DNA from: Campylobacterota bacterium
Lineage (GTDB): Bacteria > Campylobacterota > Campylobacteria > Campylobacterales > Nitratiruptoraceae
Direction: 5' to 3'
Assembly: GCA_013153715.1 (NCBI GenBank)
Contig: JAADDW010000015.1
Span: 1-64,000 of the forward strand
Length of the DNA stretch: 64,000 bases
This document shows positions 1 through 64,000 of the stretch, piece by piece. The notes beneath the pieces are model-generated. The model did not search any database. It was not told the origin of the DNA and worked only from the letters and a program-made list of their open reading frames with translations. A program made the translations under genes and the position numbers. How positions within the stretch are numbered: the stretch's first letter is position 1; each line of letters starts with the position of its first letter.

Positions 1-451
1 CGTCGAGGGCGGCCGGTTTCCTCCACCACACCGTTGGGAACGGTCCAGCGGCCCGCTGTGCCTCATAGAATTTGAGGGCGAGGGGAAGGACCTTTCTATA
101 GTCTACTCTGGAAGGGGGGGTGAGGGGGGTCCTCTCGGCGCAGAAGCCAAACTCTACCCTCTCCCCCCCCTCGATGGTTTTCTTCCCTGAGGGCCCCTCA
201 ATTTCTATCTCTAGAGTTGCCGGATCTTGGGAGAGGGTGGCGTTCCAGGAGGAGTAAACTATTCCCTCCCCCTCCCTCTCCACCTTCCACTCTATAGGAT
301 TGGGAGAGGTATTGTGGAGTTCCAGGATCTTACAGAAACCTCCTTCCCAGAATATGGTATCCCTCTCTTTGAGGATGAGCCCCTCTCCACTGGCCCAGAT
401 CGACGCTGGGAGGAGGATTGACAGTAGGAAAGTTCCTGGAATATTCCCCAT
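1..451 (-). CDS. Secreted glycoside hydrolase, CBM2-like domain followed by GH9 (cellulase) N-terminus; truncated by window edge
   Basis: Manual minus-strand translation from ATG at 451 is open to base 1: MGNIPGTFLLSILLPASIWASGEGLILKERDTIFWEGGFCKILELHNTSPNPIEWKVEREGEGIVYSSWNATLSQ...GGERVEFGFCAERTPLTPPSRVDYRKVLPLALKFYEAQRAAGPFPTVWWRKPAALD. Signal peptide, CBM2-like WNA...G..V.FGF pattern, GH9-like LKFYEAQRxG...W...ALD. Not in ORF track. Confidence 0.6.
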   Translation of the reverse strand, partial: MGNIPGTFLLSILLPASIWASGEGLILKERDTIFWEGGFCKILELHNTSPNPIEWKVEREGEGIVYSSWNATLSQDPATLEIEIEGPSGKKTIEGGERVEFGFCAERTPLTPPSRVDYRKVLPLALKFYEAQRAAGPFPTVWWRKPAALD

Positions 452-558
452 TAAACACCCTTCTCTCTCCAATGCCTCTATATTATAACATGCAAAGGTA
501 GAGATATTTTTCTCCTCCGGTCCGATAATTGGTTGGAAAAGTCCCAAAGGAGGTAATC

Positions 559-918
559 ATGCTCAAAATTTTACGGGATAAGCGGATCTCCCTCAGTATG
601 AGACAGCTCCTCAATCTGGCTATTCAGGATGTGGGGGAGATCCTCTATCTCAACTTCGATTCCGATACCCATGAGATAGAGATGGAGCTCCTCCTCCATG
701 GAGACCAGGAGCCCCTCCACCTTGTGGTCAGGGAGTATCTTGTTGTTGAGGAGAATGGGGAACATTTCCTGATCCTCAAGGAGATAGATGGTCTGAGGAG
801 GGAAGATAGAGAGGTGAGGGAGTATCTCCAGAACAAGAAGTTCAGAATTCCCCAGAGACTCTTTACCCTCTGGCACAGGTGTGAGACAGAGGGGGTTCGG
901 GAATCGGAATCCCACTAA
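559..918 (+). CDS. Conserved hypothetical protein (about 119 aa)
   Basis: ORF with SD (aaaggagg) before ATG at 559; genome-like codon usage. Confidence 0.7.
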   Translation: MLKILRDKRISLSMRQLLNLAIQDVGEILYLNFDSDTHEIEMELLLHGDQEPLHLVVREYLVVEENGEHFLILKEIDGLRREDREVREYLQNKKFRIPQRLFTLWHRCETEGVRESESH

Positions 919-930
919 ATCCTTTATCCA

Positions 931-955
931 CTCTCTCCCAGAGACTGGGAGAGAG
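931..955. terminator. Hairpin between convergent genes (11-bp stem CTCTCTCCCAG/CTGGGAGAGAG, loop AGA)
   Basis: Perfect inverted repeat between stops at 918(+) and 970(-). Confidence 0.5.
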
Positions 956-969
956 GGTCCCCAAATCCA

Positions 970-2295
970 CTAGAAAAATATATTGAATGATACCTTGAAT
1001 TGTGTATCATCTACTCCATATAGATTCTCAGCATAAGCTCCAATTAAGTGGATCATGGCAAAGTTGTTGAGAATGGCGCTATAGGTCAGGGAGTACCCCT
1101 CCTCACTATTGTCGTCGCTGTCGAGGCCGTAGTTGACAATGGCCCTCAGGAAGGAGCTCTCCCCTACCCGATAGGTGATGCTGTTCTCTATCCCTCTGTA
1201 CTCTCCCTTCCGCTCGTTGTCGCTGAAGACAAGTATGGAGGTGATGTACCAGGGATCGAAACCTCTCTCTATCGGAACGATGATAGATTGGGTGGAGATG
1301 CCCCGCTCCTCCTTCTCTCCGTAGAGGAGGCCCACTTTCCAGCCGCTCTCAAAGAGGTAGCGGACCCCCGCCATCAATTGGGAGTCGTCCCCCGATGGCC
1401 GTTCTCCCCCTTTTCCTCCCATCATGCCGCCTTTGCCACCCATTCCACCGGGAGAGTGGGGAGAGCCTCCAGATCCTCCTAGATGTCTCGGTCTCCTCCC
1501 TTTTCCCTCTCCCTTTCCTTTTCCATCTGTTTGATGGCCCATTCCGCCTGTCTGGCCAGAGCCACCCTTTCCACTTCCCTTTCCTCCCTCTCCCATGGAT
1601 CCTGCTCCCTTAGGACCTCCCATCTCTCCGTGGTCAGTAGGATCTCCGTAGGAGATGAGGAAGAGGAGTTTTCCATCGTGGAGATAGGAGTATTCAGCCC
1701 CTTTGTAGGAGCCTAAACCTGTTCTCTGGAGGGGGGAGCGGTACTGTTCTCTCCCTGGGATGCCTCTCATTATGCCATGGAGCCCTGAGTCCGTAAAAGA
1801 GCGGGCCAGATTGCCCCACTGGGTAAAGGGGAGCATGAGTCCGGCCCTCAAGAGGTGGTCCGGCTCATTGTGGACCAGTTGAATATAGGCCCTTGAAGAC
1901 TGCTCTTCAAAGAGTTTGGGAGCTCTGGGGTTTTTGGTATTGATATTTTGGCGGGAAGATGCGAAGAGGGAGATGGTTTTGTTGAGTGTTCCTGCAAAGT
2001 AGAGCTTCACCTTGCCGCTCAGACTCTCCCTCTCCGTTTTATCCCTGTAGGTGAGGCCGAGGAGGGCTCCGAAGGGTTCATATTGCCGCTCTCCGTGGAC
2101 GATGAACTCCTTGAGGGAGGGGAGATCTTCTGGAGAGAAGCGGAAACCGTTGCGGAGGAAGCTCTCCCCTGTCTCGTTGAGCATCGGAATATTGGTATGG
2201 CAGGTGGAGCAGTCGGTCTGATACTCCCGAGCAAACTGGGGAAGGGCGTGGGCCAGCTGGAGGAGAATGGCTGACAGGACCACAAATCTCACCAT
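970..2295 (-). CDS. Monohaem cytochrome c / outer-membrane beta-barrel fusion-like protein with Gly/Lys/Met-rich insertion
   Basis: Signal peptide; DCSTCHTNIPMLNETGESFLRNGFRF (CXXCH); C-terminus TQFKVSFNIFF ends in aromatic as in OM barrels. Confidence 0.6.
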   Translation of the reverse strand: MVRFVVLSAILLQLAHALPQFAREYQTDCSTCHTNIPMLNETGESFLRNGFRFSPEDLPSLKEFIVHGERQYEPFGALLGLTYRDKTERESLSGKVKLYFAGTLNKTISLFASSRQNINTKNPRAPKLFEEQSSRAYIQLVHNEPDHLLRAGLMLPFTQWGNLARSFTDSGLHGIMRGIPGREQYRSPLQRTGLGSYKGAEYSYLHDGKLLFLISYGDPTDHGEMGGPKGAGSMGEGGKGSGKGGSGQTGGMGHQTDGKGKGEGKGRRPRHLGGSGGSPHSPGGMGGKGGMMGGKGGERPSGDDSQLMAGVRYLFESGWKVGLLYGEKEERGISTQSIIVPIERGFDPWYITSILVFSDNERKGEYRGIENSITYRVGESSFLRAIVNYGLDSDDNSEEGYSLTYSAILNNFAMIHLIGAYAENLYGVDDTQFKVSFNIFF

Positions 2296-2412
2296 AGTAA
2301 CTCCTTTCTGATCTGATTTAATGGATTTATAACTTTTGGCTATAATCGTATGGTAATATTTCAAGATGAGGTCAATGTTATCGGCCCTGCCATATTGTGA
2401 AAAGGAGGAGCT

Positions 2413-3138
2413 ATGGATATGGGACAGGAGAAGAGAGGAGGAGTAACTCTCGGGAGAGTTGATCGGGAGAGTTCGGTTGGGAGAGGGGCTGGAAGAGAGG
2501 GGATCCTCTCTGAGAGGGCCGCTTTCATTAGGAGGACCTACAATCTCTTGGCCGCATCGGTATTAGCCGGGGCTGTGGGGGCTTCCATTGGGCTCGATCT
2601 CGTCCCCGTCGTCACCGAGTGGTACTGGCTCTTCGTCCTCTTGGAGTTTGGGGCCCTTCTGGGACTCTTTCTGGCCCAGCGGATCCCTCTAGTCAACCTT
2701 CTCATTCTCTTCATCTTCACCTTTTTGACAGGTTTCACTCTGGCTCCCCTCCTCTCCTCAATCCTCTCTCTGCCGACGGGGGGAGAGATTGTACGGGACG
2801 CCTTTCTCGTGACGGCTCTGGTCTTCGGAGGGGTGACCCTCTTTGCCACTACGACCCGATACGATTTTCGCTCTATGGGACGCCTCCTCCTGGTGGCCCT
2901 TGTAGTCCTTGTTGTCGCCGCTCTCATCAATATCTTCATTGGAAATTCCCTCCTCCATACTGTTATTGTGGTGGTGGGGGCTCTCCTCTTCACCGCCTTC
3001 ACCATCTATGATACCCAGAGGTTGATGAACGGTGATTTTGAGAGTCCCATAGAGGCGGCCATCGCTCTCTACCTGGACCTCCTCAACCTCTTCATCTCCA
3101 TCTTGCAGATCCTCGGTATCGTTGAGGATAACGGCTGA
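2413..3138 (+). CDS. Bax inhibitor-1/YccA family membrane protein
   Basis: FIRRTYNLLAASVLAGAVGASIG plus about 7 TM segments. Confidence 0.85.
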   Translation: MDMGQEKRGGVTLGRVDRESSVGRGAGREGILSERAAFIRRTYNLLAASVLAGAVGASIGLDLVPVVTEWYWLFVLLEFGALLGLFLAQRIPLVNLLILFIFTFLTGFTLAPLLSSILSLPTGGEIVRDAFLVTALVFGGVTLFATTTRYDFRSMGRLLLVALVVLVVAALINIFIGNSLLHTVIVVVGALLFTAFTIYDTQRLMNGDFESPIEAAIALYLDLLNLFISILQILGIVEDNG

Positions 3139-3551
3139 TGGCGGCCGAGGAGTCCAAACTCCTCCGCCTCGTCGATGCCAATCTCAACAGGCTCAGGGAG
3201 GGGGTTCGGGTTGTGGAGGATATTTGCCGCTATATCTATGATGATGAGGAGCTCGCCCTCGCCCTCAAGCTGGTACGCCACAGAGTCCGTCTCCCCGATG
3301 GGAGGCTCCTGGAGGCTAGAGATGTGGAGGGAGATAGGTTGAGGGAGACCGTTGGGAGTGAGGGGGAGAGGGTGGATCTCCCCTCGATCATTACAGCCAA
3401 TATGAAGCGGGCCCAGGAGTCGGCTCGGGTTCTGGAAGAGGTGCTGAAGTTGATGGATCGGGAAGAGGCCGAAAAATTCAAGGCGATCCGGTATGAGCTC
3501 TATAGTTTGGAGAGATCGCTCCACATGAAGAGGACCTCAAACTCCAAATAG
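3138..3551 (+). CDS. ThiD2-like (thiamine-phosphate synthase-associated) domain protein
   Basis: LLRLVDANLNRLREGVRVVEDICRYIYDDEELA motif. Confidence 0.65.
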   Translation: MAAEESKLLRLVDANLNRLREGVRVVEDICRYIYDDEELALALKLVRHRVRLPDGRLLEARDVEGDRLRETVGSEGERVDLPSIITANMKRAQESARVLEEVLKLMDREEAEKFKAIRYELYSLERSLHMKRTSNSK

Positions 3552-4192
3552 GGGTGGGGATAGTTATCGATGAGCTCTCTCATCTCCCTATAACTCAACC
3601 TCTTGACTCCCTGACTGACGCCGCTCTCCTTGATGTAGCGGAATGCCTCGATCTTTTCGGGAAAGAAGAGTTTGTACTCCCGAACTTCCCACTCCCCGTG
3701 GAAAAACTGCTCTATCAATCTGATAACCTCCCCTTTTTCATAGATTGGGGAGGAGATATTGGCCAGTTGGTGGACCGTCTTGAAGGTGGAGGCGGTGAAG
3801 ATGGCTAGGGATGTGGGGAGGCGGAGGGAGGCTATCCGACGGAGAGTGGCCTCTAAATCCCTGCTCCACTGGAGGGAGCTGGAGGCGAAGATCTGGTCGA
3901 TGGGGAGTCTTTCGAGCTCCCGAAAACAGCTGGGAAGGTCGAAATTGCAGAGAATCTTCCGGGTACAGGGGGGGTGGAGATCCAACATCTGCCGACTGGC
4001 ATCGGCGGCATAGAATCGCTCTATGGGCCAGTCGATGTTCCGGAAGACCTCTCCACTTCCCGCTCCGAGATCGAGAATGGAGCGGCCTCGGTAGGGGCTC
4101 TTTTGGACCAGATGGCGGGCGACTCGGGACTGGATGATCTTACGATCCTGGTAGCGGCTGGCCTGTCTGTCAAATTGGCGGATATGGTCCAC
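3500..4192 (-). CDS. SAM-dependent methyltransferase, BioC-like
   Basis: FDRQASRYQDRKIIQSRVARHL...ILDLGAGSGEVF; overlaps convergent upstream gene by 52 bp. Confidence 0.7.
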   Translation of the reverse strand: MDHIRQFDRQASRYQDRKIIQSRVARHLVQKSPYRGRSILDLGAGSGEVFRNIDWPIERFYAADASRQMLDLHPPCTRKILCNFDLPSCFRELERLPIDQIFASSSLQWSRDLEATLRRIASLRLPTSLAIFTASTFKTVHQLANISSPIYEKGEVIRLIEQFFHGEWEVREYKLFFPEKIEAFRYIKESGVSQGVKRLSYREMRELIDNYPHPYLEFEVLFMWSDLSKL

Positions 4193-4352
4193 ACTCTACC
4201 TCCGGTTGGGGGGTATCACCTGCTCCCCGATTTTTGACCTCTCCAACCATTCCCTCGGAGGGATTGGAAGGTGGGGGCCGAGTTACCTTACCATGGGGAA
4301 GATGGGGGTTGGACATCTTGTGCAGACTCTGGTCGGTAATGCATACAGCGAT

Positions 4353-4358
4353 ATTATA
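4353..4358 (-). promoter_or_regulatory. -10 box (TATAAT) for BioC-like gene
   Basis: ATTATA on plus strand; about 150-nt leader to start codon. Confidence 0.4.
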
Positions 4359-4405
4359 GTACAATTTCGCTCCCAAGGGCAATTTTATTGCAGGGAGGGG
4401 AGGTT

Positions 4406-4421
4406 CCGCCCCGCCGGGCGG
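4406..4421. other. GC hairpin CCGCCC/GGGCGG upstream of secG
   Basis: Inverted repeat just before secG -10. Confidence 0.35.
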
Positions 4422-4436
4422 TTCACAAAAATTGGA

Positions 4437-4442
4437 TATAAT
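4437..4442 (+). promoter_or_regulatory. -10 box TATAAT for secG operon
   Basis: ggaTATAATtg 27 bp upstream of secG ATG. Confidence 0.55.
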
Positions 4443-4468
4443 TGCCCAAAAATTATCAAAGGCTTTCG

Positions 4469-4810
4469 ATGATAAAAGTTCTCTTCATCATGCAGATTGT
4501 TCTCGCTGTCATCTTAACCATCGTCATCTTGCTCCAGAAGAGCTCCTCCATTGGATTGGGAGCCTACAGCGGGAGCAACGAGTCCCTCTTTGGAGCCAAG
4601 GGACCCCAGGGCTTCCTGGCCAAGACCACTTTCTTTCTAGCTACCCTCTTTGTCCTCAACACCATCGCCCTCGGCTACCTCTACAACAAGGCCTACAACC
4701 AGTCGGTCGTCGATAAGATAGAGGTTGAGAAGAAGAGCTCCCCCATTCCAGCGCCACCTCCGGTTACCCAAGAGGAGAGCAGTGCTCCGGAAGCTCCTAC
4801 TCCTCGGTAG
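4469..4810 (+). CDS. secG: Preprotein translocase subunit SecG
   Basis: MIKVLFIMQIVLAVILTIVILLQKSSSIGLGAYSGSNESLFGAKGPQGFLAKTT. Confidence 0.93.
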   Translation: MIKVLFIMQIVLAVILTIVILLQKSSSIGLGAYSGSNESLFGAKGPQGFLAKTTFFLATLFVLNTIALGYLYNKAYNQSVVDKIEVEKKSSPIPAPPPVTQEESSAPEAPTPR

Positions 4811-5741
4811 CCTCTCCCTCTGGCTCTGGGCGGAAGCCCATATCTTCGTTTACCACCGTTTCGGAGATCCCCGTTATCCCTCGACCAATACCTCCCTCTC
4901 CCAGCTCCGACGGGATTTTACCTATCTCAAAGAACACGGCTACAAGGTGATCCCCCTGGTCCGATTGGTGGAGGCCCTCAGGAAGGGAGAAGAGATTGAC
5001 GACCGCTGGGTTGTCATCACCATCGATGACGGGTTCAGGAGCTTTCTCAACGCCCTCCCCATTTTCAAGGAGTTTGGCTACCCCTTCACCATCTTTGTCG
5101 CCACCAGACCTATTGAGGGGAGGTATGGGGATTTCCTGAGGTGGGAGGATCTCAAGGAGATCTCTCGATATGGGGAGATCGCTCTCCACTCCCATAGCCA
5201 TCCCCACCTCTGTGATCTCCCCAGGGAGGCCATTGTCAGAGATACCCGAAGGGCTCTCACCCTTTTCAAGGAGAGGCTCGGCTTCCTCCCCCGTTTCTAT
5301 GCCTATCCCTATGGAGAGTATGACGGGCGGGTAAAGGAGATAATCGGTTCCCTGGGGTTTCTGGGGATATGCAACCAGAATAGGGGAGCTGTCGGCGATG
5401 GGAGCGATCCCTTGGATCTCGATAGGGTCGCCCTCGTGGGAAAGAGCGATCTCCGGAGGGCCCTCAAAATAGGCCACCTAGAGGCGGAGTGGAGGGCCCC
5501 CATCAGCTACCCGAAAGATGGGGTCTTGAAGCGGGTCCAGGTTCGGGTCGATCCCCGGGACCGCCCCTTCCAACTCTATGTCACCGATTACGGCTGGAGA
5601 AGGGTCACTCTCCACGGGAACACCATCGATCTCTCTCCCCGTTATCTCCTCAAGAGGGGACGGGTAAGGGTGATAATAAAGGGAAAAAATAGTAAAATGA
5701 GCACAAAAATTCTTGTAAGGAGTCGATATGGAGCTCAATGA
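4782..5741 (+). CDS. Polysaccharide deacetylase family protein
   Basis: FVYHRFGD...[32 protein letters not shown]...[11 protein letters not shown] start proposed. Confidence 0.85.
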
Positions 5742-6288
5742 GGTCTATGAGTATGCTAGGGACCATATGGAGAAGAGTCTCGATGTCCTCAAGCGGGACT
5801 TCGGTACATTGAGGACGGGTCGAGTGACGACGGCTGTTGTTGACCATATCAAGGTAGATTACTACGGTGCCCCGACCCCCCTCAATCAGGTGGCGACCAT
5901 TACCGCCACAGATGCGACTACCATCGTTATAGCGCCGTGGGATAAGGGGCTCCTGGGAGAGATTGAGCGGGCCATACAGGAGGCCAATATCGGTGTCAAT
6001 CCCAATAACGACGGAGATGTGATTAAGCTCTTCTTCCCCCCTATGACCATGGAACAGCGCCAGGCCGAAGGGAAGAGGGCCAAACAGTTTGGGGAGAAGG
6101 CGAAGATCGCTATTCGGAATGTCCGTCGAGATGCCAACGACAAGATCAAAAAGATGGCCAAGGAGAAGGTTATTACCGAAGATGAGGAGAAGCGGGGGCT
6201 CGATGAGGTCCAGAAGATTACAGATGAGTTTGTCAAAAAGGTCGATGATCTGGTGAAGGCGAAAGAACAAGAGATTATGAAGGTGTAG
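5728..6288 (+). CDS. frr: Ribosome recycling factor
   Basis: [31 protein letters not shown]...[11 protein letters not shown]. Confidence 0.96.
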
Positions 6289-6291
6289 GAG

Positions 6292-6903
6292 ATGGTGGAC
6301 ATCGAGGGGATCTATCGGGAGGCTGGGGCTCTCCTGGAGGGCCACTTTCTCCTCTCCAGCGGAAAACATAGCCCCTACTATCTCCAGAGTGCCCGGGTCC
6401 TCGAAGACCCGAAGCGGGCCCAACTCTTGGCCCAGGAGCTGGCTCGACTCATAGAGGAGAGCAAAATCGGAGTCGATACTGTCTGCTCTCCGGCCATCGG
6501 GGGATTGCTGGCAGGCTATGAACTGGCTAGGGCCCTGGGGGTCCGCTTCATCTTTACGGAGCGTCACAATGGGGTTATGACCCTGAGGCGGGGCTTTGAG
6601 GTAGCCCCTGGAGAACGGGTCCTCATCTGTGAAGATATTATCACCACCGGGGGGAGCGCTTTGGAGGCGGCCCGGGAAATTGAGGATCAGGGGGGGAGAG
6701 TTGTGGCCTTTGCCGCCCTGGCCAATAGGGGGATCTGCCGTCGGGAAGGGGGAGAGGAGCCCTCCAAGGAGGAGTGTCGTCTCCCCCGAGAGAAACCTCT
6801 CTTTGCCCTGGCCGATTTCGATTTCCCCATCTACGATCCCCACGATTGTCCCCTCTGCGCTAGTGGAGTTCCTCCCGTCAAACCGGGGAGTCGGGGGAGT
6901 TGA
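6292..6903 (+). CDS. pyrE: Orotate phosphoribosyltransferase
   Basis: [13 protein letters not shown]...[20 protein letters not shown]. Confidence 0.95.
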
Positions 6904-7391
6904 TGGCTCGGTGGCGCTATGTGAAACAGGGGAGGATCCCCAAAGGGGAGGAGAAGAGGGAGGAGACGGCTCCTCTCTACCCTCCCGCTCCCATAGCGGC
7001 TCGGCTCAAGGCCTTTCTCACAGATACCTTCATGATCACGATGCCCATCCTCTATATCGTTATCTATCTGGTCATGGGGAGCCGTGAGGAGTTTCGGGAG
7101 AATATGGGTGAGGGGTGGCTCTACATTCTCATTCCCCACTATATTGTTGTTGTCCTTCTCTGGACCCTCCAGGGGCAGACGCCGGGTATGAAGGCCTACG
7201 GCCTCAAAGTGGGAAAGTGGAGAGACCCCTCCCAGAAGATCACCTTCCTCCAGGGGACGATCCGCTACTTTGCCATGCCCCTCTCCATCCTCTCCATAGT
7301 GGGACTCCTCATCGCCCTCTTCCGCCAAGACCGCGCCACCCTCCACGATATGGTCTCCTTGAGCAGGATGGTCCTGGTTGAGGATTTTTAG
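6903..7391 (+). CDS. RDD family membrane protein
   Basis: PIAARLKAFLTDTFMITMPI...LWTLQGQTPGMKAYGLKV. Confidence 0.85.
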   Translation: MARWRYVKQGRIPKGEEKREETAPLYPPAPIAARLKAFLTDTFMITMPILYIVIYLVMGSREEFRENMGEGWLYILIPHYIVVVLLWTLQGQTPGMKAYGLKVGKWRDPSQKITFLQGTIRYFAMPLSILSIVGLLIALFRQDRATLHDMVSLSRMVLVEDF

Positions 7392-8466
7392 CCTCGTCAG
7401 CCTCTTCTATCTCCTCTTCTTCTCCACCATCGGGGGGTATATCATCTATCTCCCCAAAGTTTTGGATCTCCTCGGATACAGCTCCCTAGAGATCGGTATC
7501 ACCTTTTCCATGAGCCCCCTCATGCGGTTTCTCACCCCCTTTCTCTTCCTGAGGAGCCTCTCCCTCACCTCCAAACTCTACCGCTCCGCCCTCCTCCTCT
7601 CTCTGGGAGCCGCTCTCCTCTTTCCCCTCACTATCCAGCAGTTCTGGCTCTTCCTCATTCCCAATATCCTCCTCGGCATCTCCTTCGCCCTTACCCTCCC
7701 CTATGTGGAGACCATCGCCCTTGAGAGGATAGGGAGGGAGCGGTATGGGAGGGCCCGTCTCTTCGGCTCCCTCGGTTTCATAGGTGTCGCCCTCCTCCTC
7801 GCCCATTTTATGGAGGGGTATGGGGCGACTCTGATCCTCCTCATATCGACTATCGTCGCTACGGTGGTGGTCGGTTGGTATCTGGGGGAGATAGAGGTGG
7901 AGAGGGGGCGGAGGGAGGGGGAGGTTGTGGAGATGGTCAAAGATCTCCCCCTCTGGCTCAATTTTCTCCTGATGCAGATCAGCTTTGGACCCTTCTACAA
8001 CTTCTTCACCATCTACGAGAGCCAGCATGGATTGGACTATACCACAATCAGCTATCTCTGGACCTTTGGCGTCGTTGCCGAGATTGTGATGCTCTACCTT
8101 CAAGGGGCGCTCCTCCGCCGTAATCTCCTGACCCTCCTCAAACTCTGTTCCGCCATTACCGCCTTCCGCTGGTTCCTGGTCCACCTCTATCCTACCCACC
8201 TCCCTCTCCTCTTCTTTGCCCAGTCCCTCCACGCCTTCAGCTTCGCCCTCTACTACAGCGCCGCCATCAGCTACCTCTTCCTCATCTACTCCAAGAAGAC
8301 CTTGGCCCAACAACTCTTTGGAGGGATAAGTTTCGGTCTGGGAGGGATGGTGGGGAGCTCCTTGGCCGGACTCTTTTACGGAGAGTATCTCTTCCTCTAT
8401 GCCGCAGTTGTCGCCGTTCTAGCTACTTTTGTTCTCTTTTTCCAACGGGGGTCGAATAATTTTTAA
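7378..8466 (+). CDS. MFS transporter (LacY/nucleoside-symporter-like)
   Basis: About 12 TM helices; SRMSPLMRFLTPF-like N-terminus and RIGRERYGRARLFGSLGF loop; TTG start. Confidence 0.75.
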   Translation: MRIFSLVSLFYLLFFSTIGGYIIYLPKVLDLLGYSSLEIGITFSMSPLMRFLTPFLFLRSLSLTSKLYRSALLLSLGAALLFPLTIQQFWLFLIPNILLGISFALTLPYVETIALERIGRERYGRARLFGSLGFIGVALLLAHFMEGYGATLILLISTIVATVVVGWYLGEIEVERGRREGEVVEMVKDLPLWLNFLLMQISFGPFYNFFTIYESQHGLDYTTISYLWTFGVVAEIVMLYLQGALLRRNLLTLLKLCSAITAFRWFLVHLYPTHLPLLFFAQSLHAFSFALYYSAAISYLFLIYSKKTLAQQLFGGISFGLGGMVGSSLAGLFYGEYLFLYAAVVAVLATFVLFFQRGSNNF

Positions 8467-8493
8467 ACATTGTTAGCCAAAAATTGACTAATT

Positions 8494-8503
8494 TTTGATC
8501 AAA
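8494..8503. promoter_or_regulatory. Palindrome TTTGATCAAA
   Basis: Perfect inverted repeat upstream of NOR cluster. Confidence 0.3.
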
Positions 8504-8518
8504 GAAATGTCTTTTTTC

Positions 8519-8532
8519 TTGACATATATCAA
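8519..8532. promoter_or_regulatory. CRP/FNR-family binding site candidate TTGACATATATCAA
   Basis: One mismatch to TTGAT-N4-ATCAA; 54 bp upstream of the start codon at 8587. Confidence 0.55.
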
Positions 8533-8586
8533 CTTCTCTCTCCTCTCAAAAGATTACAATGGGGGAAACTCTTTTAAGGAGGTTCC

Positions 8587-9168
8587 ATGGCTGATAGCGT
8601 CGATGTGCTCCAGACGCTCAAGATTGTCTATACGATCTACGCTCTAATCGTCATCTCCCTTATCGGGTGGTTTGCCTATAACATTGTGCGGGATGGGAAG
8701 AAGGAGGGGGCCAAACCGGCCATCTTCTATACCTATATCGCCATTCTGGTCGTCATTGGAACGGGGCTCCACTTCCTCACCTACAATACAGTTCCCTGGG
8801 TCCCCTACGATCTCGACCGCCACAAGATCAAACCGGATAAGGTCTTCCATATCACCTATCGGGACCATACTATCACCATTGAGGGGGAGAAGCCGATGCT
8901 CATCCACTGTGGTGACAAGGTGGTCTTCGAGGCGAAGAGTGAGGATCTCACCTACGGTTTCGGAATATTCCGCCAGAACGGCTCCATGGTGGCCCAGATG
9001 CAGGTGGTTCCCGGTAGTCGGAACGATCTCCTCTGGATCTTCAACAAAAATGGGATCTACAACATCAAATCGACGGAGTATTCCGGACCTAAGGGAGCCT
9101 TCATGGAAGTTCGGGACGCCATCAGGGTTATCGGTTGTAGAGAGTATGATCGCTACTCAATAAAATAA
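8587..9168 (+). CDS. Heme-copper oxidoreductase small subunit (subunit II-like cupredoxin, CuA ligands absent)
   Basis: TM anchor plus cupredoxin-like domain FGIFRQNGSMVAQMQVVPGSRNDLLWIFNKNGIYNIKSTEYSGPKGAFMEVRDAIRV. Confidence 0.75.
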   Translation: MADSVDVLQTLKIVYTIYALIVISLIGWFAYNIVRDGKKEGAKPAIFYTYIAILVVIGTGLHFLTYNTVPWVPYDLDRHKIKPDKVFHITYRDHTITIEGEKPMLIHCGDKVVFEAKSEDLTYGFGIFRQNGSMVAQMQVVPGSRNDLLWIFNKNGIYNIKSTEYSGPKGAFMEVRDAIRVIGCREYDRYSIK

Positions 9169-9180
9169 GGAGGTTGGAGT

Positions 9181-10815
9181 ATGGGTTTTGTAAAGAGATT
9201 GATGGAAGGGTATGAAGGGGGGCTCCGCGATGAGGCTATGACACCCATGCAGAAGATAGCCCTCCGATTTGTGGTGATAGGGCTCCTCTTCTACGGCTTG
9301 GCGGCTCTGGAGGGGATGATTATGCGGCTCCATGAGGTGAAACCCCTCCCGATGATCGACGAGAGCCACTTCTTCTCCATTATGACTGTCCATCCGATGG
9401 TCGGGATCTTCGGTTCTAGCTATATGATTGTCTTCGGGGCCTTTCTCTTCCTCACCCCCTATCTGATGAAGAAGCCGATCTACAGCGTCAAGCTGGCCGA
9501 TCTCTCATGGAAGCTCATGGCCGGAGGGACCTTTATCATGTGGTTGGCAGGTTTCCTCTTCCACTATGCCCCCCTCTACACCCTCTACTGGCCTTTACCT
9601 GTCGATTTCAAACAGTTCAATCTTATCGGTGGAATTACCTATATTGTCGGAGTTGTGGGAATTATGGTGGGGACTTTCCTCTTCACCTACAACATCTTCA
9701 AGACCATTCTCTACACCCCCGAGGGGTGGGAGAGACAGCCCTCCTGGGAGCTCCTCAAGTCGACTCTCGGCCTTGAGGGGCTCCTCAACTTCTTCCGTCG
9801 GGAGAAGAAGGAGCACCTTGTCCCCCTCCCCATAGCCGCCATTGGTCGGGGAACAATCGATATGGGGCTCAACGCCATCGTCATCTCCTCGGCGGGGCTT
9901 CTGATCCTCATCTACTTCCTCGGAGAGCTCTTTGGGGCGAGTCTCAAGGATACCTGGGTCGATGCCCTTCTCTACAAGAATATCTTCTGGTGGGGGCTCG
10001 ACCTCATTGCCGATGGACTGGTCCTCATCTTCGTTGCCGGAACATGGTACCTCCTGGCTATGCTCATTTCGGGGAAGGATCTCTTCATGCAGAATATCGC
10101 CCGGGCGGCCCTCTTCATCGAGATGGTGGTCTCATGGACCGTCTGGAGCCACCACCTCATGAGCGACCAGGGGCAACCCAATATCCTCAAGGTTGTAAGT
10201 GGGGAGATGGTGACAGCTTTTGAACTCATCACCCAGGGGATAGCGGTCTTCATTACCCTTGTGACCCTCTGGAGGGCGAGACCCCTCAAAATGAGCAACG
10301 AGCTCAAATTTCTCCTAGGGGGAATTCTGGGCTTCATGCTGGCTGTCCCTGCCGGAATTATCCAAGCCGATCTGGGTATGAATAGGGTTCTCCACAACAC
10401 CCAGTGGATTATCGGTACCCATGTCCATGTGGCCATTCTGGTCGGTCTCACGATGACCCTCTACAGCGCCATCTACATCCTTCTACCCATCTTGACCAAC
10501 AATACGGTCAAACTCTACAGCCAGAAGTTGGCAAATCTCCACTTCTGGCTCCATCTGATCGGCGGTATCGGAATGGGGGCCTTCATGGGAATGGCCGGAA
10601 TGGATGGCATGCTCCGCCGGGCCATCTATTTGAACGGAGAGTACAATACCTATATGATTTTGGCCGGAATCTGTGGGGCTATGCTCCTGGCCGCCTTTGT
10701 GATCTTCCTCTACAACATCGTCATGAGTTTCGGGGTTCGGGGATTGATCGCCATCTACAGACCCGCCGCAGTCCAGACCAACGAGGCGGTACTCCCACCA
10801 AAGGAGGAGTCATGA
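9181..10815 (+). CDS. Heme-copper oxidoreductase catalytic subunit, nitric oxide reductase (gNOR-like)
   Basis: HPMVGIFG; WWGLDLIADG replacing WWxxHLWVEG; SHHLMSDQG; GTHVHVAILVG; about 12-14 TM helices. Confidence 0.78.
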   Translation: MGFVKRLMEGYEGGLRDEAMTPMQKIALRFVVIGLLFYGLAALEGMIMRLHEVKPLPMIDESHFFSIMTVHPMVGIFGSSYMIVFGAFLFLTPYLMKKPIYSVKLADLSWKLMAGGTFIMWLAGFLFHYAPLYTLYWPLPVDFKQFNLIGGITYIVGVVGIMVGTFLFTYNIFKTILYTPEGWERQPSWELLKSTLGLEGLLNFFRREKKEHLVPLPIAAIGRGTIDMGLNAIVISSAGLLILIYFLGELFGASLKDTWVDALLYKNIFWWGLDLIADGLVLIFVAGTWYLLAMLISGKDLFMQNIARAALFIEMVVSWTVWSHHLMSDQGQPNILKVVSGEMVTAFELITQGIAVFITLVTLWRARPLKMSNELKFLLGGILGFMLAVPAGIIQADLGMNRVLHNTQWIIGTHVHVAILVGLTMTLYSAIYILLPILTNNTVKLYSQKLANLHFWLHLIGGIGMGAFMGMAGMDGMLRRAIYLNGEYNTYMILAGICGAMLLAAFVIFLYNIVMSFGVRGLIAIYRPAAVQTNEAVLPPKEES

Positions 10816-11003
10816 TCTATGGAATAGCTGTACTCATTCTCATCGCCCTCACTCTCCTCTTCTATTTCACCATTGAGAAGAGTGTTGTGGCCCTTGTACT
10901 GGCCATTGTGACTATCATTGTCGGCTACTTCGTCGCCGTGGCTACAATTGCCCGGGAGAGTGAAGGGGAGGGAGCCGAAGGAGGTCGCCCTGGGGGGTCG
11001 TAA
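10812..11003 (+). CDS. Small (63 aa) membrane subunit of the NOR-like cluster
   Basis: ATG overlaps stop of catalytic subunit; MIYGIAVLILIALTLLFYFTIEKSVVALVLAIVTIIVGYFVAVATIARESEGEG. Confidence 0.7.
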   Translation: MIYGIAVLILIALTLLFYFTIEKSVVALVLAIVTIIVGYFVAVATIARESEGEGAEGGRPGGS

Positions 11004-11116
11004 CCCCTCTCCCTCTCTCCCTCCCCCTTCCCCCCTTTTCCCCTTCCCCACCATTTCTGCCCAATTTGTGCTAGAATGAAAAAAGAGATCTACCAGCATG
11101 AGAGGAGAGGAGTCCC

Positions 11117-12406
11117 ATGGAGAGAGAGAGAGCCTTCGGATTGTGGAGCGCCGTCTTTTTGGGCATCGGCGCCATGGTCGGGATCGGAATATTCATCGTC
11201 ATCGGAGAGGCTGGGGCGATAGCGGGTAATCTAGTGATCTTCACATTCATTCTCGGCGGACTCATCGCTCTCCTTGCAGGCTACTCTCTGGCCAAGCTGG
11301 CCATCGCCTATCCCAGTCGGGGAGGGGTTATCGAATATATTGTCCAGGAGTACGGAGAGGGGTACTTCAGCGGAACCCTGGGAGTTCTCTTCTACCTCGC
11401 CCAGATAGTGGGTCTCGCCGCCGTTGTCAAATCCTTCGGTGTCTATGCCTCTACCTACTTTGCCCAGGAGCCCACTCCCTTCTGGATCAACACATGGGCT
11501 CTAGCCATCTTGACCCTCTTTGTCATCATCAATCTCATAGGGGCCTCCTTTGTCGCCAAGAGTGAGAATATCATTGTCATTACCAAGTTGACCGCCCTCA
11601 CCCTCTTTGTTGCCGCCGCCCTCCTCTTTGTCGATCCCCAGAAGCTTCTGCCCGAAAGGTCTCCCCATATCATCAATCTCTTCTACGCCCTGGGACTGGT
11701 CTTCTTCGCCTATCAGGGGTTCAGTGTTATTACCAATAGTGTAGAAGATATGGAGGATCCCCAGAGAAATATGGTGAGGGCCATGATGATCGCCATCGGT
11801 TCCGTCATGGTCCTCTACACTGTGACGGCTGTGGCGGTCATCGGCAATCTCCCTCTGGAGGAGATCATCAGAGCTAAGGATTATGCTCTAGCCGAAGCGG
11901 CAAAGCCCATCTTCGGGGAGATGGGGTTCAAGATTATGGCGGCTGTCGCCCTCATCAGCGCCACGAGTGCCATCAATGCCTCCCTCTACGGAGCGACCCA
12001 GATCAGCTACGATCTGGCTAGAAAGGGGGAGCTCCCCAAAATCTACGAGTACAATATCTTCCACTCGACAGAGGGACTGATTGTCTCTGCCCTCCTCATC
12101 GTTCCCATGGTTCTCTTTCTCCAGCTGGATCAAATTGCGACGACGGCGGCCATCGTGGTCCTCCTCATCCAAGGCTTTGTCCATCTGGGACATCTCTGGA
12201 AAATCGGAGTGACAGGGGCCAATCCCCTCCTGGTAGTGCTGGCCGGAGTGGGGGCCTTCACGGCGGCAGGTTTCGCCCTCCTCTACACATCCCAGAAGAT
12301 GCCCCTTGTCAGCTGGTATGTGGTGGGGGCCTTTGTCGGAGCCTTTCTCCTTGAGATTCTCCTCCGGCTCACAACCCGCCGCATCATCAAGAGGCACATT
12401 CAGTAA
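11117..12406 (+). CDS. APC family amino acid permease
   Basis: GIGAMVGIGIFIVIGEAGAIAGNLVIFTFILGGLIALLAGYS. Confidence 0.88.
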   Translation: MERERAFGLWSAVFLGIGAMVGIGIFIVIGEAGAIAGNLVIFTFILGGLIALLAGYSLAKLAIAYPSRGGVIEYIVQEYGEGYFSGTLGVLFYLAQIVGLAAVVKSFGVYASTYFAQEPTPFWINTWALAILTLFVIINLIGASFVAKSENIIVITKLTALTLFVAAALLFVDPQKLLPERSPHIINLFYALGLVFFAYQGFSVITNSVEDMEDPQRNMVRAMMIAIGSVMVLYTVTAVAVIGNLPLEEIIRAKDYALAEAAKPIFGEMGFKIMAAVALISATSAINASLYGATQISYDLARKGELPKIYEYNIFHSTEGLIVSALLIVPMVLFLQLDQIATTAAIVVLLIQGFVHLGHLWKIGVTGANPLLVVLAGVGAFTAAGFALLYTSQKMPLVSWYVVGAFVGAFLLEILLRLTTRRIIKRHIQ

Positions 12407-12415
12407 GGAGTCGGT

Positions 12416-13948
12416 GTGACATTAGCTCTGAAATACCGCCCCAAGCGGTTTGAGGATCTGATAGGACAAGAGAGCGTGGTCCAGACCTTGACGAGGGCTC
12501 TGGACAGCAAGAAGTTGGGCCACGCCTACCTTTTCAGCGGACTCCGGGGGAGTGGAAAGACCAGTACGGCCCGAATCTTTGCCAAGGCCCTCCTCTGTCA
12601 GGAGGGGCCAACCAGCTCCCCCTGTGATCTCTGTCCCGACTGCGTCGCCGCCGATAGTGGACGGCACATCGATATTATAGAGATGGATGCCGCCAGCAAC
12701 AGGAAGATCGACGATATTCGGGAGCTCATTGAACATACCAAATACCGCCCCTCCCAGGGACGGTACAAGATATTCATTATCGATGAGGTCCATATGTTGA
12801 CGAAGGAGGCCTTCAACGCCCTCCTCAAGACCTTGGAAGAGCCCCCCGAGTTTGTCAAATTCATTCTCGCTACGACAGACCCTCTCAAACTCCCTGTCAC
12901 AATCTTGAGTCGGACCCAACACTTCCGCTTCAAGAAGATCGCTCAGAGGGATATTATCCACCATCTGGAGAGGATTTTGGCTCTGGAGGGGGTGGAGTAC
13001 GAGACGGAGGCCCTCGCAATTCTGGCCCGGAGCGGTGGGGGATCCCTGAGGGACACACTGACCCTTCTGGATCAGGCTATCCTCTTCTCCAAATCCAATA
13101 TCACTGTCCAGAGTGTCAGTCAGATGTTGGGCCTCATAGACCCAGAGCGGATCAGAAGGCTCTACAACCTCATCCTCTCCAAGGATCGGGAGGGGGTCCT
13201 CCAGTTTGTCAAGGAGAACAGGGAGTATCAGGGGGAGATGATTATCGATGAGATGGTGGAGTATCTCAAGGAGGAGATCTATCGGGGGATCTCCTCTATC
13301 CCCCTCATTCTCCAGGAGAGGTTCTTCAGAATTCTCAGCGATGCCAAACAGCTCCTCTTCATCAGTGGCGATGATGAGTTTGTCCTCACCCTCACCCTCC
13401 TCAAAATGGTTGAGGCGACGAAGGTAAAGAGCATAGATGAGCTCATCAAGGAGTTGGAGGAGGGGGAGAAGCAGGAGGTCAAGAGGCCTCTCCAGCCCTC
13501 TCTTCTCCAGCTCTCCCCCTCTTCGGAAGATGGAGGGGGGGAGAGGGATCCCAAAGAGCTCTTTCAGGAGCTGATCCGTCGGCTCTACCGCCTCAACCAC
13601 TCTCTGGGAGAGTGTTTCGAGAGGAGTGTCACATTCCTCTCCTTCGACGGGGGGGTTCTGACATGGGAGAGCCATACTCCACCGGAGTGTAGGGAGAAAT
13701 TGAGGCTCTCCTACGGAACCATCAAACATCTCATCAGGGAGCTCTTCGGAATCGATACAAAGATTAAGAAGGTGGAGAGAGAAGGAAGGGAGGAGAAGGG
13801 AGGGGGAGAGGGGGAGAAGAGTCTCCTCTCTCCCCTCTCCTCCCAGATAGCGACGGTGGAGGGGGGCGACATCCTCAATGACCCTCTAGTTCAGGAGGCG
13901 AAGGAGCTCTTCAGGGCTAGACGGATCACAATAAAGGAGAGGCGGTGA
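12416..13948 (+). CDS. dnaX: DNA polymerase III subunit gamma/tau
   Basis: LALKYRPKRFEDLIGQESVVQTLTRAL...FSGLRGSGKTSTARIFAKALLC...IIDEVHMLTKEAFNALLKTLEEPP; GTG start. Confidence 0.96.
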   Translation: MTLALKYRPKRFEDLIGQESVVQTLTRALDSKKLGHAYLFSGLRGSGKTSTARIFAKALLCQEGPTSSPCDLCPDCVAADSGRHIDIIEMDAASNRKIDDIRELIEHTKYRPSQGRYKIFIIDEVHMLTKEAFNALLKTLEEPPEFVKFILATTDPLKLPVTILSRTQHFRFKKIAQRDIIHHLERILALEGVEYETEALAILARSGGGSLRDTLTLLDQAILFSKSNITVQSVSQMLGLIDPERIRRLYNLILSKDREGVLQFVKENREYQGEMIIDEMVEYLKEEIYRGISSIPLILQERFFRILSDAKQLLFISGDDEFVLTLTLLKMVEATKVKSIDELIKELEEGEKQEVKRPLQPSLLQLSPSSEDGGGERDPKELFQELIRRLYRLNHSLGECFERSVTFLSFDGGVLTWESHTPPECREKLRLSYGTIKHLIRELFGIDTKIKKVEREGREEKGGGEGEKSLLSPLSSQIATVEGGDILNDPLVQEAKELFRARRITIKERR

Positions 13949-14349
13949 AACGGGTTCTCGTCCTCTGTAGTGGGAATAGTTGCCGTTCCATTATTGCAGA
14001 GGCCCTCATCGATAGGGAGTTGGAAGGGGTCGAGGGGGCCAGTGCAGGTTCCGCCCCCCTTGGAAGGGTCAATCCCCATGCCCAGAGACTCTTGGAAGAG
14101 CTCGGTATCTGGAGTGAAAAATACTACTCCAAAGGGATCCATGAGATCCTCCACACGGAATTTGATCTTGTTGTAACCGTCTGCGACGGTGCCCGGGAGA
14201 GTTGCCCCACCTTCCCCAGGCCTGTCAAACGGCTCCATATCCCCTTCCCCGACCCCGACGGAAAGGAGTATGGGGCTTTCAAAGAGGTAGCCCAGAGGAT
14301 GAGGGAGAGACTCCTCCCTGCCATTGTCGAGGCCCTCGACTCTCAGTGA
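13945..14349 (+). CDS. Low-molecular-weight phosphatase / arsenate reductase (ArsC) family
   Basis: VLVLCSGNSCRSIIAEAL...VVTVCDGARESCPTFP. Confidence 0.85.
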   Translation: MKRVLVLCSGNSCRSIIAEALIDRELEGVEGASAGSAPLGRVNPHAQRLLEELGIWSEKYYSKGIHEILHTEFDLVVTVCDGARESCPTFPRPVKRLHIPFPDPDGKEYGAFKEVAQRMRERLLPAIVEALDSQ

Positions 14350-16457
14350 CAGACTTGGTAGCCTTGGATGAAGCACTCCTCCCTCACCTCCAATCTCCTC
14401 ACAGGTTCCCTTTTCAGAGGGAGGAACTCTATGCTCCGATCCTGAACTCTCGGAGCCGTTGTGGGGAAGAGCTCCATCTTCACTTTGGTCGCCTCTCCCT
14501 CTCTCTCTAGAGAGTTGCCCCGACAATCCTCTCCATTCCCTTTGATCTTATTGATGAGGGAGAGATCTCCCAGCTGTCCTATGGAGATGGTGAGGAAGCC
14601 GCCATCCCTGGTTGGAAGGAATGTCTGGGAGAGCTGGAGGGCCCTCTTGAGGGCAAGGGAGCTACTGAGCACATGGACTTGGTACCCCTCCAATCCTCCG
14701 AGGTAGAGGGTATCACCTTCCATTCTGAGGGTGGCCCTTGGGGTGTGGGTTGCGGGGCCGTCTATCTGGGCATCTATGAGGTTTCCAGAGCTGTCCAACT
14801 TCATGATCCCTATAGAGTTGGGGGTCAGATAGTTTCCGTCACTGAAGGCGACATAGAGGAAACCATCTTTAAAGGCTATCCCTCCCCCCTTTGTGGTGAT
14901 AAAGTTGTATATGAAGTTTCCATCGACCCGATTGTAGTTTCTGGACCAGAGAATATGGCCGTCGCCATCCATTTTGACGACGAGGATTGAGTGGCCTCCC
15001 TTACCGATGGTATGGTTGTTGAAACCTGTGATATAGAGGGTTCCCTCTTCCCCCTCCACTCCGGAGATGAAGTGCCAAGCCGATGTATCTGGGGCGTAGT
15101 GGAAATAGAAGTTCGATCCGTTAAATGTCTTGGCCCAGCGGACAGCGCCGTCGGGGGAGAGTCTCATGGCGAAGGCTGTGTGGGGATAGATCTCTCTCCC
15201 TTCCCCATCTCTAGAGAGGGCTTGAACCCCTCCAATGGCCACAATATCCCCTCCTCTCAAAGGAATGAGGGACTCGATGGTGAAGTAGCCGCTCCTCCCC
15301 ATCCCCTTCCCCCTCTCGCTTGCCGGCATAGAGTACTCTCGGGCCCAGTATATCTCTCCCCTCCCGTTGAAGGAGACAATGGCGGAACGGATATAGGAGC
15401 CCGATCCTGTGGGGTAGGTCGGCGTCACTCCGTAGTATCTCCCCTCTCCTTTGTAGATGGAGATCCACTCATTGCTGTCGTAGATCTTCTCTTCCCTTCC
15501 ATCGAAGAGGGCCCACCCCCAGACCAGGTCTCCTCTGGAGTCCAGCTTGCCTATAAAGCCGTCCCGTCCCCTATGGGAGGAGTTGGTGAGATCTTGGGTC
15601 ACAGCCCCTCCAACGATATATCCCGTTGAGGTCTCCTCCCCTGCCACCATCATGATCTGGGGATGGAGGGAGGAGGTGGCGGGAGCGGCTACTTCAACCT
15701 CCTTGGTAAAGGCTCTGTCGAGGTAGAAACAGCCTCCACTCAGGGAGCTCTCGGGGCCTGTCGATGGGGAGGAGCTGGAACTGGTTCCGACAGAGCTCTC
15801 CGATGTTTCGGTGGAGGAGGAGGTGGAGGAAGGTGAGTTCTGGTACCCTCCTCCGTTCTGGCTACAGGAGGGACCATCATATTTAAAGGAGATCAGGTAA
15901 TCTCGGCTCCCCTCCTCGGTTCCAGGGAGGGGGACAGCCGTCCCTTGGGGTGACCTGATGGAGTTGAGTTCCAGTTCCCAGAGGGGATCGGCTATCCCGT
16001 CACAATCCAGATCGAGATAGACAAAGTCTCCCCGACTGGTGGCTCCCGAGAGTTTATAGGGGAGGAATTGGTCTGCGAGGGGGAGATAGAGCCAGGAAAA
16101 TTGGGGTTGGGGGTCCTGGGGATAGTTGATGTAGATGAAGAACCCTGCTATTTTGTCGCTATCCAGGTCTTGGGGGACCTGGGTCAGGGGTTGCCAACCA
16201 AAGGGGTCCTCTGGGGAGGGAGCTCTGCCCAGGAGACGGTAGATCCCCTGGCTCTCCAGATCGACATAGATCCAGTCGTTCCGCTGGAGGATCCCGTCGT
16301 GGTTAAAATCGTACTGGTAGAAGGCTCCATTAATCTTGAATTCCCGGGAAGCTAGATAGCTGTAGAGACAGTTGAGATAGTCCCGATCCATGGAACAGGC
16401 AGAGAGGGAGAGAAGGGTAGAGAGGAAGAGGGAGAGTTTTCTCATCATCTTTTTCAC
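14343..16457 (-). CDS. Secreted lipoprotein with Ca-binding-type DxDxDG repeats, Ser-rich linker and beta-propeller-like C-terminus
   Basis: Lipobox LSAC; DFNHDGILQRNDW, DLDSDKIAGF, DLDCDGIADP; SSTSSSTETSESSVGTSSSSSPSTGPESS linker; repeats of GREEIYW/LSPDGAVRWAKTF type. Confidence 0.65.
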   Translation of the reverse strand: MKKMMRKLSLFLSTLLSLSACSMDRDYLNCLYSYLASREFKINGAFYQYDFNHDGILQRNDWIYVDLESQGIYRLLGRAPSPEDPFGWQPLTQVPQDLDSDKIAGFFIYINYPQDPQPQFSWLYLPLADQFLPYKLSGATSRGDFVYLDLDCDGIADPLWELELNSIRSPQGTAVPLPGTEEGSRDYLISFKYDGPSCSQNGGGYQNSPSSTSSSTETSESSVGTSSSSSPSTGPESSLSGGCFYLDRAFTKEVEVAAPATSSLHPQIMMVAGEETSTGYIVGGAVTQDLTNSSHRGRDGFIGKLDSRGDLVWGWALFDGREEKIYDSNEWISIYKGEGRYYGVTPTYPTGSGSYIRSAIVSFNGRGEIYWAREYSMPASERGKGMGRSGYFTIESLIPLRGGDIVAIGGVQALSRDGEGREIYPHTAFAMRLSPDGAVRWAKTFNGSNFYFHYAPDTSAWHFISGVEGEEGTLYITGFNNHTIGKGGHSILVVKMDGDGHILWSRNYNRVDGNFIYNFITTKGGGIAFKDGFLYVAFSDGNYLTPNSIGIMKLDSSGNLIDAQIDGPATHTPRATLRMEGDTLYLGGLEGYQVHVLSSSLALKRALQLSQTFLPTRDGGFLTISIGQLGDLSLINKIKGNGEDCRGNSLEREGEATKVKMELFPTTAPRVQDRSIEFLPLKREPVRRLEVREECFIQGYQVCH

Positions 16458-16570
16458 GCACCGATACCGAACCGATTTACGGAGGCTCCCTTTCAGCCAG
16501 AGGGAGAGGAATTTCCCCCAGCGGTTGGGAGGGGTGCGCTACTTTCCTCCTTTCTTGGGATTGGTGCATC

Positions 16571-16709
16571 GGGGTTGAGATATTTCCCCATTCAGGCGGG
16601 GGTTTTGGCTTGAGAAGGTGATACCAACTCTGGCGAAGAGCGATCCCCCGACCTTTCTATCGCCCATCCTCCTCTAGCCGAGGTCGAGGGTTTCAGGGCG
16701 AAGTTCGGT
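16571..16709 (-). repeat. Third diverged copy of structured-RNA-like element (copy C)
   Basis: Minus strand shares ordered blocks with 58988-59374: ACCGA..CGCCC...GGAG..GGGCGAT..GGGGGA..CTTCgCCAGAG...AAGCCAAAACCCCC...GGGGAAATATCTCAACCC. Confidence 0.45.
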
Positions 16710-16914
16710 AGGTCCAATGGAGAACTCACAGCTCTCTCGGCTCCCGGAGGAATAGTCGGCCACCAAGAGTTCCAGTCGCTCTCCCCACTCCCTCTGGTTG
16801 GAAGCGGGTGGGGACCAGACTCTCTCCCGGTACTCTCTCCTTGTCAGGGAGTTTGTGGAAGAGCTCTATCTCTATGATAGGATTCTTGTCCCCAATTGTC
16901 AAGTGGGCCTCCCC
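16674..16914 (-). pseudogene. Decayed C-terminal gene fragment with internal frameshift
   Basis: GEAHLTIGDKNPIIEIELFHKLPDKE (one frame) then YRERVWSPPASNQREWGERLELLVADYSSGSRESCEFSIGPTELRPETLDLG-stop (shifted frame); genome-like codons. Confidence 0.35.
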
Positions 16915-17011
16915 AGCCCTTCATCCATCAGACCTGGAAGGGACCTCCATCCCTCTACATTCCTCGCCTCAAGGGCGGAGCTCTCCTGGATAGCTGGTCT
17001 CCCGTTAAAAT

Positions 17012-17204
17012 TTTTTCAGCGTGCGGATACCCCTGACTTCAGGCATGGGGGGAACACGCCTATTTCCTTGGAAAGGAACGGACTCCATGGAGAGTTGAAA
17101 TCCCTCTATGCTGGCCGATAGGGGTGCGTCAACACCCTGAGGGATTAAAGTTAGTCTCCTAACCCGCCTCCAACCCTCCGCCTTCAGGCGGGAAGGATTG
17201 ACTG
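17012..17204 (+). mobile_element. Possible IS200/IS605-type end remnant (hairpins, no ORF)
   Basis: CCCCTGACTTCAGGCATGGGG hairpin and terminal CCGCCTTCAGGCGGGAAGGATTGACTGTCA resembling IS605-family right ends. Confidence 0.35.
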
Positions 17205-17897
17205 TCACTCCCCCCTCAGGAGGGCCTTCAAGACCCTCTCCTTTGCCCCTTTTCCCCTACAGAACTCTTTGCAGAATTCAACGATCTTTCCGTGGAAGCG
17301 GCCGTAGATTTGGGCTAGGGGGAGGGGTTTTCCGTAGAGCTGGTAGATCTGGGGAAGGTTCTCTATGAGGGAATCTCCGAGGAAGCTCTGGAGCTCGTCA
17401 TAGCTCTCAAATTGGTAGCCGAAGAATGAGAGGAGGCGGGCTGTGTAGCTATCTACGACGAGGAATTCCTTATAACAGGCGTAGTTGAGGATTGTATCGG
17501 CTGTCTCGGGCCCTATCCCCTTCTGTTCCAGGAGCCAACGGCGGGAGACCTTGGAGCGGAAGAGTTGGAAGTTCCCATACTCCTCTCCTATTCTCCGGCT
17601 CAAGGTGATGATCCTGTGGGATTTGGTCCTGTAGAAGCCTGCAGGTTTGATCAGTTCTTCCAGACTCCTCTGGTCCATGGAGGCGACTCCTTCCAGGGTG
17701 ATAGTTCCTCCGAGGAAAGAGCGGAGCCTCTCCAGCCCTACCTGGACCCGTTCCCACCTGCTGTTCTGGGTTAAAATGGCCCCGACGACGACCTCAAATG
17801 TTCCGCTGTTCTTCCACCAGTAGGGATCCTCTTCCTCTTTGATATAACCCAACTCCTTGAGCCTCTTGAGGAGCTCGAAACCGCTGATAATTTCCAC
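17205..17897 (-). CDS. Endonuclease III / 3-methyladenine DNA glycosylase (MagIII-like)
   Basis: WWKNSGTFEVVVGAILTQNSRWERV...LLEQKGIGPETADTILNYAC; GTG start. Confidence 0.8.
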   Translation of the reverse strand: MEIISGFELLKRLKELGYIKEEEDPYWWKNSGTFEVVVGAILTQNSRWERVQVGLERLRSFLGGTITLEGVASMDQRSLEELIKPAGFYRTKSHRIITLSRRIGEEYGNFQLFRSKVSRRWLLEQKGIGPETADTILNYACYKEFLVVDSYTARLLSFFGYQFESYDELQSFLGDSLIENLPQIYQLYGKPLPLAQIYGRFHGKIVEFCKEFCRGKGAKERVLKALLRGE

Positions 17898-17905
17898 TCT
17901 TCCTC

Positions 17906-18712
17906 CTACTCTTCTATGTAGGCCCTCTGGACGATCTGATAGGGAGTGCGGTCGTAGGCTTTGATCTTGAAGGCCTCTCTGCAGACCCCATCCTCCATCT
18001 GGAAGATAACCATCTGGAGAATGGCTCTGCACCGGTCCGGAATGTCGAAGTGGCCGGGGAGGCCTGTGAGAAACCGTTGAATAGGGACATCCTCTTTCAT
18101 GCCGATCACATTGTCTCGGCATCCGGTTAGTCCGATGTCTGTCAGGTATCCGGCCCCCCCGACAATTGTGAGGTCATCTGTTCCGATATGGGTGTGGGTT
18201 CCGACCAGGGCTGTAATACTCTCCCGGAGCATGAGGAAGAGGGCCCTCTTCTCGCTGGTCGCCTCTGCGTGGAAATCTATGAAGATGTTGGAGATCCCCT
18301 CTCCCCGGAGCTTCTGGACAATCTCCCTCCCCCTGATGAAGGGGTTCTCCACCGGAGGCATGCCGTACTGTCCCATAAGATTGATGACGGCCAATCTTCC
18401 ATCTAGCAGGGCGTACCCCCTCCCCGGAACTCCGTCGGGATAGTTGAAGGGACGGAGAATGGGGAGATCGCTCTCCAAGAGTGGAATGATCTCCCTCTTG
18501 TCCCAGGTGTGGTTACCTCCGGTCAGAAGATCTATTCCGGCGTTGAGGAGCTCGTTGGCGTTTTTAGGCGTCAATCCGAAGCCGTGGCTTGCATTTTCAT
18601 AGTTGGCAATAACATAGTCGAGCTCCAGCTCCTTCCTGATTGTGGGGAGGTGGTATTTGACCATCTTCCTCCCCGGTTTCCCCACAATATCTCCGATAAA
18701 CCCAATTCTCAT
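17906..18712 (-). CDS. ymdB: YmdB family metallophosphoesterase
   Basis: MRIGFIGDIVGKPGR...NYENASHGFGLTPKNANELLNAGIDLLTGGNHTWDK. Confidence 0.9.
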   Translation of the reverse strand: MRIGFIGDIVGKPGRKMVKYHLPTIRKELELDYVIANYENASHGFGLTPKNANELLNAGIDLLTGGNHTWDKREIIPLLESDLPILRPFNYPDGVPGRGYALLDGRLAVINLMGQYGMPPVENPFIRGREIVQKLRGEGISNIFIDFHAEATSEKRALFLMLRESITALVGTHTHIGTDDLTIVGGAGYLTDIGLTGCRDNVIGMKEDVPIQRFLTGLPGHFDIPDRCRAILQMVIFQMEDGVCREAFKIKAYDRTPYQIVQRAYIEE

Positions 18713-18853
18713 ATCCAATTTCGCCCCTTTCCCCATCTCCGAAGGAGGGGGAGGGAGCTACTTCCTCCTTTCACCTTCTCTCCGCTTGGCCAGATGGTCT
18801 GTAGATGGGGGCCGTTGGTGGCTCCCTCTACCCGTACAGGGTGGATCCCTCTC

Positions 18854-21817
18854 TTATCCCTCTCTCAAGCTCTTTCTCAGGTAGTCCATAATGGCCTCCT
18901 TTATCTCCTCCTCATCTTTGCTCCGGGCTTTGAGGAGTTTCCGTTCCCCATCTCTCAACTGGATGGAGATATTCTGATTGTAGTTGGTGATGGCCCGTAT
19001 TCCCCTTTTTCGGGCCAAAACCTTTATCGCAACGAGATCGAGGAAGTTACGGGTCGGCCTATCTATCTTTCCGAAGCGATCCTCTATCTCCTCCTCTATC
19101 TCTCCCACCTCCTCCAACTCCCGTACCTGGGCTAAGCGACGGTAGAGTTCCAGCTTGAGCCGATCCTCCTTGACCAGCTCCGGAGAGATATAGGCGTTGA
19201 GGGTCAACTTGATCTCGACGGGGCTCTCCTCTCCTATCTCCTCTCCCCTCATCTGGGCAATACTCTCCTCCAACATCTTCAGATAGAGGGTGTAGCCGAC
19301 CCCTCTGATATGGCCGCTCTGCTGGGCTCCCACAATATTTCCTCCGCCCCGAATCTCAAGGTCATGGCGGGCCAGGGCGGCGCCGCTCCCCAGGAAGGAG
19401 TTGCTCTCCAGGGCGAGGAGCCTTTTTTGGGCCTCCTCTGTAATGGAGTGCCGATCGTTGACAAGGAGGTAGCAGTACCCCTCTTTGCCTCCCCGTCCCA
19501 CCCGCCCCCTCAACTGGTGGAGATCCGCTATCCCAAAGCGGTCGGCCCCTTCTACGATGATTGTATTGGCGTTGGGAAGGTGGAGTCCACTCTCCACAAT
19601 GGAGGTAGAGAGGAGGATTGAGTAGTCGCCGGCCGCAAATCTGAGGAGCTCCCGCTCGGCGGTGGCAGTCGGAACTTTGGAGTGGAGGACGAGGATGGAG
19701 GAGTTGGGAAGGAGTTCCTGGAGCTCTTCCCTCTTCTCCTCAATTCCGGCAATGGAGTTGTAGATGTAGAGAAGCTGTCCCCCCCGCCTGAACTCCCGCA
19801 TAGCCGCCTCCTTGATGAGGGGTGGGGAGTACTCCCGAAGGTAGGTACGGACCTCCCGACGGATGGGGGGAGGAGTTCTCAGCTCTACCAACTCTTTGAG
19901 TCCCTTAAGGGCCATGTCGAGGCTCCGAGGAATGGGAGTAGCACTCATGGAGAGGATATGGAGGTTGGAGGTGAGCTCTTTGAGGCGCTCCTTCTGCTTC
20001 ACTCCAAATTTATGTTCCTCGTCGATGACGACCAGTCCCAGACGGGAGAAGGGGGCTTCCAGAAGGAGATGGGTTCCCACAACTACCTGGATCTCTCCCC
20101 TCTCCAATCTTCCAAAGATCTCCCGTCTCCCCTTGGCCGAGAGGAAGCGATCGACCCGGGCCACTTCTATTCCCAGAGGGGCGAGCCGCTCCTTGAGGGT
20201 GCGGTAGTGCTGGTTGGCCAGGAGAGTTGTCGGGACCACCAGAGCCCCCTGGTAGCCGCTCTCGACAGTTGCAACCATTCCATTCATGGCTACCTCTGTC
20301 TTTCCAAATCCTACATCTCCGCTGAGGAGCATATCCATCGGTCTCCCCGAGGCGAGATGGGCCAGGAGTTTCTCGACGGCTCTCCTCTGGTCGGAGGTGT
20401 AGTCGAACCCCGCTCCTTTCTGGAATTTCCTCAAGGTTTCAGGATCGGCAGTGAGTTTTGGAGCCTCCATGAGGGCCCTTTTGGCCCCGCTCTTGACAAT
20501 GGACTCGGCTATTTCGAGAAGCCTCTTCCGAGCCCTCTCCTTCACCGCTTTGAAGGAACCCCCTCCCAATTTATCCAGTTGGGGAGGGGAGCCCTCCGGA
20601 GCTGTATAGCGGCTGATGAGGTCGAGGTTCTCCACGGGGACCAGGAGTTTATCCCCCCCTCGGTAGAGTATGGAGACAAAATCCCTTGTGGCTCCCAGAA
20701 TGGAGATCTGCTGGATCCCCTGGAACCTCCCTATCCCGTGGGTTTCATGGACAATGTAGTCTCCCACCTTCAGGTCGTCCAAAATGATTTTGGGGAGCCT
20801 CCTCCTCTTCTCCCTCCTGTTGAGGGAGATAATCACCTCGTCGGGACCTTCCAGGGAGAGGGTGGAGTCACTGGTGAGGAGGTGGATCCCATCCAGATCG
20901 GCGAGGGAGCTCCTCCCCACAAGTTGGGGGGAGCGGGCGACGACAGTGATCTTCTTCTTTCCCCTCCTGTGGGAGAGGTAGCGGTTCAGGTCGAGGACTT
21001 CGATTTTCCGCCACCTTTTGGGTTCGGGAAGTGTCGGGAGGTTGAAGCTCTCTTGGTCGATGAGATGGGAGTACTCCCTGTAGTGTTCTTCAATGGGAAG
21101 GGGGTGGGAGAGGAGGGCCCTCTTGCCGTGGAGGAGATTGACTCTCTCGGGAAGGTACCAGAAGGCCAGGGAGAGGCGGTCCTTGAGAAAGGGGTCGGCG
21201 GGGCTCCTCTCAATGGCCCTGTCAACCTGCTCTGCCTCCTCTCCCAGATGGTAGAGGGCCGGCATGAAAATAGCCTCCTCCAGCTCCTCTCCTTGACTCC
21301 GTTGGGTCATGGGGTCGAACTCTCTGATGGTCTCGACCAGTCCTCCATCAAGGGTGATGCGGAGAGGCCTCTCCCTGTTGGGAGGGAAGAGGTCGATAAT
21401 TCCTGGACGGAAGCCCATCTCCCCGACTTCGCTCACCATGTCGACAGGGGTATAACCCCACTGGAGGAGTTTTTCCCTGAAGGTTTTGGGATCCAACTCA
21501 TCTCCAAATTCGATTTTCTCTAGGGGGAGATATTTGGGAGCGGGTAGGGGGTTGGCTATAGTGCGGAATGGGGCGATGAGAAGTGGAGATGGGGAGGAGG
21601 TGTAGTAGCGGAAGAGTGTTCCGTTGAGCCTGTCCAGCTCTCCCTTGAAGCTCCGGAGATCGTCGAGATAGACTGCCCTGAAGTCGGGGAGGAGGAGAAA
21701 GTCTCTCTGGAGGAGCTGGGCGGCCGCCGCCACCTCCTCTCCCTCCCTCTCATCTTCGACGACGATGATCTCCGGAGCCCCATTCTCCAAGAGATACTCA
21801 TAGAACCGAGGACCCAT
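18854..21817 (-). CDS. mfd: Transcription-repair coupling factor
   Basis: LKVGDYIVHETHGIGRFQGI...LLSGDVGFGKTEVAMNG...VIDEEHKFGVKQKERLK. Confidence 0.95.
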   Translation of the reverse strand: MGPRFYEYLLENGAPEIIVVEDEREGEEVAAAAQLLQRDFLLLPDFRAVYLDDLRSFKGELDRLNGTLFRYYTSSPSPLLIAPFRTIANPLPAPKYLPLEKIEFGDELDPKTFREKLLQWGYTPVDMVSEVGEMGFRPGIIDLFPPNRERPLRITLDGGLVETIREFDPMTQRSQGEELEEAIFMPALYHLGEEAEQVDRAIERSPADPFLKDRLSLAFWYLPERVNLLHGKRALLSHPLPIEEHYREYSHLIDQESFNLPTLPEPKRWRKIEVLDLNRYLSHRRGKKKITVVARSPQLVGRSSLADLDGIHLLTSDSTLSLEGPDEVIISLNRREKRRRLPKIILDDLKVGDYIVHETHGIGRFQGIQQISILGATRDFVSILYRGGDKLLVPVENLDLISRYTAPEGSPPQLDKLGGGSFKAVKERARKRLLEIAESIVKSGAKRALMEAPKLTADPETLRKFQKGAGFDYTSDQRRAVEKLLAHLASGRPMDMLLSGDVGFGKTEVAMNGMVATVESGYQGALVVPTTLLANQHYRTLKERLAPLGIEVARVDRFLSAKGRREIFGRLERGEIQVVVGTHLLLEAPFSRLGLVVIDEEHKFGVKQKERLKELTSNLHILSMSATPIPRSLDMALKGLKELVELRTPPPIRREVRTYLREYSPPLIKEAAMREFRRGGQLLYIYNSIAGIEEKREELQELLPNSSILVLHSKVPTATAERELLRFAAGDYSILLSTSIVESGLHLPNANTIIVEGADRFGIADLHQLRGRVGRGGKEGYCYLLVNDRHSITEEAQKRLLALESNSFLGSGAALARHDLEIRGGGNIVGAQQSGHIRGVGYTLYLKMLEESIAQMRGEEIGEESPVEIKLTLNAYISPELVKEDRLKLELYRRLAQVRELEEVGEIEEEIEDRFGKIDRPTRNFLDLVAIKVLARKRGIRAITNYNQNISIQLRDGERKLLKARSKDEEEIKEAIMDYLRKSLREG

Positions 21818-22919
21818 ATCTCCTGAAAAACTCCTGGACAACTCTGAAACCTCCATAGACCAGATAGTTCCTGTGGGGGTCGAGCTCCCCCACCTCTCCG
21901 TAGGGGAGTCCCACCCTCTCGATAGCCCTTTCCAGGGCCTTCCGCTCTGCAATTCTCCCATCTTCCACAGGGAGTATTTCGACCCTCTCCACTTTGGGGG
22001 CGAGGATGGAGAGGATCTCCCCATACTCCTTGTCCCTGTAGCTGTTGTAGATCAGGATGAGGTTGGATGGAAGGGTGGGGAAGAGGGCCCGGGCCGAGAG
22101 GGGGTTGTGGCCTACATCGATGAGGATATTCCCCCTCCTCTCCATCCGCCCTGGCAGTCGGTAGGCCAGGGCTTTTCTGGGATCTATGGGGATCCCTAAC
22201 TCCCTCCCAGCTTCAAGGGCGAGGGCCAGGTTGTCCGCAAAGAGAGGGGGGAGACCCTCCTCCCTTACCAGTGGAGCCACCTCTTCCACCCTCTCCCCCT
22301 CTAGAAAGGTGACGGGATAGGAGCGGGCGATCCTCTCCACCTCTCTATGGACCTGTATCCCCACTATCCCCCGTCTCTGGATGGCGTTGAGTTTTGTTGT
22401 GGCGATCTCCTCAATACTCTCCCCGAGAAACTCTTGGTGGTCTCTGTCTATCGTTGTGATGAGGGTGAGGGTTGTGGGGAAGACCGCTGTTGCATCGAAC
22501 TCCCCTCCTAATCCCGCTTCGATGACGGCTATCTCCACCTCCTGGAAGAGGACCATGGCCAGGAGGGTTGTATATTCAAAGTAGGTGAGCTCTTCGGCCA
22601 TGGGGGGAGGGAGGAGTCCCATGAGCTCCCGATGGGCGGCTTCCAATCTCCTCTCATCTACCTCTCTGCCGTCGATCCAGATCCTCTCATTGAAGCTGAA
22701 GATGTGGGGGGAGGTGTAGTGGCCCACCAGGAGGCCCTCCTCCCTCAATCCTCCAGCCAGAAAGCGGCCTGTGGACCCTTTCCCATTTGTCCCGACAATG
22801 TGGACCAAAGGGGGGAGGGAGAGTCTCCCCTCTACAACTCTGTAGGCCCGTCTCATGCGCTCTGGATCAAATTTTTTGTAGTAGAGGGGTTTGGAGGAGA
22901 GGAATTGGTGGAGGCTCAA
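21798..22919 (-). CDS. folC: Folylpolyglutamate/dihydrofolate synthase
   Basis: VHIVGTNGKGSTGRFLAGGLREEGLLVGHYTSPHIFSFNERI. Confidence 0.93.
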   Translation of the reverse strand: MSLHQFLSSKPLYYKKFDPERMRRAYRVVEGRLSLPPLVHIVGTNGKGSTGRFLAGGLREEGLLVGHYTSPHIFSFNERIWIDGREVDERRLEAAHRELMGLLPPPMAEELTYFEYTTLLAMVLFQEVEIAVIEAGLGGEFDATAVFPTTLTLITTIDRDHQEFLGESIEEIATTKLNAIQRRGIVGIQVHREVERIARSYPVTFLEGERVEEVAPLVREEGLPPLFADNLALALEAGRELGIPIDPRKALAYRLPGRMERRGNILIDVGHNPLSARALFPTLPSNLILIYNSYRDKEYGEILSILAPKVERVEILPVEDGRIAERKALERAIERVGLPYGEVGELDPHRNYLVYGGFRVVQEFFRRYGSSVL

Positions 22920-23413
22920 GTGGCCCCCATACGGGCGAGGCGGGATATGAAGCGGTCGATGGCTTTGGCGGCACTCCTTTTGATGGCGACGAAACGGAGG
23001 GAGTCGGTAATGACGGAGTTGGGTTCGATGGGGAAATCGTAGAAGCCCTCCGTTATAATCTCCCTCTTCTCCCCTCCCCTCTCAAAGATGAACTGGAGCT
23101 GGGTCTTGGCCCGATAGTAGATGACATAGCCGTCATAGTCGTACTCCAGAGGGGTAAAGGTAATCTGTCTGATCCGTACCTCGATGGAGCTCGATGCGTT
23201 CTCTCGGCTCCCCGCTACTCTGCTCCCGAACCGCTGGAGAATGGCGGCATTGACAGCATCTTTGATAAGAACGCTATTCTGGGGGTCTCGGAGATAGACC
23301 TTCACCTGGGTATAGACACGGGGGCCGAGGAGGTCGGTTGTATAGCTCCTCATAGGTTTGTACCCGCACCCGACCGCTCCCAACAGAACCAGAAGAATCG
23401 CTAAGAGCCGCAC
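22916..23413 (-). CDS. lptE: LPS assembly lipoprotein LptE-like
   Basis: Lipobox GAVGCGYKP; LptE-like IEVRIRQITFTPLEYDYDGYVIYYRAKTQLQF; position next to leuS. Confidence 0.7.
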   Translation of the reverse strand: MRLLAILLVLLGAVGCGYKPMRSYTTDLLGPRVYTQVKVYLRDPQNSVLIKDAVNAAILQRFGSRVAGSRENASSSIEVRIRQITFTPLEYDYDGYVIYYRAKTQLQFIFERGGEKREIITEGFYDFPIEPNSVITDSLRFVAIKRSAAKAIDRFISRLARMGAT

Positions 23414-23415
23414 GG

Positions 23416-25857
23416 CTACTCCTTGATGACAAGATTGACCACCCGCTCCGGAACGACGATCTCCTTGATGATCTCCTTGCCGTCAAGCCATTTGGCTACC
23501 GCCTCCCTGGCCGTAGAGAGGATCTCCTCTTTGGAGGCATCTCTGGGAAGCTGAATTTCGGCCCGCCTCTTTCCGTTGACCATGACGGCCATCTTTATCT
23601 GATCGGTCTCCAGAGCACTTTGATCTACCTCAATAATACCAAAATTCTTGCGTCCGAAGAGCCGATCGGCGATCTCCCAGCTCACATGGGGGATCAAGGG
23701 TTCGAGGATGTTGGTCAGGATCCAGTACCCCTCGGCCCAGACCAACTCGTTCTCCTGGGCGTTGAGGGCGTTGAGGGCCTCCATGGCGGCGGCAATAAGG
23801 GTATTGAAGGCGAAGGTCTCCTCATAGACCTCTCTGGATTTGACCAGGGCCTGATAGACCTTTCTCCGGGCAGTCCGCTCTTCGGGGGTGAGCCCTTCCA
23901 GTTGGGGGAGCTCCTGGATCGGGACCGCCTTGGAGGAGCGCTCATAGAACCGCTTGATGAAGCGAAAGGCCCCCTCCACACCGCTCTCACTCCAGATCAA
24001 CTCTTTGGTGGGGGGAGCGGCGAAGAGAATGAAGAGCCGAGCTGTATCGGCCCCATACTTATCGATAATCTCCTGGGGTTTGACCACATTCCCCTTATTC
24101 TTGCTCATCTTGGCCCCATCTTTGAGGACCATCCCCTGGGTCAGGAGCCGCTGGAAGGGCTCATCAAGATCGATGTAACCCAGATCTTTGAGAACCTTGG
24201 TGAAGAAGCGGGAGTAGAGGAGGTGGAGGACGGCGTGTTCGATCCCGCCGATATATTGATCGACAGGGAGCCAGTAGTCCACATCCTCCTTGCGGAAGGG
24301 GAGCTCCTCCCAGAATTGAGGGGGGGTGGCGTAGCGGAGAAAGTACCAGCTGGACTCGACGAAGGTGTCCAGGGTGTCGGTCTCCCGCTGGGCCTCTCCT
24401 CCACACTGGGGGCAGGTTGTCTGTTTCCATGTGGGGTGGTGTTCCAGGGGGTTACCCTCCCCCGTAATCTGGACATCGTCGGGAAGGGTAACGGGAAGGT
24501 TCTCCCTCTTTTCGGGAACGACCCCACATTTGGGGCAGTGGATGAGGGGGATCGGAGTCCCCCAGTAGCGCTGGCGGCTTACCCCCCAATCCTTGAGTTT
24601 GTAGTTGATAGCCCTCTTGCCCAGCCCCTTTTCCTCAAAGTAGTCGATGATCTTCTCCTTGGCCTCCCGGCTCTCCAGACCGCTAAACTCTCCGCTGTCA
24701 AAGAGAATTCCTGGCTCGGTGTAGGCCTTGGAGGTATCGAGCTCCCCTTCGGGGGGGCGGATCACATATTTAATGGGCAGGCCAAACCGCTTGGCGAAGT
24801 CGAAGTCCCGCTCATCGTGGGCGGGGACGGCCATGACCGCTCCGCTCCCATACTCTGCTAGAACGAAGTTGGCCACCCAGATGGGGATCTTTTCTCCTGT
24901 GAGGGGGTGGATGGCGTGGATCCCCAGGAAGACCCCATCCTTTTGGGCTTGCATCCGCTCCCGTACAGGGGTGTTACAAAGGGATCGTACCTTGGCGGCG
25001 TCGGCCTCGTCGAGGATCCCAGCCTCCAAAACCTTGGCGACAATGGGGTGCTCTGGAGCCAGGGCGGCATAGGTGACGCCATAAATCGTGTCGGGACGGG
25101 TGGTGAAGACCTCGAAGCCCTCAATATCAAGCTTCTCCCGACTCTCGGAATCGAGGGGGAGTTGGAAGCTGAGCCCCTCACTCCTCCCGATCCAGTTGCG
25201 TTGCATTGTGATAACCTGTTTGGGCCACCCTTCCTCCAGCTTCTCCAGATCGTCCAGGAGCCGTTGGGCGTAGTCGGTGATCTTGAGGAAGTACTGGTCC
25301 ATCTCCTTGAGGACCACTTCGCTATCACACCGCCAACATCGCCCCTCCACCACCTGTTCGTTGGCCAAAACGGTCTGATCCTTGGGACACCAGTTGACCG
25401 TCCCCTTCTTGCGGTAGAGGAGGCCTCGCTCCCACATGTCGATGATGAAGGCCTGCTCATGTTTGGTATAGACGGGATCGCAGGTAGCAAATTCCCGCTC
25501 CTTGGAGAAGCTGAAGCCAAGGCTCTTGAGCTCTCGGCGCATCTGATCGATATTGGCGTAGGTCCACTCCTTGGGGTGAATCCCCCGCTTGATGGCGGCG
25601 TTCTCCGCAGGCATACCGAAGGCGTCCCAACCAATGGGGTGGAGGACATTGAACCCCATCTTCCGCCAATAGCGGGCGAGAGCGTCTCCAATGGCGTAGT
25701 TGCGCACATGGCCCATATGGATCTGGCCGCTGGGGTAGGGGAACATACTCAGGATATACTTCTTGGGAGCACTGTGATCGGTGGACGGCTCGAAGGCCCC
25801 CTCTTCCTCCCACCGCTCCTGCCAATACTTTTCAATCTCTTTTGGGGTGTAGTCCAT
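23416..25857 (-). CDS. leuS: Leucyl-tRNA synthetase
   Basis: [61 protein letters not shown]. Confidence 0.97.
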
Positions 25858-25859
25858 CT

Positions 25860-25961
25860 CTACTCTCCTCTGAGTGCTATCTCTTCCACTCTTTTTGCTA
25901 TATACCAGATCAGCCCTGCCACTATGAGGAGTAGGGTGACTCCAGCGATCTCTATGAGCAT
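25860..25961 (-). CDS. 33-aa single-TM membrane microprotein
   Basis: Manual translation [33 protein letters not shown]-stop; SD ggaaggagag; fills gap between neighbouring genes; below ORF-track size cutoff. Confidence 0.6.
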
Positions 25962-26200
25962 TTGATCTCTCCTTCCAGCTCTTCCATCTTCTTTGTAAGG
26001 GCTGAGAGGGCAAAGAGAAGACGGACAAGAATGGTGAGGCCCACTGTAGCTATAACCAGGGAGTGGGGAGGAACCTTTTGGATAATAATCTGATAGATAT
26101 TGGCGACAATCCCTGTCGCCACGGCCAGACTCAAAAGTACTAGGGCCCTAAAATATTCTCGAAGGTTGGCCAACCTCTCCCGAATCCGCTCACTGCACAC
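25952..26200 (-). CDS. Small two-TM membrane protein
   Basis: ORF in sec-leuS cluster with about 2 TM and coiled C-terminus. Confidence 0.75.
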
Positions 26201-27175
26201 CTAGACCACTCCCTGTTCGTACATGGCTCGCATCCGCTCTTTCTCCTGCTCCCGTTTCCTCTTCTCAGCCAGTTTCTTCCGATATTCGGCCAGATCGAAT
26301 CCGAGGAGTCTGAGCATAGGTGCCGCGATGAAGATGGAGCTGTAGGTCCCGACGATAATTCCGACGAGAAGGGTGAAACTGAACCCTCTGATAATCTCTC
26401 CTCCGAAGAGGTAGAGGGTGAAGACCACGAAGAAGGTGGTCAGAGAGGTTAGGGTTGTTCGGGAGAGGGTTTTGGTGATAGAGTCGTTGATGACCTGGTT
26501 CAAATCGTTGAGTTTGAGATTTTCGACAATTCCCTCCCTAATTCTGTCGAAGACGATGATGGTATCGTTGAGGGAGTAACCCAGGAGGGTCAGGATAGCC
26601 GCCAAGATGTCGAGATTGACCGGAATGTTGAAGAGGCTGATGGCCCCCATGGCGATGGAGGCGTCATGGACCAGGGCTAGAACACTGGCCAGGGCGAAGC
26701 GCCACTCAAAGCGGAAGCTGACATAGAGGAGAATAGCTACCAGAGCGATAATTGTCGCTTTGATCCCCTTCTCCCTCAATTCTCCTCCCACTTTGGGACC
26801 TACCATATCGACCCGCCGTACCTCGAAATTTCCTGTCCCTTTGAGGACTTGGCGGACCTCATCTCCAATATCTTTCCCGAGGTTTTTGGTTGAGGTTTTG
26901 AGCCGAATGATGATCTCCTGGTCACTTCCAAAATAGGTGACACTGGCCTCTTTGAAGAGTTCACTCTTTTTCAGAGCCTTTCGGATGGTGGCGATGTCAA
27001 CCGGCTTATCGTAGCGGACCTGGACAATTGTCCCTCCGGCAAAGTCGATACCGAAATTGAGCCCCTTGAGTGCCAAGAGTGCCCAGGAACCCAGGACCAG
27101 GAGGGCGGAGATCGCCATGAAGAGCTTGGCTTTCCCCATGAAATCGTAGGTTCTATCTGTCTTGAAAAACTCCAT
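26201..27175 (-). CDS. secF: Protein translocase subunit SecF
   Basis: GLNFGIDFAGGTIVQVRY...LNDTIIVFDRIREG. Confidence 0.95.
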   Translation of the reverse strand: MEFFKTDRTYDFMGKAKLFMAISALLVLGSWALLALKGLNFGIDFAGGTIVQVRYDKPVDIATIRKALKKSELFKEASVTYFGSDQEIIIRLKTSTKNLGKDIGDEVRQVLKGTGNFEVRRVDMVGPKVGGELREKGIKATIIALVAILLYVSFRFEWRFALASVLALVHDASIAMGAISLFNIPVNLDILAAILTLLGYSLNDTIIVFDRIREGIVENLKLNDLNQVINDSITKTLSRTTLTSLTTFFVVFTLYLFGGEIIRGFSFTLLVGIIVGTYSSIFIAAPMLRLLGFDLAEYRKKLAEKRKREQEKERMRAMYEQGVV

Positions 27176-27176
27176 A

Positions 27177-28742
27177 TCAGACCTTTATCCCAAACCATTT
27201 GGAGAGATTACGATCCCGCTCGATGCGGGGAATGAGGGCGTCGTAGATCCCGTGGGTTCCGACGATGGCTGTGAGCATCGAAGCGAGGATCCCGATACTG
27301 ATTGTCAAGGCAAACCCTTTGATAGGCCCCGTTCCGTAGGCGTAGAGAACGACGGCGGCGATGAGGGTTGTGATATTGGCGTCCAGAATGGCGCTCATGG
27401 CGTTTTTGTACCCCTGTTCGATGGCCTTGCGGATGGAGACCCCCTGGCGGAGGAGCTCCCTAATCCGCTCGTTGATAATCACATTGGCATCGACGGCCAT
27501 ACCGACTGTGAGGACGATCCCAGCCATTCCGGGAAGGGTGAGGGTCGCCCCGAAGAGGGCCATGATCCCGATGATGAGGAAGAGGTTGGCCACCAGGGCT
27601 ACATCGGCGATAACTCCGGCGATACCGTAATAGATGGCCATGAAGAGGACGACGAGGATGAAGCCGCTCACCAAGGCGATGAAGCTGGAGCGGATGCTAT
27701 CGGCTCCGAGGCTCGGCCCTACACTCCGTTTCTCCTCCATGTAGACGGGGGCCAGGAGGGCACCGCTCCGGAGGGCAATAGCCACATCGTGGGCCTCTTC
27801 CACTGTAAATCCGCCGCTAATCTGACCGCTCCCTCCGCCAATCCGCTCCCGAATGACCGGTGCCGAGTAGATCAGATTGTCGAGGACCACCGCCAGCCGT
27901 TTCCCCACATTTTTGGCTGTGAAATCCCCGAAGATTCGGGCCCCCTCGCTGTTGAGGGTAAAGTTGATGACCGGCTGGTTATTCTGATCGAAGGCGACCC
28001 GGGCATCGGTGACCATGGAGCCGTCGAGAATGGGGATCTCCTTGAGGAGATACTTTCTCCCGTGGCGGTCCTTGAGGATCACATCGCCGTACTGGGCCGC
28101 CTCTTCGGGGGTCATCTGGTTGACCCGAGCCTGACGGTCCTCATCGACAGCCATAAGTTGGAGATGGGCCGCCTTGGCTATCAATTTTCGGACCCGTTGC
28201 TCCTCTTCAGGTGTCTTGATACCCGGAAGCTCCACCAGGATCTTATCTTTCCCCTGTTTAGCTACCGTCGGTTCGGCCAGCCCGTACTGGTCCAATCTGT
28301 TTCTGATGGTATCAACGGCCTGTTTGATGGCGTACTCTTTGACAGACTCGATCTCCTGGGGTGAGAGGGTGACGGTGTACTGCTCCCCCTCCCTCTGGAC
28401 GATGAGCCCCTTGTCTTTGGCCAGGAACTCGTCGATTTTGGGAGCATCGTCCGGATCGAGGAGTTTGAAGGTGATCTTTCTCCCTTGGACCCGGAGCTCG
28501 TCGATGAGAATATCATTATCCTCGGCGAAATATTTGATACTGGAGGCGACAGATTTGATCTTGGATTCGATCGCCTTTTCGGTATCGACTCCGAGGAGCA
28601 TATGGAGCCCCCCTTGGAGATCGAGGCCCAGTGTGATTTTGGGTCCCTCTTTGAGCCCCAGAAGGGAGGGGAGACTGAGGGCGACCCCTGCTACGAAGAC
28701 CAGGAGAAAGATAATAAAGCGGTAGTTGAGCCAGCGACCCAT
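27177..28742 (-). CDS. secD: Protein translocase subunit SecD
   Basis: [16 protein letters not shown]...[16 protein letters not shown]. Confidence 0.96.
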
Positions 28743-28745
28743 TGT

Positions 28746-29024
28746 CTAACTTTCAAGCTTTTTGGCGATGAAGTTTTTGTCCAGTTTGACCTCTGTTGTC
28801 TCATTGATCTTGGCCTTGATATAGTTCTCCTCATTTTTGACCACTTCGGCTATAATACCTCCAGATGTGACAATCTTGTCGCCCTTTTTGAGCCCCTCCA
28901 CCATCTCTTTGTGTTTTTTCTGCTGTTGCTGTTGGGGGCGGATGATGAGGAAGTAGAAGATCACGAAGATGATGATCATCGGAATAAAGGATCCGAGAAT
29001 GCTCGCTGTACCTTGTTGTTCCAT
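28746..29024 (-). CDS. yajC: Preprotein translocase subunit YajC
   Basis: FVIFYFLIIRPQQQQQKKHKEMVEGLKKGDKIVTSGGI. Confidence 0.92.
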   Translation of the reverse strand: MEQQGTASILGSFIPMIIIFVIFYFLIIRPQQQQQKKHKEMVEGLKKGDKIVTSGGIIAEVVKNEENYIKAKINETTEVKLDKNFIAKKLES

Positions 29025-30279
29025 GGTAGGTCCTTTGGTCGGAAAATTTGGGAGATATTTTAACATCAAAATACTAATAGGAGTCTTTGGAGCCCCACTC
29101 CTCCTCTCGGCACCTATCTACCTGATCCATTTTGGAATAGATTCTCCTCTCCTCAACTCCCTCCTCCTTATGGGGGCCCTCACCCTCTTTTTGAGGCTCT
29201 CCCCCTCCGAGGCCTTCTGGAGCGGTTTCTTGGTCGGCCTCCTCTGGTTCTACTGGATCGCCTTGAGCTTCCGCTATTACAATCTGACCCCTCTGATCCC
29301 TCTGGTCCTCCTCTTCATAGGGAGTGTTTACGGCTTCCTCTTCTGGGTTGGGTATAAAATTGCCTCCCTCCTCCCCTCTCCTTGGGGTTCTTTGGGGGGG
29401 AAGGTGGCCTTCTGGCTCCTCATCGGTCAGATCCACCCCTTCGGCTTCAACTGGTTCCGTCCGGAGATGCTCCTGGCCCAGAGTCTCTTTGGGGTGACTG
29501 AACTCCACTTGGCCCTTCTCCTGGTGGCGGCTGGTGCCCTCACTCTCCCCAGGTGGTGGAAGGCCCTGGCTCTGACGGCTCTCCTGGCCCTCCAGTGGGA
29601 GGAGGTCTCCCCTCCCCCCCTCGCCCCCCTCAAAATCAAGCTGGTCACAACCCACCTCCCCCAGGATAGGAAGTGGCTCCCCTCCCAGCGGCCGAAGATC
29701 ATAGAGTCCAATCTCCAAGCGATAGAGGAGGCCATAGAGGGAGGATACGATCTGGTCGTCCTCCCCGAGAGCGCCTTCCCCCTCTTCCTCAACGAAGACC
29801 TCGACCTCCTGGAACGGCTCCAGAGGCTGAGTTCCAACATAGCCATTGTGACAGGGGCCCTCTACCATCGGGAGGGGAGGTACTACAATTCCACCTATCT
29901 CTTTGACAAGGGGCGGGTCCAGATTTTCAACAAGGTAATCCTCGTCCCCTTTGGCGAGGAGATCCCGCTTCCTCAACCGCTTGCCCGGTGGATCAACGAC
30001 CTCTTTTTTGGAGGGAGCAGTGATTATACCCCTGCTGTCGCTCCGGCAACCTATCGGATCGGGGGGTCCTCCTTTACCAACGCCATCTGCTATGAGGCGA
30101 CACACCCTCTCATCTACTCCACAGAGACCCCCTACATCATCGCCTTGAGTAACAACGCCTGGTTTCTCCCCTCTATCGAACCGACCCTTCAGAATATGCT
30201 CATCCGATATTATGCTACAATCTACCACAAAGTGGTCTATCATGCGACCAATATGGCCCAGACAGCTATCATACGGTAA
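29023..30279 (+). CDS. lnt: Apolipoprotein N-acyltransferase
   Basis: DLVVLPESAFPLFL...NSTYLFDKGRVQIFNKVILVPFGEEIPLP...SNNAWF; start codon uncertain. Confidence 0.88.
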   Translation: MVGPLVGKFGRYFNIKILIGVFGAPLLLSAPIYLIHFGIDSPLLNSLLLMGALTLFLRLSPSEAFWSGFLVGLLWFYWIALSFRYYNLTPLIPLVLLFIGSVYGFLFWVGYKIASLLPSPWGSLGGKVAFWLLIGQIHPFGFNWFRPEMLLAQSLFGVTELHLALLLVAAGALTLPRWWKALALTALLALQWEEVSPPPLAPLKIKLVTTHLPQDRKWLPSQRPKIIESNLQAIEEAIEGGYDLVVLPESAFPLFLNEDLDLLERLQRLSSNIAIVTGALYHREGRYYNSTYLFDKGRVQIFNKVILVPFGEEIPLPQPLARWINDLFFGGSSDYTPAVAPATYRIGGSSFTNAICYEATHPLIYSTETPYIIALSNNAWFLPSIEPTLQNMLIRYYATIYHKVVYHATNMAQTAIIR

Positions 30280-30288
30280 GGAGGGAGA

Positions 30289-31161
30289 ATGGTTGCCACC
30301 GCCGTTACCGATCTGATCGGCGGAACCCCTCTTGTCCAGATCGACGAGGGGATCTTCGGGAAGTGTGAATTCCTCAATCCAGGGGGGAGTATCAAGGATC
30401 GGATCGCTCTCAACATGGTTCGGGAGGCCCTGGAAAGGGGGGAGATCTCCAGGGAGACCCCTCTGGTGGAGGCGACGAGTGGCAATACAGGGATCGGATT
30501 GGCTATGGTGGCGGCCAGTCTGGGCATGGAGGTTGTCCTCGTTATGCCGGAGTCTATGAGTCTTGAGCGGCGGAAGCTCCTCAAATTTCTCGGGGCTCGA
30601 CTGATCCTCACCCCTGCCGAAGAGGGGATGGAGGGGGCGGTCCGAAAGGCTGAAGAGCTCCGGAGGGAGGGGTACTTTATGCTGGACCAGTTCAGAAACA
30701 GGGCCAACCCCGAGGCCCACAGGGCGACGGCCCAAGAGATTGTGGAGGCCGTTCCCGATCTGGAGATCTTCGTGGCCGGTGTCGGAACGGGGGGAACCAT
30801 TACAGGCGTAGGGAAGTTTCTCAAGCCTAGAGGGGTGAGGATTTTCGCCGTAGAACCTGCCCGGAGCCCCGTTTTGAGTGGAGGTGCTCCGGGACCCCAT
30901 GGAATTCAGGGGATCGGAGCCGGCTTTGTCCCCCCTCTCCTCGATACAACCCTCTTCCAGGAGGTGATCCCCATCGATGATGGGGAGGCTCTGGCCACAG
31001 CCCGCCAACTCGGTCGGGAGAAGGGGCTCCTGGTCGGTATCAGTAGTGGAGCCAATGTGGCCGCCGCCCGCCGGTTGGCGGAGCGGTATCCGGGGAGGAA
31101 GATTGTAACCGTTCTCCCGGATGGAGTGGAGCGCTACCTCTCGACGGAGCTGGTAGAGTGA
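30289..31161 (+). CDS. Cysteine synthase family (PLP)
   Basis: LIGGTPLVQID...NPGGSIKDRIALNM...EATSGNTGIGLAMVAA. Confidence 0.9.
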   Translation: MVATAVTDLIGGTPLVQIDEGIFGKCEFLNPGGSIKDRIALNMVREALERGEISRETPLVEATSGNTGIGLAMVAASLGMEVVLVMPESMSLERRKLLKFLGARLILTPAEEGMEGAVRKAEELRREGYFMLDQFRNRANPEAHRATAQEIVEAVPDLEIFVAGVGTGGTITGVGKFLKPRGVRIFAVEPARSPVLSGGAPGPHGIQGIGAGFVPPLLDTTLFQEVIPIDDGEALATARQLGREKGLLVGISSGANVAAARRLAERYPGRKIVTVLPDGVERYLSTELVE

Positions 31162-31736
31162 AATTTTTCGAGACAATCAGGGTGGAAGAGGGGAGGGCCC
31201 TCCATCTCCATTACCACAATGCCCGGCTCAACAGGACCATTGCCGACCACTTCGGGAGGGGAGGTGAAATCGATCTGGCCCACTATCTCTCCCCTCCAAA
31301 AAGGGGGATTTTTCGGTGTAGGGTGGTCTATTCCCAAGAAATAGAGGAGATCGGTTACTCCCCCTATACTCCCAGAACCATCAACTCCCTTACCCTGGTG
31401 GAGAGTACTGTCCAGTACCGGTATAAATATCTGGATCGGCGGGAGTTGGAGAGGGTGGCCGAGGAGGGGCGGAAGAGGGGAGCCGATGGGGTGATCATTG
31501 TCCAGAATGGCCTCCTGACCGACTGCTCCATCGCCAATATCGCCCTCTTCGATGGAACGGAGTGGAGGACTCCGGCTACCCCCCTCCTTCCGGGAACGAC
31601 CCGGGCTAGACTCTTGGATGAGGGGGTGCTCCGCCCCGCTCCCCTTACTCCCCACGATCTTCTGAAGGCTGAGAAGATCGCCCTCCTCAATGCCATGGTC
31701 GGCTTCTACCAGCTGGATAATCCCATAATTCTCTGA
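31158..31736 (+). CDS. Aminotransferase class IV (aminodeoxychorismate lyase-like)
   Basis: KFFETIRVEEGRALHLHYHNARLNRT; NGLLTDCSIANIALFDG; LLPGTTRARLLDEG. Confidence 0.8.
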   Translation: MKFFETIRVEEGRALHLHYHNARLNRTIADHFGRGGEIDLAHYLSPPKRGIFRCRVVYSQEIEEIGYSPYTPRTINSLTLVESTVQYRYKYLDRRELERVAEEGRKRGADGVIIVQNGLLTDCSIANIALFDGTEWRTPATPLLPGTTRARLLDEGVLRPAPLTPHDLLKAEKIALLNAMVGFYQLDNPIIL

Positions 31737-31748
31737 AGGAGGTTTGAA

Positions 31749-32186
31749 ATGCTCTACGATCTGCTCCAGGACAACCAGTTTGCCGCCCTTTTGCGCTCCC
31801 ACAGCCTCGATATTCTCCACTATCTCTTTGAAAAGGGGGAGGAATTTGGTGTGGTGGCCGACAGAGATGCCATCTCCTTCAATCCCAAACTCCCAGATGA
31901 GATCTACCGATCCCTCCCCGAGTTTCCCCTCTTTCTCCTTGTCAATTACACATTTGAGAGCGGGAGAATCGAGAATGGCTCCCTGGTCTTCGAGGCAGGT
32001 TTCGGTCCGGAGAACTTCGGCTCTGTTGTCACCATTCCTGTCGAGTCCCTTCTCCAGATCATCGTCGATGAGACCCCTATCTTTGTCAATCTCACCGCCA
32101 CCATCAAGAGGAGACCAGCCCCTAAAGATTCGATGGAGCTCTTCCTCTCCAATCCGGAAAACCGAAAATTCATGAAGAAGGGGTGA
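31749..32186 (+). CDS. Conserved hypothetical protein
   Basis: 145-aa ORF with SD and genome-like codons. Confidence 0.7.
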   Translation: MLYDLLQDNQFAALLRSHSLDILHYLFEKGEEFGVVADRDAISFNPKLPDEIYRSLPEFPLFLLVNYTFESGRIENGSLVFEAGFGPENFGSVVTIPVESLLQIIVDETPIFVNLTATIKRRPAPKDSMELFLSNPENRKFMKKG

Positions 32187-32192
32187 GCCCCC

Positions 32193-33092
32193 CTACTTCT
32201 TCAGTCTGAGGAGGAGCTCGACGATCTTGAGGAGATAGGGGTCGTGCTTCCTCTCCTTGAGGTAGCAGATATAGAATTTTCTCTTGATCTTCTCCCCCTT
32301 GATCTTGGATTCGAAGAGCCGTCCCGCCTGGACCTCATTTTCAATGGCGTACCGGGAGATAATGGAGACTGTCGGGTGCTCCTTGTCGATGGGGCTCTTG
32401 AGGACGGCGTTGACTACAGCTGTCGATGAGCTCACCTCGCTAATGACATTGAATTTCTTGCAACTCACCCCGAGCTTCTCAAAGGCCTCTGCCACCATCT
32501 TCCTCGTATGGCTCCCCTCCTCCCTACAGATCCAGTTGAAGCGGTAGAGATCCTCAGTTCTGATATATTTGGGGAGTTTGGTGTTGCTGAAGAGGACCAG
32601 TTCATCTTCCATCCACTCCCGATAGATGAGTCCCTCCTTGAAGATAGGGGACTCGATGAGCCCCAGGTCGTACTTCTTCTCCAGAACGCTATCGACGACA
32701 GTTTCGCTCAGGTCAACTCTGATCAGAATATCGTTGTTGCAGGTCTCCCGTATATCTTTGATAATTTCGGGGAGGACATAGTTTCCTATAGTGAAGGAGG
32801 CCCCGATGATGAATGTGATCTCCTTGTTGATTATTTTGAGGAGGTCCTGCTCCGCATTCTGGAGACATTTGGAGAGCCTCAAGGCTATTTTATAGACCTC
32901 TTCTCCCTCTTTGGTCAGCCGTACCCCATTTTTCTTCCGCTCTATCAGTTTGGCATCCAGCATCTCCTCCAGATGTTTAATCTGCTGGGTGACGGCTGGT
33001 TGGGAGATACCCAGTTTGGCGCTGGCCTTGGAAAAACTCTTCTCCTTGACTACCACTAAAAATGTTTCGAGCTTTGTGAAATCCTTTAACAT
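32193..33092 (-). CDS. LysR family transcriptional regulator
   Basis: FTKLETFLVVVKEKSFSKASAKLGISQPAVTQQIKHLEEMLDAKL. Confidence 0.93.
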   Translation of the reverse strand: MLKDFTKLETFLVVVKEKSFSKASAKLGISQPAVTQQIKHLEEMLDAKLIERKKNGVRLTKEGEEVYKIALRLSKCLQNAEQDLLKIINKEITFIIGASFTIGNYVLPEIIKDIRETCNNDILIRVDLSETVVDSVLEKKYDLGLIESPIFKEGLIYREWMEDELVLFSNTKLPKYIRTEDLYRFNWICREEGSHTRKMVAEAFEKLGVSCKKFNVISEVSSSTAVVNAVLKSPIDKEHPTVSIISRYAIENEVQAGRLFESKIKGEKIKRKFYICYLKERKHDPYLLKIVELLLRLKK

Positions 33093-33203
33093 GGTGCTAC
33101 CTTTAACCTTTTCATCTATTTTCTCCCTATAATTATAACTCAATTTTATCGAAAAAGCTAAAATATAAAATCTGATTATAATTTTCCGTTGACCTCTTTT
33201 TGT

Positions 33204-33209
33204 TATAAT
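33204..33209 (+). promoter_or_regulatory. -10 box TATAAT upstream of UvrD-like helicase
   Basis: AT-rich divergent lysR/helicase intergenic region. Confidence 0.45.
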
Positions 33210-33228
33210 TAAAACTAAAAAGCGGGTC

Positions 33229-35280
33229 ATGGAGCAGATCCTTTATGAGCTCAACGAGGAGCAGAGAAGAGCGGTACAGACCATCGATGGCCCCCTCCTC
33301 ATTCTGGCTGGAGCTGGAACGGGGAAGACCAAGACGATTACCACCCGTCTCGCCTATCTCATCGATCTTGGAGTCGATCCCGCTTCCATTCTGACCCTCA
33401 CCTTCACCAACAAAGCGGCCAAAGAGATGAGGGATCGGGCCTTCGCCCTCATTGGAGACCATCTCCCCTCCCAACCTCTCCTCTGCACTTTCCATAAATT
33501 TGGGCTCCTCTTCCTGAGGCGGTATATCCACAAATTGGGACGGGACCGCAATTTCGTCATCATCGATACCGACGACAAGAAACGGATCATCAAATCCTTC
33601 AAGACAGATCTCCCCCTCTCCGTCGTCGCCACTGAGATCAGCCGCTACAAGAACTCCCTCATCTCCCCTGAGGAAGCTGTCGCCTCGGCCAAACTGGAGA
33701 ATTTCAAGGAGATTTCACGGCTCTATCTCGAATATCAGAACTATCTCTCCGAGAACAATCTGGTGGATTTCGACGATCTCCTCATTCTCACCTATAGGAT
33801 TTTGGAGGGCGACCCCGATATAGCCCTCTCGGTGAGTAGGGAGTACAACTTCATCATGGTCGATGAGTACCAGGATACCAACGATATACAGAACAGACTC
33901 CTCATGAAACTCTGTTCCAGCCACGACAATATCTGCGTTGTGGGTGATGATGATCAGAGTATCTACGGCTGGCGGGGGGCCAATATCAACAATATCCTCT
34001 ATTTCCACGAACACTTTTCCAATGCGAAGATTATCAGGCTGGAGAAGAACTACCGATCGACCAGGAAGATTTTGGAGGCCGCCAACAGACTCATCGAACA
34101 CAACCGCAATAGGTTGGGGAAACATCTGGAGGCTGTCAGGGAGGAGGGGGCCGATATTGAGGTTCTGGCCAGCAGAGATGAGCAGGAGGAGGCGGCTCGG
34201 ATAGCCGAGAAGATAGGGAGACTCATAGATCGGGGAGAGGACCCTGCCAAGATCGCTGTCCTCTTTCGGATCAACGCCCTCTCCCGCTCCATTGAGGAGG
34301 CCCTCACCAAGGCCCGTATCCCCTTTCAACTGGTGGGAGCTATCCGTTTCTATGAGCGGGCGGAGATCAAAGATATTATCAGCTACCTGCGGATTATCTC
34401 CAATCCGAGGGATGAGTTCAGTCTGAAGAGGGTGATCAACCGCCCCAAACGGGGGGTGGGGAAGGTGACCTATGAGCGGCTCCACTCCCTGGCTCTCCAC
34501 GAGGGGATCGGAATTATGGAGCTCCTCCTCAAACTGCCTGAGGAGGAGATTGTCAGAGTTGTCGGGAGGAAGAGTGGGAGGAGTCTCAAGGGGTTTGCCT
34601 ACGCCATCGACCTCCTCCATCAGAAGAGTCTCCAAGGGGACCTGGAGAATTTTATCGATGAGTTTGAGAGGCTCATCGGTTTGAGGGAGTACTACTCCCA
34701 TCTTCCCGACGGCATGGAGCGGGTCCTCAATATCGACGAGTTCTATGGGCTTTTCCGAGACCATATGAGGGAGCAGAGGGGGAGTACCTTGGAGGAGTTT
34801 CTGGCCGAGATCTCCCTCCAGAGTGACCAGGATCAGCTAGACGGGAAGCGGGTCTCCATTATGAGTGTCCACGCCAGCAAGGGGTTGGAGTTCAAGCACC
34901 TCTTCGTTATCGGTATGGAGGAGGGCTTCTTTCCGCTGACAGGCGATGGGTGCGATATTGAGGAGGAGCGGCGGCTCGGCTATGTGGCCATCACCCGAGC
35001 CATGGACCGTCTGACCCTGAGTTATGTCCGAAAGAGGTTTTACCGAGGGAGGAGGAGCAGTCTGGAGAAGAGCCGTTTCCTCGGGGAGGCGGGACTCTGC
35101 AAAGGGAGTATCAAGATAGAGAGAAAGTCCCTCTTCAAAAAGGGGGATCTTGTCAAACATAAACTCTTCGGCATAGGGAGGGTTATCGGGATCAGCAGGG
35201 CGGGTAAGGAGTTTAAGCTCTCCATCAATTTCGGCGGGACGGTCCGGGAGATTTTGGCCTCCTTTGTGGAGCGGATATGA
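33229..35280 (+). CDS. UvrD/Rep/PcrA family ATP-dependent DNA helicase
   Basis: LNEEQRRAVQTIDGPLLILAGAGTGKTKTITTRLAYLI...VVGDDDQSIYGWRGA. Confidence 0.95.
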   Translation: MEQILYELNEEQRRAVQTIDGPLLILAGAGTGKTKTITTRLAYLIDLGVDPASILTLTFTNKAAKEMRDRAFALIGDHLPSQPLLCTFHKFGLLFLRRYIHKLGRDRNFVIIDTDDKKRIIKSFKTDLPLSVVATEISRYKNSLISPEEAVASAKLENFKEISRLYLEYQNYLSENNLVDFDDLLILTYRILEGDPDIALSVSREYNFIMVDEYQDTNDIQNRLLMKLCSSHDNICVVGDDDQSIYGWRGANINNILYFHEHFSNAKIIRLEKNYRSTRKILEAANRLIEHNRNRLGKHLEAVREEGADIEVLASRDEQEEAARIAEKIGRLIDRGEDPAKIAVLFRINALSRSIEEALTKARIPFQLVGAIRFYERAEIKDIISYLRIISNPRDEFSLKRVINRPKRGVGKVTYERLHSLALHEGIGIMELLLKLPEEEIVRVVGRKSGRSLKGFAYAIDLLHQKSLQGDLENFIDEFERLIGLREYYSHLPDGMERVLNIDEFYGLFRDHMREQRGSTLEEFLAEISLQSDQDQLDGKRVSIMSVHASKGLEFKHLFVIGMEEGFFPLTGDGCDIEEERRLGYVAITRAMDRLTLSYVRKRFYRGRRSSLEKSRFLGEAGLCKGSIKIERKSLFKKGDLVKHKLFGIGRVIGISRAGKEFKLSINFGGTVREILASFVERI

Positions 35281-36104
35281 ACAGACTCTTTGTCGCCTAT
35301 AAACCCCCCTTCATCTCCTCCAACAGCTACCTCAACACCCTCAAAAAGAGGTATAGGGTGAGGCGGGCCGGCTTCTCGGGAATACTGGATCCCTTTGCCT
35401 CCGGAACCTTGGTAGTCGCCTTTGGCCACTATACCAAGCTCTTCCGCTTCCTCAAAAAGTATCCCAAGAGGTACAGGGCGACCCTCTGGCTGGGGGCGGA
35501 GAGTGGGAGTCTCGATATTGAGAGGGTAGAGAGGGTTCGGGAACTTCCCCCCTTTCCGGAGGAGCGGGTCCGGAAGGTGGTCCAGGGGTTCCAGGGGGAG
35601 TTCACCTATCTCCCTCCCCTCTACAGTGCCAAGAAGGTTGGGGGGGAGAGGGCCTATCGGATTGCCCAGAGGGGGGGAGAGCTCTCCCTCTCTCCGGTCA
35701 CCTCCCATATCTTCCAGATCCGACTCCTCTCCTACCGCCACCCCTTTCTCTCCTTCGAGGCCGATGTGAGCGAGGGAACCTATATTCGGAGCCTCGGGGA
35801 GGCCATTGCCCGGGAGTTGGGGGTTCCAGGGAGTCTGAGCTCCCTGGAGAGGGTACGGGAGGGGGATTTCATCTATCAGGGGGAGATTCCCCTGGACCCC
35901 CTAGACTACCTTGTGAGCTCTCCCAATAGGACCTCCCTCGCTCCGGAGCAGATTAAGGCAGGGAGGAAGATAGGGATAGAGGATCTGGAGGTGAGGGAGG
36001 AGGGGCTCTACCATCTGGTCTTCGACACCTTTTTTACCATTATCGAGGTGAAGGGGGGAGAGGTCCGCTACCTCCTCAACCTCATTCCCAGGAGTTTCCG
36101 GTGA
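35277..36104 (+). CDS. truB: tRNA pseudouridine(55) synthase
   Basis: RRAGFSGILDPFASGTLVVAFGHYTKL...PPLYSAKKVGGERAY. Confidence 0.93.
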   Translation: MNRLFVAYKPPFISSNSYLNTLKKRYRVRRAGFSGILDPFASGTLVVAFGHYTKLFRFLKKYPKRYRATLWLGAESGSLDIERVERVRELPPFPEERVRKVVQGFQGEFTYLPPLYSAKKVGGERAYRIAQRGGELSLSPVTSHIFQIRLLSYRHPFLSFEADVSEGTYIRSLGEAIARELGVPGSLSSLERVREGDFIYQGEIPLDPLDYLVSSPNRTSLAPEQIKAGRKIGIEDLEVREEGLYHLVFDTFFTIIEVKGGEVRYLLNLIPRSFR

Positions 36105-36856
36105 AGATCGTTACCCCAGCCAAACTCAATATCTTCCTGAAGGTCGTCGGTTTCCGGGGGGAGTACCATGAGATCTCCTCCCGCTTCATCAGATATGAGG
36201 AGCTCTCCGATACCCTCCACTTCCTCCCTGCCGAGGTGGGCCATTTTACCATCGAAGGTTTCCCCTTCCCCCCTGAGGAGAATATTATCTACAGGGCCTA
36301 CAGAGTCCTAGCCGCCTCCTTTCCCGAGGTGGAGGAGTTCTTCCGCTCCCATAAGGTCGTTGTGGAGAAGAGAATACCGATGGGGGGCGGGTTGGGAGGG
36401 GGGAGCTCCAACGGGGCAGGTTTCATAGAGTTGGTCAACAGAGTCCTCAGGCTCGGAATGGGGAGGGAGGAGATGGCGGAGATCGGCGTGAAGCTGGGGG
36501 CCGATCTCCCCTTCTTCATCTCCGGGTATCGGAGTGCCAATGTTGGAGGGATCGGAGAGATCATTGAGCCCTTTGACGATGAGGTTGGAGAGATAGAGCT
36601 CAAGCTCCTCCACCTCCACTGTGAGACCGGCAGGGTCTATCGCCACTATCGCCAACTCTCCGGGGGCCGTTTTGAGAGGGGATTGGCCCGGAAGCTGGAG
36701 GAGATGACGAGTAACGAAATTTTAGCTACAATTGAGCCCCTCAGAGCCAACGATCTCTTTGGGAGTGCCGTCCATCTCTGTCCCGAGCTGGGCCGATACA
36801 GCTCGGACTACTTTTTGAGCGGCAGTGGGAGTACACTTTTCAGGAGTAGAAGATGA
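36101..36856 (+). CDS. ispE: 4-diphosphocytidyl-2-C-methyl-D-erythritol kinase
   Basis: [12 protein letters not shown]...[19 protein letters not shown]. Confidence 0.93.
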
Positions 36857-37305
36857 AGGTGGTCGCCACCAACAAGAAAGCCTACCATGATTTCGAGATT
36901 TTGGACAAGTATGAGGCGGGGCTGGTCCTCACGGGGAGTGAGGTCAAGGCCATCAGGGCCGGTCGGGTCAATCTGAAGGATAGCTTCGTCAGATTTGTCA
37001 AAGGGGAGCCCTTCCTCTTCGGCATGCATATCAGCCACCTCGACTCGGCAAATCCCTATTTCAAGCCCGATGAGAAGCGGCCCCGAAAACTTCTGCTCCA
37101 CAAAAAGGAGATAAACAAACTCTTGGGGAAGAGTAGCGAAAAGGGATATACGGTGGTCCCTCTGAAGCTCTACTTCAACAGGAGGAACTTGGCCAAGGTG
37201 GAGATCGCCCTGGCCAAAGGAAAGACCCTCCACGACAAGAGGGAGAGTCTCAAGCGAAAAATCCTGGATCGGGAGGCCCGGGCCGCCCTCAAAGATTATC
37301 GGTAA
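36853..37305 (+). CDS. smpB: SsrA-binding protein
   Basis: [43 protein letters not shown]. Confidence 0.96.
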
Positions 37306-37877
37306 CGGGCGATCAGACGGAGGTGGTACTCCACCCTCCCCTTGCGGAAGTGGACCTCCTTCCTCCTCCCCCTGTCGGTGGCCACGACCCTCTCGGTCTC
37401 CCGGGAGAGGAAGAAGCGGCCCATGTACCCCCCTGTTCCAACCTTTCTCGGATCGGGTCTCACATTGATAAAGAGGGTATTGCCCCGTCGGGCTACCCAG
37501 AAGCAGTAACTATCGAAACAGACCTTCCTCACCTCTCCGTCGATAAGGGTGAAGCTGAGGGGGGCGATCCCCCTCTTTTCCCTTCTATCCCGGATCCAGC
37601 CTGCCACAATCTCGACCTCGGCCTCCCGCATGCCGGGGAGGAGGGGAACCTCTCTAGGAGATCTGCCGGAAGAGCCCTTGAAGAGGTGGGAGAGCTCCTT
37701 TCTGCCTGAACAGGACCCCTTCCTTCCCTTCCGCTCCTGGAGGTAGATTTTGCAGATCTCCTCCCGCTGGTGGGAGTTGAAGGACCAGAAGGCCCGCTCA
37801 TCTATGCCGCAGATCTTCTTGCCATATCCCGCTGTCCCGATGAGGAGGAGAAGGATAAATGGTAGGAGAGAGCCCAT
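37296..37877 (-). CDS. Secreted hypothetical protein
   Basis: Signal peptide [19 protein letters not shown]; Cys-containing; convergent overlap with smpB. Confidence 0.65.
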
Positions 37878-37930
37878 GGTACCCCCTTTTTGAGAGATTA
37901 TACCGCCCCGTTGTGGAGAAATTGTGGATT

Positions 37931-38554
37931 CTAGAAGAGGGAGTGGAACCTGTCGATCTCCTCCCATGTGAGGGGAGCCTGTGGAGGTTGCCCCCTCCTC
38001 TGGAGAATGTGGTAGGTGTAGCGGGCGAAGAGGTCGGTCTCTATATTGACCCGCCGTCCCTCTCGGTAGGTGGAGAAGAGGGTCTCCTCCATTGTGATCG
38101 GAATGAGGGTGAGGCGGAAGAGGGTCTGGAAGACATCGTTAATCGTAAGGCTGACACCGTCAACGGCTATCGACCCTTTGGGGGCTATGAGGGGGATCAC
38201 CCTTTCCGAGACTTCGATGGAAAACTGGGTGGCGTTCTCTCCCCTCTCTATCGCCCGAATAGTTCCGACTGCATCGATATGGCCCTGGACAATATGGCCC
38301 TCAATTCTGTCGCTCAGCCTCATTGCCGGCTCGATATGGACCCTCCCCTTGAAATTCTCCACCGCCACCACCTTCCTAGTCTCGTCTCCCACCTCGACTG
38401 TGAAGCCGTCGCTGTGGAGTTCGGTGACAGAGAGGCAGACGCCGTTGACAGCAATGGAGTCTCCCCTCTCCGGTCGGTGTCGGGCCCCCAACCTCATCTT
38501 TTTCCCGTCGAAATGGAGGACCGTTGCGATCTCCCTTATCACCCCTGTAAACAT
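37931..38554 (-). CDS. ribE: Riboflavin synthase alpha subunit
   Basis: MFTGVIREIATV...DSIAVNGVCLSV...EGHIVQGHIDAVGTI. Confidence 0.95.
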   Translation of the reverse strand: MFTGVIREIATVLHFDGKKMRLGARHRPERGDSIAVNGVCLSVTELHSDGFTVEVGDETRKVVAVENFKGRVHIEPAMRLSDRIEGHIVQGHIDAVGTIRAIERGENATQFSIEVSERVIPLIAPKGSIAVDGVSLTINDVFQTLFRLTLIPITMEETLFSTYREGRRVNIETDLFARYTYHILQRRGQPPQAPLTWEEIDRFHSLF

Positions 38555-38660
38555 CTTCCCCCTTCCGTGAGGTTGCTCTCCTCCCCTCTTTGTGCTAATA
38601 TCCTCTCCAAGGAGAGTTCCTCCATCTGGCGATTTTTAATTATACCATTAAGGGAGTCCG

Positions 38661-40532
38661 ATGAAGTACGATGTTATCGTCATTGGAGGGGGGCACGCAG
38701 GGATAGAGGCCGCTCTGGCCTCTGCCCGAATGGGTGCCAAGACCCTAATGATTACTATTCTGGCTGAACAGATTGGGGCGGCCAGCTGTAACCCGGCCAT
38801 CGGAGGGCTGGCCAAGGGACATCTGGTTAAGGAGATCGATGCCCTCGGTGGGGAGATGGGGCTTCTCACCGACAGGACCGGAATTCAGTTCCGGATCCTC
38901 AACCGCTCCAAGGGACCGGCTGTCAGGGGGAGCAGGGCCCAGATCGATATGGATCGGTACCGTATAGAGGCTCGGAGGAGCGTCCTCAACACTCCCTATC
39001 TCGATGTGATCCAGGAGATGGTGGAGCGGATTCTGACCAAGGGGGGACGGGTGACCGGTGTCGAGACCAATCTGGGCAATGTCTATCACGCTCCCAAGGT
39101 CATTGTGACGACGGGAACATTTTTGAGGGGGCTCATCCATATCGGGGAGATACGGCAGGAGGCGGGGAGGGCCGGTGAGTTCGCCTCCAAAAACCTCAGC
39201 CGCTCCCTGGAGGAGTTGGGACTCCGTCTGGGAAGGCTGAAGACCGGAACCTGCGCCCGAATTGACGCCAAGACCATCGATTTCGGGAAGATGGAGATCC
39301 AGACCGGAGATGAGAGGCCGATTCCCTTCAGTTTCAGAACGGATCGGAGGGAGTTCAACCCTCTCCAGCTCCCCTGTTATGTGACCTATACCAATGAGCG
39401 GACCCATGAGATTATCGAGTCCAACTTCCACAGGGCTCCCCTCTTCACGGGGCAGATTGAAGGTGTCGGTCCCCGCTACTGCCCGAGCATCGAGGATAAG
39501 GTCTATCGCTTCAGGGAGAAGGAGCGCCACCATATCTTTGTGGAGCCCCAGACCCTGGAGGCCACCGAGTACTATATCAACGGATTGAGTACCTCCCTCC
39601 CCCCCGATGTTCAGCTGGAGATGATCCGCTCCATCAAAGGGTTGGAACGGGCCAAACCTGTCAGATTTGGCTACGCCATAGAGTATGACTATGTCGATCC
39701 GACCCAGCTCTACCACACCCTGGAGACCAAGGAGGTCCAGGGGCTCTACCTGGCCGGCCAGATCAACGGAACGACCGGCTATGAGGAGGCCGCCGCCCAG
39801 GGGATTATGGCGGGGATCAATGCGGTCCTCGCCCTTCGGGGAGAGGAGCCCCTCATTCTGGGGAGAGATGAGGCCTATATCGGGGTCCTCATCGATGATC
39901 TGGTGACCAAGGGGACAAAGGAGCCCTACCGCATGTTCACCAGCAGGGCCGAATTCAGACTCCTCTTGAGGGAGGACAATGCCGATCTGCGGCTCATGCC
40001 CTACGGCCATAAGCTGGGACTCATCGATGAGGATACCTATAGCAGAATGGTTCGGAAGAGGGAGCAGATCGAGAGGGGGCTCCACTATCTAGAGAGCCAC
40101 TTCCTCACACCGACCAAGGAGAACCTCCAATTTCTGGAGGAGCTTGGGGAGGAGCGGATCAATGACAAGGTGAGCCTCAAAAATCTAGCGGCCCGAAAGG
40201 GGTTTACTGTGGAGAAGTTGGAGAAGATCGCCCCTCCCATAGCGGAGTTTTCGGAGGAGGCCAAGGAGCAGATTCTCATTGAGGCCAAATACCACCAGTA
40301 TATCAAGATGCAACAGGAGCAGATCGAAAAGATGCATGAGATGCTCCGAATTGAAATTCCCGAGGATCTCGACATCGAGAGTATTAGCGGGCTGAGCAAT
40401 GAGGTCAAGGAGAAACTGAGACTCCACAAGCCCAAGACCCTCTTTGAAGCGAGCCGCATCAGCGGTATCACGCCTGCCGCCGTCGAGATTCTCCATATCT
40501 ATATCAAAATGCGTGAGAGGGGGAAGGTATGA
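38661..40532 (+). CDS. mnmG: tRNA uridine-5-carboxymethylaminomethyl modification enzyme MnmG
   Basis: [30 protein letters not shown]...[25 protein letters not shown]. Confidence 0.97.
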
Positions 40533-41362
40533 TCTATCTCTATGTCCGAACCGACAACCGTCGGGACCTGGACCGGTTGAGGAGGACGGTGGCTCTGGCC
40601 CGGGAGTTCGATGAGGTCTATCTGATGACCACCGATTTCCGGGCCGCCCTCTACGGGAGGGAGCTCGGTATCCAGCGGACCGTCGGTATCGAGGATTTCC
40701 GCAACATATCCCAGATCTGTCAGAGGGGGGATATTCTCATCTTCGACAGCGATGAGCACCTGGAGAATGACCATATCCACCAGGAGATGATCGACTACTT
40801 CGGGAGATTTATACGGATCAGCTACGATCCCGCCGATAGGAGGAGGGAGGGGGAGATACTCATCTCTCCCTATCTGGAAGGGGAGGGGATCGTCAATGGA
40901 ATTCTCATCGACAGGCGGTTCTTCCAGGGGTTCGAGAAGGGGATGGAGCCCCTCTTCTTCTGGGGAGATGCCGACTATGAGAAGGAGCTCCTGGAGATAG
41001 CTCCCCGACTGGGAGGCTCCTTCTCCCTCATTGAGGGGCTCTACTTCTTTGCAGGTTACGATGATGAATTGAGGGAGTTCTTCAGGGAGGTCTATCCCCC
41101 CGAAGAGTATCTCGATCTCCTCCGGGGAGCTGGTCTCCTCTTGACCGCCTCTCCCCAGACAGCTCTGGAAGGGGGAGCGGCAGGGGCTCGGGTCGCCTAT
41201 CTTCCCAAAGGGGAGAGTGAGTATGAGAAGCTTCTCGGAGAGCTGGGGCTGGTCCGATGGAGGGAAGGGCTCCCTCTCCAAGAGTTTCGGGAGCTCGATC
41301 GGGAGGCCCTCTACCATCGGGGAACCCTGGCCATTAGAGAGGCTCTGGAGGCTTTTCTCTAG
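40529..41362 (+). CDS. Hypothetical protein (possible GT-B/PseG-like fold)
   Basis: Start overlaps mnmG stop; [18 protein letters not shown]-terminal motif only weakly suggestive. Confidence 0.6.
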
Positions 41363-41367
41363 AGGAG

Positions 41368-41384
41368 CCCCCTTTTTTTGGGGG
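41368..41384. terminator. Hairpin CCCCC-T7-GGGGG after the 40529 gene
   Basis: Inverted repeat directly after stop. Confidence 0.35.
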
Positions 41385-41462
41385 AGAGGACAATATATTT
41401 ATGCTATCTTAATATTAGTTGTAATAAAATAGGCTGATCCAAATTTTATGAAAGGATTGCCT

Positions 41463-41981
41463 ATGGCAGATCAAGGAAGACGGGACTTTATCGGGATGGT
41501 CTTCGGCGGCTTTGCTGCAGTCGGTGGTTTGGCCGCTCTCTATGCCATGAAACGCACCTGGGACCCACTGCCCAGTGTCATGGCGGCCGGTTTCACCACC
41601 GTCGATCTCTCTCCCATGAAGGATGGGGAGCTCCGTACGGTGACCTGGCGGGGTAAGCCGATCTTCATTCTCAAGAAGCCTCCGACGGACAACTGTACCA
41701 AGGAGAAGGATGAGACCAAGAAGAGGTTGGTCAATATTGGAGGGAGCGACTACCTCATCATGATCGGCCTCTGTACCCATCTCGGTTGTATTCCCAGCTG
41801 GGAGCCTGAGAAGAAGGTCTTCCACTGCGCCTGCCACGGGGGACTCTATGACGCCTGTGGTGTCAACACATTTGGACCTCCTCCGAGACCTATGGATATT
41901 CCACCGTTCAAAATAGAGGGAACAAAACTGGTACTGGGCGAAGAGGGACCTGAGTACAAGAAACTGGTCGGCAAAGCGTAA
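41463..41981 (+). CDS. petA: Ubiquinol-cytochrome c reductase Rieske iron-sulfur subunit
   Basis: RRDFIGMVFGGFAAVGG; CTHLGC...CACHGG. Confidence 0.95.
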   Translation: MADQGRRDFIGMVFGGFAAVGGLAALYAMKRTWDPLPSVMAAGFTTVDLSPMKDGELRTVTWRGKPIFILKKPPTDNCTKEKDETKKRLVNIGGSDYLIMIGLCTHLGCIPSWEPEKKVFHCACHGGLYDACGVNTFGPPPRPMDIPPFKIEGTKLVLGEEGPEYKKLVGKA

Positions 41982-41990
41982 GGAGGAGTT

Positions 41991-43394
41991 ATGGCACACT
42001 TTGAGAAGGCAAACAGCGTCTATGAGTGGCTCGATCAGCGGTTAGCTCTCGACAAGCTCTGGAAGGTTCTGGCGGCAGAATACTGGATTCCGAAGAATAT
42101 CAACTTCCTCTGGGCCATGGGGGTCGTCCTGATGACGATGTTCACAATTCTCGTCATCAGCGGTATCTTCCTCCTCATGTACTACAAACCCGATACGAAA
42201 CTGGCCTTTGACAGCGTCAACTATACAATTATGCAGGAGGTCTGGTTCGGTTGGCTCTGGCGGCATATGCATGCGGTGGCGGCTTCTGTTGTCTTCCTGG
42301 TCATCTATATCCACATGTTGACAGGGATCTACTACGCCTCCTACAAACGGGGACGGGAGATGATCTGGATCTCCGGTATGCTCCTCTTCGTTACCTTCAG
42401 TGCTGAAGCCTTCAGCGGCTATATGCTCCCCTGGGGACAGATGAGCTATTGGGCGGCCCAGGTTATCACCAACCTCTTTGGCGGTATCCCCTTTATTGGT
42501 GACGATCTGGTCATCTGGATTCGGGGGAACTTCTATGTCTCCGATCCCACTCTGACCCGTTTCTTCATGCTCCATGTCTTCCTCATGCCTATTATCATTA
42601 TGATGATTATCGGTCTCCACTTCTACACTTTGAGGATTCCCCATGTCAACAACCAAGATGGGGAGGAGATCGACTTCGACGCTGAAGCGGAGAAGTATAA
42701 AGCGGGGTTGAAGAAGGAGGCCAAAGTTATCCCCTTCTGGCCTGTATTCTTGAGCAAGGACTTCTTCGTTCTCGGGGTCTTCATGATCTTCTACTTCTAT
42801 CTTGTCTTCTACCACTACGATTTCGCTATGGACCCCATCAACTTCGATCCTGCCGATCCGATGAAGACACCGCCCCACATCTATCCTGAGTGGTACTTCC
42901 TCTGGAGTTATGAGGTCTTGAGGGGCTTCTTCTTCGATGTGGGACCCTTCTCAGCTATGGATATGGGATTGATCGCCTTCGGTATCGCCAATGTGATCTT
43001 TTTCTTCCTCCCCTGGTTCGATAAGAACGATGAGGTTGCTCCCGCTTCAAGGAGAGGAGGTTTCTTCATCTGGTTCTGGCTCTTGGTGGCAGATATGATC
43101 ATCCTCACTATCTGGGGTAAACTCCCTCCCACAGGGTTCAACGCCTACATCGGATATGTGGCGGCTGTCGGTTTCCTCGCTCTCTTTGCCGCTTTACCTG
43201 CCCTCACAGCGGGGAGAAAGGGGCTCTTGAAGTTTGTTATCGCTACAACAGTTGTCCTCTTCATTGCAGGATTCCTTGAGTATACCAAGACATTGGGTAA
43301 CGGTTTCATCATTACCCTCCTCTTCCTTGTATTCTATGCGCTCTTCTTCCTCTCTCCAGTCATTGTTAAACGAGTTTCAGGGGGTGCCAGATGA
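41991..43394 (+). CDS. petB: Cytochrome b subunit of bc1 complex
   Basis: WRHMHAVAASVVFLVIYIHMLTG; GYMLPWGQMSYWAA; PEWYFLWSYEVLRG. Confidence 0.97.
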   Translation: MAHFEKANSVYEWLDQRLALDKLWKVLAAEYWIPKNINFLWAMGVVLMTMFTILVISGIFLLMYYKPDTKLAFDSVNYTIMQEVWFGWLWRHMHAVAASVVFLVIYIHMLTGIYYASYKRGREMIWISGMLLFVTFSAEAFSGYMLPWGQMSYWAAQVITNLFGGIPFIGDDLVIWIRGNFYVSDPTLTRFFMLHVFLMPIIIMMIIGLHFYTLRIPHVNNQDGEEIDFDAEAEKYKAGLKKEAKVIPFWPVFLSKDFFVLGVFMIFYFYLVFYHYDFAMDPINFDPADPMKTPPHIYPEWYFLWSYEVLRGFFFDVGPFSAMDMGLIAFGIANVIFFFLPWFDKNDEVAPASRRGGFFIWFWLLVADMIILTIWGKLPPTGFNAYIGYVAAVGFLALFAALPALTAGRKGLLKFVIATTVVLFIAGFLEYTKTLGNGFIITLLFLVFYALFFLSPVIVKRVSGGAR

Positions 43395-44308
43395 ATAAAG
43401 AGTTGAAGATATTAGCGATCATCATCGTACTGGTCGGAATTACCTACTGGGGGATCGAGCCCTATGCCCACTCGGTGATGCACCCTCACCATGAGCCGGC
43501 TACCTTCGCCTACGAGGATCTGAAGCCGTTGAAGGTGAAGGGGAATGCCCAGAAGGGTGCCCAGGCCATTATAAATAACGGCTGTACAGGGTGTCACTCT
43601 ATCAAGTCCCAGAACATTCCGGCTCCCATGGATCCTGTGAGTGCCAGTGCCAGCTATGGCGTCAATCCTCCCGACCTCAGCCTCATTGGAGCCGTTGTCG
43701 ATCCTAAATTCTTGGCCAACTTCATCAAAAATCCGGCCCATGCGGCCCTTCTCGACCACAAGTTCAACGATAAGAAACCCTACCCCATGCCCGGTTTCTT
43801 TGGAAGTGAGCAAGACCTTGCCGATATAGTGGCCTATCTTGTCTCCATCGCTCCCAAGGAGGTCTCTGAGAAAGAGGCCTTTGAAGTCGGATGTGGACGG
43901 TGCCATAATCTCCGTTACGACAACTGGACCGTTATCGGAGAGAAGCCCAAATTCAAGAGCAAGGTCGAGGAGGCAGATTTCGAGTTGAAGCTTGCCCAGT
44001 ATGAGGAGAATCTCAAGAACTATCTCGGAACGACTCCCCCCGATCTCAGCATGTTCATCAGGAGTCGGGGACCCGAGTATATCCGAGACTTCATAGAAAA
44101 TCCCCAGAAAATTCTCCACGGCACAGCTATGCCTCGGGTAGGATTGACCGAAGAGGCCACCGAGAAGGTTGTAGCCCACCTCGAAAAAGTTGGGGATCGC
44201 AAGAAGGATAAACGGAACTTCTTGGGTATCTGGGTGATCGGATACTTTATTATCTTCGCCGTCCTCGCCTATCTCTGGAAGAAGAAGATCTGGGCCGAGG
44301 TCGAGTAG
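43391..44308 (+). CDS. petC: Dihaem cytochrome c subunit of bc1 complex
   Basis: [11 protein letters not shown] and [10 protein letters not shown]-terminal TM anchor. Confidence 0.93.
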
Positions 44309-44374
44309 GGAGCTCTGGGAGGCTATCGCCTTCCAGCCCCTTCCAACTCCCTCCCACTCCTCCTGAATATCTGC

Positions 44375-44380
44375 TACAAT
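44375..44380 (+). promoter_or_regulatory. -10 box TACAAT for moaA
   Basis: gcTACAATata upstream of ATG. Confidence 0.4.
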
Positions 44381-44412
44381 ATATTCCAACGACAAGGGAA
44401 GAAAGAGGCTCT

Positions 44413-45381
44413 ATGCTCATCGATGGACATGGTCGGAGGGTCAATTATCTCCGTATCTCTCTGACGGAGAGGTGTAATTTTCGGTGTCGGTACTGCATGC
44501 CTGAGAAACCTTTCTCCTGGGTCCCCAGGGAGAACCTTCTCAGTTTCGAGGATCTCTTCAAATTTGTCCGGGTCGCCATCGACCACGGGATCGAGAAGAT
44601 TCGACTGACGGGGGGCGAACCGACTCTGAGGGCCGATCTCGATAAATTTATCAAGATGATCTCCGATTATAAGCCCGATATTGATCTGGCTATGACCACA
44701 AATGGTTACCTGCTCAAGGAGATAGCGGGAGATCTGAGGAGGGCCGGGTTGAGACGGCTCAATATCTCCCTGGATAGCCTCGACCCCTCTACCGCCGCCC
44801 TCATAGCGGGGAGAGATGTGCTCTCCAATGTTCTCGCCGGCATCGAGGCGGCCCTCCGAGAGGGGTTTAAAGTGAAGATCAATATGGTCCCCCTCAAGGG
44901 GATCAATGACCATGAGATTGTCGATATTCTGGAGTGGTCCAGGGAGCGGGGGATCCAGGTCCGCTTCATTGAATATATGGAAAATGTCCATGCCCAGAGC
45001 TCCCTCCAGGGACTCCATGGAAGGGAGATTTTGGAACGGATCAGGGAGAGGTACAGGGTAGAGAAGATAGGGCGGCAGGGGAGCAGTCCCGCCTTTCTCT
45101 ACCGTCTCGCCGAAGATGGTTATACCTTTGGGCTCATCGATCCCCATAAACATGACTTCTGTGAGAGTTGCAACCGTATCCGTCTCACGGCCGAGGGGTA
45201 TCTCATTCCCTGCCTCTATTTCGATGAAGCCATGAGTATCAAAGAGGCTGTCGAGGCCGGAGATATAGATGGGGCTGTCGAGATACTCCGTCAGGTTTTG
45301 GCCAACAAGCCCAAGGAGAACAGGTGGAGTGAGGAGAGGAGTGAGCTCTCCAATAGAGCGTTCTATGAAACGGGAGGTTAA
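44413..45381 (+). CDS. moaA: GTP 3',8-cyclase
   Basis: [21 protein letters not shown]...[13 protein letters not shown]...[18 protein letters not shown]. Confidence 0.95.
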
Positions 45382-46137
45382 ATGCTCTATCTGGTGGAAG
45401 ATTTCTACTCCATTCAGGGAGAGGGAAAGTTTGCCGGTACTCCATCGATCTTTCTCCGCTTTGGAGGGTGTAATCTGAGGTGCCCAGGGTTTGGGGAACA
45501 CTTTGTCAAGGATAAGATAGCTCGGGGGTGTGACTCCATCCATGCTGTCTCTAGGGAGCTCTTTGGAGCGGAGTGGAGGGGGGTCACCCTTGAGGATCTC
45601 AAGGGGATTGTGGAGGACCATATTGAACACCTCGATTTCAAACCCCACATAGTCATTACAGGGGGGGAGCCCCTCATCTACTGGAACGATCCGACATTCT
45701 CCAGCTTCATAGAGTACCTGGTGGAGGAGGAATTCATTGTTACTGTGGAGACAAATGGAACAATAGAGATCGATTTCGACAGCTATCCCGCCTATAGAGC
45801 CCTCATCTACGCCTTGGCCGTCAAACTCTCCAATTCGGGGGAGCCCTATGAGAAGCGGATCAACAGGAAGGCCATCAGGAAGATTGTGGAGGGGGGAGCC
45901 TACACCTTCTTCAAGTTCACCCTCTCCAAAAACCTCATCGATTTCAGGGCAGATGAGGAGATTTTCGACATAGTTGCCCCCTACCCCGATCTGGAGGTCT
46001 TCTGTATGCCTCTGGGGGAGAGGGTGGAGGAGTTGAGGAAACATGACCGAGCCGTCGCCCATTTCTGCATGATCCACGGTTTCATCTACAGCGACAGGCT
46101 CCAAGTTCGGCTCTGGAACAGGGAGAGGAGGCGATGA
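45382..46137 (+). CDS. queE: 7-carboxy-7-deazaguanine synthase (QueE), variant cluster motif
   Basis: VEDFYSIQGEGKFAGTPSIFLRFGGCNLRCPGFG...VITGGEPLIYW; upstream of queD. Confidence 0.88.
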   Translation: MLYLVEDFYSIQGEGKFAGTPSIFLRFGGCNLRCPGFGEHFVKDKIARGCDSIHAVSRELFGAEWRGVTLEDLKGIVEDHIEHLDFKPHIVITGGEPLIYWNDPTFSSFIEYLVEEEFIVTVETNGTIEIDFDSYPAYRALIYALAVKLSNSGEPYEKRINRKAIRKIVEGGAYTFFKFTLSKNLIDFRADEEIFDIVAPYPDLEVFCMPLGERVEELRKHDRAVAHFCMIHGFIYSDRLQVRLWNRERRR

Positions 46138-46715
46138 GGATACGGAAGCTCTACCGCTTCGAGAATGCCCATATCGTTCGGGGGTGCAGTAGCAGGAGGT
46201 GCAGTGAATCCATTCATGGCCACTCCTACGAGGTGGAGCTGATCTTCGCCTCGGACCATCTGGATCGGGGGCAGATGGTCTATGATTTCGGTCTGACCAA
46301 GCTGACCATCAGGGAGCTCATCGATTCCTTCGACCATGCCATCACCCTCTGGAGTGGTGACGATCCCGACTACCTTCGGGATATGAAGCGGTGGAGCCGC
46401 CGCTGGGTGGAGCTTCCCGTCAGTCCCAGTGCCGAGCAGTACGCCCGGGTTATCTTCCTCATGGTGGAGCTGGTTCTGGCCAATACGGTGATGGTCAATA
46501 AAGAAAAAAATGTTACAATAGAGAGTGTCATCGTCCATGAGACGAGGAGCGGATACGCCCAAGCCTTCAAGGAAGATGCCCACAGCCCCCAGATGGGGGT
46601 GATAGAGCTAGGAAGTATCCAATTTTCAGATGGGGTTCGGGATGAGTGGAGCGATCCCTCCCTCTGGGAGAGGTTGCTCCGTGGAGAGAAGATTATCAAT
46701 CCTACCAAGATTTAA
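46134..46715 (+). CDS. queD: 6-carboxy-5,6,7,8-tetrahydropterin synthase
   Basis: FENAHIVRGCSSRRCSESIHGHSYEVEL...FDHAITLW. Confidence 0.9.
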   Translation: MRIRKLYRFENAHIVRGCSSRRCSESIHGHSYEVELIFASDHLDRGQMVYDFGLTKLTIRELIDSFDHAITLWSGDDPDYLRDMKRWSRRWVELPVSPSAEQYARVIFLMVELVLANTVMVNKEKNVTIESVIVHETRSGYAQAFKEDAHSPQMGVIELGSIQFSDGVRDEWSDPSLWERLLRGEKIINPTKI

Positions 46716-46724
46716 GGAGAGTAG

Positions 46725-47399
46725 ATGAGAAGATTTGGAATGGTTTCCCTTGTTGCCGCAGTCCTGCTCTTTGTGGGGTGTGGAGAGAAGAAGGAGGGAC
46801 AGCACCAGCAGGAGGCGACGGCCCACTCTGCCCAGACTGCCACGACCCGAAGCGCCACTCCTCCCTCCTTCCCAGATGATCTCCCAGGAGTAAGTCGAAA
46901 AGGGGCGCCCCAGCAGGAGGCGGCTCCCCAGAAGATAGAGCCCCAGAAGCGCCAGAGCCCTCCGCCGCCAGAGGCCCTTCCAGGGACACCTATCCAGGAG
47001 GTGGCAGACAAGGCTGTTGCCGCCGCTGAGACGGCCCAGAAGGCTGTGGAGCAGACGGCCAACGCTGTCAAGGAGGTTGTAGCGACGGCCAAGAAGAAGG
47101 TGGAAGAGGCGGCGGCCACAGCGGCCCAGAGTGTGACCAAGAAGATGGCTTCAGCCGACGGAGCTACCCTCTATGCCAAATGTTCCGGTTGCCATGGGAC
47201 CAAAGGGGAGCGGAAAGCCCTTGGAAAATCGGCTCCCATCGGGGGAATGGCCAAGGAGGAGCTCCTCAAGAAGTTGAAGGGGTACCAGGCGGGGACCCTC
47301 AATCTCTACGGTATGGGGGGGCTCATGAAGGGGCAGGTAGCCGGTCTCAGCGAAGGGGATCTGGAGGCCCTGGCAGACTACATCTCCAAACTGAAGTAG
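46725..47399 (+). CDS. Cytochrome c553-like lipoprotein with Ala/Lys-rich helical linker
   Basis: Lipobox LFVGCGEKK; long AAETAQKAVEQTANAVKEVVATAKKKVEEAAAT; C-terminal YAKCSGCHGTKGERKALG. Confidence 0.88.
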   Translation: MRRFGMVSLVAAVLLFVGCGEKKEGQHQQEATAHSAQTATTRSATPPSFPDDLPGVSRKGAPQQEAAPQKIEPQKRQSPPPPEALPGTPIQEVADKAVAAAETAQKAVEQTANAVKEVVATAKKKVEEAAATAAQSVTKKMASADGATLYAKCSGCHGTKGERKALGKSAPIGGMAKEELLKKLKGYQAGTLNLYGMGGLMKGQVAGLSEGDLEALADYISKLK

Positions 47400-47418
47400 A
47401 GGGAGAAACTCCTCCCCT

Positions 47419-48627
47419 CTACCGACTGATAATCTCCTCCATCTTCCCGCTGGAAAACTCCCAGAGGGGGATGAAGGAGACCTCTCTCTTCAGCTCCTTG
47501 ACCTCCCTATCGACAATAATGAAGCCGTTGGCTCGGGCCATTGTGGAGACCATCCCCGGAGCCCGTCTCTCTATAGGGTGGAAGTAGAGGCCGTCAAAGT
47601 GGCCGGGGATGACTGTGTCCCGTCCCGGTCTGTTCTGAATTTTTCCTTGGAGTAGGGCTCTGATGGGGCGGTGGTAGGGTCGGTTGCTTCCCTTGAGCCT
47701 GTTGATGAGAAATCGGCCAAATATTTCAAAATTGAGCTGGGCGGCCAGTGGATTACCTGGGAGGTTGAGTATGTAGCTCCTCCCAATCTGTCCGAAGGTC
47801 GTCGGTTTCCCCGGTTTGATCTCGATCTTACTGAAGAAGATCTCCATGCCCAGCTCCTTAAAGGCCTCCTTGGTGTGGTCGGCATCTCCGACGCTCACCC
47901 CCCCTGTGGTGATGATGAGGTCGCTCTCCAACCCCTCTTTGATGGTCTCCTTGATGGTTTCGAGATCGTCTGTCGGGGTGTGGAGGAAGTGGACATCGGC
48001 TCCCAGCTCCCGAAGCCGTGTCAAGAGGGAGGGGGTGTTGGAGTTGTAGATGGAGGAGGACTCCAACCTCTCGTAGTGCATCTTGAGCTCACTCCCTGTG
48101 GCGAAGAGGACCACCTGGGGTCTTCGATAGACCCGAATGTAGCTGTATCCCTGGCTGGCCAGGAGGGAGAGTTTGAAGGGGGTGAGGGTATCCCCTTCCT
48201 CAACCAGGCTCTCTCCTATCTCAATATCCTCACCGGCTAACCGCATATTGGCTCCCGCTCTGATCTCTTTGGGGAGGACGATCTGCTCCCCGTGGTACTC
48301 TACATCTTCAATGGGAACGACGGCCTCGCACCCCTTGGGGAGCTTGGATCCCGTCATCACTTTGACAGCTACCCCCTTCTGGACCTGGACCTCCCTACTC
48401 TCTCCTGCAAGGAGGGTTGCGGCTACTTGGACCCTCTTCCCCCTATCTTCCAGGGTGACAGCGTAGCCGTCCATAGCTGAGTTGTCGAAGTTGGGGAGAT
48501 TGTGGCGGGCGGTATAGGTTGTGGCGGCTACCCTGTTGAGGGCCTCCTCCAGAGGGAGAATCTCGCTCCTCTTCGGTATTGGAACTCTCTCAATAATCCT
48601 CAAAGCCTCCATTAATAAAATTGCCAT
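47419..48627 (-). CDS. moeA: Molybdopterin molybdenumtransferase
   Basis: NFDNSAMDGYAV; VKVMTGSKLPKGCEAVVPIED; ITTGGVSVGD; LPGNPLAAQLNFE. Confidence 0.95.
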   Translation of the reverse strand: MAILLMEALRIIERVPIPKRSEILPLEEALNRVAATTYTARHNLPNFDNSAMDGYAVTLEDRGKRVQVAATLLAGESREVQVQKGVAVKVMTGSKLPKGCEAVVPIEDVEYHGEQIVLPKEIRAGANMRLAGEDIEIGESLVEEGDTLTPFKLSLLASQGYSYIRVYRRPQVVLFATGSELKMHYERLESSSIYNSNTPSLLTRLRELGADVHFLHTPTDDLETIKETIKEGLESDLIITTGGVSVGDADHTKEAFKELGMEIFFSKIEIKPGKPTTFGQIGRSYILNLPGNPLAAQLNFEIFGRFLINRLKGSNRPYHRPIRALLQGKIQNRPGRDTVIPGHFDGLYFHPIERRAPGMVSTMARANGFIIVDREVKELKREVSFIPLWEFSSGKMEEIISR

Positions 48628-48670
48628 ATACTATCCCTCCTCAATCCGATCTTTTCTCAGGAGTCTCACT

Positions 48671-49084
48671 ATGGATACTCTCTTCAGAGCGGCTCTCCAT
48701 ACCCACGAGTTGGCTCTCTTCCTGCTCATTGTATCACAACTTTACTTTTTCAAACTGGAAAGGGAGGAGCGGTTCATCACCTTGGTCAAGGGTTTCAGGA
48801 AGCTCTTTATGGTCCAGAATGTCCTCATGGGTATAGTCCTCTTCACAGGCCTCCTCATGATGGCTGTCCAACACTTCTCGGTCTGGAATTTCAAAGTGGT
48901 AGCCATGATCCTCCTCATGGTTGTTCTCCTTGTCCACCAGTTCCTCATCAATAGGAGACTCAGAGTGATTAGGAGCGATGAGGTGGAGCTCCAGAGGGAG
49001 TGGAGGAGCTACGCCTCCAGAATCTATCTGGGGGAGGCTGTCGCCATCTTCCTCCTCTTTCTGGTGGCGAAGGTGGTGTCGTGA
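48671..49084 (+). CDS. Conserved small membrane protein
   Basis: About 4 TM; position upstream of rsmE. Confidence 0.75.
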   Translation: MDTLFRAALHTHELALFLLIVSQLYFFKLEREERFITLVKGFRKLFMVQNVLMGIVLFTGLLMMAVQHFSVWNFKVVAMILLMVVLLVHQFLINRRLRVIRSDEVELQREWRSYASRIYLGEAVAIFLLFLVAKVVS

Positions 49085-49743
49085 AGTTTCTCTACCACCC
49101 TGAGAGTGGGGGAGAGAGGCTCACCTTGGAGGGGGAGCCCTATAACTACCTCTTCAAGGTCCGCCGCCAGAGGGTCGGGGATCGGGTGGCCCTCCGCAAT
49201 CTCCGGGACCAGAACCTCTCCATCTACACTGTGGAGGAGGTGGGGAGACGGCAGGCTCTCTTGAGACTTGTCGAGGTCAGAGAGTATCCGGTCCTCCCCA
49301 AGAGATACTTCCACCTCCTCTGGTGTATTGTCGATCCCAAGGTTGTGGAGAAATCCCTCCCCTCCCTCAACGAGATCGGGGTCGGGAAGATCACATTCCT
49401 CTACTGCCACCGCTCCCAGAGGAATTTCAGGCTCAAGTTGGAGAGATTGGAACGGCTCCTCATCAACTCCTGTCAGCAGTCCGGTCGGAGCAATTTGATG
49501 GAGCTGGAGATTGTGGAGGGTCTGGAAGAGGCCCTGGACCGCTATCCCGATACGGTTCTCCTCGATTTTGGGGGGGAGAGTGTCACAGAGTGGGAGGGTG
49601 TGGAACGGCTCCTCATCGGGCCTGAAGGGGGGGTGACTCCCGAGGAGAGGGGCCGTTTTTCCTCTATTGTCGCCTTCGATACCCCTCTGGTCCTCAGGAG
49701 TGAGACGGCCGCCGTGGCGGCGGCATCCCGAGTTCTCCTCTAA
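49081..49743 (+). CDS. rsmE: 16S rRNA m3U1498 methyltransferase
   Basis: RLLIGPEGGVTPEE...LRSETAAVAA; GTG start. Confidence 0.92.
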   Translation: MKFLYHPESGGERLTLEGEPYNYLFKVRRQRVGDRVALRNLRDQNLSIYTVEEVGRRQALLRLVEVREYPVLPKRYFHLLWCIVDPKVVEKSLPSLNEIGVGKITFLYCHRSQRNFRLKLERLERLLINSCQQSGRSNLMELEIVEGLEEALDRYPDTVLLDFGGESVTEWEGVERLLIGPEGGVTPEERGRFSSIVAFDTPLVLRSETAAVAAASRVLL

Positions 49744-50183
49744 AACTCTATGGCCTCTGTAATCCTCGGATCTCCAATGAGTTCGGCACAGGTTGTCGCC
49801 GTTTTGCTGTTGGAGAACTGGGTGCAATCGATTGTATAGGAGATGATCCGTCGCTTTTTGTCGAGAATGATGGAGGCCACCACCCTTCCCCCATCTCGGT
49901 ACTGGTAAATTCCCCCCTCTCCTAGATTTTTGTAGAGCCATCCGGACTGTTGGAGGAGGACAATATCGTTGAGGTGGAAATCCTCTTCATTCTGGAATTC
50001 TAGGGAGCTAATGGCCACTTGGGCCGCATCGAGGGCTGTATCAATCGTTGTCTGGATCACTTGGGAGGCTTGGGCGCTCCTCTTCAGATACTCATACTTG
50101 GGAATCGCAACCAGTGCTAGAATGGTAATGAGTGTGAGCACAAAGAGCAACTCTATGATTGTGAATCCGCGTCCCCGTCTCAT
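49740..50183 (-). CDS. Type IV pilin-like / pseudopilin
   Basis: MRRGRGFTIIELLFVLTLITILALVAIPKY. Confidence 0.9.
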   Translation of the reverse strand: MRRGRGFTIIELLFVLTLITILALVAIPKYEYLKRSAQASQVIQTTIDTALDAAQVAISSLEFQNEEDFHLNDIVLLQQSGWLYKNLGEGGIYQYRDGGRVVASIILDKKRRIISYTIDCTQFSNSKTATTCAELIGDPRITEAIEF

Positions 50184-50275
50184 GAGAGCTCCTTTTATAC
50201 CAAATTATCTCCATAAATATCGGTAAAATAGGCCAATTTTTTAGTTCAGCCTCTTCAAAAGATAAATTTTTATGA

Positions 50276-50281
50276 TATAAT
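50276..50281 (+). promoter_or_regulatory. -10 box TATAAT with no immediate ORF downstream
   Basis: tatgaTATAATtc. Confidence 0.5.
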
Positions 50282-50287
50282 TCTAAT

Positions 50288-50360
50288 TCCCCTCCCCCTA
50301 TGTAGCAGCAGACCGCTGGGCGGTCTGCTGACCTCTTCCCATAAACCTTTCCAAAGAGAT
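50288..50360 (+). ncRNA. Candidate small RNA with perfect 11-bp hairpin (50306-50330)
   Basis: CAGCAGACCGC-tgg-GCGGTCTGCTG starting about 18 nt after predicted TSS; no ORF; rpmE has its own TATAAT; 3' end uncertain. Confidence 0.35.
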
Positions 50361-50481
50361 CTCCCTTTTCGGTTGCTCTTTCGTTCTCTCCACTTGGGAG
50401 TTGAGTTTTGGATCCTCTCTCCCTTTTTCTCCTCTCTTTGGAGCTTCCCTAAAACGGTCGCCATCTGAAGTCTTTTTGTGG

Positions 50482-50487
50482 TATAAT
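50482..50487 (+). promoter_or_regulatory. -10 box TATAAT for rpmE
   Basis: gtggTATAATtcgc 31 bp upstream of rpmE ATG. Confidence 0.55.
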
Positions 50488-50518
50488 TCGCTCCCAAAAG
50501 TTGTGAAAGGATTGAGTA

Positions 50519-50719
50519 ATGAAGAAGGGTATCCATCCAGAATATATGGAGTGCTCCGTTACATGTGCTTGCGGGAACCACTTTGTTGTCTTCTCCAACA
50601 AACCCCAGCTCAAAATAGAGATCTGCAACAAGTGTCACCCATTCTTTACAGGGAGTGAGAAGATTGTCGATACAACGGGACGGGTGGACCGATTCAAGAA
50701 GAAATACAACCTTAAGTAG
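50519..50719 (+). CDS. rpmE: 50S ribosomal protein L31
   Basis: [45 protein letters not shown]. Confidence 0.96.
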
Positions 50720-51526
50720 TTGCTGACACTGGTCCCGACCCCCATTGGTAATCTCGGCGATATAACTGTGAGGGCCTTGGAGAGGCTCCAGGAGGCCCAC
50801 CATATTTTGGCGGAAGATACTCGGGTCGCCAAGAGTCTCCTCCGCCTCTTGGGCCAGCGGCACGGGATCCAGTGGGGCCATAAATATTTCCACTCCTTCC
50901 ATGAACATAATCAGAGAGAGTTTCTTGAGAGAGTCTCCCCCTCCTTTTTTCAACAACAGGTTGTCTATATGAGCGATGCCGGAATGCCTGGGGTCAGCGA
51001 TCCCGGGGCGAAGCTTGTCGCCTATGCCCAGAACCACGGGATCTCCTACGAGGTTCTCCCCGGTCCCAGTGCCGCCATTACGGCTTGGGCCGCCAGCGGC
51101 TATGAGGGGAGATTTACCTTTTTCGGCTTCCTCCCCCACAAAAAGGGGCGGCAGAGGGAGTTGAGGGAGGTGATGGCCCACCCCTATCACTCTATTCTCT
51201 ACGAGGCTCCCCACCGTCTCTTGAAGCTCTTGGGGGAGATGGAGGAGATCGATCCCGAGAGGGAGCTCTTCCTCGCCAAGGAACTTACCAAGCTCCACCA
51301 GAGCTTTTTCCGGGGGAGTGTCCGGGAGTTGCTGGAGGAGCTCTCCTCCCAGGGGGTTCGGGGGGAGTGGGTGGTCATTGTGACCCCAGATAGGAGGGAG
51401 AGGAGGGAGATCGATCCGGACCTCCTCTACAGCCTCGATCTCCCCAAGAAGCAGAAGGCTAAGCTGATCGCCCAGCTGACAGGGGGAGATGTCAAAGAAA
51501 TTTATGAAAAACTTATAGATAATTAG
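50720..51526 (+). CDS. rsmI: 16S rRNA 2'-O-ribose C1402 methyltransferase
   Basis: LTLVPTPIGNLGDITVRALERLQEAHHILAEDTR...MSDAGMPGVSDPGAKLV; TTG start. Confidence 0.95.
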   Translation: MLTLVPTPIGNLGDITVRALERLQEAHHILAEDTRVAKSLLRLLGQRHGIQWGHKYFHSFHEHNQREFLERVSPSFFQQQVVYMSDAGMPGVSDPGAKLVAYAQNHGISYEVLPGPSAAITAWAASGYEGRFTFFGFLPHKKGRQRELREVMAHPYHSILYEAPHRLLKLLGEMEEIDPERELFLAKELTKLHQSFFRGSVRELLEELSSQGVRGEWVVIVTPDRRERREIDPDLLYSLDLPKKQKAKLIAQLTGGDVKEIYEKLIDN

Positions 51527-51539
51527 ATACAATCCTGTC

Positions 51540-52223
51540 ATGTATATCTATGGGAAGCAGATTTTCAACTACCTGTTGGAGCGCCATCGGGATCGGATAG
51601 AGAGGGTCCTGCTGGCTAAAGAGATCGACCCCAAACTTTTTAAGAGGCTGAAAGCCCTTGGAATTCCCATTGAACGGATCGATAATAGGAAGGCCCAAGC
51701 CCTTGCCCGAGGGGGAAACCATCAGGGATTCATCGTCGAGATCGACCCTCCCCCTCTGGCCGAGATTGATGAACTTAAGGAGGGGGAATTCCTTGTGATC
51801 CTCCACCAGGTTACCGATACTGGGAATATCGGTTCCATCGTGAGGAGTGGTTACGCTCTGGGGGCCGATGGGATCGTTGTGACAGGCCTCTCCTCCCTCA
51901 ATATGGAGGGGATCATTCGGACCAGCAGTGGGGCCGCCCTCGATATGCCCATCTCTCTGGTCTCCAACCTCTACGACCTCATCAAGGAGTTGAGGGATAG
52001 GGGTTTCAGACTCTATGCCGCCACCACTAAAGGGAGAGATGTGCGGGAGTTCAGGTTTCAGGGGAAGAGGGCCCTCCTGCTGGGTAGCGAGGGAGAGGGG
52101 CTCCCCCAGAGAGCTATCAGAGGGTGTGACCATGAGATCGGTATCGTCATGAGGCGGGAGTTCGACTCCCTGAATGTCTCCGCTGCGGCGGCAATTTTTA
52201 TCGATAGGATGCGTGATGAGTGA
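51540..52223 (+). CDS. rlmB: 23S rRNA 2'-O-methyltransferase, SpoU/TrmH family
   Basis: LHQVTDTGNIGSIVRSGYALGADGIVVTG...LLLGSEGEGLPQRAI...LNVSAAAAIF. Confidence 0.92.
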   Translation: MYIYGKQIFNYLLERHRDRIERVLLAKEIDPKLFKRLKALGIPIERIDNRKAQALARGGNHQGFIVEIDPPPLAEIDELKEGEFLVILHQVTDTGNIGSIVRSGYALGADGIVVTGLSSLNMEGIIRTSSGAALDMPISLVSNLYDLIKELRDRGFRLYAATTKGRDVREFRFQGKRALLLGSEGEGLPQRAIRGCDHEIGIVMRREFDSLNVSAAAAIFIDRMRDE

Positions 52224-53196
52224 TCTAGATAAATTGAGAGAGATGGATCCTGAGGAGGTTCAGAAGAAGACCTATATCGCTCCCAAAGTCTTGAAGGCCC
52301 TCCTCGATGGGGATTTCCAAAAACTTGGTCTCCGAGCCAAAGCGATAGGGCTCGTCAACATTTTGGAGAGGGAGCTCCACCTCAATCTCAAGGAGTTGCG
52401 GAACCAGATAGAGGAGTTCTACGGCAATAATGAGAGTGTGACCCTGTCGGAAAAGAGGGGAGGGGAAGAGTCTGAAGGGGGGAGCCAGTTCTGGCTCTTC
52501 GGAATTCTCCTCCTCCTCTTGGCGGCTGTCGGAGGGGGGTACTACTACTATACCCATCTCTTCAAAACTCCAGACCGCTCCTCTGCCCAGCAGGGAGGGG
52601 GTGGCTTCTTCATCAGCAGTCAGAGCTCCGAGGAGAGCTCCAAGGAGAAGGAGAGGGGAGAGGAGAGGAGCAGTAGCTCCCAGGTCACCTTCACCACCAG
52701 TAGCTCCCTTGCCCTGAATACCTCTTCCACTCCGGCCATGGCTCCAGCTGTCGAAAAGGGTGGGGAGAAAGAGGCCGAAACAGGTGGGGAAAAGGAGGAG
52801 AGCTCTCCTTCTTCCGACAGGGGAGAGAGCCTCTCTTCCAGCTCCTCCTCTCTGGAAAGCTCCTCCTCCCTGGCCCAGTCGGAGGAGAGCAGTAGTTCCC
52901 AGGAGGCCCGGGCTCCGGAGAGGGTTGTCATCATTCCCCGGGAGAAGCTCTGGCTCGGTATTATCTATCTGGACAATTTTAAGAGGAAGCAGTATCTCAC
53001 TTCCAACCCCATTGAGCTCGACACCTCTAGGGATCAACTTATTGTTACAGGTCACGGACTCATCACCATTCAGAGGGACGATCGAGAGGAGGTGATCAAC
53101 GAGAGGGGAAAACAGAGGTTCATCTATAGAAATGGCGTTCTGGAGAAGATCGACGCCAAGCAGTTCCGAGAGTATAACAGGGGGAGAAATTGGTGA
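52216..53196 (+). CDS. Bitopic membrane protein with N-terminal HTH-like domain and long Ser/Glu-rich periplasmic linker
   Basis: TYIAPKVLKALLDGDFQKLGLRAKAIGLVNILERELHLNL; one TM; SSSSSLESSSSLAQSEESSSSQ; conserved C-terminus. Confidence 0.75.
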   Translation: MSDLDKLREMDPEEVQKKTYIAPKVLKALLDGDFQKLGLRAKAIGLVNILERELHLNLKELRNQIEEFYGNNESVTLSEKRGGEESEGGSQFWLFGILLLLLAAVGGGYYYYTHLFKTPDRSSAQQGGGGFFISSQSSEESSKEKERGEERSSSSQVTFTTSSSLALNTSSTPAMAPAVEKGGEKEAETGGEKEESSPSSDRGESLSSSSSSLESSSSLAQSEESSSSQEARAPERVVIIPREKLWLGIIYLDNFKRKQYLTSNPIELDTSRDQLIVTGHGLITIQRDDREEVINERGKQRFIYRNGVLEKIDAKQFREYNRGRNW

Positions 53197-53966
53197 GGGC
53201 TCTTCTCCTCCTTCTCGGGGCTCTCTCCCTCATGGGGGGATCTATCGAGTCGAGGATCCAGGCCATTTTGGGTCCCCGACTCTATAGCGACAATCTCCCT
53301 GTGATCAAGACCCTCGTCGGTACTCAGGCCGTGGGGGGAGATCTCCTCTCGACCCTGCGTCTTCTGGAGAAGGTCGGTATTCTTCCCGAAAATTACAGAA
53401 GTCCCCGGGAGCAACGGATCACCTTTATCTCCCCCCAGGCCCCCTACCTCCTGATGAAGTTGAGTCGGGCCTCTCTCCACAGGGCCGCCCTCTACGGTGT
53501 CCATCTGGAGAGTCTAGAGCGGGGGGAGCTCTTCAGGGAGCGGCTCCTCTTCCGCTCCTCCCAGACCCCGAGACTCTCCCGAATAGTAGAGTTTTTGGAG
53601 GAAAATGGGGGAGTTGTCCGCGATATTCGGCGGGAAGGGAGCCAGGGAGGGTGGCAGATCTCCGTCGATCTACGGAACGCCCGTATCCCTGCTAAGCGGG
53701 TGGTGGGTGAGGCCCATCTCTCCATCAGGAAGGAGCTCTGGATCGATGTGGCGGGCCAGAGGAGAGCCGAAATAGCTGTCTCCGGAGGGTGGTATCCCGA
53801 TATTGCTCTTTATGACAGATGGTTACGTCCCCTGGCCTCCCTGAAGAGTGAGGAGATGCGGAAGGGGATTGAGATCACCCTCCCCAAGGGGACCCGGTAT
53901 ATGAGGATTACAGATAGATTTACACCAAAAAATCTGAAGCGCGGTATCTATCTCCGTCTGCAGTAG
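53190..53966 (+). CDS. Conserved periplasmic hypothetical protein
   Basis: Signal-like N-terminus; overlaps upstream gene; position matches Cj0151c-like gene by recalled synteny. Confidence 0.7.
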
Positions 53967-53977
53967 AGAGGGTAGCG

Positions 53978-55192
53978 ATGTTTGATGAGATTCGGTTCAA
54001 TAAGATAGAGCGGCTACCGGAGTATGTTTTCGCCCAGGTCAATGAGTTGAAGATGGCCGCCCGGCGGGCCGGCGAAGATGTCATCGATTTCAGCATGGGA
54101 AATCCCGATGGCCCCGCTCCCAAACATGTGATAGAGAAGTTGATAGAGGCGGCCCAGAAGCCCAAGAACCACGGATACAGTGCCAGCAAGGGGATCTACA
54201 AACTCCGCCTCGCCATCTGTAACTGGTATGAGCGGCGGTACGGAGTGGCCCTCGATCCAGAGAGAGAGGCGGTGGCGACCATGGGGAGCAAGGAGGGGTA
54301 TGTCCATTTGGTCCAGGCGATAACCAATCCGGGCGATGTGGCTGTCGTTCCAGACCCTACCTACCCTATCCACTCCTACGCCTTCATTTTGGCAGGGGGG
54401 AGCGTCCACAAGACGGAGCTCAAGTTCAATGAACGGTATGAGGTTGACGAGGACCAGTTCTTCAGGGATCTCCATCAGGCCCTTAACGACACCTTCCCCC
54501 GTCCCAAATATTTGGTCGTCAACTTCCCCCACAACCCTTCGACTGCCACAGTGACCCCCGAATTCTATAGGGAGTTGGTGGCCATGGCGAGGCGGGAGAG
54601 GTTCTACATCATCAGCGATATAGCCTATGCCGATCTCACCTTTGACGGTTACAGGACCCCTTCCATTCTGGAGGTGGACGGGGCCAAAGATGTAGCTGTC
54701 GAGAGCTTCACCCTCTCCAAAAGCTACAACATGGCCGGATGGCGGGTCGGCTTTGTCGTCGGCAATGAGCGGTTGGTGGGGGCTCTCCAGAAGATGAAGA
54801 GCTGGATCGACTACGGCATGTTCACCCCTATTCAGGTGGCGGCCACCGTGGCCCTCAACGGCCCCCAAGAGTGTGTGGAGGAGATCAGGAAGACCTACGA
54901 GAAGAGGCGGGATGTCCTCATTGAGGCCTTCGGAAGGGCCGGGTGGAAGATTGAGAAACCCCGGGCCACAATGTTTGTCTGGGCCAAGGTTCCAGAGCCC
55001 TTCAGAGAGGGGGGGAGCCTGGAGTTCTCCAAGAAGTTGCTGACGGAGGCTAAGGTGGCTGTGAGTCCCGGTGTCGGCTTCGGAGATGGGGGAGTTGACT
55101 ATGTTCGGATCGCCCTCATCGAAAATGAGAAGAGGATCCGCCAGGCGGCTCGGAACATTAAACGCTTCTTCAGAGCGTACAAAGGCGAGTGA
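53978..55192 (+). CDS. PLP-dependent class I/II aminotransferase
   Basis: [19 protein letters not shown]...[12 protein letters not shown]...[17 protein letters not shown]. Confidence 0.93.
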
Positions 55193-56460
55193 TGGTCAGA
55201 GTCGGAATTATCGGTGTGGGAACTGTCGGGAGGAGTGTAGTCCATATTCTGAAGCGGAATAAGGAGATCATCTCTGCCCGGGCAGGAAAGGAGATCCAGG
55301 TTGTCAAGGGGGTAGTCCGTTCCCTCGACAGGGATCGGGGGGTCGATATTCCCCTGACTACAGATCCCTATGAAGTGACCGACGATCCCAGAATCGATAT
55401 TGTGGTGGAGCTGATGGGAGGGGTCGAAGAGCCCTATCGGATTGTGAAGAGGGCCTTGGAGAATGGGAAGGCTGTGGTGACAGCCAACAAAGCCCTCCTG
55501 GCCTACCACCGCTACGAGTTGAGCGATCTGGCGGGGGATCTCCCCTTTGAATTTGAAGCCAGTGTCGCCGGAGGGATCCCCATTATCAAGGCTCTCAGGG
55601 ACGGGTTGAGTGCCAACCACATTGAGGCCCTCCGGGGAATTATGAATGGGACCTGTAACTACATTCTGACCAAGATGGCCCAGGAGGGGAGCGATTTTGA
55701 GAGCGCCCTTGGGGAGGCCCAGAGATTGGGGTATGCCGAAGCCGACCCTACCTTCGATGTAGATGGTTTCGATGCGGCCCATAAGCTTCTGATCCTCGCC
55801 TCCATAGCCTATGGGATCGATGTGAAGCCGGAGGATATTCTCATCCAGGGCATTCGGGAGGTGGGGGGAATGGATTTTGAGTTTGCCCGGGAGTTCGGGT
55901 ACGCCATCAAGCTCCTTGCCATCGCCAAGAAGAGGGGGGATCGGGTGGAACTCCGGGTCCATCCGACCCTCATTCCCAAGGATGAGATGATAGCCAAGAT
56001 CGATGGGGTCATGAATGGGATCAGTGTCATTGGAGACGCTGTGGGGGAGACCATCTTCTACGGCCCTGGAGCGGGTGGTGATGCTACTGCCAGCGCCGTC
56101 ATCAGTGATATTGTGGAGATTGCCCGGGGAGGAAAGTGTGCCCCCATGCTGGGTTATAAGCGCCCCTTGGAAGGGGGAGTTACCCTCGCAAATATCGACG
56201 AGATTGAGAGCAAGTACTACCTCCGTATGGTTGTGGAGGATAGGCCGGGGATCCTGGCCCAGATAGCCTCCATCTTCGGAGAGAGCGGGATCTCCATTGA
56301 ATCGATGCTTCAGAAGGGGTGCAGAGAGAGGGAGGGGATGGCCCATCTCCTCTTCTCGACCCACCGATGTTTGGAGAGAGATTTTCAAGAGGCCCTCCGG
56401 GCTCTGGAGGGGCAGTCCTTCGTCAAAGAGAGGCCCGTCATGATCAGGATCGAGGATTGA
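55192..56460 (+). CDS. hom: Homoserine dehydrogenase
   Basis: VGIIGVGTVGRSVVHIL...GGIPIIKALRDGLSANHIEALRGIMNGTCNYILTKM. Confidence 0.96.
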   Translation: MVRVGIIGVGTVGRSVVHILKRNKEIISARAGKEIQVVKGVVRSLDRDRGVDIPLTTDPYEVTDDPRIDIVVELMGGVEEPYRIVKRALENGKAVVTANKALLAYHRYELSDLAGDLPFEFEASVAGGIPIIKALRDGLSANHIEALRGIMNGTCNYILTKMAQEGSDFESALGEAQRLGYAEADPTFDVDGFDAAHKLLILASIAYGIDVKPEDILIQGIREVGGMDFEFAREFGYAIKLLAIAKKRGDRVELRVHPTLIPKDEMIAKIDGVMNGISVIGDAVGETIFYGPGAGGDATASAVISDIVEIARGGKCAPMLGYKRPLEGGVTLANIDEIESKYYLRMVVEDRPGILAQIASIFGESGISIESMLQKGCREREGMAHLLFSTHRCLERDFQEALRALEGQSFVKERPVMIRIED

Positions 56461-56463
56461 TCT

Positions 56464-58521
56464 TTGGGAGAGTTTCGGGAGATAGAGAGCCTCTGCACCT
56501 ACTGCGGCGTCGGGTGTGAGATTGTAGCCCATGTGGAGAATGGGGAGATAGAGAAGATCTCCACCAGAGAAGAGGGAAGGGTGAGCCGGGGGAGGCTCTG
56601 TATCAAGGGGAAGTATGGCTACCACTTTCTCTCTAGCCCCAATAGACTCCGGGGAGCTCTGGTCAGATCCTCCTTTGTCCATCAGAACCCTCAACTCTTC
56701 AGGGATATAGAGCTGAAGCCTGCCCAAGGGGAGTTTTTCTCCCTCTCCTATGGAGATGGGTATCGGGTGGTGGCCCGGAAGCTCTCCCAGATCATCGGAG
56801 AGTCGGGTCCCCAGGCAGTAGCCTGCATCGGAGGGGCCCGGACCAGTTGTGAGAGTAGCTACCTCTTCCAGAAGTTCGCCCGTCAGGTCATCGGAACCCC
56901 CCATCTGGACAACTGTGCCCGTATCTGCCACTCTCCCAGTCTCAAGGGGCTCCGGACGACGATTGGAGAGGGGGCCGCTACCAACCCCTTCGATGATCTC
57001 TATGGGAGTGAACATATTCTCGTTGTCGGTTCTAACACAACGGAGGCCCATCCCATTGTGGCCAATCGGATTATGGAGGCTGTCGGGAGGGGGGCAAAGT
57101 TGACGGTCATCGATATACGGGAGATCCCCCTCTCCAAATTTGCCTCCAACCAGTTGACCATTCCCCCCGAAACCAATTTGATGGTCCTCAATATGGTGGC
57201 TCGGACCATTGTGGAGAAGGGGTGGGAGAAGAGGGAGTTCATAGAGGAGCGCTGTCGGGGATTTGAGGAGTATAGGGAGGCCCTCCTGGCCGATCCTCTG
57301 GCCGATAGGGAGCTCTTCTCCCATATTCGGGGGTATCGGGAGCTTCCGGAGAAGATTGAGATCCTCGCCTCCGATCTGGCCCATAGGAGGAGTCTGATTC
57401 TCTGGGGGTTGGGGGTGACGGAACAGAGAGATGGCAGTTTTGCCGTCATGGCCCTCAGCCACCTAGCCCTTCTGACAGGGAATATAGGGAAACGGGGGGC
57501 GGGACTCATACCCCTCAGGGGCCAAAACAATGTTCAGGGGGCTTGCGATATGGGAATGCTCCCCTACTTCCTTCCAGACTACAGGGAGCCTGAGGTAGAG
57601 GGATTGATGACCCCCGATATTATCGATGGAATTGGAGAGGGGAGGATACGGGCCCTCTTCAACATGGGGGAGGATCTTGCCCATGTCCATCCCAACCAGA
57701 ATAAGGTGAGGCGGTTCCTCAAAAAGTTGGATCTTTTGGTGGTCCAGGAGGTAATGTTCAGTGAGGTCACCAAGTATGCCCACCTCCTCTTCGGGGTGAA
57801 GAGCGGCTATGAGAAGGAGGGGGTCTATATCAATGCCGAGCGGCGGCTCCACCTCTCCCAGCCCCTGGTTCCGTCGGACCTTCCCGACGATTGGGAGGTG
57901 ATTCAAGGGATCGGCCGCCACTTCGATAGGGAGTTCCGCTACGGCAGTTCCCAAGAGATTTGGGATGAGGTGAGGAGAGTTGCCCCCTCCCGTTTCAGGG
58001 GGGCCAGCTACCAACTCTTGGCCGAAAAGCGGCTGGAGGGGCTCCAGTGGCCTATTGGGGAGAAGGGGGATACCCCGATCCTCCATGTCGGAAGATTTCG
58101 GACCGAAGATGGTTTTGCCTCCTTCCACTACCACCCCTACCAGATGCGGGGTATGGTGAAGGAGCTCCTCGCCCATAGAGATCCCCATTTCTATCTGGTG
58201 ACGGGGCGGGCTATGGCCCACTACAACAATGGAGCTCAGACAGGGGCGAGTCCCCAGTTGGCCAAGCGGCACAGGGAGGATATTCTGCTGGTGAGCGAGA
58301 GAGATCGGGAGTTCTTCGAGGGGAGGGATCGGGTTGTCCTGGAGAGTCGGTATGGACGGAGTGGCCCCCTTCCCATCAGATATACCCGAACCTTAAAGCG
58401 GGGGGTTCTCTACACCACATTTCACCACATGAGGAGCCATATTAACTCCCTCTTTGGAGATGATCACGACCTGCTGGTGAAGACAGCCGCCTTCAAATCT
58501 ATTAAAGTGAAGATCCTGTGA
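56464..58521 (+). CDS. Formate dehydrogenase alpha-like molybdopterin oxidoreductase (Cys-type)
   Basis: CTYCGVGCEIV...GRLCIKGKYGYHF (4Fe-4S); NCARICHSPSLKGL; GQNNVQGACDMGMLP; TTG start. Confidence 0.88.
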   Translation: MGEFREIESLCTYCGVGCEIVAHVENGEIEKISTREEGRVSRGRLCIKGKYGYHFLSSPNRLRGALVRSSFVHQNPQLFRDIELKPAQGEFFSLSYGDGYRVVARKLSQIIGESGPQAVACIGGARTSCESSYLFQKFARQVIGTPHLDNCARICHSPSLKGLRTTIGEGAATNPFDDLYGSEHILVVGSNTTEAHPIVANRIMEAVGRGAKLTVIDIREIPLSKFASNQLTIPPETNLMVLNMVARTIVEKGWEKREFIEERCRGFEEYREALLADPLADRELFSHIRGYRELPEKIEILASDLAHRRSLILWGLGVTEQRDGSFAVMALSHLALLTGNIGKRGAGLIPLRGQNNVQGACDMGMLPYFLPDYREPEVEGLMTPDIIDGIGEGRIRALFNMGEDLAHVHPNQNKVRRFLKKLDLLVVQEVMFSEVTKYAHLLFGVKSGYEKEGVYINAERRLHLSQPLVPSDLPDDWEVIQGIGRHFDREFRYGSSQEIWDEVRRVAPSRFRGASYQLLAEKRLEGLQWPIGEKGDTPILHVGRFRTEDGFASFHYHPYQMRGMVKELLAHRDPHFYLVTGRAMAHYNNGAQTGASPQLAKRHREDILLVSERDREFFEGRDRVVLESRYGRSGPLPIRYTRTLKRGVLYTTFHHMRSHINSLFGDDHDLLVKTAAFKSIKVKIL

Positions 58522-58847
58522 GCAGGGAGATCGGGAGAGTTGGGGAGGAGAGGGCGGTGGCCTATCTCGCCGATCGGGGATTTGAGATTGTGGAGACCAA
58601 CTTTACCTCCCGCTACGGGGAGATCGACATTGTAGCCAGGAGAGGTGGGGTCCTCCACTTTATCGAGGTCAAATTTTCCCAATCTTCCGACGATCCCCAC
58701 TGGTGGATTACCGAGAAGAAATTGAAACGGCTCTCCAGGACTGTAGAGTACTACCTCCATCGGAGAGGTGTGGAGCTCCCCTATCAGCTGGACGCCCTCA
58801 CCATCTGGGGAGATGAGATCGATTTCATAGAGAATATCTCCCTCTGA
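58518..58847 (+). CDS. yraN: YraN family (UPF0102) protein
   Basis: GRVGEERAVAYLADRGFEIVETNFTSRYGEIDIVARRGGVLHFIEVKF. Confidence 0.92.
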   Translation: MSREIGRVGEERAVAYLADRGFEIVETNFTSRYGEIDIVARRGGVLHFIEVKFSQSSDDPHWWITEKKLKRLSRTVEYYLHRRGVELPYQLDALTIWGDEIDFIENISL

Positions 58848-58982
58848 AGGGCTTTCTCATGGGGATAGATGGCGGAGAGGAGGGGCTCTTCTGGGGCCTA
58901 TCTGGAGAGAGATCATATCTTTTGAGTCCCATTTTATCACCTTGAGTTTGAGTCCCTTCATTGCCCATTAAGAAAAATGGAG

Positions 58983-58988
58983 TATAAT
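58983..58988 (+). promoter_or_regulatory. -10 box TATAAT upstream of tandem structured leader of trxA
   Basis: gagTATAATttc immediately before repeat unit A. Confidence 0.55.
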
Positions 58989-59182
58989 TTCACCGAGAAA
59001 TCGCCCGAGCCCCTATCTGGAGATATGGGAGAGAGGGCGATCGGACGGGGGAGTCTTCTCCCGTGGAAATATCAGGTTTGGGCGACAACCTTTGGCAGAG
59101 AGGGAGATTGAAGACCTTCAGGAGAGGGTATCTCCACTGTGAAGCCAGAACCCCTCGGTTACCGATGGGGAGTTCGCCAACC
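58988..59182 (+). repeat. Structured-RNA-like repeat unit A
   Basis: Shares ordered blocks with unit B incl. 16/16 CAACCTTTGGCAGAGA and 11/11 TGAAGCCAGAA; helix CGCCC/GGGCG; CCCCtCGGttaCCGaTGGGG. Confidence 0.65.
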
Positions 59183-59185
59183 AAA

Positions 59186-59374
59186 TTTCGCCGAGAATCC
59201 CTTGGTTTCGATCCTGGGGATATGGCGTGAGAGGGTTGGGGCATCAACCTTTGGCAGAGATGGTATAGGAGTTGGCCGGCCATCGGTCCCGGTCATCTTG
59301 TCGATGCCGCCTTGACAGGCACCATCGTTGAAGCCAGAATCCCCTACCCCAGATCTGGGGAGTATGCCAATCCC
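59186..59374 (+). repeat. Structured-RNA-like repeat unit B
   Basis: TTTCGCCGAGAA...GGGGATATGGCG...CAACCTTTGGCAGAGA...TGAAGCCAGAATCCCC...CCCCAGATCTGGGGAGTATGCCAATCCC. Confidence 0.65.
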
Positions 59375-59412
59375 TAAAAAAATCCCTAAAATCTTGAAGG
59401 AAGGAGAGCAGA

Positions 59413-59736
59413 ATGGGCAAGTATGTAGAACTCTCAAAAGGGAATTTTGACGAGGTTATCAAGAATAACAAGGTGGTGATGGTTGACTTCTGGGCCCCCT
59501 GGTGTGGACCGTGCCGCATGATCGCTCCCATTATCGACGAGCTAGCCGATGAGTATGAGGGGAAGGCGGTCATAGCCAAGGTCAATACAGACGAGGAGCA
59601 GGATATAGCCATTCAGTACGGTATCCGCTCTATTCCGACAATTCTCTTCTTCAAAGATGGAGAGTTGGTGGATCAGATGATCGGTGCCGCCAGCAAAGAT
59701 GTTTTTAAACAGAAGCTGGACGCACTCCTCTCATAA
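59413..59736 (+). CDS. trxA: Thioredoxin
   Basis: MVDFWAPWCGPCRMIAPIIDELA. Confidence 0.97.
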   Translation: MGKYVELSKGNFDEVIKNNKVVMVDFWAPWCGPCRMIAPIIDELADEYEGKAVIAKVNTDEEQDIAIQYGIRSIPTILFFKDGELVDQMIGAASKDVFKQKLDALLS

Positions 59737-59739
59737 ATT

Positions 59740-59763
59740 GGCGGGGATCTCCCCGCCCTTTAT
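59740..59763 (+). terminator. Terminator-like hairpin after trxA
   Basis: GGCGGGG-atct-CCCCGCC followed by ctttat. Confidence 0.5.
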
Positions 59764-59825
59764 CCTCCTGAAAGCCTCTTTATACTATCATCTTCTGAAG
59801 AATCCAAAATCTCCAAAGGACTTCC

Positions 59826-60776
59826 ATGGTCGATCTCATAATCATTGGCGGCGGACCGGCCGGTCTGACAGCTGGGCTCTATGCAACCCGAGGCGGTCTC
59901 AAAGATGTAATCATGTTTGAGAAGGGGATGCCCGGAGGGGCCATCACCCAGTCCAGTGAGGTAGAGAACTACCCTGGCTACTGTGAACCTGTGACCGGAA
60001 TGGAGCTCATGGAGTGCTGGCCCAAGCAGGCCATGAGGTTTGGGCTCCGCCATGAGATGAAGGAGGTGAGTCGGGTTGTGAGGGAGTGTGACGGAACCTT
60101 CACAATCCAGCTTGCCGACGGCTCCCAGGAGCGGGGAAAGGCGGTTATCGTCGCCACGGGGACAACTCCCAAGAAGGCCGGCTTCGAGGGGGAGGAGGAG
60201 TTTTTCGGACGGGGTGTCAGCACCTGTGCCACATGTGACGGCTTCTTCTACAAGGATCAGGAGGTGGCGGTCCTCGGAGGGGGGGATACAGCTCTCGAAG
60301 AGGCCCTCTATCTGGCCAAGATAGCCTCCAAGGTCTATCTGATCCATAGGAGGGAGAGTTTTAGGGCGGCTCCCAGCACAGTGGAACGGGTCAAGAAGAA
60401 CCCCAAGATAGAGCTGATCCTCAACGCCACTGTGAAGCGGGCCTATGGCGACGAGATGGGGCTCCAGGGAGTTATCATCGAGCAGGAGGGGAGAGAGATC
60501 GACCTCAAAGTTCCGGGGCTCTTCGTCTTCGTTGGGAGCATAGTCAATACCCAGGTCCTCAAGCAGGAGGACGGAGGCTATCTCTGTGAACTCAACGAGA
60601 GGGGGGAGATTGTGGTCGATCTGAAGATGAGGACCTCCGTCCCCGGACTCTACGGCTGTGGAGATGTCCGGGCCGATTCGGCTCGGCAGGTGGTCTGTGC
60701 CGCCGGAGATGGGGCCACCGCCGCAGTCGATGTGATCCACTATATTGAGAAGATAGGAGAATTGAAGCCATGCTGA
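59826..60776 (+). CDS. trxB: Thioredoxin-disulfide reductase
   Basis: LIIIGGGPAGLTAGLYATRGG...STCATCDGFFYKDQEVAVLGGGDTALEEALYL. Confidence 0.96.
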   Translation: MVDLIIIGGGPAGLTAGLYATRGGLKDVIMFEKGMPGGAITQSSEVENYPGYCEPVTGMELMECWPKQAMRFGLRHEMKEVSRVVRECDGTFTIQLADGSQERGKAVIVATGTTPKKAGFEGEEEFFGRGVSTCATCDGFFYKDQEVAVLGGGDTALEEALYLAKIASKVYLIHRRESFRAAPSTVERVKKNPKIELILNATVKRAYGDEMGLQGVIIEQEGREIDLKVPGLFVFVGSIVNTQVLKQEDGGYLCELNERGEIVVDLKMRTSVPGLYGCGDVRADSARQVVCAAGDGATAAVDVIHYIEKIGELKPC

Positions 60777-61534
60777 ATGTCGGTATCTACGGAGGGAGTG
60801 GAAGGGTTGGAACTCTCCTCATCAAAAATCTCCGAGACGATCCCGATGCCCGACCGGCCATTGTCCATGTTCTCCAAGGGATAGAGGTCGATATTCCAGG
60901 GGTGACTATCACCAACGACATCGATACCCTCATTGAGAAGAGCGATGTGATCATCGATTTCACACTCCCAGAGGGGACGGAGGCCCTGGTGGAGAGGCTC
61001 CTCCAGAAACCCAAACCCTTGGTGAGTGGGACGACAGGGCTCAATGGCCACCAACAGAACCTAATGATCGAGCTCTCCAAGGTCGCTCCGGTCCTCTACG
61101 CCACCAACATGAGTCTCGGAATTGCCATTCTCAAGAGGTTGGTGGCCATGACCAGCGAGAAGTTGAGGGATTTCGATATTGAGATTGTGGAGATGCACCA
61201 CCGCCACAAACGGGATGCCCCCAGCGGAACGGCTCTAACCCTGGCTGAGTATGCGGCCCGGGCCCGGGGATTGGATCTCAACAAGGTCCGGGTGAGTGGG
61301 AGAGATGGAAATATCGGGGAGCGGAGGAGAGATGAGATCGGAGTCTTCGCCCTGAGGGGGGGAGATATTGTGGGGCGCCACACCGTCGGATTCTACAACG
61401 ATGGGGAGTTCATAGAGCTCCACCACACCGCCACCAGCAGGGATACCTTTGCCAAAGGGGCCATTCGGGCCGCCAAGTGGGTTGTGGGGCAGGAAGCGGG
61501 ACTCTACAGTATCGATGATTGCTTGGGACTCTGA
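60770..61534 (+). CDS. dapB: 4-hydroxy-tetrahydrodipicolinate reductase
   Basis: NVGIYGGSGRVGTLL...EMHHRHKRDAPSGTALTLAE. Confidence 0.95.
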   Translation: MLNVGIYGGSGRVGTLLIKNLRDDPDARPAIVHVLQGIEVDIPGVTITNDIDTLIEKSDVIIDFTLPEGTEALVERLLQKPKPLVSGTTGLNGHQQNLMIELSKVAPVLYATNMSLGIAILKRLVAMTSEKLRDFDIEIVEMHHRHKRDAPSGTALTLAEYAARARGLDLNKVRVSGRDGNIGERRRDEIGVFALRGGDIVGRHTVGFYNDGEFIELHHTATSRDTFAKGAIRAAKWVVGQEAGLYSIDDCLGL

Positions 61535-61535
61535 T

Positions 61536-62894
61536 ATGGTCGAGATGGGTGAAAAGTGCTCCGTCGTCGGGCTCTTCAATGTTCCCGAGGCGGCGAAATT
61601 TGCCTATTTCGGACTCTTCAGCCTCCAACATCGGGGCCAGGAGGCGGCTGGAATTGCCAGCAGTGATGGGGAGAAGATCCACCTCGTCAAAGGGAGGGGG
61701 TTGGTCACCCAGGTCTTCGATGGGGAGAAGTTGGAGCTCCTCACGGGAGATAGTGCTGTTGGCCATACCCGCTACTCCACGGCAGGGGAGGATTCGGTTC
61801 TGGATGCCCAGCCCATCTTCGCCCGTTATGACCTGGGCCAGATCGCCGTGGTCCACAACGGAAATTTGACCAATGCCAAGGAGGTACGGAGGGAGCTGAT
61901 TAGGGAGGGGGCGATCTTCCAAACCTTCATGGATACGGAAAATCTGATCCACCTCATAGCCAGGAGCCAGAAGAGCCAGCTCTACGACAGAATTATTGAA
62001 GCCCTCCACAGAATTGAGGGGGCCTACTCCCTCATCTTCTTGAGTCGGAGAAAGATGTTTGCCGTCCGTGATCCCCATGGCTTCCGTCCCCTCTCCATCG
62101 GAAAGTTGAAGGAGGGGTGGGTCGTTGCCAGCGAGACCTGCGCCTTCGACCTCATCGGTGCCGAGTATGTGAGGGATGTGGTGCCCGGAGAGCTTGTGGT
62201 CTTCGAGAAGGGCAAGGAGCCCCGTTCTATCCAGGTCTTCGAGCCGACCCCCCACAAGTGTGTCTTCGAGTATATCTACTTTGCCAGGCCGGACAGCCTC
62301 ATCTACGGGAAGAGCGTCTATGAGTTGAGGAAGGCCATGGGGAGGGAGCTGGCCAAGGAGTACCCCGTCCAGGCCGATATGGTCGTTCCCGTACCCGATA
62401 GCGGAGTGGCGGCGGCCCTCGGTTATGCGGAGGCCAGTGGAATTCCCTTTGAGATGGGGATCATACGGAACCACTATGTGGGGCGGACATTTATCGAGCC
62501 GACCCAGTCCATCAGGGATCTCAAGGTGAAGATGAAACTCAACCCCATTAAGGAGGTGATCCGGGGGAAGCGGCTCATAGTCATTGACGATAGTATTGTG
62601 CGGGGGACGACCTCCAGGAAGATTGTCGGTATCCTCAAGGAGTTTGGGGCCAAGGAGGTCCATATGCGGATTTCGGCCCCCCCCACCACGGGTCCCTGTT
62701 ATTACGGAGTCGATACTCCGACCAAGGAGGAGCTCATCGCCTCCAAGATGAGTGTGGAGGAGACCAGAAGGTATATTGGAGCCGATACCTTAGCCTATCT
62801 TTCAATTGAGGGACTACTGAGGAGTGTCGGTAACGATCAAAGCTACTGTATGGCATGTTTCGATGGAGATTATCCTGTCGAAAAGAGAGAGTAA
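61536..62894 (+). CDS. purF: Amidophosphoribosyltransferase
   Basis: CSVVGLFNVPEAAKFAYFGLFSLQHRGQEAAGIA...GHTRYSTAG...IVIDDSIVRGTTSRKIV. Confidence 0.96.
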   Translation: MVEMGEKCSVVGLFNVPEAAKFAYFGLFSLQHRGQEAAGIASSDGEKIHLVKGRGLVTQVFDGEKLELLTGDSAVGHTRYSTAGEDSVLDAQPIFARYDLGQIAVVHNGNLTNAKEVRRELIREGAIFQTFMDTENLIHLIARSQKSQLYDRIIEALHRIEGAYSLIFLSRRKMFAVRDPHGFRPLSIGKLKEGWVVASETCAFDLIGAEYVRDVVPGELVVFEKGKEPRSIQVFEPTPHKCVFEYIYFARPDSLIYGKSVYELRKAMGRELAKEYPVQADMVVPVPDSGVAAALGYAEASGIPFEMGIIRNHYVGRTFIEPTQSIRDLKVKMKLNPIKEVIRGKRLIVIDDSIVRGTTSRKIVGILKEFGAKEVHMRISAPPTTGPCYYGVDTPTKEELIASKMSVEETRRYIGADTLAYLSIEGLLRSVGNDQSYCMACFDGDYPVEKRE

Positions 62895-62900
62895 AGGCCT

Positions 62901-63854
62901 TTGCCGTTGCGAGAACTATTGACATTTGGGAGGTATCTCCGGAGAAAGTTTGGGAAGCCCATCAAGAAGATCCCCCTCGGTCTCTCTGGCTTCACCTGTC
63001 CCAACATAGATGGGCGGGTGGCCCGGGGAGGGTGTACCTTCTGCGAGAATGAATCCTTCAGCCCCAATCTGGCCCGGAGCAAGCGGCTCTTCCTCAATCC
63101 TGAGAGCCCCTCCAACCCCCTCCTGGCCACCCAGCTCCAGCAGATCGAGGAGCAGTACAACAGGACCCGCCTCCACTATCGGGAGTTAGGGTATAGGGGG
63201 TTCATCGCCTACTTCCAGGCCTTTACGAACACCTATGCCCCTCTGGAGACCCTGAAGAGGCTCTACGAGCACGCCCTCCAACAGCCAGAGTGTGTCGGTA
63301 TCAGTATTGGGACCCGGAGCGACAGCATCACCGAAGAGGTTCTGGACTACCTGGTTCAGCTGGATAGGGAGTATGAGGTTTGGGTCGAGTATGGAATTCA
63401 GAGTGTCTCCGACAGAACTCTAGAGCGGATCAATCGGGGCCACGATGTGGCCAGTGTGGAGGAGTGGATCGGGAGGACCAAGGAGCGGGGGCTCAAGGTC
63501 TGTGGCCATCTCATTTTTGGTCTCCCTGGGGAAGATAGGGAGATGATGCTCTCCACCGTGGAGAAGACGGTGGAGTGGGGATGTGACGCCATCAAAATCC
63601 ACCCCCTCTATCTGGTCAAGAATACGGCCCTTGCCATCGACTATTTCAAGGGGAGGTTTACACCGATCTCCCAGGAGGAGTATATTGAGGTTCTCCTGGA
63701 GGCCCTCAAGATGGTCCCCCAGGATATGATCATTCAGAGGGTGACGGCAGGAGTAGGGGACGAGACCCTCATCGCCCCCCAATGGTGTGCCGACAAGAAC
63801 GCCCAGCTGGGGGCGATCCGTCGGGCTCTGCTGAAGGAGGGGCTCATCTACTGA
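62901..63854 (+). CDS. Radical SAM protein, TIGR01212/YhcC family
   Basis: LSGFTCPNIDGRVARGGCTFCENESFSP...SIGTRSDSITEEVLDYL. Confidence 0.9.
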   Translation: MPLRELLTFGRYLRRKFGKPIKKIPLGLSGFTCPNIDGRVARGGCTFCENESFSPNLARSKRLFLNPESPSNPLLATQLQQIEEQYNRTRLHYRELGYRGFIAYFQAFTNTYAPLETLKRLYEHALQQPECVGISIGTRSDSITEEVLDYLVQLDREYEVWVEYGIQSVSDRTLERINRGHDVASVEEWIGRTKERGLKVCGHLIFGLPGEDREMMLSTVEKTVEWGCDAIKIHPLYLVKNTALAIDYFKGRFTPISQEEYIEVLLEALKMVPQDMIIQRVTAGVGDETLIAPQWCADKNAQLGAIRRALLKEGLIY

Positions 63855-63855
63855 G

Positions 63856-64000
63856 CTACTGCTCCTCCTTCTGGGCCTGGGGCATCTTGGTCGGCTCCTT
63901 CTTCTTGTTAAACTCTTTCATGAAGGAGCTCAGCTTCTCTTTCAACTCCTCGAAAATATCCTTGGTGCTCTCCTCTCCACCTAGGATGGATTCGATCTTC
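63856..64000 (-). CDS. Partial CDS, conserved hypothetical C-terminus
   Basis: Manual translation ...KIESILGGEESTKDIFEELKEKLSSFMKEFNKKKEPTKMPQAQKEEQ-stop, open to window edge; not in ORF track. Confidence 0.55.
   Translation of the reverse strand, partial: KIESILGGEESTKDIFEELKEKLSSFMKEFNKKKEPTKMPQAQKEEQ

Follow-up and report, generated by a model that had tools for sequence, protein, structure and literature searches.

Two abutting ends-only elements of the IS608 type, each with an omegaRNA scaffold, in the trxA leader of a Nitratiruptor-like genome

The trxA leader and its two structured units

The window (the whole stretch of DNA analyzed, 64,000 nt) belongs to contig C26 of a Nitratiruptor-like campylobacterotal genome, denoted G000, the best TrxA relatives of which are Nitratiruptor MAGs. 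The interval studied here is flanked by a yraN-like gene and trxA, and the genes that follow trxA read as trxB, dapB, and purF products. Upstream of the yraN-like gene, a large ORF at 56464-58521 resembles, as judged by eye, a molybdopterin oxidoreductase or formate dehydrogenase, and the order of this ORF and the yraN-like gene is also present in the relatives that were read. It can be observed from the sequence that a TATAAT -10 box at 58983-58988 is followed by two structured units of approximately 187-190 nt, located between the -10 box and the ribosome-binding site of trxA and displaying the same conserved blocks in identical order. Two tandem units with a shared block order had been described in the original prediction, which was confirmed in this respect, the repeat of the 16-mer CAACCTTTGGCAGAGA being far above chance. 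This 16-mer occurs exactly twice in the window, at 59086 and 59245, while at up to three mismatches there are four matches in the window compared with a shuffle mean of 0.52, no shuffle reaching four. The three-mismatch matches near 47170 and 50488 were considered as a third copy and rejected, as they were missed by the RNA model described below. The quoted pairings are likewise present, namely GGAGAT (59103-59108) with ATCTCC (59130-59135) in the first unit, GATGGT (59259-59264) with ACCATC (59321-59326) in the second, and TGGC with GCCA in both. Additional to that description are a pseudoknot, a left-end half in each unit, and the true boundaries of the units, denoted A and B. The features are listed below, where a caret marks an insertion point.

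58983-58988, + strand: -10 box of the trxA promoter, predating the insertions (TATAATTT is conserved 5' of trxA in relatives L001-L006, all without the insert)
58990-58993, + strand: putative remnant of the TTAC target, now TCAC (L001 has TTAC here, reading TATAATTTTAC^TCCC against TATAATTTCAC^CGAG in the window)
58994-59180, + strand: element A, ends-only and IS608-like (left end plus omegaRNA/right end), with right end CCAA rather than TCAA (end-to-end alignment with elements of G009, G004, and G015)
59000-59041, + strand: left-end palindrome of A, ATCGCCC...GGGCGAT enclosing CCCTATC...GATATGGG (fold and alignment with family left ends)
59074-59180, + strand: omegaRNA scaffold of A, with stem 1 at 59074-59078/59087-59091 and the pseudoknot between the stem-1 loop GGCGA (59081-59085) and TCGCC (59174-59178)
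Further stems of the A scaffold, + strand: stem 2 at 59093-59096/59144-59147, stem 3 at 59103-59108/59130-59135, stem 4 at 59151-59158/59162-59170
59181-59370, + strand: element B, the second ends-only element, with left end CAAATTTCGCCG... and right end CCAA (left end identical to CAAATTTCGCCG of G004:C143)
59233-59370, + strand: omegaRNA scaffold of B, with stem 1 at 59233-59237/59246-59250 and the pseudoknot between the stem-1 loop GGCAT (59240-59244) and ATGCC (59364-59368)
Further stems of the B scaffold, + strand: stem 2 at 59252-59255/59333-59336, stem 3 at 59259-59264/59321-59326, right-end hairpin to 59361
59371-59386, + strand: flank and putative guide of omegaRNA B, TCCCTAAAAAAATCCC, being the old trxA leader and the right half of the empty site (L001 and L005 read AC^TCCC)
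59413-59736, + strand: trxA, the downstream gene, encoding a thioredoxin with WCGPC (ORF list, relatives)

When each unit was folded singly, A reached z = -3.15 and B only z = -0.93. Minimum free energy folding misses the pseudoknot and mispairs B, and the structures were therefore taken from covariation.

A dispersed IS608-type family and its omegaRNA

A BLAST search of both units against 40 relatives returned many copies in G009, at least one in G015 and G004, and another on contig C35 of the own genome. In whole-element alignment, A and B are covered over their full length; local scores are 32-74, and shuffles reach at most 25-30. With an RNA model derived from 16 copies, eight loci were recovered in G000 at E<1e-3, namely A, B, and loci on contigs C15, C35, C43, C3, C21, and C42. 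A was matched at 59069-59180 with 70.9 bits and B at 59228-59370 with 78.9 bits, scores raised by construction as both were among the model-building sequences. Weak matches in the window at 16575 and 17116 (E 0.06) were treated as chance. Across the order, copies are distributed patchily in 18 of 249 genomes, with up to 15 matches per genome. The protein-less elements are multi-copy and dispersed, with 15 matches in G009, where most elements are approximately 230 nt, at least four in G015, and eight in G000. It should be noted that the G009 elements (L117-L130) are near-identical, that many of them lie at contig ends, and that TATAAT stands 10-15 nt before the omegaRNA core, a placement as if every miniature copy might transcribe a guide RNA of its own. 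At least three tnpA copies are present in G009 as well.

The dispersed copies in congeners all have the layout TTAC^C(A/G)AA...AAAG-hairpin...omegaRNA...GAAT-hairpin...TCAA. On the copies that were read out, the constant termini are TTAC^C(A/G)AAA.TTCGCCG on the left and GGGGAGTATGTCAA (a TGTCAA end) on the right, and the guides at the 5' base of the two hairpins read ..GTAAAG-CCCC.. and ..CCAGAAT-CCCC.., respectively. In IS608, CL is TTAC, CR is TCAA, and GL (AAAG) and GR (GAAT) are situated at the 5' hairpin bases, with TTAC remaining in the left flank (PMC5934647). Furthermore, autonomous copies lie between matching ends at G004:C59 (tnpA and a frameshifted tnpB) and G025:C32 (tnpA and an interrupted tnpB). 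Pfam identified Y1_Tnp (PF01797; E 4e-47 and 4e-43, respectively) and, for TnpB, the TNB domain (PF07282; E 3e-16 and 3e-18), and the OrfB_IS605 domain was also confirmed in the G004 copy. The family belongs to the IS608 type of IS200/IS605 and shares with IS608 (ISHp608 of Helicobacter pylori) the TTAC kept on the left, TCAA on the right, the AAAG and GAAT guides, and the Y1 (HUH) TnpA plus TnpB of its autonomous copies. The window units differ from IS608 in having neither tnpA nor tnpB and in the mutation of TTAC and TCAA to TCAC and CCAA. They also resemble PATEs (palindrome-associated transposable elements), IS200/IS605 derivatives that consist of left and right ends only, are moved in trans, and are multi-copy. 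Unlike PATEs, the present elements retain the omegaRNA in full, and in many family copies it is directly preceded by TATAAT. The ends-only copy at G000:C35:29728-29836 (L166, L112), with TCAA intact, lies in the secA leader immediately after a -10-like box (TACAATTTTAC^CAAACTTCGC). A preference in G000 for insertion just after a -10 box was considered and dropped, since the trxA and secA copies fit it and the others do not obviously do so.

Regarding the omegaRNA itself, its 5' portion doubles as coding sequence for the C-terminus of TnpB (..DRDVNAAINICRVGASTLGIGEVRP; ..INICRVGASTLG..; ..HDRDVNAAINICRVGASTLGIGEVRP..) in G004, G009, G116, G025, G247, and G176. In the own genome, the omegaRNA on C15 (36662-36772, L164) is preceded by a degenerate TnpB C-terminus (..WICPEYNTKDDRDIEAYKVGINLWR), the final vestige in G000 of an autonomous copy. 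In the family, stem 1 is AGGTT/AACCT or GAGTC/GACTC, with the loop GGCAT pairing with a 3' ATGTC. Stem 2 is TGGC/GCCA or CGGC/GCCG, stem 3 is GGGGA/TCCCC, GATAC/GTATC, or GATGG/CCATC, and stem 4 is CCCCCGCC-TTTA-GGCG(T)GGGG. Every helix is paired in both A and B after alignment by hand, and the pseudoknot is 100% paired across the 16 sequences, with double changes. Pairing was observed in 90.6% of the cells spanned by 16 sequences and 32 pairs, compared with 82.2% in shuffles and 35-47% in slid versions. Changes on both sides occurred in 18 of the 32 pairs against 10.1 in shuffles, none of the 500 shuffles being as high; shuffle counts ignore the kinship of the sequences, for which the slid versions correct in part. 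Some stem-3 cells of A and C35 were misaligned by MAFFT, and covariation is consequently probably underestimated. It is this family covariation, not folding energy, that constitutes the convincing structural evidence.

The reRNA/omegaRNA of ISDra2 comprises the tnpB 3' end, the right end, and approximately 16 nt of flank (PMC8612924). Its scaffold, approximately 116 nt in length, is built from four stems, the last of which is capped by a UUUA loop, and the loop of stem 1 forms a pseudoknot with the final bases of the scaffold (PMC10097598). The family RNA follows the same plan: a scaffold of approximately 110 nt, to which the 3' end of tnpB and the right end contribute, has the four stems and the pseudoknot, and the guide lies directly downstream. 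In contrast with ISDra2, the window units have no adjacent tnpB, B has an enlarged stem 3, and the sequence is not recognized by Rfam. Sequence and ends, the target site, the autonomous copies, and the topology of the scaffold together identify the conserved RNA as the omegaRNA of TnpB. A side remark of the original prediction, that the 3' block recalls IS605/TnpB right-end omegaRNAs, was therefore right. Taken as a whole, A and B represent, with high confidence, IS608-type IS200/IS605 elements of the PATE/MITE type that lack protein genes and entered the trxA leader independently of each other. Each has a full omegaRNA scaffold, and both are most likely immobile fossils tolerated in the leader. 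As they stand, they are derived, decayed members of the family and not functional elements.

Empty sites and the probable order of insertion

In L001, whose TrxA is 97% identical, and in L002-L006, the trxA promoter is conserved and the units are absent, leaving approximately 25-45 nt from the -10 box to the region of the start codon. The empty site reads TATAATTTTAC^TCCCAAAAACC in L001 and TATAATTATAC^TCCCTCAC in L005, and the filled site in the window reads TATAATTTCAC, then A (58994-59180) and B (59181-59370), then TCCCTAAAAAAATCCC. Comparison of both empty sites with the window indicates that the flanks join at TTAC^TCCC. As L001 is a related species and not the same one, the empty site, and with it the TTAC that presumably served as target where TCAC now stands, is reconstructed across some divergence.

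The absence of the insert bears directly on the main claim of the original prediction, that of a new thioredoxin leader or riboswitch-like RNA. According to this reading, a trxA riboswitch or tandem leader RNA would sense redox state or a metabolite, which would suit the position in the 5' leader, the tandem units with conserved blocks, and the compensatory changes between A and B. However, relatives with TrxA up to 97% identical do without the insert, every close relative examined lacking it in the trxA leader, and the same fold recurs at the 3' ends of tnpB and at numerous unrelated loci. Moreover, Rfam gave no match in the window at gathering, and at E<=10 returned only implausible eukaryotic ones, none of them credible. 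Since the covariation belongs to the transposon family, it provides no evidence of trxA regulation. A riboswitch is accordingly considered extremely improbable, and the claim is unsupported.

For the two insertions, the following process is proposed. An IS608-type TnpA cuts at TTAC on the left and TCAA on the right, and inserts single-stranded DNA exactly 3' of TTAC. B would have entered first, into TATAATTTTAC^TCCC a short distance after the trxA -10 box. A would have followed at the TTAC left in place next to B, thereby landing between TTAC and B. Since TTAC remains to the left of the inserted DNA, a repeat event at that TTAC would be expected to abut the first in the same orientation, with A younger than B. 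The left end of B, CAAATTTCGCCG, indeed begins at most 1 base from the right end of A, a single extra C being located at the junction (59181). From the known mechanism and the sequence, the order of B and then A is probable. Local duplication of a single element could also yield two adjacent units alike in orientation and block order, which are the points in its favor, but tandem stacking is already predicted by insertion 3' of the retained TTAC. In addition, A retains an internal hairpin segment that is missing in B. Alignment scores are 52 for A with G009_L123 against 40 for A with B, while B reaches 74 with the C35 copy and 55 with G009_L121. Each unit is therefore closer to other copies than to its neighbor, and duplication is unlikely.

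Present state of the elements and possible use of their guides

Both A and B end in CCAA, whereas the family copies and C15 and C35 of the own genome end in TCAA. The left guides of A and B have diverged from AAAG, and the right guide GAAT is kept in B and reads GAAC in A. In the genome search, no Y1 transposase was found in G000, and no OrfB_IS605 match was present in this genome, which is 98% complete; the sole TNB trace is a 24-residue shard on C45. At up to two mismatches, the putative guide of B (59371-59386) matches only its own site in the own genome. With no TnpA gene, no intact TnpB, and TCAA lost in both units, A and B look orphaned and are probably immobile. The trxA promoter would read through both units. 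If the cell contained a matching TnpB, the guide of omegaRNA B would be the trxA leader sequence and that of omegaRNA A the beginning of B. A and B appear to have no present function; effects on trxA expression are possible.

A use of these scaffolds by the host was also considered, in which exapted omegaRNAs are kept as stand-alone guides once mobility is lost; they would be transcribed from the trxA promoter and direct a TnpB- or TldR-like protein to trxA or other sites. There are TnpB repressors that lack nuclease activity and work with guide RNAs (PMC13418256). Both scaffolds have remained intact (70.9 and 78.9 bits), compared with four other copies in the own genome that have decayed to 29-48 bits. 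Furthermore, the change of T to C in TCAA, found in both units, converts a G-U pair of the pseudoknot to G-C, as though mobility had been traded for RNA stability. However, C15 and C35 are equally intact without such an argument, and the differences could predate insertion, having arisen in active elements. The 98% complete genome offers only the 24-residue TNB shard and no OrfB_IS605, and the guide of B finds its own flank alone. Preservation of the scaffolds is compatible with selection on the RNA, but also with recent insertion of a diverged subfamily, and the genomes compared contain no orthologous filled site. Exaptation is very unlikely. A more specific version is just as doubtful, in which immobilized omegaRNAs, captured by the trxA promoter and in another copy by the secA leader, would be retained as host-expressed guides, the change from TCAA to CCAA marking the switch and TnpB being provided by a related element that is present only intermittently. 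The likeness to TldR-associated guide RNAs lies in a scaffold derived from a TnpB omegaRNA outside an active transposon, and the difference in the lack of a TldR or TnpB gene nearby or in the genome and in a guide that matches its own flank alone.

In a partial literature collection, no title or abstract on a stand-alone or tandem omegaRNA arrangement was found. The interpretation of A and B as separately acquired transposon ends illustrates how transposon guide-RNA scaffolds can mimic a new riboswitch, with lineage-wide covariation, leader position, and tandem layout all arising from transposon biology. As the family is unmatched in Rfam, such elements can yield false regulatory-RNA calls. 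It also documents an IS608-type family in Campylobacterota, the miniature copies of which keep the whole omegaRNA, and TnpB could in principle be guided by them to many sites in trans.

With respect to wider searches, approximately 13 BLAST places in G032 (e.g., L114) were discarded, representing a multi-copy protein-coding repeat (..PYFFIQEFKKGKKPTDPEPQLLAEMISAVELNKSTTIRGAF..) spread over many contigs and unrelated to the RNA. An exact motif scan of viral contigs and a distant BLAST of plasmids gave nothing. BLAST against phages retrieved just the 22-nt core; its matches were located in Helicobacter prophages and turned out to be kin of the element. These relatives (L106 in BK070050 and L107 in BK070119) are unannotated, and one of them overlaps a phage gene at a long in-frame extension of its start.
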